Shown here one piece after another: positions 1 to 64,000 of a DNA stretch of 64,000 bases (its first letter is position 1; each line of letters opens with the position of its first letter). Source of the DNA: Alphaproteobacteria bacterium (GTDB taxonomy: Bacteria > Pseudomonadota > Alphaproteobacteria > CACIAM-22H2); the NCBI GenBank assembly GCA_016793165.1, contig JAEULA010000034.1:124001-188000 (forward strand), given 5' to 3'. The notes under the pieces are model-generated. The model was not told where the DNA came from, made no database searches, and saw only the letters and a list, made by a program, of their open reading frames with translations. A program made the translations under genes and the position numbers.

Positions 1-694
1 GCGTCCAGTACTTCCCGATCTCGGCGTTGCGGCCGTCGACCGCGATGCCGACGGTCTCGGGCCCGCCCTCGATGATCCCCTGCTTGAACGCGAGGTACAT
101 CTCGGGCCGCGGCACAACGATCGTGTTCGCGCCGAGGCCCTTCCAGGTCTCGATCGCGACCTTGGATTCCCAGATGCGCAGCTTGAGACCCTGGAGGTCG
201 TGCGGCGTCCGGATCGGCCGCACGCTCACCACGCCGCGCGGATCCATCTGCCACCAGGTCCAATCCTCGTCGATGACGATCGCGCCGAGCGAGCGGAGCT
301 TGTCCAGGCCCGGCTTGAACACGTCGCTCTTGAGGAAGTTCGCCTGGTGCGCGTGCGAGGTGAACACGTAGGGCGCCGAGATGATGCGCGTCTCCTCGAT
401 CAGCGTCGTGAGGAACTCGGGATAGAGCAGGTGCATGTCCTGCGTGCCGGCGAGGACGTTGCGCTGCTGCTCGGGGATCGGGCCGAGCTGGCCCGCGTGG
501 AAGACCTGCACCTTCATCTGGCCGTTCGACAGCCGGTCGACGGCCGCGGCGAAGGCGTCGGCGCCGACGCCCGAATGCGTCGTCTGCGGATCGACGGTGC
601 CGAGACGGAAGGTGATCTGCTGCGCCGCGGCCGGGGCCGCGAGGCCGAGCAGCATGGCGCCGGCTAGGAGCCAGCCCGTGGACGTCGTCTTCAT
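1..694 (-). CDS. TRAP transporter solute-binding protein, DctP family (3' part cut by window edge)
   Basis: Periplasmic binding protein of a TRAP (sodium-driven) importer for organic acids. The first 231 residues are present; the C-terminus lies left of the window. It starts at ATG 694 with GGGGAGAAGAAGC just upstream. A signal peptide (MKTTSTGWLLAGAMLLGLAA, cleavage near AAAQQ) is followed by the DctP fold opening ITFRLGTVD and the family segment around LRIWESKVAIETWKGLGAN, near the arginine that binds the ligand carboxylate. It is the last gene seen of an operon with the D-aminoacylase and hyuAB genes (24 bases after the aminoacylase), so its ligand is probably an acid or acyl amino acid linked to that pathway. 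The membrane subunits would lie outside the window. Confidence 0.9.
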   Translation of the reverse strand, partial: MKTTSTGWLLAGAMLLGLAAPAAAQQITFRLGTVDPQTTHSGVGADAFAAAVDRLSNGQMKVQVFHAGQLGPIPEQQRNVLAGTQDMHLLYPEFLTTLIEETRIISAPYVFTSHAHQANFLKSDVFKPGLDKLRSLGAIVIDEDWTWWQMDPRGVVSVRPIRTPHDLQGLKLRIWESKVAIETWKGLGANTIVVPRPEMYLAFKQGIIEGGPETVGIAVDGRNAEIGKYWT

Positions 695-718
695 GCTTCT
701 TCTCCCCTGTGAGTGGCC

Positions 719-2305
719 TCAGAAACGCGGCGCCAACCGCCGCTTGATGACCTCGCCGGCGCGAACGCCGGTGAAGTCGCCGTCCGCGAGCGTCACCACC
801 CCGTTGACGACGACGTGGCGCATGCCCGTCGCGGTCTGGTTCGGCTCGAAGGTGGTCGCACGCTCGCTGAACGCCTCGGGATCGAAGACCGCGATGTCGG
901 CTCGCGCGCCGACGCGGATCGCGCCGCGATCGGACAGGCCGAGCACCTCGGCGGGCAGCCCCGTGAGGCGATGCACCGCCGCCTCGGCCGACAGCGCGCC
1001 CCGCTCGCGCACCATGAACCGGAAATACCAGGCGGCCCAGGAATAGGCGCCGTGGAAGGCCGCGCCGGCCAGCGGTCCGTCGGGCGCCAGCGTCGTCGCA
1101 TCCGACCCCGGCATGCAGTCCGGATGCGCGAACACCGCTTCCTGCTGATCGGGCGTATAGGCCCGGATGATCACCATCGGCCGCTTCACCGCGCCGACAG
1201 CGCCGCGCAGGACGTCGAAGGCCACGTCGTGCGGATCGCGTCCGAGCGAGCGGCCGATCTCGCCGAACGAGCGGCGCGAGAGGTCCGGGGCGCTCGGCGT
1301 GTCGAGCAGCACCACGCGCTCCCACCCGCCCGAGGCGACAATGCTGGGAAAGTCGCGCATCCGCGCCCGACTCTCGGCGGAATCGAGGTGCCGCCGCAGG
1401 CCGTCGGGCCCCTCGGCGAGGACGGCCGGCGGCAGGATGGTGTCGAGATAGGTCGTGCCGTAGAGCCGGGTGTGCATGTCGAAGCGCAAGTCCATGCCGC
1501 GCGCCTTCGCGTCGTCGACCAGCCGGAGTCCGCGCTCGAGTTCGTGCTCGTCGGTCTTGCGGGGCAGCAGATGCGAGATCTGAAGCCGCGCGCCGGCGCG
1601 CGCGGCGGTCCGGATCCCCTCCTCGATCGCCTCGACCGAGCCGGCATCGCGCCGGCGCGTGTGCGTGGCATAGAGACCATCGGCCTTCGCCGCGACACGC
1701 ACGAGCCCGGTGAGCTCCTCCTCGCTTGCGCCACGCTCGGCCGGATACTCCAGGCCGGTCGAGTATCCGAAGGCGCCCTCGGCCAGCCCTTCGGCCAGCA
1801 TCGTCTTCATTCGGGCGAGCTCGTCGGGGTTGGCCGGCCGGTCGGCGATGCCGATCGTCGCAAGCCGCAACTGCCCGTTCGGGACCAGCGTCAGCACGTT
1901 CACCGCCGGGCGCACCGCCTCGAGCCTCTCGAGATAGCCGCCGACGCTGCTCCACCCGAGCGGGACGCTGCCGTCGAAGCCGTAGATCGCGCTGGTCGCC
2001 CGAGACTTGTCGCCCAGCGGGGCGCAGCCGAATCCGCAATTGCCGATGACCTCGAGCGTGACGCCCTGGCGCACCGCGCTCACGGCCCGCGGATCGATCA
2101 TCAGCGTGTAGTCGGAGTGGCTGTGGATGTCGATGAAGCCCGGCGCGACGATCATCCCCGCGGCGTCGAGCACGCGCGCCGCCGGCGCGTCCACCGTCCC
2201 GATCTCGACGATGCGCCCGTCCTTGACGCCGACATCGGCCGCGAAACTCGGCCTGCCGCTGCCGTCGTGCACCGCCCCGCCGCGAATGATCAGGTCCAGG
2301 CTCAT
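719..2305 (-). CDS. D-aminoacylase / N-acyl-D-amino-acid deacylase family amidohydrolase
   Basis: Metal-dependent amidohydrolase of 528 residues, normal for D-aminoacylases, which hydrolyse N-acyl-D-amino acids to the free amino acid and carboxylate. Visible are the N-terminal beta domain (LIIRGGAVHDGSG), the metal motif HSHSD at residues 61-65 and the metal-bridging cysteine of this subgroup at C90 in IGNCGFG. The C-terminal signature GLPAEVLGLSDRGAIRVGA is followed by ADIAVFDP. GGGAGG-like Shine-Dalgarno sequence GGGAGG lies 9 bases before ATG 2305. It follows hyuB by 94 bases and precedes the TRAP binding protein, suggesting it handles N-acyl or N-carbamoyl products of the hydantoinase-like pair. 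The exact substrate cannot be read from sequence. Confidence 0.88.
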   Translation of the reverse strand: MSLDLIIRGGAVHDGSGRPSFAADVGVKDGRIVEIGTVDAPAARVLDAAGMIVAPGFIDIHSHSDYTLMIDPRAVSAVRQGVTLEVIGNCGFGCAPLGDKSRATSAIYGFDGSVPLGWSSVGGYLERLEAVRPAVNVLTLVPNGQLRLATIGIADRPANPDELARMKTMLAEGLAEGAFGYSTGLEYPAERGASEEELTGLVRVAAKADGLYATHTRRRDAGSVEAIEEGIRTAARAGARLQISHLLPRKTDEHELERGLRLVDDAKARGMDLRFDMHTRLYGTTYLDTILPPAVLAEGPDGLRRHLDSAESRARMRDFPSIVASGGWERVVLLDTPSAPDLSRRSFGEIGRSLGRDPHDVAFDVLRGAVGAVKRPMVIIRAYTPDQQEAVFAHPDCMPGSDATTLAPDGPLAGAAFHGAYSWAAWYFRFMVRERGALSAEAAVHRLTGLPAEVLGLSDRGAIRVGARADIAVFDPEAFSERATTFEPNQTATGMRHVVVNGVVTLADGDFTGVRAGEVIKRRLAPRF

Positions 2306-2399
2306 CGGGCGACGCCTCCCGCTTCCGGCGCGCGCGATGCGCGGCGCGCTGACGGTTGCGGCCGCACCGCTCGCGCGAAGGACCGCGCCTGCCCCGCGC

Positions 2400-4145
2400 T
2401 CATTGCGCGGCCTCGCGCCGGGACGAACGCAGCGCCGCGGTCGCCGCGTCGTCGATCGCGAGCGTGCGGGCGTCGATGACGACGCCGTAATCGCGGCGCG
2501 CGGCGGCGAGCGAGACCTTCTCGTCGAGCACGTCCTCGCGGACGAGCGCCGGATCGCGACGCAACGGGTCGCCGTGACCGCCGCCGCCTGCGGCGATGTG
2601 GTGCAGCTCGTCGCCGCGCCGGAGCTTGATCGCCTCCATCGGCATCGTGGGCAGGCTCCGCCTCGTGGTCCCGCTGGTCAAGACGTTGCGCGAGCCCGTG
2701 CCGGGCTGCGCATGCGCGAGACCGTAGGGCGGATGGTCGCGGCGATCGGCGCGCAGCGTGAACACCGCGTCGTCGGCCAGCAGCCGGAAGGCCCGCTCGA
2801 AGGCGAGCCCGCCGCGGCGCTCGCCGGCGCCGCCGCTGTCCTGCACGAGGCCGTAGCGCGTCACCTCGAGCGGCAGCTCCGCCTCGATCAGCTCGATCGG
2901 CTGGTTCGAAAGGTTGGCCGCCGGATTCGAGATGCCCTCGACCCCGTCCTTGCCTGCCCGCGCGCCCCAGGTGCCGACCATCACCTCCGTGAGGACGAAG
3001 GGCTGGCCGTCCTTCCGCCCGCCGATCGAGAACAGCGTCGGCCCGCCCTCGCCGCCCGCGATCACCCGGTCCGGGACCGCCTGCGCGAGCGCGCCCATGA
3101 TCGCGTCGAATACGCGATAGCCCATCACGCCGCGTGCGGCGCAGGCCGCCGGCGCCAGCGGATTGAGGATCGTCCCCTCCGGCACGTGGATGCGCACGGG
3201 CTTCATGTAGCCCTCGCAGTTGGGGATGTCGGGGCTGGTGACGCAGCGGATCGCGCAATACGACGCCGAGTGGATCATCGCGATCGGGCAGTTGATCGCC
3301 GCCGGCACCTGCGGCGCGGTGCCCGTGAAATCGAGCTCGACCTCGTCGTCCTGGACCCGCACGCGGACCCGGATGGGGAGCGGCTCCGGCGTCTCGCCGA
3401 TGCCGTCGATCCAGTCGGTGAAGCTGTATTCGCCGTCGGGGATGTTCTCGCGGATGAAGCGGCGCATCATCCGCTCGGCCAGCGCCTGCAGCTCGTCGAG
3501 ATAGGGCCGCAGCGCGACGCCGCCGCCGTAGCGGCGCAGGAGTTCGAGATACCCGCGCTCGCCGATCGCGCAGGCGGCGAGCTGGGCGCGCAGGTCGCCG
3601 ATCACCTGGACGGGCTGGCGCGTGTTCTTCTCCACGATGCGGAAGATCGTCTCGTTGGGCCGGCCCTGCTCGTAGAGCTTGAGCAGCGGCAGGGTCAGGC
3701 CCTCCTGGTGGATGTCCGTCGCGTGCATCGCCGTGCTGCCCGGCGCGATGCCGCCGACATCGCAGTGATGCGCCATCGTGCAGGCATAGCCTTCGAGCTG
3801 CTCGCCGTCGAAGATCGGCTTGATCACGTAGATGTCCGGCAGATGCTGGCCGCCGGAGCCGTAGGGATCGTTCGAGATGAAGACGTCCCCGGGCCGGATC
3901 GACCCCTCCGGCTGCGCCAGGATCACGCGCATCGTGTCGGGAAATGCGCCGAGCTGGACCGCCAGCGTCAGCCCCTGCGCGATGATCTGACCGTGGCGGT
4001 CGCAGAGCGCGGTCGAATAGTCCATCGAATCACGCACGACCGGCGAGTAGGCGCTGCGCATGATCACCAGCGCCATCTCGTCGGCGATCGATGACAGGGC
4101 GTTGCGGATCACCTCGAAGGAGATCGGATCGATCGCCGGCCTCAT
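2400..4145 (-). CDS. hyuB: Hydantoinase B / oxoprolinase family protein (HyuB-like)
   Basis: Partner subunit of the ATP-dependent hydantoinase/oxoprolinase/acetophenone carboxylase superfamily, 581 residues and full length. It opens IDPISFEVIRNALSSIADEM and carries the conserved segment ISNDPYGSGGQHLPDI. ATG 4145 overlaps the TGA of hyuA by four bases (ATGA), the usual arrangement for this pair, which forms a heteromeric enzyme. The same frame stays open upstream to about 6320, but that stretch lies under hyuA and has no HyuB similarity, so the start is set at the overlap. The family includes N-methylhydantoin amidohydrolase, 5-oxoprolinase and carboxylases. The D-aminoacylase neighbour favours a cyclic amide or N-acyl substrate, by inference only. 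Confidence 0.92.
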   Translation of the reverse strand: MRPAIDPISFEVIRNALSSIADEMALVIMRSAYSPVVRDSMDYSTALCDRHGQIIAQGLTLAVQLGAFPDTMRVILAQPEGSIRPGDVFISNDPYGSGGQHLPDIYVIKPIFDGEQLEGYACTMAHHCDVGGIAPGSTAMHATDIHQEGLTLPLLKLYEQGRPNETIFRIVEKNTRQPVQVIGDLRAQLAACAIGERGYLELLRRYGGGVALRPYLDELQALAERMMRRFIRENIPDGEYSFTDWIDGIGETPEPLPIRVRVRVQDDEVELDFTGTAPQVPAAINCPIAMIHSASYCAIRCVTSPDIPNCEGYMKPVRIHVPEGTILNPLAPAACAARGVMGYRVFDAIMGALAQAVPDRVIAGGEGGPTLFSIGGRKDGQPFVLTEVMVGTWGARAGKDGVEGISNPAANLSNQPIELIEAELPLEVTRYGLVQDSGGAGERRGGLAFERAFRLLADDAVFTLRADRRDHPPYGLAHAQPGTGSRNVLTSGTTRRSLPTMPMEAIKLRRGDELHHIAAGGGGHGDPLRRDPALVREDVLDEKVSLAAARRDYGVVIDARTLAIDDAATAALRSSRREAAQ

Positions 4146-6262
4146 GCCCGGGCCTCCGGAACCGTGATGATGATGTTGGCCTGCTCGTCCAGCCGTGCCG
4201 TGCAGTCGGGCGGCACGACGCAGGTCGCGTCGAACTCCTCGACGATCGCGGGCCCGGCGACCGGGCCGCGTCGCAGGTCGCCGCGCGCGATCACCGGCGT
4301 CTGCAGCACGCCGTACCGTGCGCCGAAATAGCATTCGCGCGCGCCGCCGCCGGACGCGCGGTCGAGATCGGCGGCGCGCATCGTGACCGCGCCGTGCTCG
4401 GACTCGCCGCGCTGCGGAGCGCTGGCGATGACCCGGAGGTTGATCAGGTCGATCGGCGCGCCGTCCTGGCGGTGGCCGTAGGTGCGGGCGTGCTCGGCAT
4501 GGAAAGCCTCGGCGAGCGCGGGAAGGTCGGCGCCCGCGAGCGGGATGGTGAGCTCGTAGGCCTGTCCGCTGTAGCGCAGGTCGGCCTCGACCCGGATCGC
4601 GACGGCGTTCGCCTCCGCGCCCTCGGCCGCGAAGGCCGCGCGCACATCCGCCTCGAGCGCGGCGCGGATCGCGCCCAGTTCGGCCGCCGTCACGGCGCCC
4701 AGCCGGCGGAAGATCGTTCGCATCGCGTCGTGCTCGATGTCCGAGAAGACGAGGCCCAGCGCGCTGAACACGCCGGGCGCGGGCGGAACGAGGACCTGGC
4801 GCATGTTGAGCTCGGCAGCGATCGCCGCCGCGACGACCGGGCCGTTGCCGCCGAACGCCACCAGGGCGAAGTCGCGCGGGTCGCGGCCGCGGTAGGTCGA
4901 CACGGCCTTGACGGCCCGGGTCATCCCCGCGACGGCGAGGCTGAAGACGCCGAAGGCCGCGGCCCGCGGCTCGAGGCCGAGCGGCGTCGCCACCTTGTCC
5001 GCGAGCATCCGGCGCGACAGCTCCGCGACGATCGGCATCTGCCCGCCGACCAGCGCCTTGTCGTTGAGATAGCCGAGTACGACCGCGGCATCGGTGAAGG
5101 TCGGGTCCACGCCGCCAAGGTCGTAGCAGGCCGGGCCGGGGACGGCGCCCGCGCTCCGCGGCCCCACGCGCAGCGAGCCCACGGCGTCGATCGCCACGAT
5201 GCTGCCTCCGCCGGCGCCGATCTCCGAGACGTCGATGAAGGGCAGCTTGATCGCATAGCCGCCGCCCTTCACGAGCTTGCTCGAGAGGTTGATACCGGCG
5301 CCGACCTCGTACTCGCTCGTGCGTGCCGGCTCGCCGTTCTCGATGATGGCGGCCTTCGCCGTCGTGCCTCCCATGTCGAACGAGATGACGTTGGGCCAGC
5401 CGATCCGGCGGGCGATGCGGGCGCAGGCGATCACGCCGGCTGCCGGGCCGGATTCGACGATGCTCGCCGGCTTCTCGGCCGCCGCCGAGGCGGTCATGAC
5501 GCCGCCGTTTGACTGCATCACCCGCAGCGGCGCATCCACGCCCAGGTCGGAGATGCGTCGGCCGAGCGCGCCGAGATAGCGCGCCACGACCGGGCCGACA
5601 TAGGCGTTCACGACCGTGGTGCTGGTCCGCTCGTACTCCCGGATCTCCGGCAGGATGTCCGCCGAGCAGGTGACGAAGACATCGGCCCCGAGCCGCGCGC
5701 GCAGGAGCTCGGCGACGCGGCGCTCGTGCGCGGGATTCGCGTAGGCGTGCAGCAGGCAGATCGCGACCGCGTCCACGCCGGCCGCCGCGATGCGCTCGCC
5801 GACCGCGGCGACGCCGGCCTCGTCCAGCGGCACGCGCACCTCGCCGCGCGCGCCCATGCGCTCGACGACCTCGAAGCGCAGGCGGCGCGGCGCCAGCGGC
5901 GGCGGCTTGTCGTACTGGAGGTCGTAGAGCACGGGAATGCGGAGTCGACGCATCTCGAGCACGTCGCGGAAGCCCGCGGTCGTGACCAGCGCCGTCTTCG
6001 CGCCCTTCATCTCCAGGATCGTGTTGGTGGCGACGGTCGTCGCATGGACGACGCCGTCGATCGCGCCGAGATCCACGCCGGCGGCGCGAGCCAGCTCGCC
6101 GATGCCGCGCACGATGCCCCGACCGTAGTCGTCCGGCGTCGACGGAACCTTGTGGGTGCGCACCGAGCCGTCGCTGCCATGGAGGACGAGATCGGTGAAC
6201 GTGCCGCCGATGTCGCAGCCCACCGTGTAGCGGATTCCCTGCGGCCCCGATGCGTCTGCCAC
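4142..6262 (-). CDS. hyuA: Hydantoinase A / oxoprolinase family protein (HyuA-like)
   Basis: ATP-binding subunit of the hydantoinase/oxoprolinase family, 706 residues, the usual length. The actin-like ATPase fold shows in GCDIGGTFTDLVL near residue 15, HATTVATNTILE, VESGPAAGVIA and SFDMGGTTAKAA. It starts at GTG 6262 and is first in a minus-strand operon hyuA-hyuB-aminoacylase-TRAP protein. A divergent LysR gene starts 103 bases away, with a 7-11-7 inverted repeat between them, so LysR control is likely. Family members cleave N-methylhydantoin or 5-oxoproline, or carboxylate ketones, with ATP. Which one applies here is not resolved. Confidence 0.92.
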   Translation of the reverse strand: MADASGPQGIRYTVGCDIGGTFTDLVLHGSDGSVRTHKVPSTPDDYGRGIVRGIGELARAAGVDLGAIDGVVHATTVATNTILEMKGAKTALVTTAGFRDVLEMRRLRIPVLYDLQYDKPPPLAPRRLRFEVVERMGARGEVRVPLDEAGVAAVGERIAAAGVDAVAICLLHAYANPAHERRVAELLRARLGADVFVTCSADILPEIREYERTSTTVVNAYVGPVVARYLGALGRRISDLGVDAPLRVMQSNGGVMTASAAAEKPASIVESGPAAGVIACARIARRIGWPNVISFDMGGTTAKAAIIENGEPARTSEYEVGAGINLSSKLVKGGGYAIKLPFIDVSEIGAGGGSIVAIDAVGSLRVGPRSAGAVPGPACYDLGGVDPTFTDAAVVLGYLNDKALVGGQMPIVAELSRRMLADKVATPLGLEPRAAAFGVFSLAVAGMTRAVKAVSTYRGRDPRDFALVAFGGNGPVVAAAIAAELNMRQVLVPPAPGVFSALGLVFSDIEHDAMRTIFRRLGAVTAAELGAIRAALEADVRAAFAAEGAEANAVAIRVEADLRYSGQAYELTIPLAGADLPALAEAFHAEHARTYGHRQDGAPIDLINLRVIASAPQRGESEHGAVTMRAADLDRASGGGARECYFGARYGVLQTPVIARGDLRRGPVAGPAIVEEFDATCVVPPDCTARLDEQANIIITVPEARA

Positions 6263-6295
6263 CCGTGCCCCCGTCGCTTCCCCCGAAACGCCGCG

Positions 6296-6320
6296 ATGAT
6301 CGCCCCGGCGTGTCGATCAT
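6296..6320. promoter_or_regulatory. Inverted repeat between hyuA and LysR gene, candidate LysR operator
   Basis: Perfect 7-base arms ATGATCG and CGATCAT separated by 11 bases, in the 102-base divergent spacer between hyuA (start 6262) and the LysR gene (start 6365). Size and position fit a LysR-type recognition site, with the T-N11-A layout inside an interrupted dyad. Binding is inferred. Confidence 0.6.
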
Positions 6321-6364
6321 GGAAAATCCGAAATTCTTCTCTCCCGTGATAGGCTGGCCTTATC

Positions 6365-7282
6365 GTGCGCCCCAGCCTCGCCCAGCTCGAAGCCCTGCTC
6401 TGGATCCACCGCCTCGGCGGCTTCCGGGCGGCCGCGCGGCGGCTGGGCGTGACGCAGCCGGCGCTGTCCCAACGCATTCACGAGCTCGAACGCGCGGTCG
6501 GGATTCCGGTCCTGCAACGCACGCGCACCCGGCCGCTGCCGACCGCGACCGGCCGCGACCTACTCGCCTATGCCGAGCGCATGGTGGCGCTCGCCGAGGA
6601 GATGGATCGCAGCGTCGCGGGCCGCGATGCCGTCGCCGGCAATCTCAAGCTCGGCGCCGCTGACAGCTTCGCCACTACCTGCCTGCCGCAGCTGCTGGTC
6701 GAGATCGGCGCAAAGTATCCCGCGCTCAGCATCGACGTCGCGGTCGACTATTCGGCCGAACTCGACCAGCGGCTGCAGCGGGGCGACCTCGACCTCGCCA
6801 TACTCACTGCGCCGCGAATTACCGACGCAATCAACGTCGAACCGTTCGTGGAGCTCACGCTGCGCTGGGTCGCCGCTCCCGCACTGCTCTCGGCGACGCG
6901 CCGTCTTGGCCCGCGCGACCTCGTCGACGTGCCGATCGTCACGAACCCGTCGCCGTCGCACCTGTTCTCCACCGTCCGCAACTGGTTCGCGACCGCCGGG
7001 GTGACGCCCCGGCGGCTCAACACCTGCAACAGCCTGACGATCATGGCGCGGCTGGCCGCGGGCGGCGCGGGCATCAGCTTGGTGCCGCCCGCCATTGTCC
7101 GCGGCGAACTCGCCGACGGCAGCCTGCGGCTGCTTCGCACCGCTCCGTCGCTGGCGCCACACCACATGATGCTGGCGACGCGCCGCGACGCCCCGCAGCA
7201 CCTCGTGCACGCCGTGGTCGGGCTCCTCAAGCCGCTGGCGCGTCAGGGCGCGCTCGCGCCGCGGCCAGGCGACCGCAGCTGA
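6365..7282 (+). CDS. LysR-family transcriptional regulator
   Basis: Regulator of 305 residues with the N-terminal winged helix-turn-helix of LysR proteins (GGFRAAARRLGVTQPALSQR, residues 18-37) and a C-terminal periplasmic-binding-like effector domain from about residue 91. The start is GTG 6365, because the DNA-binding domain begins at once (MRPSLAQLEALLWI). No Shine-Dalgarno sequence precedes it. A TAGGCT box at 6350-6355 would start the transcript about 3 bases before the GTG, so the message may be nearly leaderless. Divergence from hyuA makes it the likely regulator of the hydantoinase/aminoacylase operon. The effector is unknown. Confidence 0.92.
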   Translation: MRPSLAQLEALLWIHRLGGFRAAARRLGVTQPALSQRIHELERAVGIPVLQRTRTRPLPTATGRDLLAYAERMVALAEEMDRSVAGRDAVAGNLKLGAADSFATTCLPQLLVEIGAKYPALSIDVAVDYSAELDQRLQRGDLDLAILTAPRITDAINVEPFVELTLRWVAAPALLSATRRLGPRDLVDVPIVTNPSPSHLFSTVRNWFATAGVTPRRLNTCNSLTIMARLAAGGAGISLVPPAIVRGELADGSLRLLRTAPSLAPHHMMLATRRDAPQHLVHAVVGLLKPLARQGALAPRPGDRS

Positions 7283-7299
7283 CCGCTTCGCGTGCCTGC

Positions 7300-7313
7300 A
7301 GGCGGCGCCGCCT
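7300..7313. terminator. Perfect palindrome between convergent LysR and SDR genes
   Basis: A 14-base perfect palindrome (AGGCGGCGCCGCCT) fills the short gap between the LysR stop (7282) and the SDR stop (7316). Strong GC pairing would stall either transcript, but there is no T-run, so its role as a terminator is inferred. Confidence 0.35.
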
Positions 7314-7315
7314 CG

Positions 7316-8059
7316 TCACAGCATCCAGCGACCGCCGTCGATCAGCAGCGTCTGGCCGGTGATGTAGCGCGCGCCGTCGGAGCACAGGAACGACACGGTG
7401 TGGGCGACGTCGTCGGGCTCGGCGACGTAGCCCATCGGCACGCTGGCGCGGATGCGGTCGATGGTCTCGGGGGGCAGGCGGTCGTGCGCACGGGTGCGGA
7501 TCGCGCCCGGCGCCACGGCATTGACGTTCACCTGGAACGGCGCGAGCTCGCGCGCGAGCGCGCGAGTGAAGCCGATGACGCCGGCCTTGGCGGCGGCGTA
7601 GTCGGCGAGGCCGGCATCGCCGTAGACGGCCGACATGGACGACATGTTGACGATACGGCCGGCGCGGCGCTCGCGCAGGCCCGGCACAAGGCGACGGCTC
7701 CACAGCATCGTCGTCATCAGCGAGACGTTCAGGACGAAGCGCCAGACCTCGGGATCGGATCTCCAGAACTCCGCGGCCCGTTCGCGCCCGCTCTGCCCGA
7801 CATTGTTGAACAGCACGTGCGGCGTGCCGAACGCCTCGATTCGCGCGCAGCAGGCCGCGGCCGCCGCCTCGTCGGTGCAGTCGAGCACCTCGCGCAGGCA
7901 GCGCCGGCCCAGCCCCTCGATCGCGGCCGCGACCTCGGCGAGCGGCGACGCCTCGCGGTCGACGATCGCCATGTCGTATCCGTCGCGCGCGAGACGCAGC
8001 GCGCTGGCGCGCCCGATGCCGTTCGCGGCACCGGTGACGATCGCGAGCCGCGCGCTCAA
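7316..8059 (-). CDS. SDR-family short-chain dehydrogenase/reductase
   Basis: NAD(P)-dependent oxidoreductase of 247 residues. The cofactor motif TGAANGIG lies at residues 9-16, the NNAG equivalent is NNVG, the catalytic serine is in NMSSMSA and the YxxxK pair is YAAAK. The C-terminus GQTLLIDGGRWML is typical. I chose TTG at 8059: GGGGAGG lies 8 bases upstream, the Rossmann strand follows directly, and TTG overlaps the preceding stop as TTGA. Last gene of a three-gene unit with another SDR and a polysaccharide deacetylase-like protein. The substrate is unknown; a sugar or hydroxyacid is plausible. Confidence 0.87.
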   Translation of the reverse strand: MSARLAIVTGAANGIGRASALRLARDGYDMAIVDREASPLAEVAAAIEGLGRRCLREVLDCTDEAAAAACCARIEAFGTPHVLFNNVGQSGRERAAEFWRSDPEVWRFVLNVSLMTTMLWSRRLVPGLRERRAGRIVNMSSMSAVYGDAGLADYAAAKAGVIGFTRALARELAPFQVNVNAVAPGAIRTRAHDRLPPETIDRIRASVPMGYVAEPDDVAHTVSFLCSDGARYITGQTLLIDGGRWML

Positions 8060-8802
8060 TGGAACGACCTCCCCGCGTCGACGGCGAGCGCCGAGCCGGT
8101 CACATAGGAGCTCTCGTGGCTGGTCAGGAACAGGATCGCATTGGCGATCTCGACCGGCTCGGCGATGCGCTCGAGCACGTAGCGCTGCCGGATCGTGTCC
8201 ATCTGGTGGGTGGGCTCGCCCTGGCCGAGACCCCAGCGGAACAGCGGCGTGTCGACCGCCCCCGGGCATACCGAATTCACGCGCACCTGCGGCGCCGCCT
8301 CGATGGCCAGCGTCTTGCCGAGCATCACCAGCGCCGCCTTCGACGCGCAGTAGGCGGTGCGCCGCGCGAGCGGACGCAGGCCGGCACCCGACGACACCAG
8401 CACGATGCTGGCCTTGCCCGACGCCTTGAGCGCCGGCAGCGCCGCGCGGCAGGCCAGGAAGGCGCCGTCGACGTTGATCGACATCAGCCGGCGCCAGTCG
8501 GCGAGCGACATCTCGCCCACGCTCGCCATCATGTCGATGCCGGCGGAGACGACGAGCCCGTCGAGACCGTCGAAACGACGACTCGCCTCCCACATCGCCT
8601 CGCCGATGCGCGTCTCGTCGGTGACATCGACGTCCAGCGCGATCGCGCCCTGGATCGCGCCCGCCGCCGCCGCATTGGCTTCGGAGTCGCGATCGAGCAA
8701 CGCGACGCGCGCGCCCTCGGCCGCGAACAGCCGCGCGGTCTCGAGGCCGATGCCCGATGCCGCGCCGGTGATGGCGACGCGCCGCCCCGCGAGACGGCTC
8801 AT
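8056..8802 (-). CDS. SDR-family short-chain dehydrogenase/reductase
   Basis: Second SDR of the unit, 248 residues. TGAASGIG near residue 12 binds the dinucleotide, and the active site has SS in LVSSGAG and YCASK as YxxxK. The usual NNAG is replaced by VSAG. ATG 8802 overlaps the stop of the deacetylase gene by four bases (ATGA), and its own TGA overlaps the TTG of the next SDR, so all three genes are probably translationally coupled. The two SDRs clearly differ from each other, suggesting successive oxidation or reduction steps rather than a recent duplication. Confidence 0.9.
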   Translation of the reverse strand: MSRLAGRRVAITGAASGIGLETARLFAAEGARVALLDRDSEANAAAAGAIQGAIALDVDVTDETRIGEAMWEASRRFDGLDGLVVSAGIDMMASVGEMSLADWRRLMSINVDGAFLACRAALPALKASGKASIVLVSSGAGLRPLARRTAYCASKAALVMLGKTLAIEAAPQVRVNSVCPGAVDTPLFRWGLGQGEPTHQMDTIRQRYVLERIAEPVEIANAILFLTSHESSYVTGSALAVDAGRSFH

Positions 8803-9629
8803 GCCGCCCTCGCGAGCTTGCGCTTCAGGCCCGGGCGCACGGCCTCGGCGACATGGTCGCAGCGTGCGAACCACACCTTGGGGTGCGCCATCATGTGCTT
8901 GATCAGCTTCTCGAGCATGGTGATGCGCGAGGGCCGGCCGATGATCTGGGGGTGCATCGCCAGGACGTACTCGCGGTCCTCGCGGTAGAGCGTGTCGAAC
9001 TCGTCGACCCAGCCCTCGAGCACCGAAGACGGCGGATGCATCGTCCGCCCGGGCAGCGTGATCGAGTAGAGGAAGAACGGCGCGTCGTCGAGCACCCAGG
9101 CGAAGGGAAACTCGACGATGTCCGTCGGCTTGCCGTCGATGACGTGCAGGTAGGGTGAGTCGTCGTCGAAGAAGTTCGACGAGTAGCTGAAGCCGTACTC
9201 CTGGATCAGCTTCAGCGTGATCGGGCTGAACTCGCCGGCCGGCGAGCGGTAGCCGCGTGGCGCCTGGCCGGTGACGCGCTTGATGATCTCGAGCCCCTTC
9301 TCCATCTCCTCGCGCTCCTGCTCGGGCGTGAGGCTCACGATCCAGGCGTGCGACCACGAGTGATGACCGATCTCGTGGCCGCGCTTGAGGACGTCCTCGA
9401 TCAGCGCCTGGCGCTGCTGGATGACGAGCCCGGGCACGAAAAACGTCGCCTTGATGTCGTAGCGGTCGAGCAGCTCGAGGATCCGCCCCATCCCGACCTT
9501 CCAGCCGTAGCTGCCCTGGCTCAAGGTGATGGGCCGCTCGGCGTTCTTGGGATCGCGCGCCGTCCACAGCGTCTCGGCGTCGAGATCGAAGGTGAGCATG
9601 ATCGGAAAGCCCTGGGGGGCGATGGGCAT
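8799..9629 (-). CDS. Polysaccharide deacetylase (NodB-fold) family protein
   Basis: NodB-homology hydrolase of 276 residues. The metal-site motifs are FDLDAET (residues 14-20) and HHSWSH (89-94), followed by the substrate-groove segment GYRSPAGEFSP. There is no signal peptide, so it is probably cytoplasmic. That places it near the PuuE/allantoinase-like and formamide-cleaving branch of the family rather than with secreted chitin or peptidoglycan deacetylases. It is first of three overlapping genes followed by two dehydrogenases, suggesting removal of an acyl or amide group before oxidation. The substrate is inferred only in general terms. Confidence 0.85.
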   Translation of the reverse strand: MPIAPQGFPIMLTFDLDAETLWTARDPKNAERPITLSQGSYGWKVGMGRILELLDRYDIKATFFVPGLVIQQRQALIEDVLKRGHEIGHHSWSHAWIVSLTPEQEREEMEKGLEIIKRVTGQAPRGYRSPAGEFSPITLKLIQEYGFSYSSNFFDDDSPYLHVIDGKPTDIVEFPFAWVLDDAPFFLYSITLPGRTMHPPSSVLEGWVDEFDTLYREDREYVLAMHPQIIGRPSRITMLEKLIKHMMAHPKVWFARCDHVAEAVRPGLKRKLARAA

Positions 9630-9714
9630 GGCGGCGACCCTTCGGTTGGTCCACGATGGCCGCGGAGGTTACGCTCGATCACCGGGCCAGACCATCCGGC
9701 ATCGAGGCCCGCGC

Positions 9715-10014
9715 ATGACTCGACACCCCGCGATCGCGATCGGCTGGCTCGCCGCCGTCCCCGGCTTCGCGATCCTCGCGGCGCTCGCGATCGTCGCCAC
9801 GCCGCTGTTCGGCCTGCTCGGCTGCCGGACCGCGGGCATCCTGTCGATCGCCTGCGGCAGCGATCTGGTCTTCGCAATTATGGAGCCGCTCTGGATCGTC
9901 GTGCTCGTCGCGGCTTCGTTCCCGCCCGTCAGCGGGCCCGCGGTCCTGTACAGCCTCGGCTTCGCCGTCTGGCGGGCGATCGTGCGGTGGCGCGCGCGCC
10001 GGGCGGGGCCCTGA
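9715..10014 (+). CDS. Small membrane protein, unknown function
   Basis: Predicted 99-residue protein with two hydrophobic stretches, roughly residues 8-33 (IGWLAAVPGFAILAALAIVA) and 50-78 (FAIMEPLWIVVLVAASF), ending in a basic tail (RWRARRAGP). I do not recognise the family. It stands alone between the divergent deacetylase operon and the convergent ABC permease gene. No strong Shine-Dalgarno sequence is seen before ATG 9715. Its composition is that of a real membrane protein rather than a shadow frame, but the call rests on this alone. Confidence 0.5.
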   Translation: MTRHPAIAIGWLAAVPGFAILAALAIVATPLFGLLGCRTAGILSIACGSDLVFAIMEPLWIVVLVAASFPPVSGPAVLYSLGFAVWRAIVRWRARRAGP

Positions 10015-10024
10015 CCGCCCCGTC
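10002..10024. terminator. Hairpin spanning both stop codons of convergent genes
   Basis: GGCGGGGC (10002-10009) pairs with GCCCCGTC (10017-10024), one pair being G-T, around a 7-base loop. The stop of the small membrane gene lies in the loop and the stop of the permease gene overlaps the right arm. No T-run follows on either strand. Confidence 0.35.
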
Positions 10025-10814
10025 AGACGAAGCGGTGGAAGCCGACCCAGCGCTCGGCGGCCACGAGCACGATCGCGGTCGCCGCGATGAGCAGCGTCGA
10101 CAGCGCGGCGATCGACGGGTCGACGCCGTACTCGATGGCGGTGAAGATCTTCACCGGCAGCGTCATGTCGCGCACCCCCAGCAGGAAGATCGTCACGGGG
10201 ACGTTGTCGAACGAGGTGATGAAGGCGAACAGGCCGCCGGCCACGAGGCCCGGCCGGATCAGCGGCAGCGTCACCCGCGCGAAGGCCGACAGCCGGCTCG
10301 CGCCCAACGTGCAGGCCGCGTTCTCCAGGTCCGGGTCGGTGCCGTGGATCGACGCGAGCACGCTGCGCATCGCGTAGGGGATCGTGATCACGAGATGCGC
10401 CAGCACGAGCCCCAGGAAGCTGCCGCGCAGGCCGACCAGCGCGTAGTACTGCAGCAGCGCGACGCCGATGACGACGCCGGGAAAGGCGAGCGGCGCCATC
10501 ATCAGCGCCGATACCGCCGCGGCGCCGGGCACCGCGCGCCGCGCGAGCGCATAGGCGGCGGCGGTGCCGACGGCGAGCGCCCCGGCCGTCGTCACCAGCG
10601 CGAGCTGCAGGCTGAGCGCGAGGGCATCGATGTAGTCGCGATCGCCGAGGACCTGGGCGAACCATTTCAGCGTGACGCCGCGCGGCGGCACGGTGAGGTA
10701 GGAGGTCGTCGTGAAGGCGGCGAGCACGATCACGGCGACCGGCAGCATCAGGAAGCCCAGCACCAGCGCCACCCAGGCGCCCAGCGCCCAGCGCCGCATC
10801 GCGACGGCGCTCAC
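10023..10814 (-). CDS. ABC transporter permease, PotC-like
   Basis: Inner-membrane permease of 263 residues with about six membrane helices and the cytoplasmic EAA loop (NAACTLGASRLSAFARVTLP) that docks to the ATPase. It starts at GTG 10814, overlapping the stop of the other permease as GTGA; an internal ATG at 10799 is possible. Fourth and last gene of a PotDABC-type operon (binding protein, ATPase, permease, permease) for import of a spermidine/putrescine-like or other small organic cation. Confidence 0.92.
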   Translation of the reverse strand: MSAVAMRRWALGAWVALVLGFLMLPVAVIVLAAFTTTSYLTVPPRGVTLKWFAQVLGDRDYIDALALSLQLALVTTAGALAVGTAAAYALARRAVPGAAAVSALMMAPLAFPGVVIGVALLQYYALVGLRGSFLGLVLAHLVITIPYAMRSVLASIHGTDPDLENAACTLGASRLSAFARVTLPLIRPGLVAGGLFAFITSFDNVPVTIFLLGVRDMTLPVKIFTAIEYGVDPSIAALSTLLIAATAIVLVAAERWVGFHRFV

Positions 10815-11665
10815 GGCCCCGCCCCCGCGCGCCGCGCGAGCCAGCTCGAGGCGGCGATCAGAGCGACGCTGACCGCCATCAGCAGGAAGGACAGCGCCGA
10901 GGCGAAGGGCCAGTTCAGCAGCTGCATGAACTGCTCGTAGATCATCGTCGACATGACCTTGTAGGTCGGCCCGCCGAGCAGCCGCGGCGTGACCAGCGCG
11001 CTGACCGTCAACACGAAGACCAGGATGCTGCCCGACAGGATGCCCGGCAGGCTCAGCGGCAGCGTGACCTTGAGGAATGTCGCCCACCAGCCCGCGCCCA
11101 GCGTGCGCGCCGCGTCCTCGACGTCGCGCGGCATCGACTCGATCGCCGCGATCAGCACCAGGACCATGAAGGGGAGATAGATGTGGGTCAGGCCGATCAG
11201 GATGCCGGTGAAGTTGAACAGCAGCTTGATCGGCGCCTCGATCAGGCCCAGGGCCAGCAGCGTGTCGTTCACGAGGCCGCGATTGGCGAGCAGCGCGATC
11301 CAGCCGAAGGTGCGCACGACGAGGTTCAGCAGCAGCGGGAAGACGACCAGGAGCAGCAGCCAGCTGCGCCAGCGCGACCGCGTGCGGGCGAGGAACAGCG
11401 CCAGCGGGTAGCCGATGACCAGGCAGTTGGCCGTGACGACGGCGCCGAGCAGCAGCGTGCGGCCGGCAATCTCGAGATAGAGGTCGTCGGTGAGGGACTT
11501 GACGTAGTGCGCGAGGGTCCAGCCGTGGCCGATGCCCTGGCCCGGCAGGTAGGGCCGGAAGCTCATCGGCAGCATCATCAGCACCGGCGCCAGGAATGCG
11601 GCCAGCAGCACCAGCAGGGCGGGCGACAGCAGGCCGAGCCCGCTGCGCGCGAGCACGCGCCTCAT
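10811..11665 (-). CDS. ABC transporter permease, PotB-like
   Basis: Permease of 284 residues with an N-terminal helix (LGLLSPALLVLLAAFLAPVL), about six helices in all and the EAA loop DAARTLGAGWWATFLKVTLP. ATG 11665 overlaps the stop of the ATPase gene by four bases. It forms the membrane channel with the adjacent PotC-like permease. All components of one importer are present here, unlike the amino-acid-type transporters further right. Confidence 0.92.
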   Translation of the reverse strand: MRRVLARSGLGLLSPALLVLLAAFLAPVLMMLPMSFRPYLPGQGIGHGWTLAHYVKSLTDDLYLEIAGRTLLLGAVVTANCLVIGYPLALFLARTRSRWRSWLLLLVVFPLLLNLVVRTFGWIALLANRGLVNDTLLALGLIEAPIKLLFNFTGILIGLTHIYLPFMVLVLIAAIESMPRDVEDAARTLGAGWWATFLKVTLPLSLPGILSGSILVFVLTVSALVTPRLLGGPTYKVMSTMIYEQFMQLLNWPFASALSFLLMAVSVALIAASSWLARRAGAGP

Positions 11666-12630
11666 CGCGCGGTCCCGGGCAGGCGGATCGCATCCTCTGG
11701 CCGCCAGGCGGCCACGACCCGCGACCCCGCGGGATGCGGCGGCGCCTCGGGGGCCGCGTGCGCGCGCAGCTCGCCGCCGTCGTCCAGCCGCAGCGTGTAG
11801 TGGATCGCCGCGCCGGCGAAGGCGGCGACCACGACCTGCGCCGCGCGCGTCTCGTAGCCGGGCTCCGGCCGGGCGAGGACCCGGATGCTCTCGGGGCGCA
11901 CCGCGAGCGACGTGCCGATGAAGTTCGCGCGGCCGACGAACTGCGCGACGAAGGCGTTGGCGGGCCGGCGATAGATCGTCTCGGGCGTGTCGTACTGTTC
12001 GAGCCGGCCGCGGTTCAGCACGGCGATCCGGTCGGCCATGGTCAGCGCCTCGGCCTGGTCGTGGGTCACGAGCAGCGTGGTGATGCCGAGGTCCTGCTGC
12101 AGGCGGCGGAGCTCCGCGCGCATGTCCTCGCGCAGCGCGGCGTCGAGATTCGAAAGCGGCTCGTCGAGCAGCAGGAGGCGGGGCTCGATCACGATCGCGC
12201 GGGCGAGCGCGACGCGCTGCTGCTGGCCGCCGGAGAGCTCGCGCGGCCGGCGCGCCGCGAAGCCGCCCAGGCGCACCCGCTCGAGCGCCGCGCCCACGCG
12301 GCGATCCACGTCGTCGAGACCGCGCCGACGCAGGCCGAACGCGACGTTCTCGAATACCGACATGTGCGGGAACAGCGCGTAGCTCTGGAACACGAGCCCG
12401 ATGTTGCGGCGATGCACGGGCTCGCGCGTCACCTCGCCGCCGCCGATCAGGATGCGGCCGCCGTCGGGCTCGATCAGCCCGGCGATCATGCGCAGCGTGG
12501 TCGTCTTGCCGCAGCCCGACGGGCCGACGAGGGCGACGAACGCGCCCTCGTCGACGGCCAGGGTCAGCCCGTCGACAGCGGTCGACGCGCCGTAGCGCTT
12601 GGTCAGCTCCGCGAGTTGAAGCGACGCCAC
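11662..12630 (-). CDS. ABC transporter ATP-binding protein, PotA-like
   Basis: Cytoplasmic ATPase of 322 residues: Walker A GPSGCGKTT near residue 36, signature LSGGQQQR, Walker B LLLLDEP followed by the D-loop SNLD, and H-loop LVTHD. A C-terminal TOBE-type beta domain is present (ANFIGTSLAVRPESIRVLA). The gene follows the binding-protein gene by 10 bases and overlaps the next permease by four. It is the only transport ATPase in the window, but by sequence type it belongs to the polyamine/sulfate/iron group, not the polar amino acid group. Confidence 0.94.
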   Translation of the reverse strand: MASLQLAELTKRYGASTAVDGLTLAVDEGAFVALVGPSGCGKTTTLRMIAGLIEPDGGRILIGGGEVTREPVHRRNIGLVFQSYALFPHMSVFENVAFGLRRRGLDDVDRRVGAALERVRLGGFAARRPRELSGGQQQRVALARAIVIEPRLLLLDEPLSNLDAALREDMRAELRRLQQDLGITTLLVTHDQAEALTMADRIAVLNRGRLEQYDTPETIYRRPANAFVAQFVGRANFIGTSLAVRPESIRVLARPEPGYETRAAQVVVAAFAGAAIHYTLRLDDGGELRAHAAPEAPPHPAGSRVVAAWRPEDAIRLPGTAR

Positions 12631-12640
12631 GCGGCAGGCC

Positions 12641-13654
12641 TCACCGCGCGATTTCCCGCTGCCAGCGCTCGACCCAACCCGGGCGCAGCTTCGCCGTCGC
12701 CTCGGGGTCCGGGAAGATCATCTTCTCGACGCTTTCGCCGTAGGGCAGATGCTTCGCGAGCTCCGCATCGAGCTGCACCTTGCGGTTCACCGGCCCCGCA
12801 TACTGCTTCTGCGCGAAGCAGTTCTGCGCTTCGGGCGACAGCATGACGTCGATGTAGCGCTCGGCCAGCGCCTTGTTCTTGGCACCGCCCGGGATCACGA
12901 CGGTCGGCAGGATCCCGATCGCACCCTCCTTCGGGAAGGCGCTGGCGACCGGCACGCCCTTGGCCGCGGCGGCGCCGACACGATCGGGATACCAGACCGC
13001 GACCGCAAGTTCGCCGCGCTCGAAGAGCGGCACGACCTGATCCGCCTGGCTGTAGAGCATCAGCGCGCTGGGCTTGAGCTCGGCCACGGCCTTGAAGCCG
13101 GGGTCCATGTTCTCGAGCGAGCCGCCGTTCGACAGCGACATCGCCATCAGGAAGTGCAGGCCGCTGGTGCCGGAGATGTCGCCGAGCGCGATCTTGCCCT
13201 TGTATTGCGGGTCCCAGAGGTCGCGCCACGAGGTCGGCGGCGACTTCACGAGCTTCGGGTTGTAGGCGAGCGCCGTCGCCCCGTACATCATGCCCACCCA
13301 GCGGCGATCCTTGTCGATCGCCGAGGCGTAGAGGTCGGCGAGGTTCTTGACGTTCGCCGGATCGACCTGGTCGAGCAGCCCCTCGTTCTTGGCCTGCACC
13401 GCGATGGCGAGGTCGATGAAGGCGACGTCGAGGTCGGGATTGCCCTTCGTCGCGCGCAACTTCGCGACGTTGTCGACGGAGCTGCCGAGGACATGGCGCA
13501 CGCGCGCGCCCGAGGCCTTCTCGAAAGGCGCGGCGTGGCAGGCCCGCGAGTTGTCGGCGAAGCTGCCGCCGAAGATCCCCACGACGACCTCCTGTGCCGC
13601 CGCCGGCAACGAGATGGAGGCGGCCAGCGCCGCCGCCGTGAACATGCGATTCAT
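12641..13654 (-). CDS. ABC transporter substrate-binding protein, PotD-like
   Basis: Periplasmic binding protein of 337 residues. ATG 13654 has GGGAGGGACACC upstream; the frame stays open further back but without similarity. A signal peptide (MNRMFTAAALAASISLPAAA) precedes EVVVGIFGGSFADNSRACHA, typical of the spermidine/putrescine/iron-type family (extracellular solute-binding protein family 1). First gene of the four-gene importer. The next gene upstream on the same strand ends 195 bases away, so transcription probably begins in that gap. Confidence 0.92.
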   Translation of the reverse strand: MNRMFTAAALAASISLPAAAQEVVVGIFGGSFADNSRACHAAPFEKASGARVRHVLGSSVDNVAKLRATKGNPDLDVAFIDLAIAVQAKNEGLLDQVDPANVKNLADLYASAIDKDRRWVGMMYGATALAYNPKLVKSPPTSWRDLWDPQYKGKIALGDISGTSGLHFLMAMSLSNGGSLENMDPGFKAVAELKPSALMLYSQADQVVPLFERGELAVAVWYPDRVGAAAAKGVPVASAFPKEGAIGILPTVVIPGGAKNKALAERYIDVMLSPEAQNCFAQKQYAGPVNRKVQLDAELAKHLPYGESVEKMIFPDPEATAKLRPGWVERWQREIAR

Positions 13655-13849
13655 GGTGTCCCTCCCGGACGATGCGAGGCGCGGACTCTCGGTCCCGGGC
13701 CGCGCGCCGTCAACGATGGCGCCGATGCACGGCGGCCGAAGCGTTCGCGCCGCCGGCATCCGCGAGGCCCAGGCGGACGGGTCGTCCCGCGGGCGCAGCG
13801 GCCGGCGAGCCGCGCGCCGGCCTCGGGATCCGACGCGCGATCGCCCCGG

Positions 13850-14809
13850 TCAGGCCTGGGCGACGTTGTTGCGCGGAGCGCCAGCGGCGAAGGCGTCGAT
13901 GTTGTCGATCAGCTGGTCCGCCAGCGCCTGGCGCGCCTGGACGCTGGCCCAGGCGACATGCGGCGTCAGGATGAAGTTGGGATGGTCGGTCAGCTGCATC
14001 AGCGGATGATCGGCCGGCGGCGGCTCCGGCGCCGTCACGTCGACGGCCGCGCCCGCGATCCATCCGCCGCGAACGGCCTCCACCAGGTCGGCATCGACGA
14101 TCAGGCCGCCGCGGGCGGTGTTCACGAGCACGGCGGTCGGCTTCATCCGCCGCAGCACGCCGCGGTTGATCATCCCGCGCGTCGCCGGCGTCAACGGGCA
14201 ATGCAGCGTCAGCACGTCGGACGTCTCGATGACCGCGTCGAAGGGCACGTAGTGTGGCCGATCGGGGCCGCCGCGCTGGGTCGAGAACACGACGTCCATG
14301 CCGAAGGCGCGCCCGATCTGCGCCACCGCCTGGCCGATCGCGCCGCCCCCGACGACGCCGAGGCGCGATCCGCGCAGGTCGGCGATGGAAAAGTCGAAAT
14401 AGCAGAACTGCTGCGCGCGCTGCCAGGCGCCGGTCCGGACGCTGTTGGCGTAGCCGACGACCCCGCGACGCAGGCCGAGGATGAGCGCGAAGACGTGCTC
14501 GGGCACCGTCGTGGTCGCGTAGCCGCGGATGTTCGACACGACGATGCCGCGCTGCCGGCAGGCGGCGAGGTCGACGTTGTCCGTGCCGGTGGCGGCGACC
14601 GCGATGAGCTTGAGCCTTGGCGCGCGCGCCAGGACGTCCTCGCCGATCGGCAGCTTGTTGACGACGGCGATATCGGCTTCGGCGAGCCGGTTGGCGATCT
14701 CGGCCGCGGGCGTGCGATCGTGATCCAGCCAGCGATGCGCGAAGCGCGGCGCGCGCAGGTTGATGCCGGGCCCGAGCGTCGCGCGCTCGATGCAGACGAT
14801 GGTCTTCAA
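13850..14809 (-). CDS. D-2-hydroxyacid dehydrogenase, glycerate dehydrogenase/hydroxypyruvate reductase type
   Basis: NAD(P)-dependent D-2-hydroxyacid dehydrogenase of 319 residues. The cofactor motif is GVVGGGAIGQ, the catalytic arginine lies in NTARGG, and the acid and histidine lie near the C-terminus, the histidine in TPHVAWAS. HVAWAS resembles HprA-type glycerate dehydrogenases more than lactate or phosphoglycerate dehydrogenases. It sits 40 bases after an orphan binding-protein gene on the same strand and 195 bases before the PotD-like gene. The reaction is probably interconversion of glycerate or a similar acid with its 2-oxo form. Confidence 0.88.
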   Translation of the reverse strand: MKTIVCIERATLGPGINLRAPRFAHRWLDHDRTPAAEIANRLAEADIAVVNKLPIGEDVLARAPRLKLIAVAATGTDNVDLAACRQRGIVVSNIRGYATTTVPEHVFALILGLRRGVVGYANSVRTGAWQRAQQFCYFDFSIADLRGSRLGVVGGGAIGQAVAQIGRAFGMDVVFSTQRGGPDRPHYVPFDAVIETSDVLTLHCPLTPATRGMINRGVLRRMKPTAVLVNTARGGLIVDADLVEAVRGGWIAGAAVDVTAPEPPPADHPLMQLTDHPNFILTPHVAWASVQARQALADQLIDNIDAFAAGAPRNNVAQA

Positions 14810-14849
14810 GCAGTCCCCCTTTGCAAGTCGGCCCGGCGTCGGGCCGCGA

Positions 14850-16178
14850 TCAGTCCTGGATCATACCGGCCTGGCGCATGATCCGCTCGACATGCCGCGC
14901 GGCGTCGTCGAGGGCCGGCCGCGCGAGGCGCACGCCGGTGCCGACGTCCGCGACGGCCTGCGACAGCACGTCGGCCACCGGCCGCCAGTCGCGGATCTGC
15001 GGCAGGATCCGCGAGTACTCGAGGCTTCCCCCGCTCGCCCGCGGGATGTCGCCGTTCGCCTTATTGATCGCCTCGTTCCTGAAGTTCTCGAGATGCACGA
15101 CCATGCCTTCGGAGGTCTCCGGCGCGCTCTTGTCGGTGGCGACGGCGATCTCGAGTTCGGGGTTCGACATCCACTTGATGAACTCCCACGCCGCATCGCG
15201 CCGCGCGGAATGCGGATTGGGGATCATCGACAGGCTCCGCCCGTAGGTGACCGCGGGACGCTGGCCGAAGCGCGGCATCGGTGCGATGCCGATCTGCTGC
15301 CGCCGCAGGGTTCCGACCGGCGCGACCAGGCTCGGCAGGTTCCATTCCCAGCCGACCGTCATCGCCGCCCGCCCCTGCGCGAACGCGACCAGCGCCTGCT
15401 CCTCGGCGAAATTGCCCGAACCCGGGGCGAGGATCTCGTGGCGGAGATTGAGCTCCGCGAAGATCTGCGTCGCCTCGATCACCAGCTGCTCGTTGAAGCG
15501 CGGCGTCCACCGGTCGCTGAAGATCTCGCCGCCGCGCGCCCACATGAAGTTGAGCCAGACGTGCAGATTGGAATGATCGGGCCGATAGCCCATCGCGAGC
15601 GCCAGCCCGGGAAGGCCCGGCGACTGCTGAAGCCGCCACGATGCCCGGATCAGGTCCTCCCATGTCGCGGGCGGCTGGAGGCGTGCACGCTCGAAGGCGT
15701 CCTTGCGGTAGAAGAGGAGCTGGCCGTAGCCGCGGATCGGCACAGCGAAGGAGCGCCCCAGGAACATCGCGCCGGCACGATAGGCGGGCGGATAGCGACG
15801 CAGGTCGAGCCCGTCGTTGCGCATCAGCTCGTCGAGCGGCATCAGGTCGTCGACCAGGAAGGGCAGCCAGGTATCGGCGATGTTCGCGACGTCGAACGAC
15901 GCGGCGCGCCCGCGCAGCTCGGTGCGCAGCTGGTCGAGCATGCGATTGAAGTCGGCGAAGACGAAGCGGACCGAGATGCCCGTCAGCTGGCGGAACTCGG
16001 GCAGGCGCTTGGCGATGCCGCGGTACTGGTTGGAAGGGGGCAGGACGACGACGATCTCCTGCCCGGCGAAGAGCCTCCCGGGCAACAGGCCGTGCGGCAT
16101 GCCCTGGGCACGCGCAACCCCCGCCGCCCCGGCCGCAAGTCCCGTCAGGGTGGTCGCGAGTAGTTCCCGCCGTCTCAT
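14850..16178 (-). CDS. ABC transporter substrate-binding protein, sugar type (family 1), orphan
   Basis: Binding protein of 442 residues with a twin-arginine-like leader (MRRRELLATTLTGLAAGAAG, cleavage near ARAQG). The mature part follows family 1: QEIVVVLPPSNQYRG at the start, then FREEQALVAFAQGRAAMTVGW-like core residues. I set the start at ATG 16178 because the leader begins there; the frame is open to 16241 but adds a charged stretch that would spoil the leader. No permease or ATPase of the sugar type lies nearby, so it must use membrane parts encoded elsewhere. It is divergent from the PEP-CTERM gene. Confidence 0.85.
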   Translation of the reverse strand: MRRRELLATTLTGLAAGAAGVARAQGMPHGLLPGRLFAGQEIVVVLPPSNQYRGIAKRLPEFRQLTGISVRFVFADFNRMLDQLRTELRGRAASFDVANIADTWLPFLVDDLMPLDELMRNDGLDLRRYPPAYRAGAMFLGRSFAVPIRGYGQLLFYRKDAFERARLQPPATWEDLIRASWRLQQSPGLPGLALAMGYRPDHSNLHVWLNFMWARGGEIFSDRWTPRFNEQLVIEATQIFAELNLRHEILAPGSGNFAEEQALVAFAQGRAAMTVGWEWNLPSLVAPVGTLRRQQIGIAPMPRFGQRPAVTYGRSLSMIPNPHSARRDAAWEFIKWMSNPELEIAVATDKSAPETSEGMVVHLENFRNEAINKANGDIPRASGGSLEYSRILPQIRDWRPVADVLSQAVADVGTGVRLARPALDDAARHVERIMRQAGMIQD

Positions 16179-16511
16179 TCGCTCAGTAGGTCCCTGTTCC
16201 CGGGGGAGGTCTTGTCGGACCGGGCGTTCGCCGGTCGGCATCGATCCGCGCCGCTATCTAGCATCGGCGATCGGGAACCGCACAGAGATAGAGGCCCCTC
16301 CCCCCCTGCGGCCGATCCCTCAAGCCGACGCCAGGGGCGGCGTTGGAACGACCCTCGACGCCTTGATGCTCATCCAAATCGACTATCTCCAAGGCCTTAC
16401 AATTACCGGGCACCATCCGCGATCGCCGTGACTTTTCAAGGGCCGAGCCGTTGGCATACCGATTGCTGGCCCGGGTTTCCTAGGCACCACTTTCCTGTAC
16501 CTGGGGGACTC
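16179..16511. other. 333-base divergent intergenic region
   Basis: Gene-free spacer between the orphan binding-protein gene (minus) and the PEP-CTERM gene (plus). It holds a sigma-54-type element at 16452-16467 near the plus-strand gene and a Shine-Dalgarno-like GGGGGA just before ATG 16512. The stretch 16230-16440 is where an enhancer-binding protein would be expected to bind, but I see no obvious long palindrome there. Confidence 0.6.
16452..16467 (+). promoter_or_regulatory. Sigma-54 (RpoN) type -24/-12 promoter for the PEP-CTERM gene
   Basis: TGGCATACCGATTGCT keeps GG (16453-16454) and GC (16465-16466) exactly 10 bases apart, with TGGCA and TTGCT matching the RpoN consensus. Transcription would start near 16478, leaving a leader of about 34 bases before ATG 16512. 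PEP-CTERM genes in other proteobacteria are reported to depend on RpoN with the PrsK/PrsR pair, which supports the reading. Confidence 0.72.
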
Positions 16512-17549
16512 ATGCGTCCATTTCGTCTTGCAACCGCCGCCGTATCGTTGCCGCTGTGGTTGAGCGCGCATACAGCGCTCGCCGCGCCCTGCTCGGGCAC
16601 GACCTTCGGCGCCGGGTTCGCGGCCTTCTACTCCTGCGAGAATCTCGGCACCCCCGGCGGGATCCCGACCAATCTCGGCGGCATCACCTTCCTCGACGAC
16701 GACACCCTGCTGATCGGCGGCGCAGCCAATGGCAGCGCGGGCGTGATCCGACAGATCGACGTGGTGCGCGGGGTCGGCGGTCACATCACCGGGTTCGCCG
16801 GCCCGTCGACGGCCTTCGCCACCGCTCCCAACATCGACGGCGGCTTGTCCTTCGGTCCGGGCGGCGTGCTCTTCGCCACCGGCTACTCGAACAACACGCT
16901 GCTGCAGTACAAGCCGGGCAGCACCAGCCCCGACAAGATCATCAACCTGAACTCGATCAGCCCGGCCGTCGCATCGTCCGTCGGCGCACTCGCATTCGTT
17001 CCGGCCGGATTCGACGGCGCCGGCCAGCTCAAGATCGCGAGCTACAATACGCACCGCTGGTACACCGCCACCCTGACCGCCGATGGCAGCGGCACGTACG
17101 ACGTCACCGTCGTCGAGAACAGCCCGATCCAGGGCGGCCCGGAGGGCATCGTCTATGTCGACGGTGCCAATGACGGCTTCGGTGTCGACTCCGTCCTGGT
17201 CTCCGAATACAGCGCCAACGCCGTGGCCGCGTACGACATCGACGCAAATGGCAATCCGATCCTCGCAAGCCGCGAGGTCTTCCTTTCCGGCCTCAGCGGC
17301 GCCGAGGGCGCCGTGATCGACCCGCTGACAGGCGATTTCCTGTTCTCGACCTTCGGATCGGCCAACAGCGTGTTCGTGATCAGCGGCTTCGACGCGCCTC
17401 CGCCGCCCCCGCCGCCGCCTCCTCCTCCGCCGCCGCCGCCTCCGCCTCCGCCACCTCCGGCGACGGACGTGCCCGAGCCCGGATCTATGGCGCTGTTCGG
17501 CGCGGCCCTGCTCGGGGCCGCAGCCCTGCGCCGCCGCCGCAAGGCCTGA
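16512..17549 (+). CDS. PEP-CTERM sorting-domain secreted protein with 21-proline linker
   Basis: Exported protein of 345 residues. A signal peptide (MRPFRLATAAVSLPLWLSA, cleavage near ALAAP) precedes a roughly 270-residue domain rich in beta-strand and glycine, with propeller-like repeats (GGITFLDDDTLLIGG, GGLSFGPGGVLFATG, GGPEGIVYVDGAN). Then come 21 consecutive prolines and a C-terminal VPEPGS, hydrophobic helix and RRRR tail, the full PEP-CTERM signal cut by an exosortase. No exosortase or exopolysaccharide operon is in the window. The protein is probably released or anchored at the outer surface. The start is fixed by the signal peptide and GGGGGA upstream. Confidence 0.9.
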   Translation: MRPFRLATAAVSLPLWLSAHTALAAPCSGTTFGAGFAAFYSCENLGTPGGIPTNLGGITFLDDDTLLIGGAANGSAGVIRQIDVVRGVGGHITGFAGPSTAFATAPNIDGGLSFGPGGVLFATGYSNNTLLQYKPGSTSPDKIINLNSISPAVASSVGALAFVPAGFDGAGQLKIASYNTHRWYTATLTADGSGTYDVTVVENSPIQGGPEGIVYVDGANDGFGVDSVLVSEYSANAVAAYDIDANGNPILASREVFLSGLSGAEGAVIDPLTGDFLFSTFGSANSVFVISGFDAPPPPPPPPPPPPPPPPPPPPPATDVPEPGSMALFGAALLGAAALRRRRKA

Positions 17550-17603
17550 TCGACCCCAACCGCCGGTCGCCGCCCCGAGGCCGCGACCGGCTCCCGCAAG
17601 ACG

Positions 17604-17637
17604 AAGGCCGGCGTCGCATATCGCGATCGCCGGCCTT
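17604..17637 (+). terminator. Rho-independent terminator after the PEP-CTERM gene
   Basis: A 10-base perfect stem AAGGCCGGCG / CGCCGGCCTT with a 14-base loop is followed by TCCTTGTTCC. It lies 55 bases after the PEP-CTERM stop and before the convergent pirin gene. It is the most conventional intrinsic terminator in the window. Confidence 0.8.
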
Positions 17638-17663
17638 TCCTTGTTCCTCGGTCCGCCGTCCCG

Positions 17664-18536
17664 TCAGCCGGGCAGCGGAATGTGCTCGCTCTCGCCCGGG
17701 ACCCGCCCCATGCGCTGCGCCGCCCAGTCGGCCTTGGCCTGGTCGATGCGCGCCTTCGACGATGCAACGAAGTTCCACCAGATCGTGCGCGGCCCGTCGA
17801 GCGGCGCGCCGCCGAACAGCATGACCCGCGCCGGGCCGGCGCTGCGGATCACCGCCGGCGCGCCCGGCACCAGGACCGCGACATGGTGCGGCGCGATCGT
17901 CTCGCCATCGACCTGGACGCTGCCGTCGACGACGTAGCAGGCGCGCTCCTCGTGCTCGGCCGCGAGCGCAAGCTCGCCGGCCGCCGCGAGGCGCGCATCG
18001 GCGTAGAACAGCGGCGACGCCACCGCGACCGGCGACCGCTGCCCGAAGGATTCGCCGGCGATCAGGGTCAGCTGCGCGCCACCGCTCGCGAAGCGCGGCA
18101 GGGTCTGCGCGGGATGATGGACGAAGCTCGGCTCGCACTCGGCCTGCGCCTGCGGCAGCGCGACCCAGACCTGGATCCCGTCGAGGCGCTCGCCCGACCG
18201 GCGCCGCGACGGCGCGGTGCGCTCGGAATGGACGATGCCGCGGCCCGCTGTCATCCAGTTCACGGCGCCCGGATCGATCGGCTGCACGATCCCGAGCGAA
18301 TCGCGATGCACGATCTGGCCCTCGAACAGGTAGGTCACGGTCGCGAGGCCGATATGCGGATGCGGCCGCACGTCGAGGCCGTGGCCCTCGGCGAAGCTCG
18401 CCGGCCCCATGTGGTCGAAGAAGACGAAGGGGCCGACGGCGCGCCGCGCGACCTGCGGCAGCAGCCGTCGAACGCGGAATCCGTCGCCGAGATCGCTCTC
18501 GTTCGGCGGCAGGATGAGCGCGATGGCGCTGGTCAT
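17664..18536 (-). CDS. Pirin family protein
   Basis: Bicupin protein of 290 residues. The N-terminal cupin carries the pirin metal residues in the segment RPHPHIGLATVTYLFEG (two histidines), with a further histidine in IVHSER. The C-terminal cupin includes EHEERACYVVDGSV and GGAPLDGPRTIWWNFV. Pirins are iron-binding proteins, some acting as quercetin dioxygenases and others as regulators; the role here is not known. ATG 18536 lies 10 bases after the small gene upstream. Last gene of the minus-strand group led by hutH. Confidence 0.92.
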   Translation of the reverse strand: MTSAIALILPPNESDLGDGFRVRRLLPQVARRAVGPFVFFDHMGPASFAEGHGLDVRPHPHIGLATVTYLFEGQIVHRDSLGIVQPIDPGAVNWMTAGRGIVHSERTAPSRRRSGERLDGIQVWVALPQAQAECEPSFVHHPAQTLPRFASGGAQLTLIAGESFGQRSPVAVASPLFYADARLAAAGELALAAEHEERACYVVDGSVQVDGETIAPHHVAVLVPGAPAVIRSAGPARVMLFGGAPLDGPRTIWWNFVASSKARIDQAKADWAAQRMGRVPGESEHIPLPG

Positions 18537-18546
18537 CGCGGCGACC

Positions 18547-18840
18547 TCAGCGCGCCAGGAGGTCGAAAGCGATGGCGTCCCACTCCGCCTCCAGGGCGCC
18601 GCGCGCGGCCGGCTTGCCCGCGCGGCGATACCAGTAGCCGGCATTCGACAGGTCGCCCTCGACGCGATGGAGATAGGCGTGCACCCAGTCGTGCCGGGGC
18701 TCGCCCTCGTCCTGCTGCACCAGCTTGTGCGCCGCGTCCCAGTCGCCCTTGGCCGCATGCCAGAGCGCCTTGAGCGGCCGGTCCAGCTCGTCCGGCGGCG
18801 TCGCCCGCGCGACGGAAGCCTTGAAGGTCGCGATATCCAT
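18547..18840 (-). CDS. Small conserved-looking protein of unknown function, next to pirin
   Basis: Predicted 97-residue soluble protein rich in tryptophan, alanine and acidic residues: LKALWHAAKGDWDAAHKLVQ, then DWVHAYLHRVEGDLSNAGYW. The spacing of these aromatic helices resembles a short helical-repeat (TPR-like) fold. I do not know a function. It lies between the membrane protein gene and pirin with gaps of 17 and 10 bases, so it is probably co-transcribed. Confidence 0.75.
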   Translation of the reverse strand: MDIATFKASVARATPPDELDRPLKALWHAAKGDWDAAHKLVQQDEGEPRHDWVHAYLHRVEGDLSNAGYWYRRAGKPAARGALEAEWDAIAFDLLAR

Positions 18841-18857
18841 GGCCCTGGTCCCTCCCG

Positions 18858-19391
18858 TCAGCCGTCGACGCCGATCTCGCGCGCGAAGGCGATCATCAGG
18901 CGATCATACGCGGCGCCGAACTCGGCCACCGGCGTCGGCCGGTCGCTGATTCGCGCGCGCCACGCGTCCTGCCAGCCCTTGCCCATCTCGGCCGCGCAGT
19001 GCGCCGGATCGAGCCGGAGCTTGGCCGGCGCGCCGCCCGCCGGATCGCTGAACATCTCGAAGCTCGCCGTCATGAAAGACTTGTAGGCCGCGAAGAACTC
19101 GGCGGAGAACAGCGCACGGTAGATGTGGACCTGGCGATCCGCGTCGCGCTTCGCGGCGACGATGCGGTCCGGATCGAGCGTCGCCCAATGCCCGACCGCG
19201 CGGTAGAAGCACAGGATGTCGTTCAGCTTGGGCGCGACCGCGTCGAAAACGGCGATGCGCTTCCGCGTCAGCTCCTGGTTGGCGACCTTGCGGCGCTCGA
19301 GCATCAGTCCCAGCACCAGCACCGCGACGGGCACCGACAGCGAGGCGAGAAGCTTCGCGAGCTCCAGCCAGGTCCAGGCGCCCGCCGGCAT
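18858..19391 (-). CDS. Single-pass membrane protein of unknown function in the hut cluster
   Basis: Predicted 177-residue protein with one N-terminal membrane helix (about residues 9-30, LAKLLASLSVPVAVLVLGLM), then basic ERRKVANQELTRKR and a helical cytoplasmic domain containing LCFYRAVGHWATLDPDRIVA and IYRALFSAEFFAAYKSFM. I do not recognise the family. Six bases separate it from the hutU stop, and its start region reads GGGTGAGCGGCG before ATG 19391. Co-transcription with hutU is likely; a role in histidine use is only suggested by position. Confidence 0.72.
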   Translation of the reverse strand: MPAGAWTWLELAKLLASLSVPVAVLVLGLMLERRKVANQELTRKRIAVFDAVAPKLNDILCFYRAVGHWATLDPDRIVAAKRDADRQVHIYRALFSAEFFAAYKSFMTASFEMFSDPAGGAPAKLRLDPAHCAAEMGKGWQDAWRARISDRPTPVAEFGAAYDRLMIAFAREIGVDG

Positions 19392-19397
19392 CGCCGC

Positions 19398-21086
19398 TCA
19401 CCCGATCATCGGCAGCTTGAGCCCCTGCTCGCGGGCGCAGTCGATCGCGATCCCGTAGCCGGCATCGGCGTGGCGCATCACGCCGGTCCCGGGATCGTTG
19501 GTGAGCACGCGCGCGAGCCGGCGATCGGCCGCTTCGCTGCCGTCGCAGACGATCACCATGCCGGCATGCTGGGAGAACCCGATGCCCACGCCGCCGCCGT
19601 TGTGCAGGCTGACCCAGGTCGCCCCCGAGGCGGTGTTGAGCAGCGCGTTGAGCAGCGGCCAGTCGGCGACGGCGTCGGAGCCGTCCTTCATCGCCTCGGT
19701 CTCGCGGTTGGGCGAGGCGACCGACCCGGAATCGAGATGGTCGCGGCCGATGACGATCGGCGCCTTGAGCTCGCCCCGGCGCACCATCTCGTTGAAGGCG
19801 AGCCCGGCCTTGGCGCGGCCGCCCAGCCCGACCCAGCAGATCCGCGCCGGCAGCCCCTGGAACCTGATCCGCGCCTTCGCCATGTCGAGCCACTGGTGCA
19901 GGTGGCGGTCCTCGGGGAACAGCTCCTTCATCTTCGCGTCGGTGCGCCAGATGTCCTCGGGATCGCCCGACAGCGCGCACCAGCGGAACGGCCCGACGCC
20001 GCGGCAGAACAGCGGCCGGATATAGGCCGGCACGAAGCCCGGGAAGTCGAACGCGTCGAGGACGCCCATCTCCTTCGCCATCTGGCGGATGTTGTTGCCG
20101 TAGTCGAGCGTGGGCACGCCCATGCGATGGAACTCGAGCATCGCGCGGACATGCACGGCCATCGATTCCTTCGCCGCGCGCTCGACCTTCGCCGGGTCGC
20201 TGACGCGAAGTCGCTCGTGCTCGTCGAGCGTCCATCCCGCCGGCAGGTAGCCGTTGATCGGGTCGTGGGCCGAGGTCTGGTCGGTCACCATGTCGGGACG
20301 CGCGCGCCTGTCGCCGGCCTTGGCGCGCCGCGCGAGCTCGGGAAACACCTCGGCGGCATTGCCGAGCAGGCCGACGGAGATCGCCTGTTTCTTCGCGCAG
20401 GCCTCGGCAATGATCGCCAGTGCCTCGTCCAGATCCCTGGTCCAGCGGTCGAGATACCTGGTCTCCAGCCGCTTCTCGATGCGGCTCGGCTGGCATTCGA
20501 CCGCGAGCATGCACGCGCCGGCGAACACCGCGGCGAGCGGCTGCGCGCCGCCCATGCCGCCCAGGCCGCCGGTGAGGATCCAGCGACCGCCCAGGTCGCC
20601 CCCGTAGTGCTGGCGGCCGGCCTCCGCGAAGGTCTCGTAGGTCCCCTGAACGATCCCCTGCGAGCCGATATAGATCCACGAGCCGGCCGTCATCTGGCCG
20701 TACATCATCAGACCCTTGCGGTCGAGCTCGTGGAAATGCGCCCAGTGATTCCAATGCCCGACGAGGTTCGAGTTCGCCAGCAGCACCCGCGGCGCATCGG
20801 CATGGGTGCGGAAGATGCCGACCGGCTTGCCCGACTGGACGAGCAGCGTCTCGTCGTCGCCGAGCGACTTGAGGCTCGCGACGATGCGGTCGAAGCACTG
20901 CCAGTCGCGCGCCGCGCGGCCGATGCCGCCATACACCACGAGCTCCTCGGGCCGCTCCGCAACTTCCGGGTCGAGGTTGTTCATCAGCATCCGCATCGCG
21001 GCCTCGGTCTGCCAGGAGGCGCAGCTGCGCTGCGTCCCGTGCGGCGCGCGGATCTTCCTCGAATTGTCGCGTCTGGGATCGGTCAT
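19398..21086 (-). CDS. hutU: Urocanate hydratase
   Basis: HutU of 562 residues, the normal length. It adds water to urocanate, giving imidazolonepropionate, with tightly bound NAD+. Recognisable segments are [21 protein letters not shown], the glycine-rich [15 protein letters not shown] of the NAD site, [23 protein letters not shown] with the active-site cysteine, [14 protein letters not shown] and HNGGGVGIG. It is complete and shows no damage. hutH lies about 1.1 kb upstream on the same strand with two other genes in between. hutI, hutG, hutF and hutC are not in the window. Confidence 0.97.
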
Positions 21087-21102
21087 CGGCGCGTCCTCGT
21101 TC

Positions 21103-21522
21103 TCAGGGCAGGGTCAGGCGGCCATCCGCCTCGAGCGTGAAAAAGGGATTCCAGGCGATCTCCCAGGCGTGGCCGTCGGGATCGGCGAAATAGCCCGAAT
21201 AGCCGCCCCAGAACACGTCGCGCGCCGGCTTGAGGATGCGCGCGCCCGCGGCCTCGGCCTCGCCCATGACGCGGTCCACGGCGTCGCGCGACGGCTGGTT
21301 CTGCGCCAGCGCGACGCCGCCGAAGCCGGCCCCCTCGTCGACATGCGCGTCCGCAGCGAGCGCGCGGCGCCCGAACAGCGCCAGCGCCATGCCGCCGAGC
21401 TGGAAGAACACGACGTCGGCGTTGCTTGCCGGCGAGGCATGCCACCCCAGGGTCTCGTAGAACCGGCGGCTCAGCGCCACGTCGCGCACGCCCAGCGTGA
21501 CGAGGCTGATCCGCGGCTCCAT
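21103..21522 (-). CDS. VOC (glyoxalase/bleomycin resistance) family protein
   Basis: Vicinal-oxygen-chelate fold protein of 139 residues, two beta-alpha-beta-beta-beta modules: [20 protein letters not shown] at the start and [15 protein letters not shown] at the end, where the conserved glutamate ligand lies. Start: ATG 21522, two bases after the preceding stop; an in-frame GTG at 21528 would overlap that stop as GTGA. Members act as glyoxalases, extradiol dioxygenases or isomerases, and the reaction here is unknown. It lies between the AhpD-like gene and hutU. Confidence 0.85.
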
Positions 21523-21524
21523 CG

Positions 21525-22133
21525 TCACACGTGCTCCCAGTCGTCGAGCTTGCCGGTGTTGGGCGGCGAGAAGCCGAGCACGTCGCCCTTGGTCGTCACC
21601 CCGAGGCCGTTGAGCAGGCGGTTCGAGTAGTTGAAATAGGCGCAGACCTGGTTGGCCTCGAAGATCTCCTCGTCCGTGCAGCCGGCCTTGCGGCAGGCCA
21701 GCACGTCGGCCTCGAGCATCTTCTGCGGCTGCAGAGTCAGCTTGCGCACGTAGCGCAGCAGCGCCAGCTGCTTGCCGCTGAAGGCGCTCTCCGGGTCGCC
21801 GGCCGCCAGGGCCTCGTAGATCGTCTTGGCCTTCGCCTCGTCCTTCAGCAGGCGCGTCAGGCCCGCGAAGTGGTGCGCGACGGAATAGTCGCAGTTGTTG
21901 GCGAGGCTCGTGTAGATGCCGAGGCATTCCAGGAACCAGACCGGCGTGGCGTTGCCGGTGTGGTGCAGCACCGACTTGTAGAGCGCCGAGTGGCCCTCCA
22001 TCGTGTGCGGGCGCAGCGAGTGGATCTTCATCACGTTGTCGATCGCCCCGCCCGGCCCCTTCACGCGGTCGTAGAGCTCGCGCAGATGGCCGGTCGACTC
22101 GTCGTATTGCAGCATCCGGATCCAGCTGGTCAT
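21525..22133 (-). CDS. Carboxymuconolactone decarboxylase/AhpD-like (peroxidase-related) protein
   Basis: Protein of 202 residues with the all-helical AhpD/CMD core. The usual E-x-x-C-x-x-x-H region appears as NNCDYSVAHH, with a single cysteine and two histidines and no second redox cysteine. It continues to LACRKAGCTDEEIFEANQV and a C-terminal NYSNRLLNGLG typical of the longer peroxidase-related group. Function may be peroxide detoxification or a decarboxylase-like step. GAGGACGGA precedes ATG 22133. It lies 54 bases after hutH and is probably in the same transcript. Confidence 0.85.
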   Translation of the reverse strand: MTSWIRMLQYDESTGHLRELYDRVKGPGGAIDNVMKIHSLRPHTMEGHSALYKSVLHHTGNATPVWFLECLGIYTSLANNCDYSVAHHFAGLTRLLKDEAKAKTIYEALAAGDPESAFSGKQLALLRYVRKLTLQPQKMLEADVLACRKAGCTDEEIFEANQVCAYFNYSNRLLNGLGVTTKGDVLGFSPPNTGKLDDWEHV

Positions 22134-22187
22134 TCCGTCCTCTTCTTGCCGGTTGTTCGGGCAGCGGCGCCGGTCGGGCCGCGGCGT

Positions 22188-23723
22188 TCAGTCGGTCGCG
22201 CTCGGCAGCAGTCCGGCGGTCATGTCGCGTCGGAACGTGCCGGCCTCGACCAGCTCGCGCGCGGCCTCGAGGTCGGGGGCGAGGAAGCGGTCGCGTTCGA
22301 CCGGCGCCACCTGCGCGCGCAGCGCGCGGAGCGCTGCGCGGAGCGCGGCGCTCGTCTCGAGCGGCGCGTGGAACCCGATCCCGTCGGCCGCCGCCATCAG
22401 CTCGATCCCGACGATGGTCGCCGTGTTGCGCGCCATCTCGCCCAGGCGCCGTGCGGCGAATGTCGCCATGCTGACGTGGTCCTCCTGGTTGGCGGAGGTC
22501 GGCAGGCTGTCGACGCTCGCCGGATGCGCCAACGACTTGTTTTCGCTCGCCAGCGCCGCCGCCGTCACGTGGGCGATCATGAATCCCGAGTTCAGTCCGG
22601 GCTCTCGCACCAGGAATGCCGGCAGGCCGCCGTTCGTCGACGGGTCGACGAGCATCGCGACGCGACGCTCCGCGAGCGCGCCGATCTCGGCGATCGCGAG
22701 CGCCAGCGTGTCCGCCGCGATCGCGATCGGCTCGGCGTGGAAGTTGCCGCCGGACAGGATCTCGCCCTGCTCGGGGAACACCAGCGGATTGTCGGAGACG
22801 CCGTTGGCTTCGCGCTCGAAGATCCCCGCGGCATAGCGCATCGCGTCGAGGCAGGCGCCCATCACCTGCGGCATGCAGCGCAGGCAATAGGGATCCTGGA
22901 CGCGCCCGCAGTCGAGATGCGAGCTGCGGATCTGCGATCCCGCCATCAGCGCGCGATACACGGCCGCGACGTCGCGCTGGCCGCGCTGGCCGCGCGCCGC
23001 GTGGATGCGTTCGTCGAACGGCGTGTCGCTGCCTTTGGCGGCGTCCACGCTGAGCGCGCCGGCGACCACGGCGCCCGCGAACGCGGCCTCGGCCGCGAAC
23101 AGGCCTTCCAGCGCCAGCGCCGTCGACACCTGCGTGCCGTTGAGCAGCGCAAGGCCCTCCTTCGCCTCGAGCGCGACCGGGTCGAGGCCGACGCGCCGCA
23201 ACGCGGCTGCGGCCGGCATGCGCTCGCCGCCGACGAAGGCCTCGCCGTGGCCGATCAGCGCCGCGCTGAGATGGGCGAGCGGCGCAAGGTCACCCGAGGC
23301 GCCGACGGACCCCTTGGCCGGGATCACGGGCACGACGCCGCGGTTGATCATTTCCGCCAGTGCCCGGATCACCGACGGCCGCACCCCGGAATGACCGCGG
23401 CCCAGGCTCGCGATCTTGAGGGCGGCGACGAGGCGTACCGTGCCCGCCGCCAGGGCCGGACCGACGCCGACGCTGTGCGAGAGGACGAGCGACGTCTGCA
23501 GCTCGCGCAGCTTGTCCGGGGGAATGCGCGTCGTGGCGAGCTTGCCGAACCCGGTGTTCACGCCGTAGACGGCCTGGCCGCCCGCAAGCACGGCCTGCAC
23601 CGCCGCCGCCGAGCGTCCGACGACCGCGTCGGCCGCGGGATCGAGGGACAGCGGCGCGTCGTCGTGACGCAGCCGTCGCAGCTGCGCGAGCGTGAGCGAC
23701 CCCGGCGTGATGATCTCGGTCAT
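22188..23723 (-). CDS. hutH: Histidine ammonia-lyase
   Basis: HutH of 511 residues, the usual size. It deaminates L-histidine to urocanate. The self-made MIO electrophile comes from A142-S143-G144 (in [16 protein letters not shown]). Active-site residues known from the Pseudomonas enzyme are present: Y53 in [10 protein letters not shown]83 in LSHSVG, the NPLVF segment and the glutamate of QEDHVSM. First gene of the minus-strand group; an 84-base spacer separates it from a divergent aminotransferase gene. I see no clear HutC-type palindrome there, so regulation is unclear. Confidence 0.97.
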
Positions 23724-23807
23724 GCGCCACGAACCTTACAGCGGCGGCGGCGACGATCCAGCGTCATTCCGCGTTTCCGCGGCCGCCAATCGCGCTAGCC
23801 TTTCGCG

Positions 23808-24938
23808 ATGACCGATCCCGGGACGACGATCGAAGAAGCCGCCTGGCTCACGCCAGCGGTGCGCGCCCTGCCGCCGCATCACGCGCCGCAGACCCATGCC
23901 GAGCTGGCGACGGCCGAGACACCGCAGCGCGCGCTCCACCTCAACGAATCCCCCTACCCGCCGTCGCCGCGGGCGATCGCCGCGGCGGAGGCCGCGCTGC
24001 ACGATCTCAACCGCTATCCCGATACGCGCTGCGGGGCGCTCGCCGCGGCGATCGCCGCGCGCACCGGCGTGCCCGCCGCCCGGATCGTTTTCGGCGTCGG
24101 CAGCGACGAGCTCATCAACGTGATCGCGGAGATGAGCCTGAAGCCCGGCGATCGCTGCGTGGCGCCGGCGCCGAGCTTCCCGCGCTACCTCGTGTCGACG
24201 CGTCTCCAGGGCGCAGTGCCGGTGCGCGTCGCACTCGACCGCGACGGCGCCGCCGACGGTGCTGCCCTGGCGGCGGCCGTGGACGCGCGCACGCCGCTCG
24301 TCTTCGCCTGCACGCCCAACCCGCCTTCCGGCGGGATGATGTCCGGCGCGGCGCTCGACGCGGTCGTCGACGGCGTCCCCGCGACGACGCTGCTGGTGAT
24401 CGACGAGGCCTATCACGAGTTCGGCCGGCACGCCGGAGGCCCCGACGTCCTCGCCCGCCTCGCGCGCCGCCGCGGCCCCTGGATCGTGCTGCGCACCTTC
24501 TCCAAGGCCTATTGCCTTGCCGGCTTGCGCATCGGCTACGCGCTCTGCGGCTCGGCACTCGAGGCCGAGGGCCTGCGGCGCGCGAAGATGCAGTTCAACG
24601 TGACGGCGGTGGCGCAGGCCGCCGCGCTCGCCGCCTATGCCGACGAGGCGTATCTGCGGTCGACGCTCGACGCGGTCGCGCGCGAGCGCGCTCGACTGGG
24701 CGACGGTCTGCGCGCGCTCCAGCTGCGCGTCTACCCGTCGGCGGCGAATTTCCTGTCCGTCGATCTCGGCGTACCCGCGCAGCCGGTCATGCAGGCGCTG
24801 GCGGCGCGCGGCATCCATGTCCGGGACTGGCGCGACCCCGGCCATCTCACGCAGCTGCGCATCACGATCGGCCTCCCCGCCGATACGGATGCGGTGCTCG
24901 ACGCCCTCCCCGCCGCCCTGCAAGGGACCCCGCGATGA
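23808..24938 (+). CDS. Class I/II PLP aminotransferase, HisC-like
   Basis: PLP aminotransferase of 376 residues resembling histidinol-phosphate aminotransferase: LHLNESPYPPSP at the N-terminus, GSDELIN, N171 in CTPNPPSG, D199 and Y202 in VIDEAYHEF, Schiff-base lysine K233 in RTFSKAYCLAG and R241. It could be a true HisC, but its divergence from hutH and coupling to an HD-domain gene make a catabolic amino acid or imidazole transaminase possible. TAGCCT (23796-23801) would start transcription at the ATG, and no Shine-Dalgarno sequence is present, so the message may be leaderless. Confidence 0.85.
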   Translation: MTDPGTTIEEAAWLTPAVRALPPHHAPQTHAELATAETPQRALHLNESPYPPSPRAIAAAEAALHDLNRYPDTRCGALAAAIAARTGVPAARIVFGVGSDELINVIAEMSLKPGDRCVAPAPSFPRYLVSTRLQGAVPVRVALDRDGAADGAALAAAVDARTPLVFACTPNPPSGGMMSGAALDAVVDGVPATTLLVIDEAYHEFGRHAGGPDVLARLARRRGPWIVLRTFSKAYCLAGLRIGYALCGSALEAEGLRRAKMQFNVTAVAQAAALAAYADEAYLRSTLDAVARERARLGDGLRALQLRVYPSAANFLSVDLGVPAQPVMQALAARGIHVRDWRDPGHLTQLRITIGLPADTDAVLDALPAALQGTPR

Positions 24939-25543
24939 CCGCATCTCGATCGCCGCTGCTTGACCCGACCTGGCGCTATGTCGAGAAGGCGACCCTCGAC
25001 GACTTCCGGGCCGCGGACTGGGCGCTGCTCAATGCGCAGCGCGCGCCGTACTATTCCGACCAGCAGGCGCGGCAGGCGCTGCGCCTCCTCGCCGCGAGCA
25101 GCGAAGACCCCGGCTTCGGCTACCAGGTGAACAACTTCCGGCATTGCGTGCAGGCGGCGACCCTCGCGATGCAGGACGGCCGCGACGAGGAATACGTCGT
25201 GATGGCCCTCCTGCACGACATCGGCTTCGTCGCCTGCCCGAGCACCCACGGCGAGTTCGCCGCGCAGCTGCTGGCGCCGTACATCAGCGACGCCAACACC
25301 TGGCTGCTCGAGCGCCACATGTACTTCCAGGCGATCCATTGCCGCGAGCTCCCCGGGACCGATCGCTACGTTCGCGACCGCTGGCGCGGCCATCCGGCCT
25401 TCGAGGCCACCGCCGAGTTCGTGGCGAAATACGACCAGAACACGATCTCGCCGTCGCTGCCGGAAGCCCCTTTGGCGGTCTTCGAGCCGATGGTTCATCG
25501 AGTCTTCGCGCGAACGCCGCGTCAAAGGCCATTGCCTCCGTAA
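24935..25543 (+). CDS. HD-domain protein with diiron-oxygenase-like ligand set
   Basis: Helical HD-domain protein of 202 residues. Candidate metal ligands are H70 (NNFRHCVQAA), H94-D95 (ALLHDIG), H105 (STHGEFAA), H128 (LERHMYF) and D167 (AKYDQNT). This H...HD...H...H...D order is that of the mixed-valent diiron oxygenases MIOX and PhnZ, and the 24-residue gap from first His to HD equals PhnZ as I recall it. ATG 24935 overlaps the aminotransferase stop by four bases. An ordinary HD phosphohydrolase is the main alternative. There are no phosphonate genes nearby. The substrate is unknown. Confidence 0.75.
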   Translation: MTASRSPLLDPTWRYVEKATLDDFRAADWALLNAQRAPYYSDQQARQALRLLAASSEDPGFGYQVNNFRHCVQAATLAMQDGRDEEYVVMALLHDIGFVACPSTHGEFAAQLLAPYISDANTWLLERHMYFQAIHCRELPGTDRYVRDRWRGHPAFEATAEFVAKYDQNTISPSLPEAPLAVFEPMVHRVFARTPRQRPLPP

Positions 25544-25681
25544 GGCTGTCGCTCAATTGAACGGCATCCGAACGAAAAGTCTCGTTCTCGCCCGGTGCCC
25601 CAGGGCATCCTGTTTCGGAGGGTGCCGCTCCGTCCTGACCCGCAGCATTTGACACGCGCAATCGCCCTCCGGAGGCGCGCC

Positions 25682-28252
<2,571 letters not shown>

Positions 28253-28301
28253 CTCGCCGCGATCGGGACCGGCCCGGCATGCATGCAGGGGGCCCACCGC
28301 C

Positions 28302-28685
28302 ATGGCAGTGAAGCTTCTCGTCGTCGACGACGACCCCGTCACCGGAGACCTGCTCGCCCAATGCGGGCGGATCGCCAGGGTCGAGACGCGCGCCGTGGCG
28401 GATCCACGGAGCTTCTGGGCCCTGCTCGACAGCTTCCAGCCGACGGCCGTGATCGTCGACATCGTCATGCCCGAGGAGGACGGGATCACGATGCTCCGTC
28501 ACCTCGCATCCATCCGGTTGCGCATCCCCGTGGTCCTGATCAGCGCCTACAGCCACACCTACCTGCCCGCGGCCCGGCGGCTGGGCGAGGCCTATGGGCT
28601 GCCGATCGTGGCCGCGCTGCCCAAGCCGATCACCCCTTCGGCATTCGAGGACCTCGTCCGCCGGATCGAGGCCTTCGCGGGCTGA
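28302..28685 (+). CDS. Single-domain response regulator
   Basis: Receiver-only protein of 127 residues: acidic pocket D10-D11, phosphorylated D53 in VIVDIVMPEEDG, switch serine S81 and K108 in LPKPI. There is no DNA-binding or enzyme output domain, so it probably works as a phosphate shuttle or by protein contact, fed by the HPt of the preceding hybrid kinase. It starts at ATG 28302. Confidence 0.92.
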   Translation: MAVKLLVVDDDPVTGDLLAQCGRIARVETRAVADPRSFWALLDSFQPTAVIVDIVMPEEDGITMLRHLASIRLRIPVVLISAYSHTYLPAARRLGEAYGLPIVAALPKPITPSAFEDLVRRIEAFAG

Positions 28686-28789
28686 CCCGGCTGCCCGCGC
28701 GCTGCGACAACTCCGCGCCGCTTTCCTCGCAGACGGAGCCGCGACACGGCGCTAGGCTCCTCGCCCGAAGCCGCAAGGAGACGGAGCCG

Positions 28790-29773
28790 ATGAACTACGC
28801 CACCGCCAAGACGATCCGCGTCGAGGAGATCCCGGTCATCGACGTCGCGCCGCTGGCGGGCGACGACCTCGCGGCGCAGCGCGCCGTCGCGGCGCAGATG
28901 CGCGAGGCGGCGGAGCGGATCGGTTTCTTCTACGTGCGGAATCACGGCGTCCCGCAGCCGGTGGTCGACCGCATGTTCGCGACCAGCAAGGCCTTCTTCG
29001 CGCTGCCGCCCGAGACCAAGGCCGGAGTCACCATCAACGAGATCCACCGCGGCTGGCTCGCGGTCGGCCAGGCCAAGATGTATGCGGGCGCCAAGATCGA
29101 CCTGAAGGAGAGCTTCCTCTGGGGCCTGGAGCTCGGGGCCGACGATCCCGACGTGAAGGCCGGCAAGAAACTGATGGGCCCGAACCAGTGGCCGAGCTTC
29201 ATGCCGGAGATGCGCGAGGCCCTGTCGACCTACTACGACGGCATCCTGGGTTGCGGCCGGCGCCTGCTCCGCGGCTTCGCGTTGAGCCTGAATCGGCCGG
29301 CCGACTTCTTCGCCTCTCATTTCGCCAAGCCCCTGGCGCGCGGCTCGGCGATCTACTACCCGCCGCAGCCGCCCGATCTCGGCGAGACGCAGTTCGGCGT
29401 CGCCCCCCACACCGACTACGGCGGCCTCACGCTCCTGGCGCAGGACATGACCGGCGGGCTCCAGGTCCTGAACAAGGCGGGGGAGTGGGTGACCGCGCAT
29501 CCCATTCCCGGCACGCTCGTCATCAATGTCGGCGACCTGATGGCGCGCTGGACCAACAACCGCTTCAGCTCGAACGCCCACCGCGTGGTCAACACGTCGG
29601 GGCGCGAGCGCTACTCGGTGGCCGTGTTCTTCGATCCCGCCTTCGACACGGTGATCGATCCGCGCGACCTGCTCGATGATCCGACGACGGCGAAGTATCC
29701 GGCGACGACCTGCGGCGAGTACATCGTCGGGCGCTTCGACAAGGCGTTCAAATACCGCCAGCGCGCCGGCTGA
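28790..29773 (+). CDS. 2-oxoglutarate/Fe(II) oxygenase, isopenicillin N synthase family
   Basis: Non-haem iron enzyme of 327 residues. The DIOX_N part has IPVIDVAPLAG and ERIGFFYVRNHGVP. The iron triad is H207, D209 (APHTDYGGLT) and H264 (SNAHRVVN), and the 2-oxoglutarate arginine lies in ERYSVAVF. AAGGAGACGGAGCCG precedes ATG 28790. Similar bacterial proteins are mostly uncharacterised oxygenases; some resemble ethylene-forming enzyme or gibberellin-type oxidases. It starts a plus-strand run leading into a desaturase gene (13 bases), an ABC importer and a Rieske oxygenase, which hints at oxidation of an imported small molecule. Confidence 0.9.
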   Translation: MNYATAKTIRVEEIPVIDVAPLAGDDLAAQRAVAAQMREAAERIGFFYVRNHGVPQPVVDRMFATSKAFFALPPETKAGVTINEIHRGWLAVGQAKMYAGAKIDLKESFLWGLELGADDPDVKAGKKLMGPNQWPSFMPEMREALSTYYDGILGCGRRLLRGFALSLNRPADFFASHFAKPLARGSAIYYPPQPPDLGETQFGVAPHTDYGGLTLLAQDMTGGLQVLNKAGEWVTAHPIPGTLVINVGDLMARWTNNRFSSNAHRVVNTSGRERYSVAVFFDPAFDTVIDPRDLLDDPTTAKYPATTCGEYIVGRFDKAFKYRQRAG

Positions 29774-29786
29774 TCAGCCGCGGCGG

Positions 29787-30704
29787 GTGGCCACTCAGCA
29801 CGAGATCCGCGCGCTCGTCGGCCGCGAGCGCGTGCGCAGCCTGAGCGTCCGCCGCGACGGGCCCGGGCTGGCCTTCCTCGCAGCACATCTGGCGCTGCTC
29901 GTGGCGGGCGGCGCATGGATCTGGGCCTGGAGCGACGAGGCCAAGGTGATCGTGCCGATGATCCTGCACGGCATCGTCGTCGTGCATCTCTTCGCGCCGT
30001 TCCACGAGACCTCGCATGGCAGCGCCTTCGCCACGCGCCGGCTGAACGACGCCGTCGAGTGGTTCTGCGGCCTGGCCCTGGGGCTGCCGCCGACCCATTT
30101 CCGCTTCGAGCACGCCGAACACCACGCCTACACGCAGCAGCCCGGTCGCGATCCCGAGATGATCGCCAGTGCGGAGACGCTGCGCGGCTATCTCGTCTAC
30201 GCGACGGCCTGGCCCTATTTCCGCAGCCTGGTCGCCACGCTGCTGCGCCTCGCCGCCGGCCGATTCAACGAGGAGGAGCGCCGCTTCCTGCCCGACTTGC
30301 GCCGCGACGACGCGACGCGCGAGGCGCGCCTGATGCTCGTCGCCTATGGCGCCGTCGCGGCCGCCTCCGTCGTCGCCGGAAGCTGGGTCGCGGTGCAGCT
30401 GTGGCTGCTGCCGCGCATCCTCGGCGAGCCGTTCATGCGCCTGATCCGGATGTCCGAGCATGTCGGCCGACCCCAGGTCGCCGACTGGCTCGCCAACACG
30501 CGGACCGTGCTGACCTGGCGGCCGGTCCGCTGGCTCGCCTGGAACATGGCGTTCCACGCCGAGCACCACGCCGTGCCCTCGGTGCCGTTCCACGCCCTGC
30601 CGGACCTCCACGGCATCCTCGCCGACCGGCTCGCCGACGTCCGCCGCGGCTATCTCGCCACGCAGCTCCATCTGATCCGCAACGGGATCGCCCGCGGCGG
30701 TTGA
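29787..30704 (+). CDS. Fatty acid desaturase family membrane diiron enzyme
   Basis: Integral membrane protein of 305 residues with the three histidine boxes of the desaturase/hydroxylase superfamily: HETSHG, HAEHHAYT and HAEHHAVP. Hydrophobic pairs surround them (LAFLAAHLALLVAGGAWIW at the start). The start is GTG 29787, 13 bases after the preceding stop; no earlier start fits the topology. It could act on fatty acyl groups or carotenoid-like or small substrates (ketolase and hydroxylase relatives share these boxes). Position suggests co-transcription with the 2OG-Fe oxygenase. Confidence 0.86.
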   Translation: MATQHEIRALVGRERVRSLSVRRDGPGLAFLAAHLALLVAGGAWIWAWSDEAKVIVPMILHGIVVVHLFAPFHETSHGSAFATRRLNDAVEWFCGLALGLPPTHFRFEHAEHHAYTQQPGRDPEMIASAETLRGYLVYATAWPYFRSLVATLLRLAAGRFNEEERRFLPDLRRDDATREARLMLVAYGAVAAASVVAGSWVAVQLWLLPRILGEPFMRLIRMSEHVGRPQVADWLANTRTVLTWRPVRWLAWNMAFHAEHHAVPSVPFHALPDLHGILADRLADVRRGYLATQLHLIRNGIARGG

Positions 30705-30739
30705 CGCGGACCACCCCGGTCCCCGAGCATCGCGGCCTC

Positions 30740-31531
30740 ATGGCCGCCGCCACCTCCCATCGCACCGACCTCGCCAGCTGGGCGAAGTTCGCCGCCTTCG
30801 CCGCGGTCGTGATCGGCGGCGTCGTCTACGGCGCGTCGCGCATGTCCTATGCCTGGAAATGGGAGCAGGTGCCGCGCTTCATCGTGCGCGTCATCGACGG
30901 CGCCATCTACCCCGGGCCGCTCCTGAAGGGCCTCGCGGTCACGCTCGAGGTCTCGGCGGTCAGCTTCCTCGTGGCGCTCGCGATCGGCCTCGCCGCGGCG
31001 CTGTGCCGGCTCTCCGACAGCATCGTCGCGCGCGGCCTCGCGCGCGTCTATCTCGAGGCCGTGCGCAACACGCCCCTGCTGGTGCAGATCTACCTGCTCT
31101 ACTTCGTGCTCGCGCCGATCCTGAACTTCGACCGGTGGTTCGCCGCCGTGTTCGCGCTGGCCGTCTTCGAGGGCGCCTTCGCCGCGGAGATCTTCCGCGG
31201 CGGCATCCTCTCCGTGCCCAGGGGCCAGACCGAGGCCGCGATGAGCCTCGGCCTCGGCCGCGGCCTCACCTACCGGCTGGTGGTCGTTCCCCAGGCGATC
31301 CGCATCATGCTGCCGCCGCTGACCAGCCTCGCCGTGTCGCTGGTGAAGCACTCGGCGATCGTCAGCGCCATCGCCATGTTCGACCTCTTCAACGAGGCGC
31401 GGACCGTCGTCTCCGAGACATTCCTCAGCTACGAGATCTATCTGACCACCGGCGCGATCTATCTCGCGGTCACGCTGGCGCTCTCGCTCCTCGTCACACG
31501 GCTCGAGCGCCGCTTCGCGCGCGCGGGCTGA
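30740..31531 (+). CDS. Amino-acid-type ABC transporter permease (HisM/GlnP family)
   Basis: Permease of 263 residues. An N-terminal helix is followed by the family signature LEAVRNTPLLVQIYLLYFV and the EAA loop with EAAMSLGLGRGLTYRLVVVP. It starts at ATG 30740. It is paired with the permease at 32452 around a binding-protein gene, which together should form a heterodimeric channel. No ATPase gene of this family is in the window. Confidence 0.92.
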   Translation: MAAATSHRTDLASWAKFAAFAAVVIGGVVYGASRMSYAWKWEQVPRFIVRVIDGAIYPGPLLKGLAVTLEVSAVSFLVALAIGLAAALCRLSDSIVARGLARVYLEAVRNTPLLVQIYLLYFVLAPILNFDRWFAAVFALAVFEGAFAAEIFRGGILSVPRGQTEAAMSLGLGRGLTYRLVVVPQAIRIMLPPLTSLAVSLVKHSAIVSAIAMFDLFNEARTVVSETFLSYEIYLTTGAIYLAVTLALSLLVTRLERRFARAG

Positions 31532-31579
31532 ACATCGACCGCACGGACCAACGACCACGAATCAACCCAGGAGGGCATC

Positions 31580-32392
31580 ATGAAGAGACGCACATTCCTC
31601 ACCACCGCGGCGGCCGTCGGCGCCTCGCCGGCGATCGTCCGCGCCCAGGCGGGCAGCGGCCCGGTCATCGACCAGATCAAGCAGCGTGGCGTCCTGCGCG
31701 CCGGCCTCTCGACCTTCGTGCCATGGGCGATGCGCGACAAGCAGGGCGGGTTGATCGGCTTCGAGCTCGATGTCGGCAGCCGGCTCGCCCAGGACCTCGG
31801 GGTCAAGTACGAGCCCACGCCGACGGCCTGGGACGGGATCATCCCCGCCCTGCTGGCCGGCCGCTTCGACTTCATCATCGGCGGCATGTCGATCACCGAG
31901 GCGCGCTCGCAGCAGGTCGACTTCAGCGAGCCCTACTCGACCTCGGGCCTGCTGATCGCCGCCAACATCAAGCTCGCGCCGAACCACACCAAGGTCTCCG
32001 ACTTCGACCGGCCCGACTACACGCTGACCTGCCGGCGCGGCAGCACGGTGCCGGGCACGCTCTCGCGATTGACGCCGAAGGCGACGGTGCGCCAGTTCGA
32101 CGACGACGCGCAGGCGCAGCAGGAGGTCATCAACGGCCGCGCCCACGGCGTCGTGACGTCGGTGCCGAAGCCGAACTTCGCGGTGATCGAGAACCCGACC
32201 GTGCTCTACCTGCCGGTCAAGGAGGTCTTCGAGCCGCAGCGCGAGGGCATCGCGATGCGCAAGAACGATCCGACGACGCTCGCGGCCGTCAGTGACTGGG
32301 TGAAGGCCCGCCACGCCGACGGCTTCCTCAAGGCCAGGCGCGCCTACTGGTTCGAGTCGCGCGACTGGGCGAACCTGGTCGCCCAGAGCTGA
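31580..32392 (+). CDS. Amino-acid-type ABC transporter substrate-binding protein
   Basis: Periplasmic binding protein of 270 residues (family 3, HisJ/GlnH type) with a twin-arginine-like leader (MKRRTFLTTAAAVGASPAIV, cleavage near RAQAG). Signature segments are IGFELDVGSRLAQDLGVKYE and FIIGGMSITEARSQQVDFS. The canonical ligand aspartate pocket follows the family, but the bound ligand is not predictable. AGGAGGGCATC before ATG 31580 is a strong ribosome site, and a terminator-like hairpin follows, consistent with much higher output than the permeases. Confidence 0.92.
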   Translation: MKRRTFLTTAAAVGASPAIVRAQAGSGPVIDQIKQRGVLRAGLSTFVPWAMRDKQGGLIGFELDVGSRLAQDLGVKYEPTPTAWDGIIPALLAGRFDFIIGGMSITEARSQQVDFSEPYSTSGLLIAANIKLAPNHTKVSDFDRPDYTLTCRRGSTVPGTLSRLTPKATVRQFDDDAQAQQEVINGRAHGVVTSVPKPNFAVIENPTVLYLPVKEVFEPQREGIAMRKNDPTTLAAVSDWVKARHADGFLKARRAYWFESRDWANLVAQS

Positions 32393-32408
32393 CGCGACGA
32401 GAAGGAAC

Positions 32409-32437
32409 GCGGGAGGCGACACGCCGTCGCCTCCCGC
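32409..32437 (+). terminator. Intra-operon hairpin with short U-rich tail
   Basis: A 12-base perfect stem GCGGGAGGCGAC / GTCGCCTCCCGC with the 5-base loop ACGCC is followed by ATTTCGTTT. It lies between the binding-protein stop (32392) and the permease start (32452), so it should terminate part of the transcripts and protect the binding-protein mRNA from 3' decay. Confidence 0.75.
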
Positions 32438-32451
32438 ATTTCGTTTCCGGC

Positions 32452-33348
32452 ATGCGACCGCCACCGCCCGCGCCGCGCCGCGCGCGCCTCAAGCCGATCG
32501 ACTGGATCCTGCTTGCGATCACCGGCGCCGCCGTCGCGTGGTTCGCCTGGCGCGTGGCGAGCCTCGGCAACTACCGCTGGAACTGGGCGCCGATCCCGCA
32601 GTTCTTCCTGCGCTGGGATGCGTCCTCGCAGGGCTGGGTCACGAACATCCTGCTGCACGGGCTGTTCAACACCGTCCGGCTCACGATCCTCGGCATGGTA
32701 CTCGCCACGCTCATCGGCTTCGCCATCGGGCTGCTGCGCATCTCGCGCGACCCGTTCCTGCGCCTCGTCGCGCGCAGCTACGTCGAGCTGATGCGCAACA
32801 CGCCGCCGCTGGTCATCATCTTCGTCCTCTACTTCTTCCTCTCCAGCCAGCTCGTTCCCCAGCTGCAGCTGGAGCAGCGCATCCTCGCCGCGTCGCCGGA
32901 GGTGCGCGCCGTCCTCGGCGTCGCGTTCGGCGATCCGCGGCTCGTCGAGAACTTCATCGCCGGTCTGCTCTGCCTCGCCCTGTTCGAGGCGGCCTACATC
33001 GCCGAGATCGTGCGCGCCGGCATCGAGGCGATCCCGAAGGGTCAGTGGGAGGCGGCGGCCTCGCTCGGACTGAGCCGGCGGCGCATCCTCACCAAGGTGA
33101 TCCTGCCGCAGGCCGTCGCCCGCACGATCCCGCCGCTGTGCAACCAGTTCGTGTCGCTGGTGAAGGACTCGTCGATCGTGTCGCTGGTCTCGATCCAGGA
33201 GCTCACCTTCATGGCGACCGACATCGCGGTGTCGACGACGCGCATCTACGAGGTCTGGCTGACCGTCGCGGCGGTCTATTTCGCGGTCTGCTTCGCGCTG
33301 TCGCTCGTCTTCGGCCGCCTGGAGGGCCGCTACGCGCGGCGGCGCTGA
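32452..33348 (+). CDS. Amino-acid-type ABC transporter permease
   Basis: Permease of 298 residues, longer than its partner at 30740, with a proline- and arginine-rich N-terminus (MRPPPPAPRRARLKP), an extended periplasmic segment after helix 1 and the signature YVELMRNTPPLVIIFVLYFF. The EAA loop is EAAASLGLSRRRILTKVILP. No good Shine-Dalgarno sequence lies in the 14 bases between the hairpin and ATG 32452, so translation may be modest. It continues into a Rieske oxygenase gene 85 bases on. Confidence 0.9.
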   Translation: MRPPPPAPRRARLKPIDWILLAITGAAVAWFAWRVASLGNYRWNWAPIPQFFLRWDASSQGWVTNILLHGLFNTVRLTILGMVLATLIGFAIGLLRISRDPFLRLVARSYVELMRNTPPLVIIFVLYFFLSSQLVPQLQLEQRILAASPEVRAVLGVAFGDPRLVENFIAGLLCLALFEAAYIAEIVRAGIEAIPKGQWEAAASLGLSRRRILTKVILPQAVARTIPPLCNQFVSLVKDSSIVSLVSIQELTFMATDIAVSTTRIYEVWLTVAAVYFAVCFALSLVFGRLEGRYARRR

Positions 33349-33433
33349 ACGCCGATTGCCGCCCCGGGTAAGCGCGATCCATACTTGCGGAAGCGGCGCG
33401 CGGCCCGCGACCGCACTCTAGCGGGAGTTCCCC

Positions 33434-34657
33434 ATGCAAAGCCCGACCGTGGAGTCGATCCTCGGCAAGCAGGCGATCGCCGACATCGCCAAGCCGGTCG
33501 AGTCCGCCCGCGGCCTGCCGGCCGCCGCCTACACCAGCCAGGCGTTCTTCGATCTCGAGCAGCAGCGCCTCTTCCCGCGGACCTGGGTCGGCGTCGCCTT
33601 CGCCGAGGAGATCCCGCAGCCGGGCGACGCCATGCCCGTCGTCGTGGCGGGCGTGCCGCTGATCCTGCTGCGCGACGGCGCCGGCACGGTCCGCGCCTTC
33701 CACAACGTCTGCCGGCACCGCGCGACGATTATCCTCGACAAGCCGGCGACGAAGCTGCGCAGCCTGCAGTGCCCGTATCACGCCTGGACCTACGGCCTCG
33801 ACGGCGCCCTGAAGGCGACGCCGTTCTGGGACGGCACGCCCGACTCCTCGCGGACCGCGCCCGACACCGCATCGAACGGGCTGGTGCCGGTGCGCTGCGG
33901 CGTGTGGAACCACGTGATCTTCGTGAATCTCGACGGCAAGGCACCGCCGCTGGCCGACTATGTCCGACCAGTCGACAGGTTCCTCGCCGACCTCGATCTC
34001 GACGGCCTGCGCCTGGCCCATCGGCACGGGTGGGAGTTCAAGGCGAACTGGAAGCTCGTGAACGACAACTGGGAGAACTACCACCACGTCTGGGTCCATG
34101 AGGGCGTGTTCGACAAGATGTCGGAGGAGGTCGACCTCGGGACGGGCGAGTCCTACACGGAGATGTCGCCCGAAGGCAGCGTGCTCGTCCTGCGGCGCAA
34201 GGACTCCGCGCCGTCGCGCCAGGCCTCGGCACCGCTCGCCGCGCACGCGATGCCGCCGATCGCGACGCGTCCGGGCGCGGCGCCGTTCCGGGGCTGCACC
34301 GGCGCCGTCCTTCCCAACACGACCGTCACGATCGGCATCAGCAGCTACGCGCCGGCAATCTACACGCCGATCGCCCCCGGGCTCACGCGCGTGAGCATGG
34401 CCTGGTATTTCGTCGGCGACGCCGCGACCGACCGCGCGCATGCCGCGGGCCGGGAAAAGGTCCTCGACCGCTGGCTCGGCGAATCGCGCGACCTTGCCGG
34501 CCGGACCGGGATCCGCAGCCAGGATCATTGGTGCATGGAGTTGCAGCAGGCCGCGCGCGGATCACCGGTGGCCGACCAGGTCCAGTTCTCCCCGACCTGG
34601 GAGAGGAACGTGCACTATTTCGAGAAGTGGGTGGTCGACCGGCTCGCCGAGGCGTGA
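33434..34657 (+). CDS. Rieske non-haem iron oxygenase alpha subunit, betaine/carnitine-type
   Basis: Oxygenase of 407 residues. The Rieske [2Fe-2S] ligands are C93, H95 (VCRHRA) and C113, H116 (CPYHAW). The mononuclear iron site is in DNWENYHHVWVH, with H217 and H222 five residues apart. This WENYHH form is the one I associate with oxygenases of quaternary amines (choline, glycine betaine, carnitine, stachydrine), which N-demethylate or hydroxylate their substrate. GCGGGAGTTCCCC precedes ATG 33434. It lies after an ABC importer and faces the soxBDAG operon, fitting a betaine-to-sarcosine route. No ferredoxin reductase gene is adjacent. Confidence 0.85.
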   Translation: MQSPTVESILGKQAIADIAKPVESARGLPAAAYTSQAFFDLEQQRLFPRTWVGVAFAEEIPQPGDAMPVVVAGVPLILLRDGAGTVRAFHNVCRHRATIILDKPATKLRSLQCPYHAWTYGLDGALKATPFWDGTPDSSRTAPDTASNGLVPVRCGVWNHVIFVNLDGKAPPLADYVRPVDRFLADLDLDGLRLAHRHGWEFKANWKLVNDNWENYHHVWVHEGVFDKMSEEVDLGTGESYTEMSPEGSVLVLRRKDSAPSRQASAPLAAHAMPPIATRPGAAPFRGCTGAVLPNTTVTIGISSYAPAIYTPIAPGLTRVSMAWYFVGDAATDRAHAAGREKVLDRWLGESRDLAGRTGIRSQDHWCMELQQAARGSPVADQVQFSPTWERNVHYFEKWVVDRLAEA

Positions 34658-34665
34658 CGCCGGAC

Positions 34666-34696
34666 GCGTCGCGCGGCCGGCCTCGGGACGCGACGC
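34666..34696. terminator. Hairpin between convergent Rieske and soxG genes
   Basis: Perfect 8-base arms GCGTCGCG (34666-34673) and CGCGACGC (34689-34696) around a 15-base loop, 8 bases after the Rieske stop codon. No T-run follows. Confidence 0.35.
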
Positions 34697-34760
34697 CATA
34701 CGCCGGAGTGTCGGACGATCCGGCGGGCGACGCCTGCCGGCCGCCGCGAGGCGAACCGCG

Positions 34761-35162
34761 TCAGAGCTGCCGCAGCCAGGCCTCGAACCACGCAGCGTAG
34801 CTGCGCTCGACCCGCAGTTCGAACACGTCCGCCGCGACGACGCGCACGAGCACCGTGACGCCGCCCATCACGGTGCGCGTCGCAGCGCCGGCGGGCAGGC
34901 GATCGAGGTCGAGAAGGCAGGCCTTTGCCATGAGCTCGCACGCCCCCGGACCGGACAGGCGCCAGCCGTCGATCGAGTCGCCGACATCGACGGCCAGCGC
35001 GCCCGCCAGCTCGGGAATCTCGGCGGCGACCGCGTCGAGCACCAGCCATTCGCGCTCGCCCAGTCGAAGTACCGCGCGGACCGGCAGCGGGCCGGGATCG
35101 ATCGCGCCGTCGATCGAGACGAGGCGCTCGGGACCAAGCGATGCGAGGTCGCAGGCGCTCAT
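34761..35162 (-). CDS. soxG: Sarcosine oxidase gamma subunit
   Basis: Small subunit (133 residues) of heterotetrameric sarcosine oxidase: AAEIPELAGALAVDVGD-like core, then GGVTVLVRVVAADVFELRVE and the C-terminal RSYAAWFEAWLRQL. ATG 35162 overlaps the soxA stop by four bases. It is somewhat shorter than many SoxG proteins (often near 180-200 residues), mainly at the N-terminus. The identity rests on both the tail sequence and the soxB-D-A-G order. Confidence 0.85.
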   Translation of the reverse strand: MSACDLASLGPERLVSIDGAIDPGPLPVRAVLRLGEREWLVLDAVAAEIPELAGALAVDVGDSIDGWRLSGPGACELMAKACLLDLDRLPAGAATRTVMGGVTVLVRVVAADVFELRVERSYAAWFEAWLRQL

Positions 35163-38101
35163 GACCGCATCCGCTCGCCCTTGGGATCCAGGAAGACGGG
35201 CCGCGTCACCCGCGCCTCGCTCGTTTCGCCCGAGGGACCGAACAGGCGCACCGAGGCGTCCGTCAGCGCTCGCCCGTCCTCGATCAGCGCAAGCGCGATC
35301 GAGCGGCCGAGGGCCGGACTCATGCAGCTCGCCGTGACGTAGCCGCGCCCGCGCGCACCGGTCTCGTCGAGAACCTGCGAGCCCTCGGCCGGGACTTGCC
35401 CCGGATCGTGCGACAGCAGCCCGACGAGTTGGGCACGCGGCGCGGTGTCCGCGAGATTGCGTTGCAACGAGCGCTTGCCGACGAAGTCGGGCTTGTCCAT
35501 CGCGACGATCCACTTCATGCCGAGGTCGAAGGGGTCGGCCACGCCGTCCGCCTCGTGACCGACGGAGATGAACCCCTTCTCGACGCGCAGCACATGGTTG
35601 GCCTCGGAGCCGAGCGGCTGCATATCGTGCGCCGCGCCCGCGGCGAGGAGCGCGTTCCAGACCTCGAGCGCGCGGCGCGCCGGCACGTTGACCTCGAAGC
35701 TCAGCTCTCCGGTGAAGCTCACGCGCATGACCCGCGCGGGCACGCCGGCGACCGCGCCCTCGCGGATCGCCATGAACGGGAAGGCCGCCCGATCGAGATC
35801 CACCGTCGTGCCGGCCGCCGCCAGCACGTCGCGCGCCCGCGGCCCGCAGACCACGATGTCCGCCCACTGGGTCGTGACCGGGACGAGCCGGACGTCGAGT
35901 CCAGGCCACACGACCTGGCGGTGATACTCGAAGCGCGCCAACGCCGCCTCCGCGTTGCCCGTGGTCGTGGTGACGAGGAAGCGCTCGGCGCCCAGGCGGA
36001 ACGCGACGCCGTCGTCGAACAGCCTGCCGTCCTCGTGCAGCATCACGCCGTAGCGTCCGTTCCCGACGCCGAGATCCGCCCAGCGATTGCAGTACATCCG
36101 CTCCAGGAACGCGACGACATCGCGTCCGGCGAACTCGAACTTGCCGAGCGGGCTGGAGTCGTACATCGCGGCGCCGCCGCGGCAGGCCCGGCACTCGCGG
36201 GCCGTCGCTTCCGCGAGCCCTTCGCCGGCGCGCGGATAATAGCCCGGACGGCGCCAATGGCCGCCGACGTCGTACATCACCGCGCCGGCCGCCTCGTGCC
36301 ATGACGTCAGCGGCGTGGCGCGCGCCGGCGTAAGGAACCAACCCTCGCGCGGCGCCAGGGTGCCGAAGGCGACCGGCGCGAAGGGCGGACGGAACGTCGT
36401 CACCCCGACCGTGCCGGGCCGCTCGTCGCGCGCGGCTGCGAGCAGCGCGACCGCATTGAGATTGCCGTGCCGTCCCTGGTCGAGCGCCATCCCCGTCGTC
36501 GTGTAGCGCTTCATCAGCTCGACGGACTCGTAGCCCTCCTGCACGGCGAGCCGGATGTCGGCCGCGGTGGTGTCGGCCGCAAGGTCGACGAATGCCTTGC
36601 CGGCCTCGCGCGGCCGCGGCGATTCGAAATAGGGCTCGAGGTCGAGCGCGAGCTCGTCGGTCGTGACGACATCCGCCGCTCGCCACGGCGCCACCGGGCG
36701 GCCGAGGTCGCGGGTCGACTCCGCCGCCGCCGCCGCACCGTCCGCGATCGCGGCCGCGAGCGAGAATCGCCCCGCGCACGCCCCGGCGCTGCGCACGCCG
36801 CGGTCGTCCGCGACGGGGAGGAAGGCGGCGACGGCGTCGTCGTAAGCGACACGGCCGCCGGCATGTCCGTGCAGGTGGACGAGCGGCGTCCAGCCGCCGG
36901 AGACGGCAAGGACGTCGCCGTCGACGGTGCGGGCGGCCTCGGCGGCATCGCGCCCCGCGACGCGGACTCCCTCGACCTGCCGCCCGACGACGTCGACGAC
37001 CGACTGGCCGCCCAGCACGGCGATGCCGAGACGGCTCACCAGCTCGACCGCCGCCGCGTCGATGCGCGGGCGCGGATCGACGATCGCCGTGACCTCCACG
37101 CCGAGGCCGCGCAGCCGTGCCGCGTCGCCGTAGGCGCCGCCGTTGTTCGCGAACACCACGACGCTGCGGCCGCAGGCGACGGCATTCCGCTCGGCGTACC
37201 GGCGCACCGCGTTGAGCGACATCACGCCGGGCCGATCGTTGTTGGCGAAGACCAGGGGGCGCTCGATCGCGCCCGTCGCGAGCACGATGCGCTCAGCACG
37301 GATCCGCCACAGCCGCTCGTCGAGGCCCTCGCACGGATCGCGCTCCACGGCGACGGCGAAGCCGTGGTCGTAGAGGCCGGTCACGAGGGTGCGCGCGAGA
37401 CGCCGCGTCTCCGGCGCGGCGTCGAACTCCGCCGTCAGCCGCTCCGCCCAGTCGATCGCGCGCTCGCCGCCGACGCGCGCGTCCATCGCCTCGAGGCTCG
37501 CCCGGCCCGGGGCCTCGCCGTCGTCGGCGAGCAGGACGCGCAACCCGCTCGACGCCAGCCGATGCGCGGCCGCCAGCCCCGCCGGCCCGGCGCCGACGAC
37601 CAGGACGTCGCAATGCGCATGCCGCGTCTCGCGCCGCCACGACGGCGTCGTGCCGCGGACGCGGCCGAGGCCGGCGGCGGCGCGGATGACGCGCTCGTAG
37701 CGCGGCCAGGCGCCGGCCGGGCCCATGAACGTCTTGTAGTAGAACCCGGCCGGCAGCAGCCGGCCGAACAGGTCGTTGACCGCGCGCAGGTCGAAGCGGG
37801 CGCTCGGCCAGGCATTGACCGCGCGCACGGCCATTCCCTCGCGCACCGTCAGCCGCGTGGCGAGGGTCGCGATCTCGTCGCCGCAGGCGACCAGGGCGCT
37901 GGGCTCGTCGAGATCGAAGCCGTAGATGCCGCGGGGCCGGTGGTACTTGAAGCTGCGCGCCACGACCCGCTCGCCCGCGGCGATCAGCGCGGCGGCGACG
38001 CTCTCGCCCGCGCGCCCCGCGACGGCGCGGCCGTCGAAGGTGAAGGACACCGGCGCGCCCGACGACCGGCCATCCGCCGTCGCGAGCCGATACCCGCTCA
38101 C
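35159..38101 (-). CDS. soxA: Sarcosine oxidase alpha subunit
   Basis: Large subunit of 980 residues. An N-terminal ferredoxin-like domain (SFTFDGRAVAGRAGESVAAA, YHRPRGIYGFD) precedes a dinucleotide-binding domain (DVLVVGAGPAGLAAAHRLA, IVLATGAIERPLVF). The C-terminal half is a glycine-cleavage T-like domain that takes the methyl carbon to tetrahydrofolate (MYDSSPLGKFEFAGRDV, VSFTGELSFEV, GMKWIVAMDKPDFVGK). The start is GTG 38101, overlapping the soxD stop as GTGA; the frame stays open further but underlies soxD and soxB. The complex oxidises sarcosine to glycine, 5,10-methylene-tetrahydrofolate and H2O2. Confidence 0.95.
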   Translation of the reverse strand: MSGYRLATADGRSSGAPVSFTFDGRAVAGRAGESVAAALIAAGERVVARSFKYHRPRGIYGFDLDEPSALVACGDEIATLATRLTVREGMAVRAVNAWPSARFDLRAVNDLFGRLLPAGFYYKTFMGPAGAWPRYERVIRAAAGLGRVRGTTPSWRRETRHAHCDVLVVGAGPAGLAAAHRLASSGLRVLLADDGEAPGRASLEAMDARVGGERAIDWAERLTAEFDAAPETRRLARTLVTGLYDHGFAVAVERDPCEGLDERLWRIRAERIVLATGAIERPLVFANNDRPGVMSLNAVRRYAERNAVACGRSVVVFANNGGAYGDAARLRGLGVEVTAIVDPRPRIDAAAVELVSRLGIAVLGGQSVVDVVGRQVEGVRVAGRDAAEAARTVDGDVLAVSGGWTPLVHLHGHAGGRVAYDDAVAAFLPVADDRGVRSAGACAGRFSLAAAIADGAAAAAESTRDLGRPVAPWRAADVVTTDELALDLEPYFESPRPREAGKAFVDLAADTTAADIRLAVQEGYESVELMKRYTTTGMALDQGRHGNLNAVALLAAARDERPGTVGVTTFRPPFAPVAFGTLAPREGWFLTPARATPLTSWHEAAGAVMYDVGGHWRRPGYYPRAGEGLAEATARECRACRGGAAMYDSSPLGKFEFAGRDVVAFLERMYCNRWADLGVGNGRYGVMLHEDGRLFDDGVAFRLGAERFLVTTTTGNAEAALARFEYHRQVVWPGLDVRLVPVTTQWADIVVCGPRARDVLAAAGTTVDLDRAAFPFMAIREGAVAGVPARVMRVSFTGELSFEVNVPARRALEVWNALLAAGAAHDMQPLGSEANHVLRVEKGFISVGHEADGVADPFDLGMKWIVAMDKPDFVGKRSLQRNLADTAPRAQLVGLLSHDPGQVPAEGSQVLDETGARGRGYVTASCMSPALGRSIALALIEDGRALTDASVRLFGPSGETSEARVTRPVFLDPKGERMRS

Positions 38102-38337
38102 GACGCGACCGAATTGTCGCGCGTGTCGCGGGTCACGCGGAACCAGCGCCGGCACCCGTGCCGATGCCACCACAGCTCGTCCTGGACGCCCTTCACGTTG
38201 TCGCGCGCGTAGAGATGCGCGGTCCAGGCCGCGGCGTCGAGCGCCTCCGGATCTCCCGGGCGCGCGGTCGCCTCGCCGGCGCAGGCGAATTCCGTCTCGG
38301 CGCGCGGCCCGCAGAAGGGACAGGTGATGCGCAGCAT
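38098..38337 (-). CDS. soxD: Sarcosine oxidase delta subunit
   Basis: Zinc-binding small subunit of 79 residues: paired cysteines in ITCPFCGPR and, near the end, WWHRHGCRRWFRVTRDT supplying the histidine and third cysteine. It starts at ATG 38337, ten bases after soxB, and overlaps soxA by four. Confidence 0.95.
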   Translation of the reverse strand: MLRITCPFCGPRAETEFACAGEATARPGDPEALDAAAWTAHLYARDNVKGVQDELWWHRHGCRRWFRVTRDTRDNSVAS

Positions 38338-38346
38338 GGCGACCGC

Positions 38347-39594
38347 TCAGATCCGGTTCGAGGCGCCGGCCGTCTCGAACAGCGGTCGGCCGCCGTCGAA
38401 ACGCGCGAGCGAGAGATGGACGGCGAGCGGATGCGGCGTCCCGGTCGCGACGAGATGCGCGAGAGCCATGCCGCCGATCGGGATCGCCTTGAAGCCGCCG
38501 GAGCCCCAGCCGACGCTGAGCGAGAGGCCTTCCACCGGCGTCGCCGACAGGATGGGCGTGATGTCGTGGCAAAGGTCGATCGAGCCCGCCCATTGCCGCA
38601 GCATCCGCACGCGCTTCAGCGCCGGGAACAGCGAGAGCATCGCGCCGACCGACTCCTCGACGACGCCGAAGCTGCCGCGTGCGGCATAGGACGGGTAGCC
38701 GTCGGCGCCGCCGCCGATCACCAGCTCGCCCTTGTCGCTCTGGGAGAAGTACGTCGCCAGGTGCGGGATGTTCACCACGACGTCGAGCATCGGCTTCAGC
38801 GGCTCCGACACGAAGGCCTGCAACGGGACCGTCTCGATCGGAAGCCGCAGATCCGCGGTCGCCGCCAGCACGCCGGCATGCGCCGCCACGGCGAGCGCGA
38901 CCTTGGGCGCGGCGACGAAGCCGCGGGTCGTCTCGACGCCGACGACGCGGCCGCCGTCGCGGCGCACCGCGGTCACCTCGCAGTTCTGGATTATGTCGAC
39001 GCCGCGCGCATCGGCGGCGCGGGCATAGCCCCAGGCGACGGCGTCGTGGCGCGCCACGCCGGCGGTCGGATGCCAGCTCGCGGCGAGAACCGGCAGGCGT
39101 ATCGACGCGGCGAGATCGAGCAGCGGCAGCTTCGCCTGAGCCTCCTGCGGCGTCAGGATGTCGAACGGGACGCCGATCAGGCGCAGCGACGCTTGGCGCC
39201 GCTTCACGTCGCGCAGCTTCGCCCAGCTCTGGATCAGGTCGATCTGGCCGCGCTGGCTGAACATCACGTTGTAGTTCAGCTCCTGCGACAGGCCTTCCCA
39301 CAGCCGGATGCTCTCGGCGTAGAAGCGCATCGACGGCTCGCGCAGGTAGTTGGCGCGGATGGTCACCGTATTGCGGGCCGTGTTGCCGCCGCCGAGCCAG
39401 GACCTCTCGAGCACCGCAACGCGCGCGAGCCCATGATGCTTCGCGAGGTAGTACGCGGTCGCGAGGCCATGGCCGCCGCCGCCGACGATCACCGCGTCGT
39501 AGCGCTGCTGCAGCGGCGGATCGCGCCAGGCGCGCGGCCAGTCCGCATGCCCGGTGAGCGCATTGCGCGCGAGGGAAAGGAATGAATAGCGCAT
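38347..39594 (-). CDS. soxB: Sarcosine oxidase beta subunit
   Basis: FAD-dependent dehydrogenase subunit of 415 residues, the usual size. The dinucleotide motif is VIVGGGGHGLATAYYL, followed by LERSWLGGGNTARNTV. The histidine in GVARHDAVAWG is where covalent FMN is attached in characterised enzymes. It begins at ATG 39594 with no clear Shine-Dalgarno sequence. First gene of soxBDAG. A 139-base gap holding an inverted pair of REP-like units separates it from the binding-protein gene upstream. Confidence 0.96.
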   Translation of the reverse strand: MRYSFLSLARNALTGHADWPRAWRDPPLQQRYDAVIVGGGGHGLATAYYLAKHHGLARVAVLERSWLGGGNTARNTVTIRANYLREPSMRFYAESIRLWEGLSQELNYNVMFSQRGQIDLIQSWAKLRDVKRRQASLRLIGVPFDILTPQEAQAKLPLLDLAASIRLPVLAASWHPTAGVARHDAVAWGYARAADARGVDIIQNCEVTAVRRDGGRVVGVETTRGFVAAPKVALAVAAHAGVLAATADLRLPIETVPLQAFVSEPLKPMLDVVVNIPHLATYFSQSDKGELVIGGGADGYPSYAARGSFGVVEESVGAMLSLFPALKRVRMLRQWAGSIDLCHDITPILSATPVEGLSLSVGWGSGGFKAIPIGGMALAHLVATGTPHPLAVHLSLARFDGGRPLFETAGASNRI

Positions 39595-39613
39595 GAGGTG
39601 GCGCTAGCGGGTA

Positions 39614-39729
39614 GGCCCCCTCCCCGGCCCTCCCCCGGTCGCTTCGCTCCGGGGCAGGGCGGGTGGTTGCGCGCGACGTCACGACCGCCCCGCCCCCGGA
39701 GCCAAGCGACCGGGGGCGGGCCGGGGTGG
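39614..39729. repeat. Inverted pair of about 45-base REP-like palindromic units
   Basis: Left unit about 39616-39664 and right unit about 39683-39729 are inverted copies, close to 90% alike over about 45 bases. Each contains a core such as CCCCCGGTCGCTTCGCTCC flanked by C-rich and G-rich arms, so each can also fold alone. They fill the gap between a binding-protein gene stop (39734) and soxB (39594). Layout and composition match extragenic palindromic (REP/BIME-type) elements. No other copy was seen in the window. Confidence 0.7.
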
Positions 39730-39733
39730 CGTG

Positions 39734-40561
39734 TCAGGTCTTGTGCAGGACCAGCTTGTACTTGTCGTTCAGCTCGTCGAAGAAGCCGCTGGCGAGGCGC
39801 AGAGTCACCCAGTTGTTGAGGAAGTTCAGCCAGATCAGGTCGTCGATCGCCGACATGAAGCACAGCGGGATCGAGTTCTTCGGCGTGTCCTGCAGCACCA
39901 TCGTCAGGTTCGGATACTCGACGACCAGCTGCGAGCCCTCGACGAGGCTGGTGATCGTGACGTCGACTCGGCCCGCGATCAGCTCCTGGAAGTCGCGCAC
40001 CGGGGATTCGACGCGACGGACCTTCGCCTTCGGGAGCTCGGAGACGACGAACTGCTCCATCGTCGTGCCGAGATTGAAGCCGACGGTCGTGTTGGGGCTG
40101 TTGACGTCGTCCCAGGTCTTGAACTTCGCGGCCGCATCCTTGCGCGCCAGCGGCAGGAAGGCGTTGCGGCCCCAGGGGATCGTGAAAGCGGCGGCCTTCA
40201 TGCGCGGCACGCTCATCGACGTGCCGGTCGTCACGATGTCGTATTGGTTGGCCGTCAGCCCGCTGATCAGCGTCGGCCATGTCGTCGGAACGAACTCGAC
40301 CTTCACGCCCATGTCCGCGGCGAGCTTGTTCGCCGAATCGATCTGATGGCCCCTGAGCTCGCGGCTCGTCGGGTCGCGGAAACTCATCGGATTGAAGTCG
40401 CCGGTCGTGCCGCACCGCAGGACGCCGTTCTGCTGGATCGTCTGCAAGCGCGAGCGCGCGCCGGCGCCCGCCGCAGGGGCCTGCGCCTGAGCCTGGGCGA
40501 CGAGCAGCGGCGACGCCGCGCCGAGTCCGACGCCGGAAGTGAGCAGTGTGCGCCTATCCAT
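39734..40561 (-). CDS. Amino-acid-type ABC transporter substrate-binding protein
   Basis: Family 3 binding protein of 275 residues with a twin-arginine-like leader (MDRRTLLTSGVGLGAASPLL). The mature part has LQTIQQNGVLRCGTTGDFNP, GHQIDSANKLAADMGVKVEF and YDIVTTGTSMSVPRMKAAAF. AAGGAGAGG lies before ATG 40561. It is divergent from RidA and a permease of the same transporter class at 41066, its probable partner. It differs clearly from the binding protein at 31580. Confidence 0.9.
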   Translation of the reverse strand: MDRRTLLTSGVGLGAASPLLVAQAQAQAPAAGAGARSRLQTIQQNGVLRCGTTGDFNPMSFRDPTSRELRGHQIDSANKLAADMGVKVEFVPTTWPTLISGLTANQYDIVTTGTSMSVPRMKAAAFTIPWGRNAFLPLARKDAAAKFKTWDDVNSPNTTVGFNLGTTMEQFVVSELPKAKVRRVESPVRDFQELIAGRVDVTITSLVEGSQLVVEYPNLTMVLQDTPKNSIPLCFMSAIDDLIWLNFLNNWVTLRLASGFFDELNDKYKLVLHKT

Positions 40562-40679
40562 GCGAGCCTCTCCTTGTGTCCCTCGGGAAAGCGTCAGTGT
40601 GGGCGGCGCCTCGGAAGGGCGTCAAGGACGAGGCGGTTGTTGCGCCGGGCCCGCGCGTGCTGTTGTCTGCCGTCCCGTC

Positions 40680-41069
40680 ATGACCCGTCGTCTCGTCACC
40701 ACCGGCCGTCCCTGGGAAGCCCAGTGCGGCTATGCCCGCGCCGTGCGCATCGGAAATCTCGTCGAGACGAGCCTCTGCTCGCCGGCCGACGACAACGGCA
40801 GGATCCTGCACCCCGGCGACGTCTATCGGCAGACGAAAGTCTGCCTCGAGCTCATCGGCAACTGCCTGCGCCAGCTGGACATGGGCTACGAGGACGTCAT
40901 CAAGACCCGCATCTACGTGGCGGACCCGAAGCACTGGGTGGAGTCCGGGCGCGCCCATGGCGAGATCTTCAGCACGATCCGCCCGGCGCTCGGCTGGGTC
41001 TACATGAGCGCGTTCTTCCATCCGGACATCACGGTGGAGGTCGAGTGCACCGCGTATCGCCCGACGTGA
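40680..41069 (+). CDS. RidA (YjgF/UK114) family protein
   Basis: Protein of 129 residues with the RidA fold: NLVETSLCSPADDNGRILH, then GYEDVIKTRIYVAD with the arginine expected to bind the substrate carboxylate, and the C-terminal ITVEVECTAYRP. RidA proteins hydrolyse reactive enamine/imine intermediates; clustered relatives often act in catabolism of amines. It starts at ATG 40680, and its TGA overlaps the permease GTG as GTGA. Confidence 0.9.
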   Translation: MTRRLVTTGRPWEAQCGYARAVRIGNLVETSLCSPADDNGRILHPGDVYRQTKVCLELIGNCLRQLDMGYEDVIKTRIYVADPKHWVESGRAHGEIFSTIRPALGWVYMSAFFHPDITVEVECTAYRPT

Positions 41070-41914
41070 CTCGCCGCCGCGTCGGCATCGTCGTCCTTGC
41101 CCTGGCGACGACGGGATGCGCCGGCGACGGGTTCAACTGGGGGTGGCATGTCGTCGATCCCACCACCGCCCAGGGCCAGAACAACCTGAGCTTCCTCGTC
41201 ACGGGCTTCGCGGACACGATCCTGCTCTCGGTGGCGACGCTCGCCCTGTCCCTGACCCTGGGACTGGTCGTCGCGCTGCTCGGCCTCGCCGGCTGGACCC
41301 CCTTCGCGCGCCTCGCCCCGCCCTTCGACCGCAGCGTGCCCGAGCACCGGCGCGCCGGCGGAATGCGCGCGAGACTGGCACGCTGGCAGCCGCTCGGCAC
41401 GATCAACCGCGTGTATGTGGAGGTGTTCCGCTCGATCCCGATGCTCGTGATGATCCTGTGGGTGTTCTACGGCATCCCGACCCTGACGGGCCTGCAGATA
41501 TCGGTCTTCGTCGCGGCCATGCTCGCGATCGGGATCTGCGACAGCGCGTTCGAGGCGGAGATATTCCGCGGCGGCATCCAGTCCATCGATCGCGGGCAGC
41601 GCGAGGCCGCACGCGCCGTCGGCCTGCGGCCGTGGCAGGAGATGCGCCTCGTCGTGCTGCCGCAGGCGATCCGCCGCATCCTGCCGCCGCTCGGTAACCA
41701 GCTCGTCTACATCACCAAGATCTCGTCGCTCGCCTCGGTGATCGGCCTGGGCGAACTGACCCGCAAGGCCAACGAGCTGAACGTCACCGTGTTTCGCCCG
41801 CTCGAGATCTACACCGTGCTGGTGCTCGAATATCTCGTGCTGATCCTGGTGATCTCGCATCTCGTCCGACGTCTCGAGCGGCGCATGGGCGCCGACGAGA
41901 CGCGGCGTCGCTGA
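41066..41914 (+). CDS. Amino-acid-type ABC transporter permease
   Basis: Permease of 282 residues with signature YVEVFRSIPMLVMILWVFYG and EAA loop EAARAVGLRPWQEMRLVVLP. The start is GTG 41066, overlapping the RidA stop; an upstream in-frame GTG near 41046 is less likely. The first hydrophobic segment ends in LATTGCAGDG, which looks like a lipoprotein cleavage site, an odd feature for a permease. A long loop rich in arginine and proline (SVPEHRRAGGMRARLARW) follows helix 2. Neither a second permease nor an ATPase is adjacent, so it may work as a homodimer with a borrowed ATPase. Confidence 0.85.
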   Translation: MTRRRVGIVVLALATTGCAGDGFNWGWHVVDPTTAQGQNNLSFLVTGFADTILLSVATLALSLTLGLVVALLGLAGWTPFARLAPPFDRSVPEHRRAGGMRARLARWQPLGTINRVYVEVFRSIPMLVMILWVFYGIPTLTGLQISVFVAAMLAIGICDSAFEAEIFRGGIQSIDRGQREAARAVGLRPWQEMRLVVLPQAIRRILPPLGNQLVYITKISSLASVIGLGELTRKANELNVTVFRPLEIYTVLVLEYLVLILVISHLVRRLERRMGADETRRR

Positions 41915-41933
41915 CCGCGACGGAGGAGCGACA

Positions 41934-43277
41934 ATGTCGGGCCCCACTCCCTACTCGGGCTATCGCCACCGCGCGGTGCCCGCTCCCGACCCCGAACTCA
42001 CGCAGGTCGGTCCCGACACGCCCTGCGGCGAGTATCTCCGCCGGGTCTGGCAGCCCGTCGCGATGCTGGCCGAGCTCGGCGAGCGGCCGCTGGCGCTGCG
42101 CATCCTGGGCGAGGACCTCGTCCTGTTCCGCGACCGCTCCGACCGCATTGGGCTGCTGCACAAGCATTGCATCCACCGCGGCGCCAGCCTCGAGTTCGGC
42201 ATCCCGATGGAGCGCGGCCTGTCGTGCTGCTACCACGGCTGGACCTTCGACATCGACGGCACGATCCTCGACACGCCCGCCGAGCCGCCGACGAGCCGCA
42301 TCCGCCAGACGCGCTGCCAGGGCGCCTACCCCGTCCACGTGCACGACGGGCTCGTCTTCGCGTATTTCGGTCCGCCCGAGGCGAGGCCGCCCTTCCCCGT
42401 CTTCGACACCGCGCGCGGCGGCGCCGAGCCGGTACCCTTCGCGATCCGCATGCCCTGCAACTGGCTGCAGGTCTACGAGAACACGCAGGACCCCGTGCAC
42501 GTCGTCTACCTCCATACGCGGATGTCCGGCGCGCAGTTCGGCCCGGCATCCGGCGCCACCCAGGCGATCGAGTACCGACAGACGCCGCTCGGCATGATCA
42601 ACGTCCAGACGCGCCGCTGGGGCGAGCATTTCTGGACGCGCTGCACCGAGACCATCCTGCCCAACGCGAACCAGACTGGCGCGATCTGGGAGGCGGCGGA
42701 GCACCCCAAGGTCTTCCAGCGCGCGGCGATCAGCCGCTGGATGGTGCCGATGGACGACACGCACACCGCGATCATCGGCTGGCGCTACTTCAGCGACGAG
42801 CTCGACCCGCAAGGCCTCGGCGACCGGCGCAAGGTCGGCCGCCAGACGATCGACTTCATCGGCCAGACCGAGGAGGAGCGCAGCTACGCGGAGCGCCAGC
42901 GCCAGCCCGGGGACTACGAGGTCCAGGTGTCGCAGCGCGCGATCGCGGTCCACGCGCTCGAGACGCTGGCCTCGTCCGACCAGGGGGTCGCCATGCTGCG
43001 CCGCCTCGTCCGGCGCGGCCTGCGCGCCGTCGCGGCGGGCGAGGCCTTCGCGTCCTACCCCGTCGGCGCGGACGGCCTGGTCGCGACCTTCTGCCAGGAC
43101 ACCGTGATGCCGGCCTCGGCCCGGCCCGGCACGATCGACGACCGCGAGGGCCTCGCCGCCATCGGCCGTCTCGTCGCCGATGCCGTGATCGACTCCGCCG
43201 GCGAGCCGGCGGCCCGCCGCCGCGCCGAGATCCACGACCGACTGGCCCGCGAAGGGCTGCAACAAGCGAGGAAATGA
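41934..43277 (+). CDS. Rieske non-haem iron oxygenase alpha subunit
   Basis: Oxygenase of 447 residues: Rieske ligands C79, H81 (HCIHRG) and C98, H101 (SCCYHGW), then a catalytic iron site in YENTQDPVHVVYLH with two histidines five residues apart and the bridging aspartate just before. It belongs to a different subgroup from the Rieske protein at 33434, closer to phthalate/vanillate-type demethylases. It is 20 bases after the permease and 5 bases before a sulfatase gene. No reductase gene is adjacent. The substrate is unknown. Confidence 0.88.
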   Translation: MSGPTPYSGYRHRAVPAPDPELTQVGPDTPCGEYLRRVWQPVAMLAELGERPLALRILGEDLVLFRDRSDRIGLLHKHCIHRGASLEFGIPMERGLSCCYHGWTFDIDGTILDTPAEPPTSRIRQTRCQGAYPVHVHDGLVFAYFGPPEARPPFPVFDTARGGAEPVPFAIRMPCNWLQVYENTQDPVHVVYLHTRMSGAQFGPASGATQAIEYRQTPLGMINVQTRRWGEHFWTRCTETILPNANQTGAIWEAAEHPKVFQRAAISRWMVPMDDTHTAIIGWRYFSDELDPQGLGDRRKVGRQTIDFIGQTEEERSYAERQRQPGDYEVQVSQRAIAVHALETLASSDQGVAMLRRLVRRGLRAVAAGEAFASYPVGADGLVATFCQDTVMPASARPGTIDDREGLAAIGRLVADAVIDSAGEPAARRRAEIHDRLAREGLQQARK

Positions 43278-43281
43278 CCCG

Positions 43282-44739
43282 ATGACACGCCCGACCAACC
43301 TGCTGTTCATCTTCTCCGACGAGCACACCCGCGACATCACGGGCTGCTACGGTCACAAGACGATCAAGACCCCCAACATCGACAGGCTGGCGGCGCGCGG
43401 CACGCGCTTCACCAGCGCCTACACGAGCTGCCCGATCTGCGTGCCGGCGCGCACCGCGCTCCACACCGGCACGCATGTCCACCAGAACGGCTCCTGGGAC
43501 AACGCGCACGGCTACGACGGAAAGATCCCGGGCTGGGCGCACCGGCTGCGCGACCAGGGCCATCGCGGCATGTCGATCGGCAAGCTGCACTTCCGCTCGG
43601 TCAAGGACGACCACGGCTTCGATCCCGAGGTGATCCCGCTGCACATCGTCGACGAGCTCGGCGACCTGCTCGGCTGCATCCGCCGCCCGATCCCCGCCGA
43701 GCGCGGCAACATCCGCGGCCTCGCGCGCGACCTCGGCCCCGGCCCGTCGACCTATGCCGACTACGACAACAACATCACCGAGGCCGCCTGCGAGTGGCTG
43801 ACGACGCGGGCCAAGGCCGACAAGAAGCCGTGGACGATGTTCATCTCGCTGGTGAAGCCGCACTTCCCGCTGATCTGCCCGCCGGAATGGTTCAAGCTCT
43901 ACGACCCGGCGAAGATGGAGATGCCGCGGCTCTATGCCGCCGAGGACCGGCCGATGCATCCCGTCATCCAGGGCATCCGCCGCTGCATGAACTACGACGA
44001 CTTCTTCTTCTCGCAAGACCAGGTGAAGCTCGCGCTCGCCAACTACTTCGGCATGGTCAGCTTCCTCGACCACAACATCGGGCGGATCCTCGCGGCCCTC
44101 GAGGCGTCCGGCCTCGCGGGCGACACGCGCGTGATCTACACCTCGGACCACGGCGACAATCTCGGCACGCGCGGCATGTGGGGCAAGTCGGTGCACTACG
44201 AGGAGGCCTGCGCGATCCCGCTGATCATGGCCGGCCCCGAGATCCCCGCCGGTGCGGTGAACCGCACGCCGGTGACGCTTGTCGACATGTTCCCGACGAT
44301 CCTGGAGTGCAACGGCGTGGCGCCGACGGCCGAGGACAAGCACCTCCCCGGCACCTCGCTGTTCGAGCTCATCAAGCACGAGGACCCGGAGCGCGTCGCG
44401 CTGTCGGAGTACCATGCCGCCGCGTCGATCACGGCGATGTACATGGTCCGCAAGGGTCGCTGGAAGTACGTGCACCACGTCGGCTACGCGCCGCAGCTCT
44501 TCGATCTGCAGGACGATCCCGGCGAGACGGTCGATCTCGGCGAGAGTCCGGCGCATGCGCCCGTGCGCGACGCGCTCGAGCGCGAGCTGCGCAAGATCCT
44601 CGATCCGGAGGCGGTCTGCGCGAAGGCGCTCGCCGACCAGGCCGCGAAGGTCGCCGCCAACGGCGGCGAGCGCGCGGTGCGCAAGCGCGGCGACTTCGGC
44701 TACTCGCCGGTGCCGGGCCAGAAGGCGTCGTTCGGCTGA
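43282..44739 (+). CDS. Sulfatase family hydrolase (formylglycine type)
   Basis: Alkaline-phosphatase-fold sulfatase of 485 residues. The modified cysteine is C53 in CPICVPARTALHTG (C-x-P-x-R). Metal ligands include the early aspartate in FIFSDEH and DHGDN in YTSDHGDNLG. There is no signal peptide, so it is cytoplasmic, like choline sulfatase and phosphonate monoester hydrolases. It starts at ATG 43282, 5 bases after the Rieske gene. Release of sulfate from an imported sulfoester such as a choline sulfate-like molecule would fit the surrounding amine genes, as inference. Confidence 0.88.
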   Translation: MTRPTNLLFIFSDEHTRDITGCYGHKTIKTPNIDRLAARGTRFTSAYTSCPICVPARTALHTGTHVHQNGSWDNAHGYDGKIPGWAHRLRDQGHRGMSIGKLHFRSVKDDHGFDPEVIPLHIVDELGDLLGCIRRPIPAERGNIRGLARDLGPGPSTYADYDNNITEAACEWLTTRAKADKKPWTMFISLVKPHFPLICPPEWFKLYDPAKMEMPRLYAAEDRPMHPVIQGIRRCMNYDDFFFSQDQVKLALANYFGMVSFLDHNIGRILAALEASGLAGDTRVIYTSDHGDNLGTRGMWGKSVHYEEACAIPLIMAGPEIPAGAVNRTPVTLVDMFPTILECNGVAPTAEDKHLPGTSLFELIKHEDPERVALSEYHAAASITAMYMVRKGRWKYVHHVGYAPQLFDLQDDPGETVDLGESPAHAPVRDALERELRKILDPEAVCAKALADQAAKVAANGGERAVRKRGDFGYSPVPGQKASFG

Positions 44740-44746
44740 AGCACGA

Positions 44747-44783
44747 CGTCCCTCCCGTCGCGCCTTGCGCGACGGGAGGGACG
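44747..44783. terminator. 16-base perfect hairpin between convergent sulfatase and TauD genes
   Basis: Arms 44747-44762 (CGTCCCTCCCGTCGCG) and 44768-44783 (CGCGACGGGAGGGACG) are perfectly complementary around the 5-base loop CCTTG. It lies 8 bases after the sulfatase stop and 9 bases before the TauD stop. No T-run flanks it on either strand, so termination would rely on stem strength or Rho. Confidence 0.55.
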
Positions 44784-44791
44784 GTGCCGGA

Positions 44792-45661
44792 TCAGGCCGG
44801 CGCCACCGGGGCGGCCTCGCCCTTGATCACGGTCCGGCGCACGACGCGCGGCTCGAGCGCGACGTCGTATTCCGTCGCGCGATGCATCGTGGCCCGGTTG
44901 TCCCACATCACCAGGTCGCCCGGCTTCCAGACGTGCTCGTAGACGAAGCGCGGCTCGGTGCAGTGGTTCATGATGCGCTCGAAGAGCCCGCGGCTCTCGA
45001 GCGGCGGCAGCCCGACGAATTCCTGGCCATGGCTGCCGAGCAGCAGCGTAAGCCGGCCGGTCGGCGGATGCACGGCGACGAGCGGGTGCTCGATCGGCGG
45101 CACCTGGTCGATCTGCGCCTGCGTCATCTGGTAGCCGGCCTTGAGGCGCGAGATGTTGAGGTCGTGCACGACCCGCATGCCGCGATAGCGCTCCTTCTCG
45201 GCCTTCCCCAGCGCCTCGTAGGCGCCGATCATGTCCGCGAACATCGTGTGCCCACCCTGCGACGGCGCACGCTCGGCGTAGAGCGCCGTCGCCATCGCCG
45301 GGATCCGGCGCCAGGTCGCATCGGTGTGCCAGAACAGCGTGCCGCGATCGGGGTGCACCGCGTTCGGCTTGCCGTCCGGCCCGATATTCGAGAGCTCGAA
45401 GATCAGCGGGTGCTGCAGCTTGTGATACTCGTTGAGCACGTGCTCCTCGAGCTCGCCGAAGGCTCGGGTGAAGTCGACATGCGCATCGGGCGGCAGATCC
45501 TGGCCGCGCACGATGAGAAGGCGATGTCGCCCGAACGCCTCGCGCATCTCCCGCGCGACGCCGGGGTCGAGCGGCCGCGAGATGTCGACGCCCATCGCCT
45601 CGACGCCGAAGTCGCCGCGCAACGGGCGGAAGGCGAGTTTCTCGCGGAGCACGGTTGCCAT
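44792..45661 (-). CDS. TauD/TfdA family 2-oxoglutarate/Fe(II) dioxygenase
   Basis: Dioxygenase of 289 residues: FGVEAMGVDISRPL near the N-terminus, iron ligands H112, D114 (WHTDATW) and H260 (ATMHRAT), and 2-oxoglutarate arginine near R275. Relatives hydroxylate taurine, alkylsulfates, phenoxyacetates or betaine-like substrates, releasing succinate and CO2. GGGAGG lies 9 bases before ATG 45661. It is convergent with the sulfatase gene and divergent from a GST gene. Sulfur release (taurine or alkylsulfate) would pair logically with the sulfatase. Confidence 0.9.
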   Translation of the reverse strand: MATVLREKLAFRPLRGDFGVEAMGVDISRPLDPGVAREMREAFGRHRLLIVRGQDLPPDAHVDFTRAFGELEEHVLNEYHKLQHPLIFELSNIGPDGKPNAVHPDRGTLFWHTDATWRRIPAMATALYAERAPSQGGHTMFADMIGAYEALGKAEKERYRGMRVVHDLNISRLKAGYQMTQAQIDQVPPIEHPLVAVHPPTGRLTLLLGSHGQEFVGLPPLESRGLFERIMNHCTEPRFVYEHVWKPGDLVMWDNRATMHRATEYDVALEPRVVRRTVIKGEAAPVAPA

Positions 45662-45698
45662 CGTCTGATACCTCCCTCGGGGCGCCGCGCGGCATCGA

Positions 45699-45726
45699 TT
45701 GCACGCGGCGCGGGCGCGATTACGAT
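45699..45726 (+). promoter_or_regulatory. Candidate sigma-70-type promoter for the GST gene
   Basis: TTGCAC (45699-45704) and TACGAT (45721-45726) are 16 bases apart. Transcription would begin near 45733, two bases before ATG 45735, implying a leaderless mRNA. There is no Shine-Dalgarno sequence, which agrees. Confidence 0.5.
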
Positions 45727-45734
45727 CGCCGCCC

Positions 45735-46388
45735 ATGATCCTCTATTGGTCGCCGCTGTCCAGCTACAGCGCGAAGGTCCGCATCGCCTTCGCCCTCAAG
45801 CGTCTCATGCCTGAGTTGCGCCAGCCGCCTGACGGCAGCTACCGCAGTGCCGCATACCGCGCCATGGTGCCCCTCGGGACGGTGCCGGCCCTGGTCGACG
45901 GCGACCTGGTGCTCAGCGAATCGGACACGATCATCGAGTATCTCGACGACCGGTTCCCGAGCCCGAGCCTGTTGCCCGGCACCGCGCGCGAGCGCGCGCA
46001 GGCGCGCTACCTGTCGCGGCTGCACGATCTCCATCTCGAGCCGGCCGTGCGCGGCCTGTTCGGTCAGGTCACGCCGGCCACGCGCCAAGCCGCAACGATC
46101 GAGACCCAGGCGGCGTCGATCGCGAGCCGGCTCGCGACTCTCGAAACCGCGCTCCATCCCGACGGCCCCTACGCGGTCGGCGCGGCCCCGACCCTGGCGG
46201 ACTGCGCGTTCCCGGCGACGCTGACGATCCTCGGCGCCCTCGCGCCGGTTCTCGGCCTGCGCCCCGACCTCGGCGCGCGCACCCGGCGCTGGCGCGCGGC
46301 GCTCGCCCGCGATCCGCGGATCGAGTCCGTCATGGAGCCGTATCGCGACGAGGTGGCGCGCTGGCTGCAATCGAAGCTGGGCGGTTGA
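45735..46388 (+). CDS. Glutathione S-transferase family protein
   Basis: GST of 217 residues. The thioredoxin-like N-terminal domain has SPLSSYSAKVRIAF (catalytic serine/tyrosine region), GTVPALVDGD with the cis-proline, and SESDTIIEYLDDRFP contacting glutathione. The helical C-terminal domain includes GAAPTLADCAFPATLTIL. The ATG at 45735 is the only fitting start. It is divergent from the TauD-like gene across 73 bases. The substrate is not known. Confidence 0.9.
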   Translation: MILYWSPLSSYSAKVRIAFALKRLMPELRQPPDGSYRSAAYRAMVPLGTVPALVDGDLVLSESDTIIEYLDDRFPSPSLLPGTARERAQARYLSRLHDLHLEPAVRGLFGQVTPATRQAATIETQAASIASRLATLETALHPDGPYAVGAAPTLADCAFPATLTILGALAPVLGLRPDLGARTRRWRAALARDPRIESVMEPYRDEVARWLQSKLGG

Positions 46389-46525
46389 GCCGGGTCGACC
46401 CGGTCGGCCGCGCCCGCGCCGCGGACGCACGACCGGCCTGACCGGCGGCGCCCCGCGGCGCTGGCCCCGACCCGGGGCGCGGCCTATATCTGCGCCCCGA
46501 CCCTTGATCACCGAGGCGCAGGACG

Positions 46526-47869
46526 ATGGCATCGCCGGACGACACGCTCGACTTCCTCAACGACGTCATCGCGAAGGCCCGCAGGACCGGTGCCGACGCG
46601 GCCGATGCGATCTTCGTCGAGGGCGCATCGATCAGCCATGCCCGCCGGCTCGGCAAGCTCGAGAAGCTGCAGCGCGCCGAGGGACAGGATCTCGGCCTGC
46701 GCGTGCTGGTCGGTCGGCAGCAGGCGATCGTGTCGTCGTCGGATCGCAGCCCCAAGGCGGTCGACGAGCTGGTCACGCGCGTCGTCGCGATGGCGAAGGC
46801 CGCGCCCGCCGACCCCTTCGCGGGACTCGCCGATCCCGGCGATGTCGCCCACGTCCTGCCGGACCTGGACATCTTCGACCCTGTGGAGCCGGCGGCCGAG
46901 GTGCTCGTCGAGCGCGCGCGCGCGGCCGAGGAGGCCGCTCTCGCCGTCAAGGGCATCAACAACTCCGAGGGGGCGGAAGCGAGCTGGAGCTCGAGCCGCA
47001 TCGCGCTCGCCGCATCCAACGGCTTCGCCGCCAGCTACGCGCGCTCCGGGCATTCCGTCTCGGCGAGCGTGATTGCCGGCGAAGGGACCGCGATGGAGCG
47101 CGACTACGACTACAGCTCGGTCCTCCACGGCGCGGATCTCGACGACCCCGCCGCGATCGGCCGGCGCGCAGCCGAGCGCGCGCTCAAGCGCCTGAACCCG
47201 CGCAAGATCGAGACCTGCAGGCTGCCGGTCGTCCTCGATCCGAGGGTCTCCGCGGGGATCGTCCGTCATCTCGCCAGCGCCATCAACGGCAGCTCGATCG
47301 CGCGCGGCACGTCGTTCCTCAAGGACCGCATGGGCCAGGCGATCTTCCCGGCGGGAATCAACATCGTCGACGATCCGTTCCGCAAGCGCGGCCTCGGGTC
47401 CAAGCCCGTCGACGGGGAAGGCATCGCGCCGATGCGCCGGAACGTCGTGGACAAGGGCATCCTCACGACCTGGTTCCTCGATCTGCGCTCTGCCCGCCAG
47501 CTCAAGCTCAAGTCGACCGGTCACGCGGCGCGGGGCACCGCCTCGCCGCCGAGCCCGTCGCCGACCAATCTCTACATGGAACCCGGCAAGATCACCCGCG
47601 CCGCGATGCTGTCGGCGATCCCGCGCGGCCTCTACATCACGGAGTTCATCGGCATGGGGGTCAACGGCATCACCGGCGACTACAGCCGCGGCGCCTCCGG
47701 GTTCCTGATCGAGAACGGCGAGCTCGCCTATCCGGTCAGCGAGATCACCGTCGCGGGCAATCTCAAGGACATGTTCATGAACCTCGCGCCGGCCGACGAC
47801 CTCGTCTTCAAGTACGGCACCGATGCGCCGACGCTGCGCATCGACGGGCTCACGATCGCCGGGCGCTGA
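46526..47869 (+). CDS. pmbA: PmbA/TldD family metallopeptidase, PmbA type
   Basis: Protein of 447 residues of the TldD/PmbA family, which cleaves unfolded peptides and matures microcins and antitoxins as a TldD-PmbA heterodimer. PmbA lacks the HExxxH metal site of TldD, and no such motif is seen here. Family segments are VEGASISHARRLGKLEKL, DPRVSAGIVRHLASAINGSS, NLYMEPGK and ITEFIGMGVNGITGDYSRGASGF. tldD is not in the window. A TATATC box near 46490 may be the -10 element. The stop codon abuts that of the convergent gene. Confidence 0.92.
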   Translation: MASPDDTLDFLNDVIAKARRTGADAADAIFVEGASISHARRLGKLEKLQRAEGQDLGLRVLVGRQQAIVSSSDRSPKAVDELVTRVVAMAKAAPADPFAGLADPGDVAHVLPDLDIFDPVEPAAEVLVERARAAEEAALAVKGINNSEGAEASWSSSRIALAASNGFAASYARSGHSVSASVIAGEGTAMERDYDYSSVLHGADLDDPAAIGRRAAERALKRLNPRKIETCRLPVVLDPRVSAGIVRHLASAINGSSIARGTSFLKDRMGQAIFPAGINIVDDPFRKRGLGSKPVDGEGIAPMRRNVVDKGILTTWFLDLRSARQLKLKSTGHAARGTASPPSPSPTNLYMEPGKITRAAMLSAIPRGLYITEFIGMGVNGITGDYSRGASGFLIENGELAYPVSEITVAGNLKDMFMNLAPADDLVFKYGTDAPTLRIDGLTIAGR

Positions 47870-47877
47870 TCAGCGCC
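47862..47877. terminator. 16-base perfect palindrome containing both stop codons of convergent genes
   Basis: GGCGCTGATCAGCGCC is its own reverse complement. Its centre TGATCA supplies the TGA of pmbA (47867-47869) and, on the other strand, the TGA of the ClpP-fold gene (47870-47872), so the two coding regions touch with no base between them. Confidence 0.6.
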
Positions 47878-48580
47878 GCGCGCGCAGCCCCTCGACGACG
47901 CGCGGATCGAGCCGCGCGGGCTGGCGCGACGTCGCGATCCCCTCGCGATAGGCGTCGGTGTCCGGCACGCGCTGGCAGTCGGCGCGGCCGCGGGCGGGAT
48001 CGGTGGCCGCCTTGCACACGAGCACCGCGGCGCCGAAGCGCCGGCGCGCGCTCTCGGCCGGCAGGAAATAGACGAAGTCGCGCGGGTCGGCGAAGCGCGT
48101 CCACTGGCGCAGCAGGGAGTCGTCGACCCAGCGCTCGGTGCGTCGCATCACCCAGTCCCGGTTGATGCCGGTGACCTCCTGGGCCAGGGAGCCGTCGCGG
48201 AAATAGAGGCCGTGGAACGCGAGCAGCGCGCGCTCGTCGGCACCCTCGGCGAAGTAGCGCTCGGCGCCGCCGAGGAAGATCAGCGCGCAGGCCGAATAGC
48301 AGGCGCCCGCGACGATCGTGCGATAGCGTTTCTCGCGGATCAGGTCGCCGATCATGAATCCGTCGGCGGCCGCGCCGCCCGGCGAGTCCAGCAGCACGAT
48401 GGCGTCGATCTTGAAACGATTGCGCTCGACGATGGACTTGAACCGGTCGAAGTCGCCGCGCTCGACGGGACCCGCGAGCACGAGCTGGTCGCCCGCCGCA
48501 TCGAAGCTCATCGCAGGGGCTGGCGCGGTCCGGGCGCCAAGGAGAAGGCCGAGCAGGATTGCCGGCAGGACGCGGCTCAT
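47870..48580 (-). CDS. Periplasmic ClpP/crotonase-fold protein (COG3904-like), possible serine protease
   Basis: Exported protein of 236 residues with signal peptide MSRVLPAILLGLLLGARTAP. The ClpP-fold landmarks are LLDSPGGAAADG (oxyanion glycines), GACYSACALIFLGG with candidate nucleophile S96 between C94 and C98, and AFHGLYF with H123. The C-SAC pattern is typical of a family of predicted periplasmic proteins without known function. GAGGTCGGCGTC precedes ATG 48580. It lies 86 bases downstream of recR on the same strand and may be read from the dnaX-ybaB-recR transcript. Confidence 0.82.
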   Translation of the reverse strand: MSRVLPAILLGLLLGARTAPAPAMSFDAAGDQLVLAGPVERGDFDRFKSIVERNRFKIDAIVLLDSPGGAAADGFMIGDLIREKRYRTIVAGACYSACALIFLGGAERYFAEGADERALLAFHGLYFRDGSLAQEVTGINRDWVMRRTERWVDDSLLRQWTRFADPRDFVYFLPAESARRRFGAAVLVCKAATDPARGRADCQRVPDTDAYREGIATSRQPARLDPRVVEGLRARR

Positions 48581-48666
48581 GACGCCGACCTCAGATCTGG
48601 GAGTGTCGTCGCCGAGCCTGGACCGGCGGTCGTTAACGCTTCGCGAGCGGTCCGGGCCGCGCAGGC

Positions 48667-49260
48667 TCACAAGCTGCGCCGGCTCTTGAGCGCCGCGACG
48701 AGCGTGCCGTCGTCGAGATAATCGAGCTCGCCGCCCACCGGCACGCCATGGGCGAGGCGCGTCACGCTGCAGCCGAGGCCGGAGAGCCGATCGGCGACGT
48801 AATGCGCGGTCGTCTGCCCCTCGACCGTGGCGTTCATCGCCAGGATCACCTCGCCCACGCCGCCTGCCTGCACGCGGCGCACGAGGCCGGCGACGCTGAG
48901 ATCGTCCGGGCCGACGCCGTCGAGCGCCGACAGCACGCCGCCCAGCACGTGATAGCGCCCCTTGGTGGCGCCGGCGCGCTCCAGCGCCCAAAGGTCGCCG
49001 ACGTCCTCGACGACGACGAGCGTCCGGGGGTCGCGGCGCTCGTCGCTGCAGATCGTGCAGGGGTCGATCGTATCGAGATTGCCGCAGGTCGCACAGGTGA
49101 CGACCTTGTCGGCGGCCTCGCGCAACGCCTCGCTGAGCGGCAGCAGCAGCTGCTCGCGCTTCTTCATCAGGTCGAGCACCGCGCGGCGCGCCGAGCGCGG
49201 GCCGAGGCCCGGCAGGCGGCCGAGGAGCTGGATCAGCCGCTCGAGTTCGGGACCGGTCAT
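48667..49260 (-). CDS. recR: Recombination mediator RecR
   Basis: RecR of 197 residues: N-terminal helix-hairpin-helix ([20 protein letters not shown]), four-cysteine zinc module ([13 protein letters not shown]), Toprim domain ([18 protein letters not shown]) and the C-terminal [20 protein letters not shown]. It helps load RecA at gaps with RecO/RecF. Third gene after dnaX and ybaB, the common bacterial order, with a 40-base gap. Confidence 0.97.
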
Positions 49261-49300
49261 GTCGATGCGTATCGCCGGATCGGCCGCGCGGGCGGGAGGC

Positions 49301-49624
49301 TCAGAACGGCAGCTTGAACCCGGGCGGCAGGCCGAGACCGCCCATCAGGCGCTGCGTCTCCTCCTGCATCGCCGCGTCCGCCTTGCCGCGCGCATCGCCA
49401 TAGGCCGCGACGATCAGGTCCTCCAGCATGCCGACATCGGCCGGGTCGACGACGCTCGGCTCGAGTTTCACGCGCTTCATCTCGCCCTTGCCGTTGACGG
49501 TGACCTTCACCATGCCGCCGCCGGCCTGCCCTTCGACCTCGACCTGGGCGAGCTTCTCCTGCATCTCGGCCATCTTCTGCTGCATGGCCGAGGCCTGCTT
49601 CATGAGGTTTCCGAGATTCTTCAT
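49301..49624 (-). CDS. ybaB: YbaB/EbfC family nucleoid-associated protein
   Basis: DNA-binding protein of 107 residues: coiled-coil start [20 protein letters not shown], core [20 protein letters not shown] and the C-terminal [16 protein letters not shown] 49624 overlaps the dnaX stop by four bases. Confidence 0.96.
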
Positions 49625-51402
49625 GGCTCGTCGCTCTCCGGATCGATGCTGTCGGGAATGAGATCGTAGTCGGGCGGCGCGTCCTCGCCGGCCTCGGCCG
49701 GCTCGCCGGCGGCCGCCGGCGGCTCGTCGGCGCCGCGCACGACCTCGAGGGTCGCGCCGGGAAACAGCTCCAGCGCGGCGCGCACCAGCGGATGCTCGGC
49801 CGCGCGCGCCTTGCGCGCCGCCACCATCGCGGCAGCCTGCTGCGCCAGGGTCGGCTCGCCGTCGGCCTTGTCGCTGAGCGTGACGACCCAACGGCGCCCG
49901 GTCCAGCGGCCGAGCAGATCCATGAGGCGCGAAGCGAAATCGCGCGGGCACCCCGGGGCACGGATCTCGATCAGCCCGGCCTCGAAGCGCACGCAATGCA
50001 CGGTGTTCCACAACAGCCCGTGCAGGATGCCCTCGCGCTTGGCCGCGAAGAGGTCGACGACATCGCGGAAGCTCCGCGGCTGGGCAAGCTCGGCCTGGGC
50101 GGCCGGCACCGCGACCGCGGCCACTGCCGGGACCGCCGCGGCGACCGGCGCCACCGCGTTGACGACGAGGCTCGCGCGCGCGCCCGTGTTTCCGCCGCCA
50201 CCGCCACCGCCACCGCGCGGCGTCGATTGGCCGCCGCCGCCGTCGCGCAGGGTCGCGACGAGGTCGGCGGGGCTCGGAAGGTCCGCCGCATAGGCGAGGC
50301 GGATCAGAACCATCTCCAGCGCGGCCAGCGGCTGCGGCGCGGTCTGCACCTCGGCGAGGCCCTTGAGCAGCATCGTCCAGGCACGCGCCAGGGCGGGAAT
50401 CGCGAGCTTGGCGGCGAGCGCCTTGCCGCGCTCGCGCTCCGCCTGGGGCAGCGCGGCCTCGTCGGCGAGCACGGGCGCCGCCTGCAGGCGCGTGAGGTGA
50501 TGCACGATCTCCAGCATGTCCTGCACGACGACCGACGGATCGGCGCCCACCCGGTACATCGCCTGCAGCTGGGCCAGCGCATCGGCGGGCCGGCCGCCCA
50601 TCGTCGCCTCGAACAGGTCGAAGACCTGCGTTCGGTCGGCCAGGCCGAGCAGCTCGCGCGTCGCATCCTCGGAGACGTCGCCATCGACATGGGCGAGCGC
50701 GCGATCGAGCAGCGAGAGCCCGTCGCGTGCCGAGCCGTCGGCCGCGCGCGCCAGCACCTGGGCCGCGCCCGGCGCGATCTTGCGACCTTCCTTCACGGCG
50801 ACGTCGGCCAGCAGCGTCGCCAGCGTCGCCTGGTCGAAGCGCCGCAGGTCGAAACGCTGGCACCGCGACAGGACCGTGATCGGGACCTTCCGGATCTCGG
50901 TCGTCGCGAAAATGAACTTCACGTGCTCCGGCGGCTCCTCGAGCGTCTTGAGCAGCGCATTGAACGCGCTGTTCGAGAGCATGTGGACCTCGTCCACGAT
51001 GTAGATCTTGAACCGCGCCGAGACGGGGCGATAGCGCACGCCGTCGATCAGCTCGCGGATGTTCGCGACGCCGGTGTTGGACGCCGCGTCCATCTCGATG
51101 ACGTCCATGTGGCGATCCTCGGCGATCGCAGTGCAATGCTCGCACACGCCGCAGGGGTCGGGCGTCGGGCCCCCCTTGCCGTTCGCGCCGACGCAGTTCA
51201 GCGCGCGGGCGATGATGCGCGCCGTCGTCGTCTTGCCCACGCCGCGCACGCCCGTGAGGACGAAGGCATGGGCGATGCGCCCGGTCTCGATGGCGTTGGC
51301 GAGGGTGCGGACCAGCGCCTCCTGGCCCAGCAGATCGCTGAGTCGCGTCGGCCGGTACTTGCGTGCCAGCACGCGATAGGCGGCGGGGGACGAGTCGCTC
51401 AT
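49621..51402 (-). CDS. dnaX: DNA polymerase III subunit gamma/tau
   Basis: Clamp-loader ATPase of 593 residues: YRVLARKYRPTRLSDLLGQE start, Walker A GVRGVGKTT (51-59), zinc module with CGVCEHC, Walker B-like IYIVDEVHML and arginine-finger region LSRCQRF. A glycine-rich linker with GGGGGGGG lies near residue 390, and a tau-like C-terminal domain follows. The full tau-like form is encoded; I see no A-run that would support E. coli-style frameshifting to gamma. The gene lies downstream of ffs. Confidence 0.96.
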   Translation of the reverse strand: MSDSSPAAYRVLARKYRPTRLSDLLGQEALVRTLANAIETGRIAHAFVLTGVRGVGKTTTARIIARALNCVGANGKGGPTPDPCGVCEHCTAIAEDRHMDVIEMDAASNTGVANIRELIDGVRYRPVSARFKIYIVDEVHMLSNSAFNALLKTLEEPPEHVKFIFATTEIRKVPITVLSRCQRFDLRRFDQATLATLLADVAVKEGRKIAPGAAQVLARAADGSARDGLSLLDRALAHVDGDVSEDATRELLGLADRTQVFDLFEATMGGRPADALAQLQAMYRVGADPSVVVQDMLEIVHHLTRLQAAPVLADEAALPQAERERGKALAAKLAIPALARAWTMLLKGLAEVQTAPQPLAALEMVLIRLAYAADLPSPADLVATLRDGGGGQSTPRGGGGGGGGNTGARASLVVNAVAPVAAAVPAVAAVAVPAAQAELAQPRSFRDVVDLFAAKREGILHGLLWNTVHCVRFEAGLIEIRAPGCPRDFASRLMDLLGRWTGRRWVVTLSDKADGEPTLAQQAAAMVAARKARAAEHPLVRAALELFPGATLEVVRGADEPPAAAGEPAEAGEDAPPDYDLIPDSIDPESDEP

Positions 51403-51482
51403 CGCATCAGCTTAGCTGGCCGGCTGGCAGGGAGGCGACGACCGTGGCGCCGCGCTGTGGACGACCGCGGGAGCCCGGGACG

Positions 51483-51554
51483 TCGCAAGCGACCGGAACG
51501 TCACCCGGGCCAGACACGTCACGAAGGCCCGACACGTCACGAGGGCCAGACACG
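51483..51554. repeat. 18-base tandem repeats between ffs and dnaX
   Basis: Read on the minus strand, three adjoining 18-base units (51537-51554, 51519-51536, 51501-51518) share CGTGTCNGGCC...GTGA with few differences. A fourth, degraded unit begins at 51500. They lie in the leader between the SRP RNA gene and dnaX. Confidence 0.7.
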
Positions 51555-51570
51555 CAGCGGCGCGGAAGGT

Positions 51571-51668
51571 GGGAGGTTGAAACGACGACCCGGACCGGAA
51601 CTCGTTACGGTTGCTTCCTCTCGGACCTGGCCGGATTGGCGAGGGATCCGTCCGCCGCCAACCTCCCG
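51571..51668 (-). ncRNA. ffs: Signal recognition particle 4.5S RNA
   Basis: About 98 bases. On the minus strand the conserved apical region reads CCAGGTCC GAGA GGAAGCAACC, the SRP RNA helix 8 with its internal loop and a GNRA tetraloop (GAGA, 51619-51622). The ends pair perfectly: GGGAGGTTG (5' side) with CAACCTCCC (51571-51579). Ends are set by that pairing and the promoter; the 3' end may run a few bases further left. The RNA binds Ffh and guides membrane protein targeting. Placement just upstream of dnaX is common in alphaproteobacteria. Confidence 0.92.
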
Positions 51669-51674
51669 CGCGGG

Positions 51675-51703
51675 TATATGGGCCAGCCCGCCCGCCGAAG
51701 CAA
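51675..51703 (-). promoter_or_regulatory. Sigma-70-type promoter of ffs
   Basis: Minus-strand TTGCTT (51698-51703) and CATATA (51675-51680) are separated by exactly 17 bases. The predicted start near 51668 coincides with the base-paired 5' end of the SRP RNA. Confidence 0.75.
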
Positions 51704-51764
51704 GCCAAGGATTCGGCCCCGATGGTTGCGCGAAACTGCCCCAGCCGGCACTCTCCGGACCGTC

Positions 51765-52682
51765 ATGCGACGTCCGAATTTCTATGCCGGACTTGAACTT
51801 GCCCGCTTCTCCGAGCGGCGCCGGGACACGGCCTATATCGACCGCCAGATCGCCGGCACCGCCGCGCGGGTCGTGCCCGTGTGGCGCAGCCGCAATCTCG
51901 TGGTGCCGGGCGACCAGCCGCGCGCGGTCTTCCTCGATCCGGCCTCTGTCGACGCGCTCGCGACGCCGCCGAAGCTCCTCGTATTCCTGGGCGAGCGCGA
52001 CGGCGCCAGCTACTTCGCGCTCGACGTCTCCGGTCACGAGGAGAACGCGCTGCCGGCGCTTTTCGGCCCTCAGACGAGCTTCCTCGACCTGCGCTCGGTC
52101 GGCGGCCTGATGGACCGCCAGGAGGGCGCGCTGCTCGCCTATGCCCGCGGCATCCTGCATTGGCATGCCCGGCATCGACATTGCGGCGTCTGCGGCGCGC
52201 CGACCCGCCCCGAGGCCGCCGGCCACGTCCGGCGCTGCACCGACGCGGCCTGCAACACCGAGCATTTCCCGCGCACCGATCCGGCCGTGATCATGCTCGT
52301 CACCCACGAGGATCACGCGCTCCTGGGCCGCCAGCGGATCTGGCCGGCCGGCATGCACTCCACGCTCGCGGGTTTCGTCGAGCCCGGCGAGAGCCTGGAA
52401 GAGGCCGTCTCGCGTGAGGTCTTCGAGGAGGCCGGCGTCTCCGTGGCGGACGTGCGCTACCACTCCTCGCAGCCCTGGCCGTTCCCGTCGTCGATCATGC
52501 TGGGCTTCCATGCCCGGGCGACGTCGCGCGACCTCGCGGTCGATCCCGAGGAGCTCGAGACCGCCGGCTGGTTCAGCCGGTCCTTCCTGCAGCAGACGCA
52601 CGATCCCGATCGGTTCCGCCTGCCGCGCGTGGATTCGATCGCACGTCGGCTGATCGAGGATTGGCTCGCCGGCGCCGCCTAG
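51765..52682 (+). CDS. nudC: NAD+ diphosphatase (Nudix family)
   Basis: NudC of 305 residues. An N-terminal domain is followed by a zinc ribbon (CGVCG around residue 143, then CTDAAC) and the Nudix box GFVEPGESLEEAVSREVFEE with AGV, then SQPWPFPSSIMLGF, the array typical of NADH pyrophosphatases. These hydrolyse NAD(H) and can remove NAD caps from RNA 5' ends. ATG 51765 is chosen because the domain begins there; the open frame to the left runs over ffs. Confidence 0.95.
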   Translation: MRRPNFYAGLELARFSERRRDTAYIDRQIAGTAARVVPVWRSRNLVVPGDQPRAVFLDPASVDALATPPKLLVFLGERDGASYFALDVSGHEENALPALFGPQTSFLDLRSVGGLMDRQEGALLAYARGILHWHARHRHCGVCGAPTRPEAAGHVRRCTDAACNTEHFPRTDPAVIMLVTHEDHALLGRQRIWPAGMHSTLAGFVEPGESLEEAVSREVFEEAGVSVADVRYHSSQPWPFPSSIMLGFHARATSRDLAVDPEELETAGWFSRSFLQQTHDPDRFRLPRVDSIARRLIEDWLAGAA

Positions 52683-52719
52683 CGCGACCGTCGAAGACGC
52701 CGCCGCATCCGGGCCCCGC

Positions 52720-54318
52720 ATGGACTACAGCCGCATCGAATCGCCCGTGTCGCCGCGACCGGCCTTCGACCCGACCCCGGTCGTCACGGCCGCGGTCTTC
52801 GTGCTCGCATCGCTCCTGAACCACAACGCGGTGCTCAATCACTTCCTGCGTTTCGGCGCCGACTCCGACACGCTCTGGCACACCGGATTGTTCTGGCTCG
52901 GCGATCTGCGCCTCACCAACCCGCCGAGCATCGACAACCGCAGCTATTTCGGGACGCACTTCACGCCGTTCCTGATCCTGCCCGGCCTCGTCAGCCGCTT
53001 CCTGCCCTTCGACGCGATGGAGTGGTACGCGCTGGTCATCGGCGCCTGCCACGGCACCACCGCCGCCGTCCTCGCCGCCGCGATCGGCGCCCTGACCCGC
53101 CGGCTCGCGATCGCGCCGTGGACGGGCGCCGCGCTCGCCCTGCTCGGCGGTCTCGCGATGACCCTGAATGCGGTCGCGGCCCAGCTTGCGCGGACGCCGC
53201 ACTACGAGGTCCTGGCGCCCGGCCTGATCCTGGCGACGACCCTTGCCCTCGCGCTCGAGCGGCGCAAGCTCGCCGCGCTCGCCTTCGTCGTGCTCCTCTC
53301 GCTCAAGCAGGACGCGGGACTGCATGCCGCGCTGCTGCTGATGGCCTTCGTCGCCGCGACGTGGTGGACCGAACGCCGCCTGCTGCGCGCCGAGCTCGTC
53401 TTCGCCGCGGCGGGCGTCGCCTACGCGGTGTTCGGCTTCGCCTTCGCGCCGCTCTTCCTCAGCTACTACCAGGGCCACATGGTCGGGTACTTCGTCGGCG
53501 ACCCGCCCTTCGCCCATTGGCGTCTCGACGTGATCGCCACGAAGGTCGACTACTTCGCCTGGCAGTCGGCACATGTCTGGGGGCCGATGCTGGCGTCCTT
53601 CGCCTATGCGGCGGTCCGCCGCGATCTCGGCGCGGCGATCGGTGCGGTCGCGGTGCTGCCGTGGTTCGTCGCGACCGTCTGCCTCACCAACTACCTCACG
53701 GTCTGGGCGCTCGCCTTCCACTACGTCTATCCGGCGCTGATCATGATCGGGTGGCCCGCCGTGCTCGGGCTCTATCGCATCGGTCCGCGCCACCTGACGG
53801 GCGCGACGCGGGGCCTTCTCGCGCTGCAGGCGGCGGTCCTGGCGCTCGCCTTCCTGCCCAAGTTCGGCACGCATCTCGATTTCTATTTCCCGCGCCATCG
53901 GTCCGTTCGGTACGACATCTCCCGCGAGGCGCGCGCGATCGACGACGTGCGGGCGTTCATGGCGGCGCTGCGCACCCACCGCGACGAGCTCGGCAAGCTG
54001 CGTGCCAACGTGATGCTGATATCGTTGGCGCCGCACGACTTCGTGCGCGGCCATTGGATCGACGACATCAAGCCCGGCGACCCGGTCATCGGCGCGATCG
54101 ACACGATCGCCTTCCTCGAGGGCAGCTGGGGCTGCCCGACCGTCAACGGAGTGGCGCAGGCGACGAACCTGCCGTTCGCCTATCACGTCCCGCGGACCCG
54201 CATCGTCGTCCTGACGCGGCGACGGCCGGAGCAGATGCCGAACCTCCTGGCGCTGCTGGAGCCGGCGCGACGCACGCGGCCGGCATTCTGCAGCCTCGCG
54301 GAGCTCGGCGACCGATGA
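52720..54318 (+). CDS. Polytopic membrane protein, DUF2079-like
   Basis: Membrane protein of 532 residues with about nine to ten hydrophobic helices and a hydrophilic C-terminal domain of about 130 residues (from RYDISREARAIDDVRAFMAA). The first periplasmic loop contains HFLRFGADSDTLWHTGLFWL and SYFGTHFTPFLILPG, resembling the acidic first loop of GT-C lipid-linked sugar transferases, as in DUF2079 proteins. It overlaps by four bases a methyltransferase-glycosyltransferase fusion that makes polyprenyl sugars, so this protein may use them as donors. Confidence 0.75.
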   Translation: MDYSRIESPVSPRPAFDPTPVVTAAVFVLASLLNHNAVLNHFLRFGADSDTLWHTGLFWLGDLRLTNPPSIDNRSYFGTHFTPFLILPGLVSRFLPFDAMEWYALVIGACHGTTAAVLAAAIGALTRRLAIAPWTGAALALLGGLAMTLNAVAAQLARTPHYEVLAPGLILATTLALALERRKLAALAFVVLLSLKQDAGLHAALLLMAFVAATWWTERRLLRAELVFAAAGVAYAVFGFAFAPLFLSYYQGHMVGYFVGDPPFAHWRLDVIATKVDYFAWQSAHVWGPMLASFAYAAVRRDLGAAIGAVAVLPWFVATVCLTNYLTVWALAFHYVYPALIMIGWPAVLGLYRIGPRHLTGATRGLLALQAAVLALAFLPKFGTHLDFYFPRHRSVRYDISREARAIDDVRAFMAALRTHRDELGKLRANVMLISLAPHDFVRGHWIDDIKPGDPVIGAIDTIAFLEGSWGCPTVNGVAQATNLPFAYHVPRTRIVVLTRRRPEQMPNLLALLEPARRTRPAFCSLAELGDR

Positions 54319-55766
54319 CCGGCACGCCGGACAAGCAGGCGCGCCCGGCCTTGGTACAGGCTCGATTCGACGCGCTCGCCGACTCTCGCGCGGCCTGGAT
54401 GGCGCGCAATGCGGCGTTCCATGCCGCCGACGAGGCCTATCTGCGCTTCCTGATTCCCGAGGGCCTGCGTGTGCTGGTCGTCGGCTGCGGCATCGGCGAT
54501 CTCGTCGCGGCGCTGCGACCCGCGCGCGGCGTCGGAATCGACATCAGTCCCCGCATGATCGACATCGCACGCGCGCGCCATCCCGGGCTCGAGTTTCATT
54601 GCGGCGACGTCGCCGATCCCGCGTGCATGGATCGGATCGCCGGCCCCTTCGACGTGATCCTGCTGCCGGGAACGATCGGCTTCCTCGACGATTGCCAGGG
54701 CGCGCTGCAGGCGCTGCACCGCTGGTGCGCGCCGGCCACGCGGCTGATCGTCGCCTACCACTCGCGGCTCTGGGAGCCGCTGCTCCAGCTCGCCGAGCGC
54801 CTCGGCCTGAAAATGCCCGAAGGCCAGCAGAACTGGCTGTCGACCCGCGACATCATGAACCTGTTCGACCTCGCCGGTTTCGAGCCGATCCGCCGGGAAT
54901 GGCGGCAGCTGGTGCCGCGGCGCGCCGCCGGCCTCGGTCCGCTGATCAATCGCTATCTCGCGCCGCTCCCCGGCATCCGCCGGCTTTGCCTGCGCAATTA
55001 CATCGTGGGCCGACCGCGGCCGTCGGGCCCGGCGACGGCCGCGCCGCCGCCGAGCGTGAGCGTCGTCATTCCCTGCCGCAATGAGAAGGGCAACATCGAG
55101 AACGCCGTGCGGCGGCTGCCCGACTTCGGCGCGCGCACGGAAATCCTCTTCGTCGAGGGCCACAGTCGCGACGGCACGTTCGAGGAGTGCCTGCGCGTGC
55201 AGGCCGCCTATCCCGACCACGACATCAAGGTCTTCCGCCAGACCGGTAAGGGCAAAGGCGATGCCGTGCGCCTTGGCTTCCACGAAGCCACCGGCGACGT
55301 GCTGCTGATCCTCGACGCCGACCTCACGACGCCGCCCGAGACGATGCCGCGCTTCTACGAGGCCATCGCCTCCGGCCGGGCGGATTTCGCCAATGGCACC
55401 CGCTTCGTATACCCGATGGCGGCGGGCGCCATGCGCTTCCTCAACAACCTCGCCAACCGCGCCTTCGCCCGCGCCTTCTCCTACCTGCTCAACCAGCGCT
55501 TCACCGACACGCTCTGCGGCACCAAGGCGATCCGCCGAAGCGACTATGTGCGCCTCGCCGCCAACCGCGCCTATTTCGGCGAGTTCGATCCGTTCGGCGA
55601 CTTCGACCTGATCTTCGGCGCCGCCAAGCAGAACCTGAAGATGGTCGAGATCCCGATCCGCTACGCCGACCGGGACTACGGCAGCACCAACATCTCGCGC
55701 TTCACGCATGGCTGGCTGCTGCTGCGCATGGTTCTTTTCGCCTGGCGCAAGCTCAAGGCGTTCTGA
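54315..55766 (+). CDS. Fusion of SAM-dependent methyltransferase and family 2 glycosyltransferase
   Basis: Protein of 483 residues with two enzymes in one chain. Residues about 1-230 form a class I methyltransferase with SAM motif VLVVGCGIGDL, GIDISPRMIDIAR and a late DVILLPGTIGFLDD. Residues about 247-483 form a GT2 transferase (VSVVIPCRNEKGNIENAV, DXD as LILDADLTT near residue 332, then NGTRFVYP and FGDFDLIFGAAKQ), close to dolichol/polyprenyl-phosphate mannosyltransferases. A proline/alanine linker (RPSGPATAAPPPS) joins them. ATG 54315 overlaps the membrane protein stop as ATGA. Likely role: making and methylating a lipid-linked sugar. Confidence 0.85.
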   Translation: MTGTPDKQARPALVQARFDALADSRAAWMARNAAFHAADEAYLRFLIPEGLRVLVVGCGIGDLVAALRPARGVGIDISPRMIDIARARHPGLEFHCGDVADPACMDRIAGPFDVILLPGTIGFLDDCQGALQALHRWCAPATRLIVAYHSRLWEPLLQLAERLGLKMPEGQQNWLSTRDIMNLFDLAGFEPIRREWRQLVPRRAAGLGPLINRYLAPLPGIRRLCLRNYIVGRPRPSGPATAAPPPSVSVVIPCRNEKGNIENAVRRLPDFGARTEILFVEGHSRDGTFEECLRVQAAYPDHDIKVFRQTGKGKGDAVRLGFHEATGDVLLILDADLTTPPETMPRFYEAIASGRADFANGTRFVYPMAAGAMRFLNNLANRAFARAFSYLLNQRFTDTLCGTKAIRRSDYVRLAANRAYFGEFDPFGDFDLIFGAAKQNLKMVEIPIRYADRDYGSTNISRFTHGWLLLRMVLFAWRKLKAF

Positions 55767-55822
55767 CGACCGGACGATCCGGGCTTGATCGCGGCGCCCG
55801 CCCGACACATGTTCCGCCGCCC

Positions 55823-56590
55823 ATGAGCGCCACTCTCCCTCGCTCCGCCCTCGTGACCGGCGGCGCCCGTCGCATCGGCCGCGCGATCGTCGAGACGCTC
55901 GCGGCAGACGGCTACGCCGTCGCGATCCATTGCCACGCCTCGCGCGCCGAAGCCGATGCGCTGGCGGCGCGGATCGGCGCGGCGGGCGGGCGCGCGGCGG
56001 TCGTCGTCGCCGATCTCGCCGACGAGGACGCGGTGCAGGGGCTCGTGCCGCAGGCGGAACGGGCGCTGGGCCCCATCGGCATCCTCGTCAACAACGCCTC
56101 GGTGTTCGAGCACGACGACGCGCGGACGGCGACGCGGGCGAGCTGGGATCGCCATCTGGGGACCAATCTCCGCGCGCCCTTCGTGCTGGCGCAGGCGTTT
56201 GCCGGCCGGCTCCCCGCCGAAGCCGACGGCTTGATCGTCAACCTCCTCGACCAGCGCGTCTGGAGCCTGACGCCGCATTTCATCTCCTACACGGTCAGCA
56301 AGAGCGGCCTGTGGACGCTGACCCGGACGCTCGCCCTCGCTCTCGCCCCCCGGATCCGGGTATGCGCGATCGGGCCGGGACCGACCTTGCCCAGCCCGCG
56401 GCAGAGCGAGGCGCAATTCGATCGCCAGGTCGCCGGCGTCCCCTTGCGCCGCGGGCCCGCGCTGGACGAAGTCGCCGCCGCCCTGCGTTTCCTGATCGCC
56501 GCCCGATCTTTCACCGGGCAGATGCTGGCGCTCGACGGCGGCCAGCACCTCAACTGGGGGCCCGCCGGCCCCGCGGCCGCGGAGGAGTGA
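55823..56590 (+). CDS. SDR-family pteridine reductase-like protein (FolM-like)
   Basis: SDR of 255 residues. The cofactor motif TGGARRIG (12-19) matches the TGX3RXG form of pteridine/dihydromonapterin reductases instead of the usual TGX3GXG. NNAS follows LVNN, and the catalytic pair is YTVSK. It is 8 bases upstream of folB, which favours reduction of dihydrofolate or dihydromonapterin. It starts at ATG 55823. Confidence 0.87.
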   Translation: MSATLPRSALVTGGARRIGRAIVETLAADGYAVAIHCHASRAEADALAARIGAAGGRAAVVVADLADEDAVQGLVPQAERALGPIGILVNNASVFEHDDARTATRASWDRHLGTNLRAPFVLAQAFAGRLPAEADGLIVNLLDQRVWSLTPHFISYTVSKSGLWTLTRTLALALAPRIRVCAIGPGPTLPSPRQSEAQFDRQVAGVPLRRGPALDEVAAALRFLIAARSFTGQMLALDGGQHLNWGPAGPAAAEE

Positions 56591-56598
56591 GGGGAGCC

Positions 56599-57009
56599 AT
56601 GACCTCGTCGGTGTTTCCGCCCTCGCCGATCCTGGCGACGGCTGCCAATCGCCTGCGGCACGTCTTCGTCCGCGACCTGATCGTGCCGGCCTCGGTCGGC
56701 GTCTGGAGCCACGAAAAGGGGCGCGCTCAGCGGGTCCGGATCAACATCGATCTCGGTGTCGGCGAGCCGCCCGTCCCACCGCCAGATCGTCTCGATGCCG
56801 TCGTGTGCTATGACCGGGTCACCCGAGCCGTGCGGGCCCTGGCCGCAGGCGAGCACGTCCACCTGCTGGAGACCCTGGCCGAACGGATTGCGGCTGTTGC
56901 CCTCGAAGATCCGCGCGTCCGCAACGTCCGGGTGCGAGTCGAAAAGCTCGATGTCTACGCCGATGCGGCCTCGGTCGGCGTCGAAATCGAGCGAATTGCG
57001 CCGGAATGA
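56599..57009 (+). CDS. folB: Dihydroneopterin aldolase
   Basis: FolB of 136 residues: VFVRDLIVPASVGVWSHEKG at the start, then RINIDLGV, AVVCYDRVTRAVRALA, HVHLLETLAERIA with the catalytic region and VRVRVEKLDVYADAASVGVE carrying the catalytic lysine. It converts dihydroneopterin to 6-hydroxymethyl-dihydropterin in folate synthesis. GAGTGAGGGGAGCC precedes ATG 56599. Paired with the FolM-like reductase. Confidence 0.92.
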   Translation: MTSSVFPPSPILATAANRLRHVFVRDLIVPASVGVWSHEKGRAQRVRINIDLGVGEPPVPPPDRLDAVVCYDRVTRAVRALAAGEHVHLLETLAERIAAVALEDPRVRNVRVRVEKLDVYADAASVGVEIERIAPE

Positions 57010-57311
57010 CCCGGCGGCAATGAATTGCCCACAGCGCGCCGCCAAGGAGAAACATCGTGGCCAGGCCCCCTGATAGGCCGCCTAACGTTGCCGAGACGAG
57101 ACAACGGCAGACATTCGAAGCATTGCGAATCAATGGGTTGCCAAAACTGGCTAAAATTTAGTCAACGCGACGCAAACCCCTGTAAAACGTGACGCGCGCG
57201 CTTCTCTGGGATTGGTTGCCAACAGACTTGTCCACAGGATCAGTGGAAAGGCGTACTCCAAAGGGCGTGGACGAGGTTCCTCTCGGTTATCGCCCGTAGG
57301 CTGCAGATCCG
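57010..57311. other. 302-base AT-richer intergenic region before uvrC
   Basis: This stretch is visibly less GC-rich than its surroundings around 57105-57190. It holds a 34-codon open frame with a good ribosome site (57057-57161), a 9-base direct repeat GGTTGCCAA at 57136 and 57214, each within a short dyad, and TTGTCCACA at 57228. The uvrC promoter should lie here, but no clear -35/-10 pair could be assigned. Confidence 0.6.
57057..57161 (+). CDS. Candidate 34-residue small protein, unknown
   Basis: GTG start at 57057 with AAGGAG (57044-57049) at ideal spacing; stop TAG at 57159-57161. The predicted peptide is basic (starts MARPPDRPPNVAETRQ, ends INGLPKLAKI) with no membrane segment. It would be a leader peptide or small protein before uvrC. 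The ribosome site is the only support; chance is quite possible. Confidence 0.3.
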   Translation: MARPPDRPPNVAETRQRQTFEALRINGLPKLAKI

Positions 57312-59231
57312 ATGTCCGACGCCGAGGATCCCGAACTCGAAGTGGAGGCCGACAGTCCGGCGAGCTTCAAGGCCGGCGCGCAGGTGCTGCGCACGGCGCT
57401 GGCGACCATTCCCATGGGACCCGGCGTCTACCGGATGCTCGATGCGCGCGGTGACGCGCTCTACGTCGGCAAGGCGCGCAGCCTGAAGCGGCGCGTCGCC
57501 CAGTACCTGCAATGGACGCGGCTGCCGACGCGGCTTCAGCGGATGGTCGCCGAGACGCGGCGCGTCGAGATCGTCGTCACCCACACCGAGGTCGAAGCGC
57601 TCCTGCTGGAGAGCAACCTCATCAAGCGCCTGATGCCGCGCTTCAACGTTCTGCTGCGCGACGACAAGTCGTTCCCCTATATCGCCATCCTCCGCGATCA
57701 CGAGTTCCCGCAGATCGCCAAGCATCGTGGCGCGCGGGTCAGGCCCGGCGACTATTTCGGTCCCTTCGCCTCGGCGGGCGCGGTGAACCAGACCCTGACC
57801 GCGCTGCAGCGCGCCTTCCTCCTGCGCTCGTGCTCGGACGCCGTCTTCGGCAACCGCACGCGACCCTGCCTGCTGTTCCAGATCAAGCGCTGCTCGGCGC
57901 CGTGCGTCCAGCGCATCGCGGCGGAGGATTACGGCCGGCTCGTCGCCGATGCGCGCGCCTTCCTCGCCGGACGATCGCGCGAGGCGCAGACGGCGCTCGT
58001 GGAGAAGATGCAGGCCGCCTCCGCCGCGCTCGATTTCGAAGGCGCCGCGCTGTATCGCGACCGCATCCGGGCGCTGACGCAGATCCAGAGCCGGCAGGAC
58101 ATCAATCTCGAGGGCGTCGGCGATGCGGACGTGATCGCGATCCACCAGGCCGGCGGCGCTTCGGCGATCCAGGTGTTCTTCTTCCGCGGCGGCCGCAACT
58201 GCGGCAACCGCCCGTATTTCCCGAAGCACGACCGCACGCTCGATGCGGCCGAGGTGCTCGCCTCCTTCGTCGGCCAGTTCTACGACGACAAGCCGCCGCC
58301 GGAACTGGTGCTGCTGTCGCACGACGTGCCCGAGCACGATCTGCTCGAGGCCGCGCTGAGCGAGAAGGCCGGGCATCGCGTCTATATCCACGCGCCCGAG
58401 CGCGGCGAAAAGCGCAAGGCGATCGAGCACGCGGTCACCAACGCCAAGGAGGCGCTCGCGCGACGAAGCGTCGACGACGCGCGCCAGGGCGAGCTGCTCG
58501 AGGGCGTCGCGCGCGTGTTCGGCCTGCCGGGCCCGCCGCAGCGCATCGAGGTCTACGACAACAGCCACATCATGGGCCGCGAGGCGATCGGCGCGATGAT
58601 CGTCGCCGGGCCCGAGGGCCTGATGAAGGGCGCCTATCGGAAGTTCAACATCCGGAACCTCAAGTCGGCCGCCAATCCGGACGGCATCGAGCCGGGCGAC
58701 GATTTCGGCATGATGCGCGAGGTCTTCACCCGCCGCTTCGCGCGCGCGCTGAAGGAGGATCCCGACCGTTCCGGAAGCACCTGGCCCGACCTCGTGCTCG
58801 TCGACGGGGGCGAGGGCCAGCTCGCCGCCGCGACCGGCGCGCTGGCCGAGCTCGGCATCGACGACGTCGTGCTCGTCGGCGTCGCGAAGGGGCCGGATCG
58901 CGACGCCGGCCGCGAGCGCTTCTTTCGGGCGGGGCAGGCGCCGTTCCAGCTGCCGCCCAACGATCCGGTTCTCTTCTTCCTGCAGAGGTTGCGAGACGAG
59001 GCGCATCGCTTCGCGATCGGCGGCCATCGCGCGCGGCGCTCCGCGCTCATCCACGGCTCCGCGCTCGACGAGATCGCCGGCATCGGCCCCAAGCGCAAGA
59101 AGGCGCTGCTGCTGCATTTCGGTTCGGCGCGTGCGGTGGCGCGTGCCGGACTCGCCGATCTGCAGGCCGTCGCCGGCATCGACGCCGCGACGGCCCGAAA
59201 GATCTATGACCACTTTCAAGGGCCCGGCTAA
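57312..59231 (+). CDS. uvrC: Excinuclease ABC subunit C
   Basis: UvrC of 639 residues. The GIY-YIG nuclease domain is near residues 34-115 ([20 protein letters not shown]), a cysteine cluster region is RSCSDAVFG and [11 protein letters not shown], and the UVR domain is near residue 220. The C-terminal RNase H-like nuclease has [10 protein letters not shown] and [13 protein letters not shown], and two helix-hairpin-helix motifs end the chain ([18 protein letters not shown]). It makes both incisions in nucleotide excision repair. It starts at ATG 57312. Confidence 0.97.
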
Positions 59232-59279
59232 ACTCCGCCCGTATTTCCCGCGTCCCGGCCCGACCTAGATTGGAGCGTG

Positions 59280-59939
59280 ATGTTCGGTTCGCTGCCGATG
59301 TGCCTGACGTTCGCGCGAATCGCCGCGATCCCGCTGCTGGTGGTCCTGTTCTATCTGGACGGCGAGCCGTGGCGTTACGCGGCCTGCGCGCTGTACACGG
59401 CCGCGGCCGTCACGGACTACCTGGACGGCTATTTCGCGCGCGCATGGAAGCAGCAATCCAAGCTCGGGCGGATGTTCGATCCGATCGCGGACAAACTGCT
59501 GGTTGCGTCGACGATCCTCCTGCTGGTCGCCTTCCGCCGCGTCGCGGGCATCGACGTGCTTGCCGCCCTCGTCATCCTCTGCCGCGAGGTCCTCGTCTCG
59601 GGCCTGCGCGAATTCCTCGCCGAGTTGCGCGCCATCCTGCCGGTCAGCCGGCTGGCGAAGTGGAAGACCGGCATGCAAATGACCGCGCTCGGATTCCTGA
59701 TTGTCGGCGACGCCCAGGCGACGGCCGTGCTGCCGGTGCTCCTGATCGGCGAGATCCTGCTGTGGATCGCGGCCGCGCTGACGCTGATCACCGGCTACGA
59801 CTACCTCGCCGAGGGCCTCAAGCACATCGACGACAAGCCCGTCACCCACGGCACCCGCCCGGCGCCGCCGGCTCCGGCGGTCGATGCCCAGGCCGGCTCG
59901 AACGCGGCGCGCGCGGCGAGGCCGGCCGCGCCGACATGA
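59280..59939 (+). CDS. pgsA: CDP-diacylglycerol-glycerol-3-phosphate 3-phosphatidyltransferase
   Basis: Membrane enzyme of 219 residues making phosphatidylglycerophosphate. The CDP-alcohol transferase motif is complete: D46-x2-D49-G50-x2-A53-R54-x8-G63-x3-D67-x3-D71. It begins MFGSLPMCLTFARI as usual; ATG 59280 follows an in-frame GTG at 59277. TAGATT at 59266-59271 would place the transcript start within about two bases of the ATG. A disordered alanine/proline tail of about 35 residues (THGTRPAPPAPAVD onward) is unusual. Downstream mobB overlaps by four bases. Confidence 0.95.
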   Translation: MFGSLPMCLTFARIAAIPLLVVLFYLDGEPWRYAACALYTAAAVTDYLDGYFARAWKQQSKLGRMFDPIADKLLVASTILLLVAFRRVAGIDVLAALVILCREVLVSGLREFLAELRAILPVSRLAKWKTGMQMTALGFLIVGDAQATAVLPVLLIGEILLWIAAALTLITGYDYLAEGLKHIDDKPVTHGTRPAPPAPAVDAQAGSNAARAARPAAPT

Positions 59940-60439
59940 AGATCTTCGGCTTCGCCGGCTGGAGCGGAAGCGGCAAGACGACCCTCCTGACGAAGCTGAT
60001 CCCCGACTTCGTCGCCCGCGGCCTGCGCGTGTCGACGATCAAGCACGCCCATCACCGCTTCGACATCGATCGGCCCGGCAAGGACTCCTACGAGCATCGC
60101 CAGGCCGGCGCGACCGAGGTGCTGATCTCTTCGAGTCATCGCTTCGCCCTGATGCACGAACTGCGCGACGAGCCGGAGCCGAGCCTCGACGCGCTGGTCG
60201 CCCGCATGACGCCGGTCGACCTGCTCCTGATCGAGGGCTTCAAGTTCGATCCGCACGACAAGCTCGAGATCCACCGCCCGTCGCTCGGCAAGCCGCTGCT
60301 GGCGCGCGAGGATCCGCACATCGTCGCCGTCGCAAGCGATGTCGAGATTCCTGGATTGCACGTGCCGCGGCTCGACCTCGCGGACGTCGCGGGGATCGCC
60401 GAGTTCGTCATCGCGCGCTGCGCGCTGTCGACGCCCTGA
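59936..60439 (+). CDS. mobB: Molybdopterin-guanine dinucleotide biosynthesis adapter protein MobB
   Basis: P-loop protein of 167 residues: GWSGSGKTTLLTKLI near residue 8, STIKHAHHRFDIDRPGKDSY, and DLLLIEGFKFD. It binds GTP and assists MobA in making bis-MGD cofactor. ATG 59936 overlaps the pgsA stop. moeA follows 11 bases later. Confidence 0.95.
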   Translation: MKIFGFAGWSGSGKTTLLTKLIPDFVARGLRVSTIKHAHHRFDIDRPGKDSYEHRQAGATEVLISSSHRFALMHELRDEPEPSLDALVARMTPVDLLLIEGFKFDPHDKLEIHRPSLGKPLLAREDPHIVAVASDVEIPGLHVPRLDLADVAGIAEFVIARCALSTP

Positions 60440-60450
60440 GGGCGCCCGCC

Positions 60451-61707
60451 ATGGCCCAGCTCTCCGACGACTGCTTCGCCTTCGGCGGCGCGCTCATGCG
60501 CGCCGACGAGGCGCTGCGCATCCTCGCATCGCGCATCGCCTGCGTCGTTCCGGCGGAGCGGCGCGCGCTGCGGGCCTGTCGCGGGCGAATCCTCGCCGCG
60601 GACCTCGTCGCGCCGCGCGACGTGCCGCCCCACGACAACGCCGCTGTCGACGGCTACGCCGTGGCCTTCGACGACCTCGCGCCGGCGGGGGACACGAGGC
60701 TCCCCGTGACGGCCCGCGTCGCAGCCGGCCAGCATCTGGGTCGCGCCGTGCCGCGGGGCGCGGCGATCCGCATCTTCACGGGGGCCCCGATGCCCGACGG
60801 CGTCGACACGGTCTTCATGCAGGAGGATGCGCGCGAGGGTGACGGCGCCGTCACGCTGCCGCCCGGCATCCGGCGCGGCGCAAATCGCCGGAAGCGCGGC
60901 GAGGACATCCGCGCCGGCGCGACCATCCTCGAGGCGGGGCGACGCCTCCGGCCGCAGGACATCGGCCTGGCGGCATCGATCGGCCTCACCGCACTGCAGG
61001 TCTTCGCGCCGCTGAAGGTCGCAGTGCTGTCCTCGGGCGACGAGCTCGCGGAGCCGGGAACGGAGGCGCGCCCGGGACAGGTCTACGACGCCAACCGGCA
61101 CGCCCTCGTCGCGCTCGTCGAAAATCTCGGCTGCGAGGCCATCGACCTCGGCATCGTCGCCGACGACGCGGCCGCCGTGGAGCGCGCCCTCGCGCGGGCG
61201 AGTACACAGGCCGACGTCGTCGTCACCTCGGGCGGCATGTCGACCGGCGAGGAGGACCACATGCGCGCGGCCGTCACGCGGCTCGGCGCGCTGCATTTCT
61301 GGCGCCTGGCGATCCGACCCGGCCGCCCGGTCGCGCTCGGCCAGGTCGGCGGCAAGGCCTTCGTCGGATTGCCCGGGAATCCCGTCGCCATGATGGTGAC
61401 GTTCATGCGCTTCGCGCGCCCAGTCCTTCTCGGCCTCGCGGGCGCGGCTTCGGTCGTCCCCCACGGCTTCCGCGTCCCGAGCGCCACCGCGCTTGCCAAG
61501 AAGGAGGGGCGGCGCGAGTGGCTTCGCGCCCGGCTCGAGCGCGCCGACGACGGCACGCTGCGCGCGGTCAAGTTCCCGCGCGACGGCGCCGGCATCCTGA
61601 CATCGCTCGTGGCGGCGGACGGCCTCATCGAGCTGCCGGAGGAATTGACCGAGGTTCCCGCGGGCGCGATGGTTGAGTTCATCCCGTTCAGCGAAGTCGA
61701 CGTCTGA
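60451..61707 (+). CDS. moeA: Molybdopterin molybdenumtransferase MoeA
   Basis: MoeA of 418 residues, the usual length: RDVPPHDNAAVDGYAVAF, the hinge RIFTGAPMPDGVDTVFMQED, nucleotide-site loop VVTSGGMSTGEEDH and GLPGNPVAMMVTFM. It inserts molybdate into adenylated molybdopterin. Its TGA overlaps the moaD ATG as TGATG, coupling cofactor assembly genes. Confidence 0.96.
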   Translation: MAQLSDDCFAFGGALMRADEALRILASRIACVVPAERRALRACRGRILAADLVAPRDVPPHDNAAVDGYAVAFDDLAPAGDTRLPVTARVAAGQHLGRAVPRGAAIRIFTGAPMPDGVDTVFMQEDAREGDGAVTLPPGIRRGANRRKRGEDIRAGATILEAGRRLRPQDIGLAASIGLTALQVFAPLKVAVLSSGDELAEPGTEARPGQVYDANRHALVALVENLGCEAIDLGIVADDAAAVERALARASTQADVVVTSGGMSTGEEDHMRAAVTRLGALHFWRLAIRPGRPVALGQVGGKAFVGLPGNPVAMMVTFMRFARPVLLGLAGAASVVPHGFRVPSATALAKKEGRREWLRARLERADDGTLRAVKFPRDGAGILTSLVAADGLIELPEELTEVPAGAMVEFIPFSEVDV

Positions 61708-61958
61708 TGAAGATCCTGTGGTTCGCTTGGTTTCGCGCCCGAGTCGGCACCGCGGAGGAGATCGTCGATCCTCCGGCGGACGTGGTCGACGTGGCCGGCC
61801 TCGTCGAATGGTTGCGCGGCCGTTCGCCCGGGCATGCGCAGGCGCTGAAGGAGCTTGCGGTCGTCCGCGTCGCGGTCAACCAGACCTACGTGAAATTCGA
61901 TCATCGGCTGAAACCGGGCGACGAGATCGCCCTGTTCCCGCCGGTCACCGGAGGCTGA
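61707..61958 (+). CDS. moaD: Molybdopterin synthase sulfur-carrier subunit MoaD
   Basis: Ubiquitin-fold carrier of 83 residues ending in the required GG (FPPVTGG), which is thiocarboxylated to donate sulfur. It starts at ATG 61707, sharing a base with the moeA stop, three bases before moaE. Confidence 0.95.
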   Translation: MKILWFAWFRARVGTAEEIVDPPADVVDVAGLVEWLRGRSPGHAQALKELAVVRVAVNQTYVKFDHRLKPGDEIALFPPVTGG

Positions 61959-61961
61959 GCG

Positions 61962-62453
61962 GTGGGCGGCGACGCCCGGAGCGTCGAGAGCCCGCGCATC
62001 CTCGTGCGCGTGCAGCGCGAGGACTTCGACGTCGGCGCGACGCTCGACGAGTTGGCACGCGCGCGACATGACATCGGCGGCATCACGAGCTTCGTCGGGC
62101 TCGTGCGGGACATCCACGGCGACCGGCGCGTCGGCGCCCTGACCCTCGAGCATTTCCCCGGCATGACGGAGCGCGAGTTGAACCGCATCGCCGGCGAGGC
62201 GCATGAGCGATGGCCGCTCTCCGCCGTCGCGATCATCCACCGGTTCGGTCGCATGGAGCCCGGTGAGCGGATCGTGCTCTGCGCCGCCGCCTCTGCCCAC
62301 CGCCAGGCTGCCTTCGACGCCTGCGCCTTCCTGATCGATTTCCTGAAGACGCAGGCGCCGTTCTGGAAGCTGGAGGACACCGACGCCGGTGCGCACTGGG
62401 TCGAAGCCCGCGCCAGCGACGACGCAGCGGCGGCGCGCTGGCGGAAGGGTTGA
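61962..62453 (+). CDS. moaE: Molybdopterin synthase catalytic subunit MoaE
   Basis: MoaE of 163 residues: GGITSFVGLVRD, LTLEHFPGMTERELNRIA, VAIIHRFGRMEPGERIVLCA, and the catalytic lysine region LKTQAPFWKLED. The start is GTG 61962, with GGAGG just before the moaD stop. With MoaD it converts precursor Z to molybdopterin. moaA, moaC and mog/moaB are not in the window. Confidence 0.95.
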   Translation: MGGDARSVESPRILVRVQREDFDVGATLDELARARHDIGGITSFVGLVRDIHGDRRVGALTLEHFPGMTERELNRIAGEAHERWPLSAVAIIHRFGRMEPGERIVLCAAASAHRQAAFDACAFLIDFLKTQAPFWKLEDTDAGAHWVEARASDDAAAARWRKG

Positions 62454-62467
62454 GTGCGGCCGCGGGC

Positions 62468-63352
62468 TCAGGCCGGCGCGCGCACCAGGCGCTCGAAGTC
62501 CTCGATGAGCGCCTTCGTAACCGGCCCCGGCGCGAAGCGGTACTGGTCGACCTCGCCCACCGGTGTGATCTCCGCCGCCGTCCCGGTCAGGAACATCTCC
62601 TGCGCCTTGGCCATCTCCTCCGGCCAGATCGCCCGCTCGACGACCTTGAACTGACGCCTGCGCGCCAATTCCATGACGGTTCGACGCGTGATCCCGTCGA
62701 GGAAGCAATCGGGCGTCGGCGTGTGGACTTCGCCGTTGATCACCAGGAAGAGGTTGGCGCCGGTGGCCTCCGCGAGCTGTCCGCGCCAGTCGAGCATCAG
62801 CGCGTCCTGGTAGCCTGCGGACTCGGCGGCATGCTTCGACATCGTGCAGATCATGTAGAGGCCGGCGGCCTTGCTCGCGGTCGGCGCGGTATCCGGAGCC
62901 GGGCGGCGCCACTTCGACATCGTCACCCGGATGCCCTTGGCGCGAATCTCAGGCGGGAAATAGCTCGGCCACACCCAGGTCGCGATGGCGACGTTGATCC
63001 GCGACGCCTGTGCGGACACGCCCATCTGCTCCGACCCGCGCCAGGCGATCGGCCGCACATAGCCGTCGACGATGGCGTTCGCCTTGACCGTCTCCGCCTT
63101 GGCCAGCTCGATCTCGTCGACGCCGAACGGCAGCTGGAAGCCGAGAAGCTCCGCCGAGCGGGCGAGGCGTTCGGAATGCTCGCGGCTCTTGAAGATGCGT
63201 CCCGAATAGACGCGCTCGCCTTCGAACACGGCCGAGGCGTAGTGCAGCGCGTGCGACAGCACGTGGAGCTTCGCCTCGCGCCAGGCGACCAGCTGGCCGT
63301 TGAACCAGATGAAACCGTCGCGGTCGTCGAAGGGGATGAGCTTCTGAGCCAT
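62468..63352 (-). CDS. ilvE: Branched-chain amino acid aminotransferase
   Basis: Fold-type IV PLP aminotransferase of 294 residues: LHVLSHALHYASAVFEGERV, arginine-rich RPIAWRGSEQMG, Schiff-base lysine K161 in PTASKAAGLYM, EATGANLFLVINGEVHTP and LTGTAAEITPVGEVD. It transfers amino groups between branched-chain amino acids and 2-oxoglutarate. GGAAGGAAG precedes ATG 63352. Divergent from a MarR regulator with a palindromic operator between. Confidence 0.94.
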   Translation of the reverse strand: MAQKLIPFDDRDGFIWFNGQLVAWREAKLHVLSHALHYASAVFEGERVYSGRIFKSREHSERLARSAELLGFQLPFGVDEIELAKAETVKANAIVDGYVRPIAWRGSEQMGVSAQASRINVAIATWVWPSYFPPEIRAKGIRVTMSKWRRPAPDTAPTASKAAGLYMICTMSKHAAESAGYQDALMLDWRGQLAEATGANLFLVINGEVHTPTPDCFLDGITRRTVMELARRRQFKVVERAIWPEEMAKAQEMFLTGTAAEITPVGEVDQYRFAPGPVTKALIEDFERLVRAPA

Positions 63353-63434
63353 GGCCGAGTCACTTCCTTCCGGATGCGGGGATGTTCGCGTAACTTTGTT
63401 TCGAAGAACGGGGCGCAGAAGAACACATTGCCAC

Positions 63435-63463
63435 GATATACGTCAATGTTACTGACGTATATC
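63435..63463. promoter_or_regulatory. 11-7-11 perfect inverted repeat, candidate MarR operator
   Basis: GATATACGTCA (63435-63445) and TGACGTATATC (63453-63463) are exact inverse repeats around ATGTTAC. The dyad lies in the 159-base spacer between ilvE and the MarR gene, about midway between the two starts. Length and AT content stand out from the GC-rich background, and position suits autoregulation and control of ilvE. Confidence 0.75.
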
Positions 63464-63511
63464 CGCCATGCGAATCTGCGCAGTCTCCGACAAGTTCCAA
63501 CGCTCGAAGCC

Positions 63512-64000
63512 ATGTCCGCCGATACCGCCCCAGCGCTCAAGCATCTGTTCCTCCGCGACGAGGATCTTCGGCTCGGAATCGAGCTGCTCTTCTATGCCTA
63601 TCGCGATTTCACCGGCGAGCCGGATCGGATCCTCGCGAAGCTGGGCTTCGGCCGCGCGCATCATCGCGTGATCTATTTCGTCGGCCGGCATCCGGAGATC
63701 ACGGTCGGCGAGCTGCTGACGATCCTGCGAATCACGAAGCAGTCGCTCTCGCGCGTGCTGAGCGAGCTGTTGCGCAAGGGCTACGTGGCCGCGACGCCGG
63801 GGACGACCGATCGGCGCCAGCGCCGGCTGTCGCTGACGCCGACCGGCGTGGCGCTCGAGCGAGAGCTGACCGAGAACCAGCGCAATCGCGTCGCTGCCGC
63901 CTATCGCGCGGCCGGGGCCGCCGCGGTCGACGGCTTCAAGCGCGTCATGCTCGGCCTCGTGAACGAGACGGACCGGGCGACCCTCATCGGGCCGGCCGCG
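63512..64000 (+). CDS. MarR-family transcriptional regulator (3' end cut by window edge)
   Basis: First 163 residues are present, nearly the whole protein. The winged helix is clear: FGRAHHRVIYFVGRHPEITV, recognition helix ILRITKQSLSRVLSELLRKG and wing TPGTTDRRQRRLSLTPTG. It starts at ATG 63512. MarR genes divergent from ilvE in alphaproteobacteria are often called petP; identity with petP is a suggestion, not shown. The palindrome at 63435-63463 is the probable binding site. Confidence 0.93.
   Translation, partial: MSADTAPALKHLFLRDEDLRLGIELLFYAYRDFTGEPDRILAKLGFGRAHHRVIYFVGRHPEITVGELLTILRITKQSLSRVLSELLRKGYVAATPGTTDRRQRRLSLTPTGVALERELTENQRNRVAAAYRAAGAAAVDGFKRVMLGLVNETDRATLIGPAA

Follow-up and report, generated by a model that had tools for sequence, protein, structure and literature searches.

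The PEP-CTERM gene analysed here very probably belongs to a dispersed RpoN regulon of PEP-CTERM genes under PrsK/PrsR control, whose products are processed by XrtA. The system itself is already known, having been predicted in 2006, with part of it since demonstrated by experiment in floc-forming bacteria, and, judged from sequence, this gene is a clear further member of it. The promoter element, the sorting tail, XrtA, PrsK, PrsR, RpoN, the EPS genes and the regulon-wide motifs are all recognisable in the DNA; promoter use, the part of PrsR as activator, cleavage by XrtA and a role in the matrix are what we infer.

The gene was studied in a window of 64 kb (the whole stretch of DNA analysed, C72:124001-188000) from a 7.2 Mb draft genome that is 93% complete with 7.8% contamination. 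Its coding sequence occupies positions 16512-17549 of the plus strand, starts with ATG (C72:140512) and encodes a PEP-CTERM surface protein of 345 aa. It is solitary between two neighbours, both named by inspection: a solute-binding-protein-like gene on the left (14850-16241 in its longest form), which points away from it, and a pirin-like gene on the right (17664-18758), on the opposite strand. The first-pass annotation of this DNA had called the gene lone, and it does stand alone; this trait is ordinary, since Haft et al. 2006 (PMC1569441) found the majority of PEP-CTERM genes to form operons of one gene preceded by long non-coding stretches. Taking the usual distance of a start site from the GC of the -12 box, transcription is predicted to begin near 16478, and this predicted start agrees with the leader of about 34 nt proposed earlier (16478-16511, plus strand). 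The leader carries an SD-like GGGGGA; a ribosome site is indeed present (TGGGGGACTC-ATG), its quality being fair rather than good as had been stated.

The protein has a signal peptide, identified by inspection (MRPFRLATAAVSLPLWLSAHTALA), and ends in the tail VPEPGSMALFGAALLGAAALRRRRKA. The sorting tail proper (17469-17546, plus strand) consists of VPEP, a hydrophobic helix and RRRR, and the full PEP-CTERM signal read there at first pass (VPEPGS, helix, RRRR) is confirmed by two profiles, both above their curated cut-offs: PF07589 with 31.4 bits (cut-off 20.7) and TIGR02595 with 26.3 bits (cut-off 16). Among the 68 PEP-CTERM matches found genome-wide at E <= 10, this tail ranks second. The protein thus shows the N-terminal signal peptide, PEP motif, hydrophobic helix and basic tail by which an exosortase A substrate is recognised. 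An assignment as PepA ortholog was rejected, the floc_PepA profile (NF033554) giving 33.3 bits against a cut-off of 80 and matching the tail only.

Concerning the promoter, sequence, score and genome-wide enrichment all identify 16452-16467 of the plus strand as a near-perfect -24/-12 sigma-54 element, with the GG-N10-GC spacing that had been claimed. The element, TGGCATACCGATTGCT, matches TGGCAYR-N4-TTGCW, has ten bases between GG and GC, lies 44 nt 5' of the ATG and reaches 20.7 of 21 in the scoring applied to the 58 PEP-CTERM genes described below. In the whole genome the exact pattern TGGCA-N6-TTGCW occurs at 19 sites, against 5 in the mirror control, and nine of the 19 precede PF07589 genes (binomial P ~1e-22). 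Another exact site (C107:204044) precedes a PEP-CTERM gene missed by the Pfam search, with the tail VPVPATLALFSAALAGLGFARTRRTA, and one precedes a flagellin-like gene. The scan for TGGCA-N7-TTGC that had been proposed at first pass assumed a wrong spacing, the true one being N6, and for this reason the TGGCA-N7-TTGCW pattern shows no enrichment (4 sites, the mirror control having 37).

To judge the regulon as a whole, we used the 58 PEP-CTERM genes whose upstream DNA was usable, picking start codons by their likeness to a signal peptide and ribosome site and taking for each gene the best sigma-54 score within 250 nt upstream, with a pass at 18.5 or more of 21. A strong site was found in 29 of them. 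When the -12 box was moved 1-4 bases either way only 0-4 genes passed, and on the opposite strand only one. In principle the match at 16452-16467 could be due to chance, with the gene using an ordinary sigma-70-type promoter; the direct evidence at the locus is sequence, and 27 of the 58 genes lack a good sigma-54 site, scoring under 18. We consider this highly improbable, however, as the element is the top-scoring sigma-54 site on both strands of the 64 kb, the exact pattern is rare with almost half of its occurrences before PF07589 genes, and the best -35/-10 pairs match 8 of 12 positions with a poor spacing of 19 nt.

A second motif accompanies these promoters. De novo (Gibbs) sampling of the sequence preceding the sigma-54 promoters, run without the window gene, yielded a box refined to yGTCGG-N6-TTACA in a 22-nt model. 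Scored by leave-one-out with a pass at 9 or more, the box is found in 21 of the 29 sigma-54-positive PEP-CTERM genes, 38-83 nt before the promoter, compared with two on the antisense strand and one among 27 sigma-54-negative genes. The genome contains 13 copies of the composite pattern GTCG-N7-TTAC-N38..68-GGC-N7-TTGC, its mirror control none, and across 61 genomes it is commoner where PrsK is present (Mann-Whitney p = 0.0003). Haft et al. 2006 (PMC1569441) had described a 17-nt motif 1 ending in TTTACA, proposed as the PrsR site, separated from motif 2 by a spacer of 62.8 nt on average (range 32-92 nt), and a distance from the sigma-54 motif to the start averaging 71, with a minimum of 23. 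Since the promoters in 29 of 58 genes and the shared upstream box in 21 of those 29 match this motif 1/motif 2 arrangement, the dispersed RpoN regulon suggested by the first-pass annotation is, at the level of sequence analysis, strongly supported as the reading for the window gene.

Three other places in the genome deserve mention. Several of the PEP-CTERM genes located on contig C45 are without a good sigma-54 site accompanied by a box, which may reflect either a group under different regulation or binning contamination. At C99:63339-63429 (L048) a strong box and sigma-54 site stand ahead of a large secreted repeat protein that is cut by the contig end, and C20:86772 likewise lies ahead of a large secreted-type protein; both are probable further members of the regulon.

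The first-pass reading depended on an exosortase being encoded somewhere in the genome, and our search for it and for PrsK and PrsR returned exactly one of each. Exosortase A, with an EpsI domain, is encoded at about C72:81,875-83,452 and is adjoined by the gene for a TIGR03087 XrtA-system glycosyltransferase; XrtA is placed there at C72:81983-82732, with 310.7 bits (cut-off 208). PrsR (C72:88,367-89,719; 682 bits, cut-off 502.6) and PrsK (C72:89,757-91,763; 554 bits, cut-off 300) follow, and after them, up to 99,650, come an EpsB-type sugar transferase, a chain-length protein, a tyrosine autokinase, a PEP-CTERM-system outer-membrane protein and an ATPase. These XrtA, PrsR, PrsK and EPS genes lie about 41-60 kb upstream of the window gene, on one contig with it despite the draft state of the genome. 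The earlier statement that no exosortase, EPS cluster or prsK/prsR is nearby consequently holds inside the window, within whose 64 kb no exosortase was found, and fails for the contig. Bordering the XrtA/EPS cluster, a good PrsR-type box (score 17.4) was observed at C72:103125, just past a UDP-GlcNAc epimerase-like gene. The genome also encodes a single RpoN (432 bits, cut-off 277) and four clear sigma-54 activators, PrsR, NtrC, NtrX and an FlbD-like protein, plus one marginal match. The occurrence of NtrX and FlbD points to an alphaproteobacterium.

The forward box is missing from eight of the 29 sigma-54-positive genes, the window gene among them. Two other outliers look like variants: on C113 the box has one extra base and is recovered when gaps of 4-8 are tried, and on C103 there is a strong reversed box. 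The latter, at C103:12922 (plus strand) near the PEP-CTERM gene C103:11574, precedes a perfect sigma-54 site by about 165 nt. Either boxes are functional in this orientation, or the regulon also includes a divergent gene. The window gene was not recovered with gaps of 4-8; in the first Gibbs run, which placed a box in most genes, it had no significant match (p = 0.19), and with the 22-nt model scored by leave-one-out its upstream region has no canonical forward box, the best score being -9.1. An isolated TTACA half-site without a GTCGG partner is present at 16397-16401 (plus strand), 50 nt before the -24 element; it stands at the usual box position and may be a chance occurrence. On the minus strand, at 16344-16360 and 91 nt from motif 2, a weak reverse-oriented sequence resembling the PrsR box (CGTCGAGGGTCGTTCCA) reaches a half-site score of 12.5, the 99% threshold of the Markov null being 11.5 at gap 6, but has only p = 0.043 with gaps 4-8. 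Because the forward box is absent and the reverse match is weak, we infer PrsR as activator of this gene from the regulon rather than from a demonstrated site.

The same facts bear on the alternative that the sigma-54 promoter is real but answers to NtrC, NtrX or the FlbD-like protein, the gene then responding to nitrogen or flagellar signals and not to PrsK/PrsR. Besides the lack of a canonical forward box and the weakness of the reversed one, this idea draws on the existence of three other activators in the genome and of at least one perfect sigma-54 site before a flagellin-like gene; yet the PrsR box is present in the majority of sigma-54-positive PEP-CTERM genes, the C113 and C103 cases look like variants of it, and visual inspection of the DNA upstream of the window gene revealed no NtrC-type dyad, so we regard this alternative as unlikely. 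It is also conceivable, although we hold it doubtful, that a PrsR site lying further away in reversed orientation, or a different activator, serves the promoter, in which case some of the PEP-CTERM proteins of this one genome would be switched independently of the main PrsR group.

If control by PrsK/PrsR is accepted as the best reading, sigma-54 (RpoN) RNA polymerase would bind at 16452-16467 and remain closed until an AAA+ activator acts, most likely PrsR once the membrane kinase PrsK has phosphorylated it. Opening would then give a monocistronic mRNA from near 16478. Its product would be exported via the signal peptide, held in the membrane by its tail and processed by XrtA, and would be delivered to the matrix or surface along with the XrtA-linked exopolysaccharide.

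This scheme agrees in several respects with systems described before. As in a regulon of the type of Haft et al. 2006, the genome encodes PrsR, PrsK and RpoN and a -24/-12 element stands upstream of the gene. Like the genes of that EpsH (XrtA) system, which has PrsK, PrsR and PrsT, ours is a single-gene operon with a long non-coding upstream stretch and a sigma-54 motif 44 nt from the start; PrsK and PrsR are in tandem near EPS genes, and the genome-wide box ends in TTACA and lies 38-83 nt before the promoter. It differs in that the window gene has no canonical forward motif 1 and in that about 60 PEP-CTERM genes are encoded in an alphaproteobacterium-like genome. The link between PEP-CTERM genes and RpoN in floc-forming bacteria, which the first-pass annotation had taken as known, is indeed documented: for pepA of Aquincola tertiaricarbonis RN12 the start site has been mapped and transcription depends on RpoN1 (PMC9850573), the -24/-12 element being TGGCAC/CTGCTT (PMC9850573). 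Both genes are PEP-CTERM genes behind a -24/-12 element; however, pepA adjoins prsT and has a recognised enhancer, whereas 41-60 kb separate the window gene from its cluster. In Zoogloea, according to a summary given in PMC9012009, floc formation requires PrsK/PrsR.

Between signal peptide and tail, the ectodomain (16578-17408, plus strand) is a predicted NHL-like beta-propeller. The AlphaFold2 model, built on a two-sequence alignment, has a mean pLDDT of 78.6 and a pTM of 0.82, and a Foldseek search of the PDB matches it to designed Pizza6 propellers and NHL domains (E ~1e-7, TM ~0.5). The predicted fold resembles NHL-type propellers such as TRIM2/3 NHL, the PknD sensor and Pizza6, a likeness of topology only at TM ~0.5; a PDB sequence search with the protein gave no match, and in the Pfam search the ectodomain matched no propeller family.

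No ortholog was found in 60 relatives at E <= 1e-15, and among 385 genomes of the class there is one, in genome G251 of another family, 64% identical and with the PEP-CTERM tail kept. The propeller of our protein is joined to its tail by a linker of 21 prolines (codons at 17397-17459, plus strand); the G251 ortholog has instead a short EEEPP linker. Within 400 nt upstream of the latter there is no good sigma-54 site (best 16.5 of 21), and no PrsR above cut-off was found in that genome. This contrast, in which the tail is kept while the sigma-54 site is absent and PrsR is not found, is suggestive support for the PrsR/sigma-54 link, coming as it does from a single comparison. Where the sigma-54 site is absent, the region upstream of the G251 ortholog (L140 1134-1307, minus strand) has TGTGACCGCCGTCACA and a second similar dyad, both TGTGA-N6-TCACA-like and resembling, by inspection, CRP/FNR sites. 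A 55% identical domain occurs in a Planctomycetota bin, with a different C-terminal domain and no PEP-CTERM tail; this relative (L103 1-4248) adjoins two similar tandem ORFs of secreted type. Matches of 32% were also found inside a giant Leptolyngbya protein. With so few orthologs, a phylogenetic footprint was ruled out.

These results extend a regulon that was predicted computationally, and has been partly proven, to a large alphaproteobacterium-like genome. In that genome clear sigma-54 activators number only four, PrsR included, and roughly half of the exact sigma-54 sites are followed by a PEP-CTERM gene. The GTCGG-N6-TTACA motif with its spacing provides an explicit activator box, open to a footprinting test. 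The window gene adds to this regulon a predicted surface propeller; in the genome where no PrsR passes the cut-off, its ortholog retains the sorting tail but not the sigma-54 promoter.
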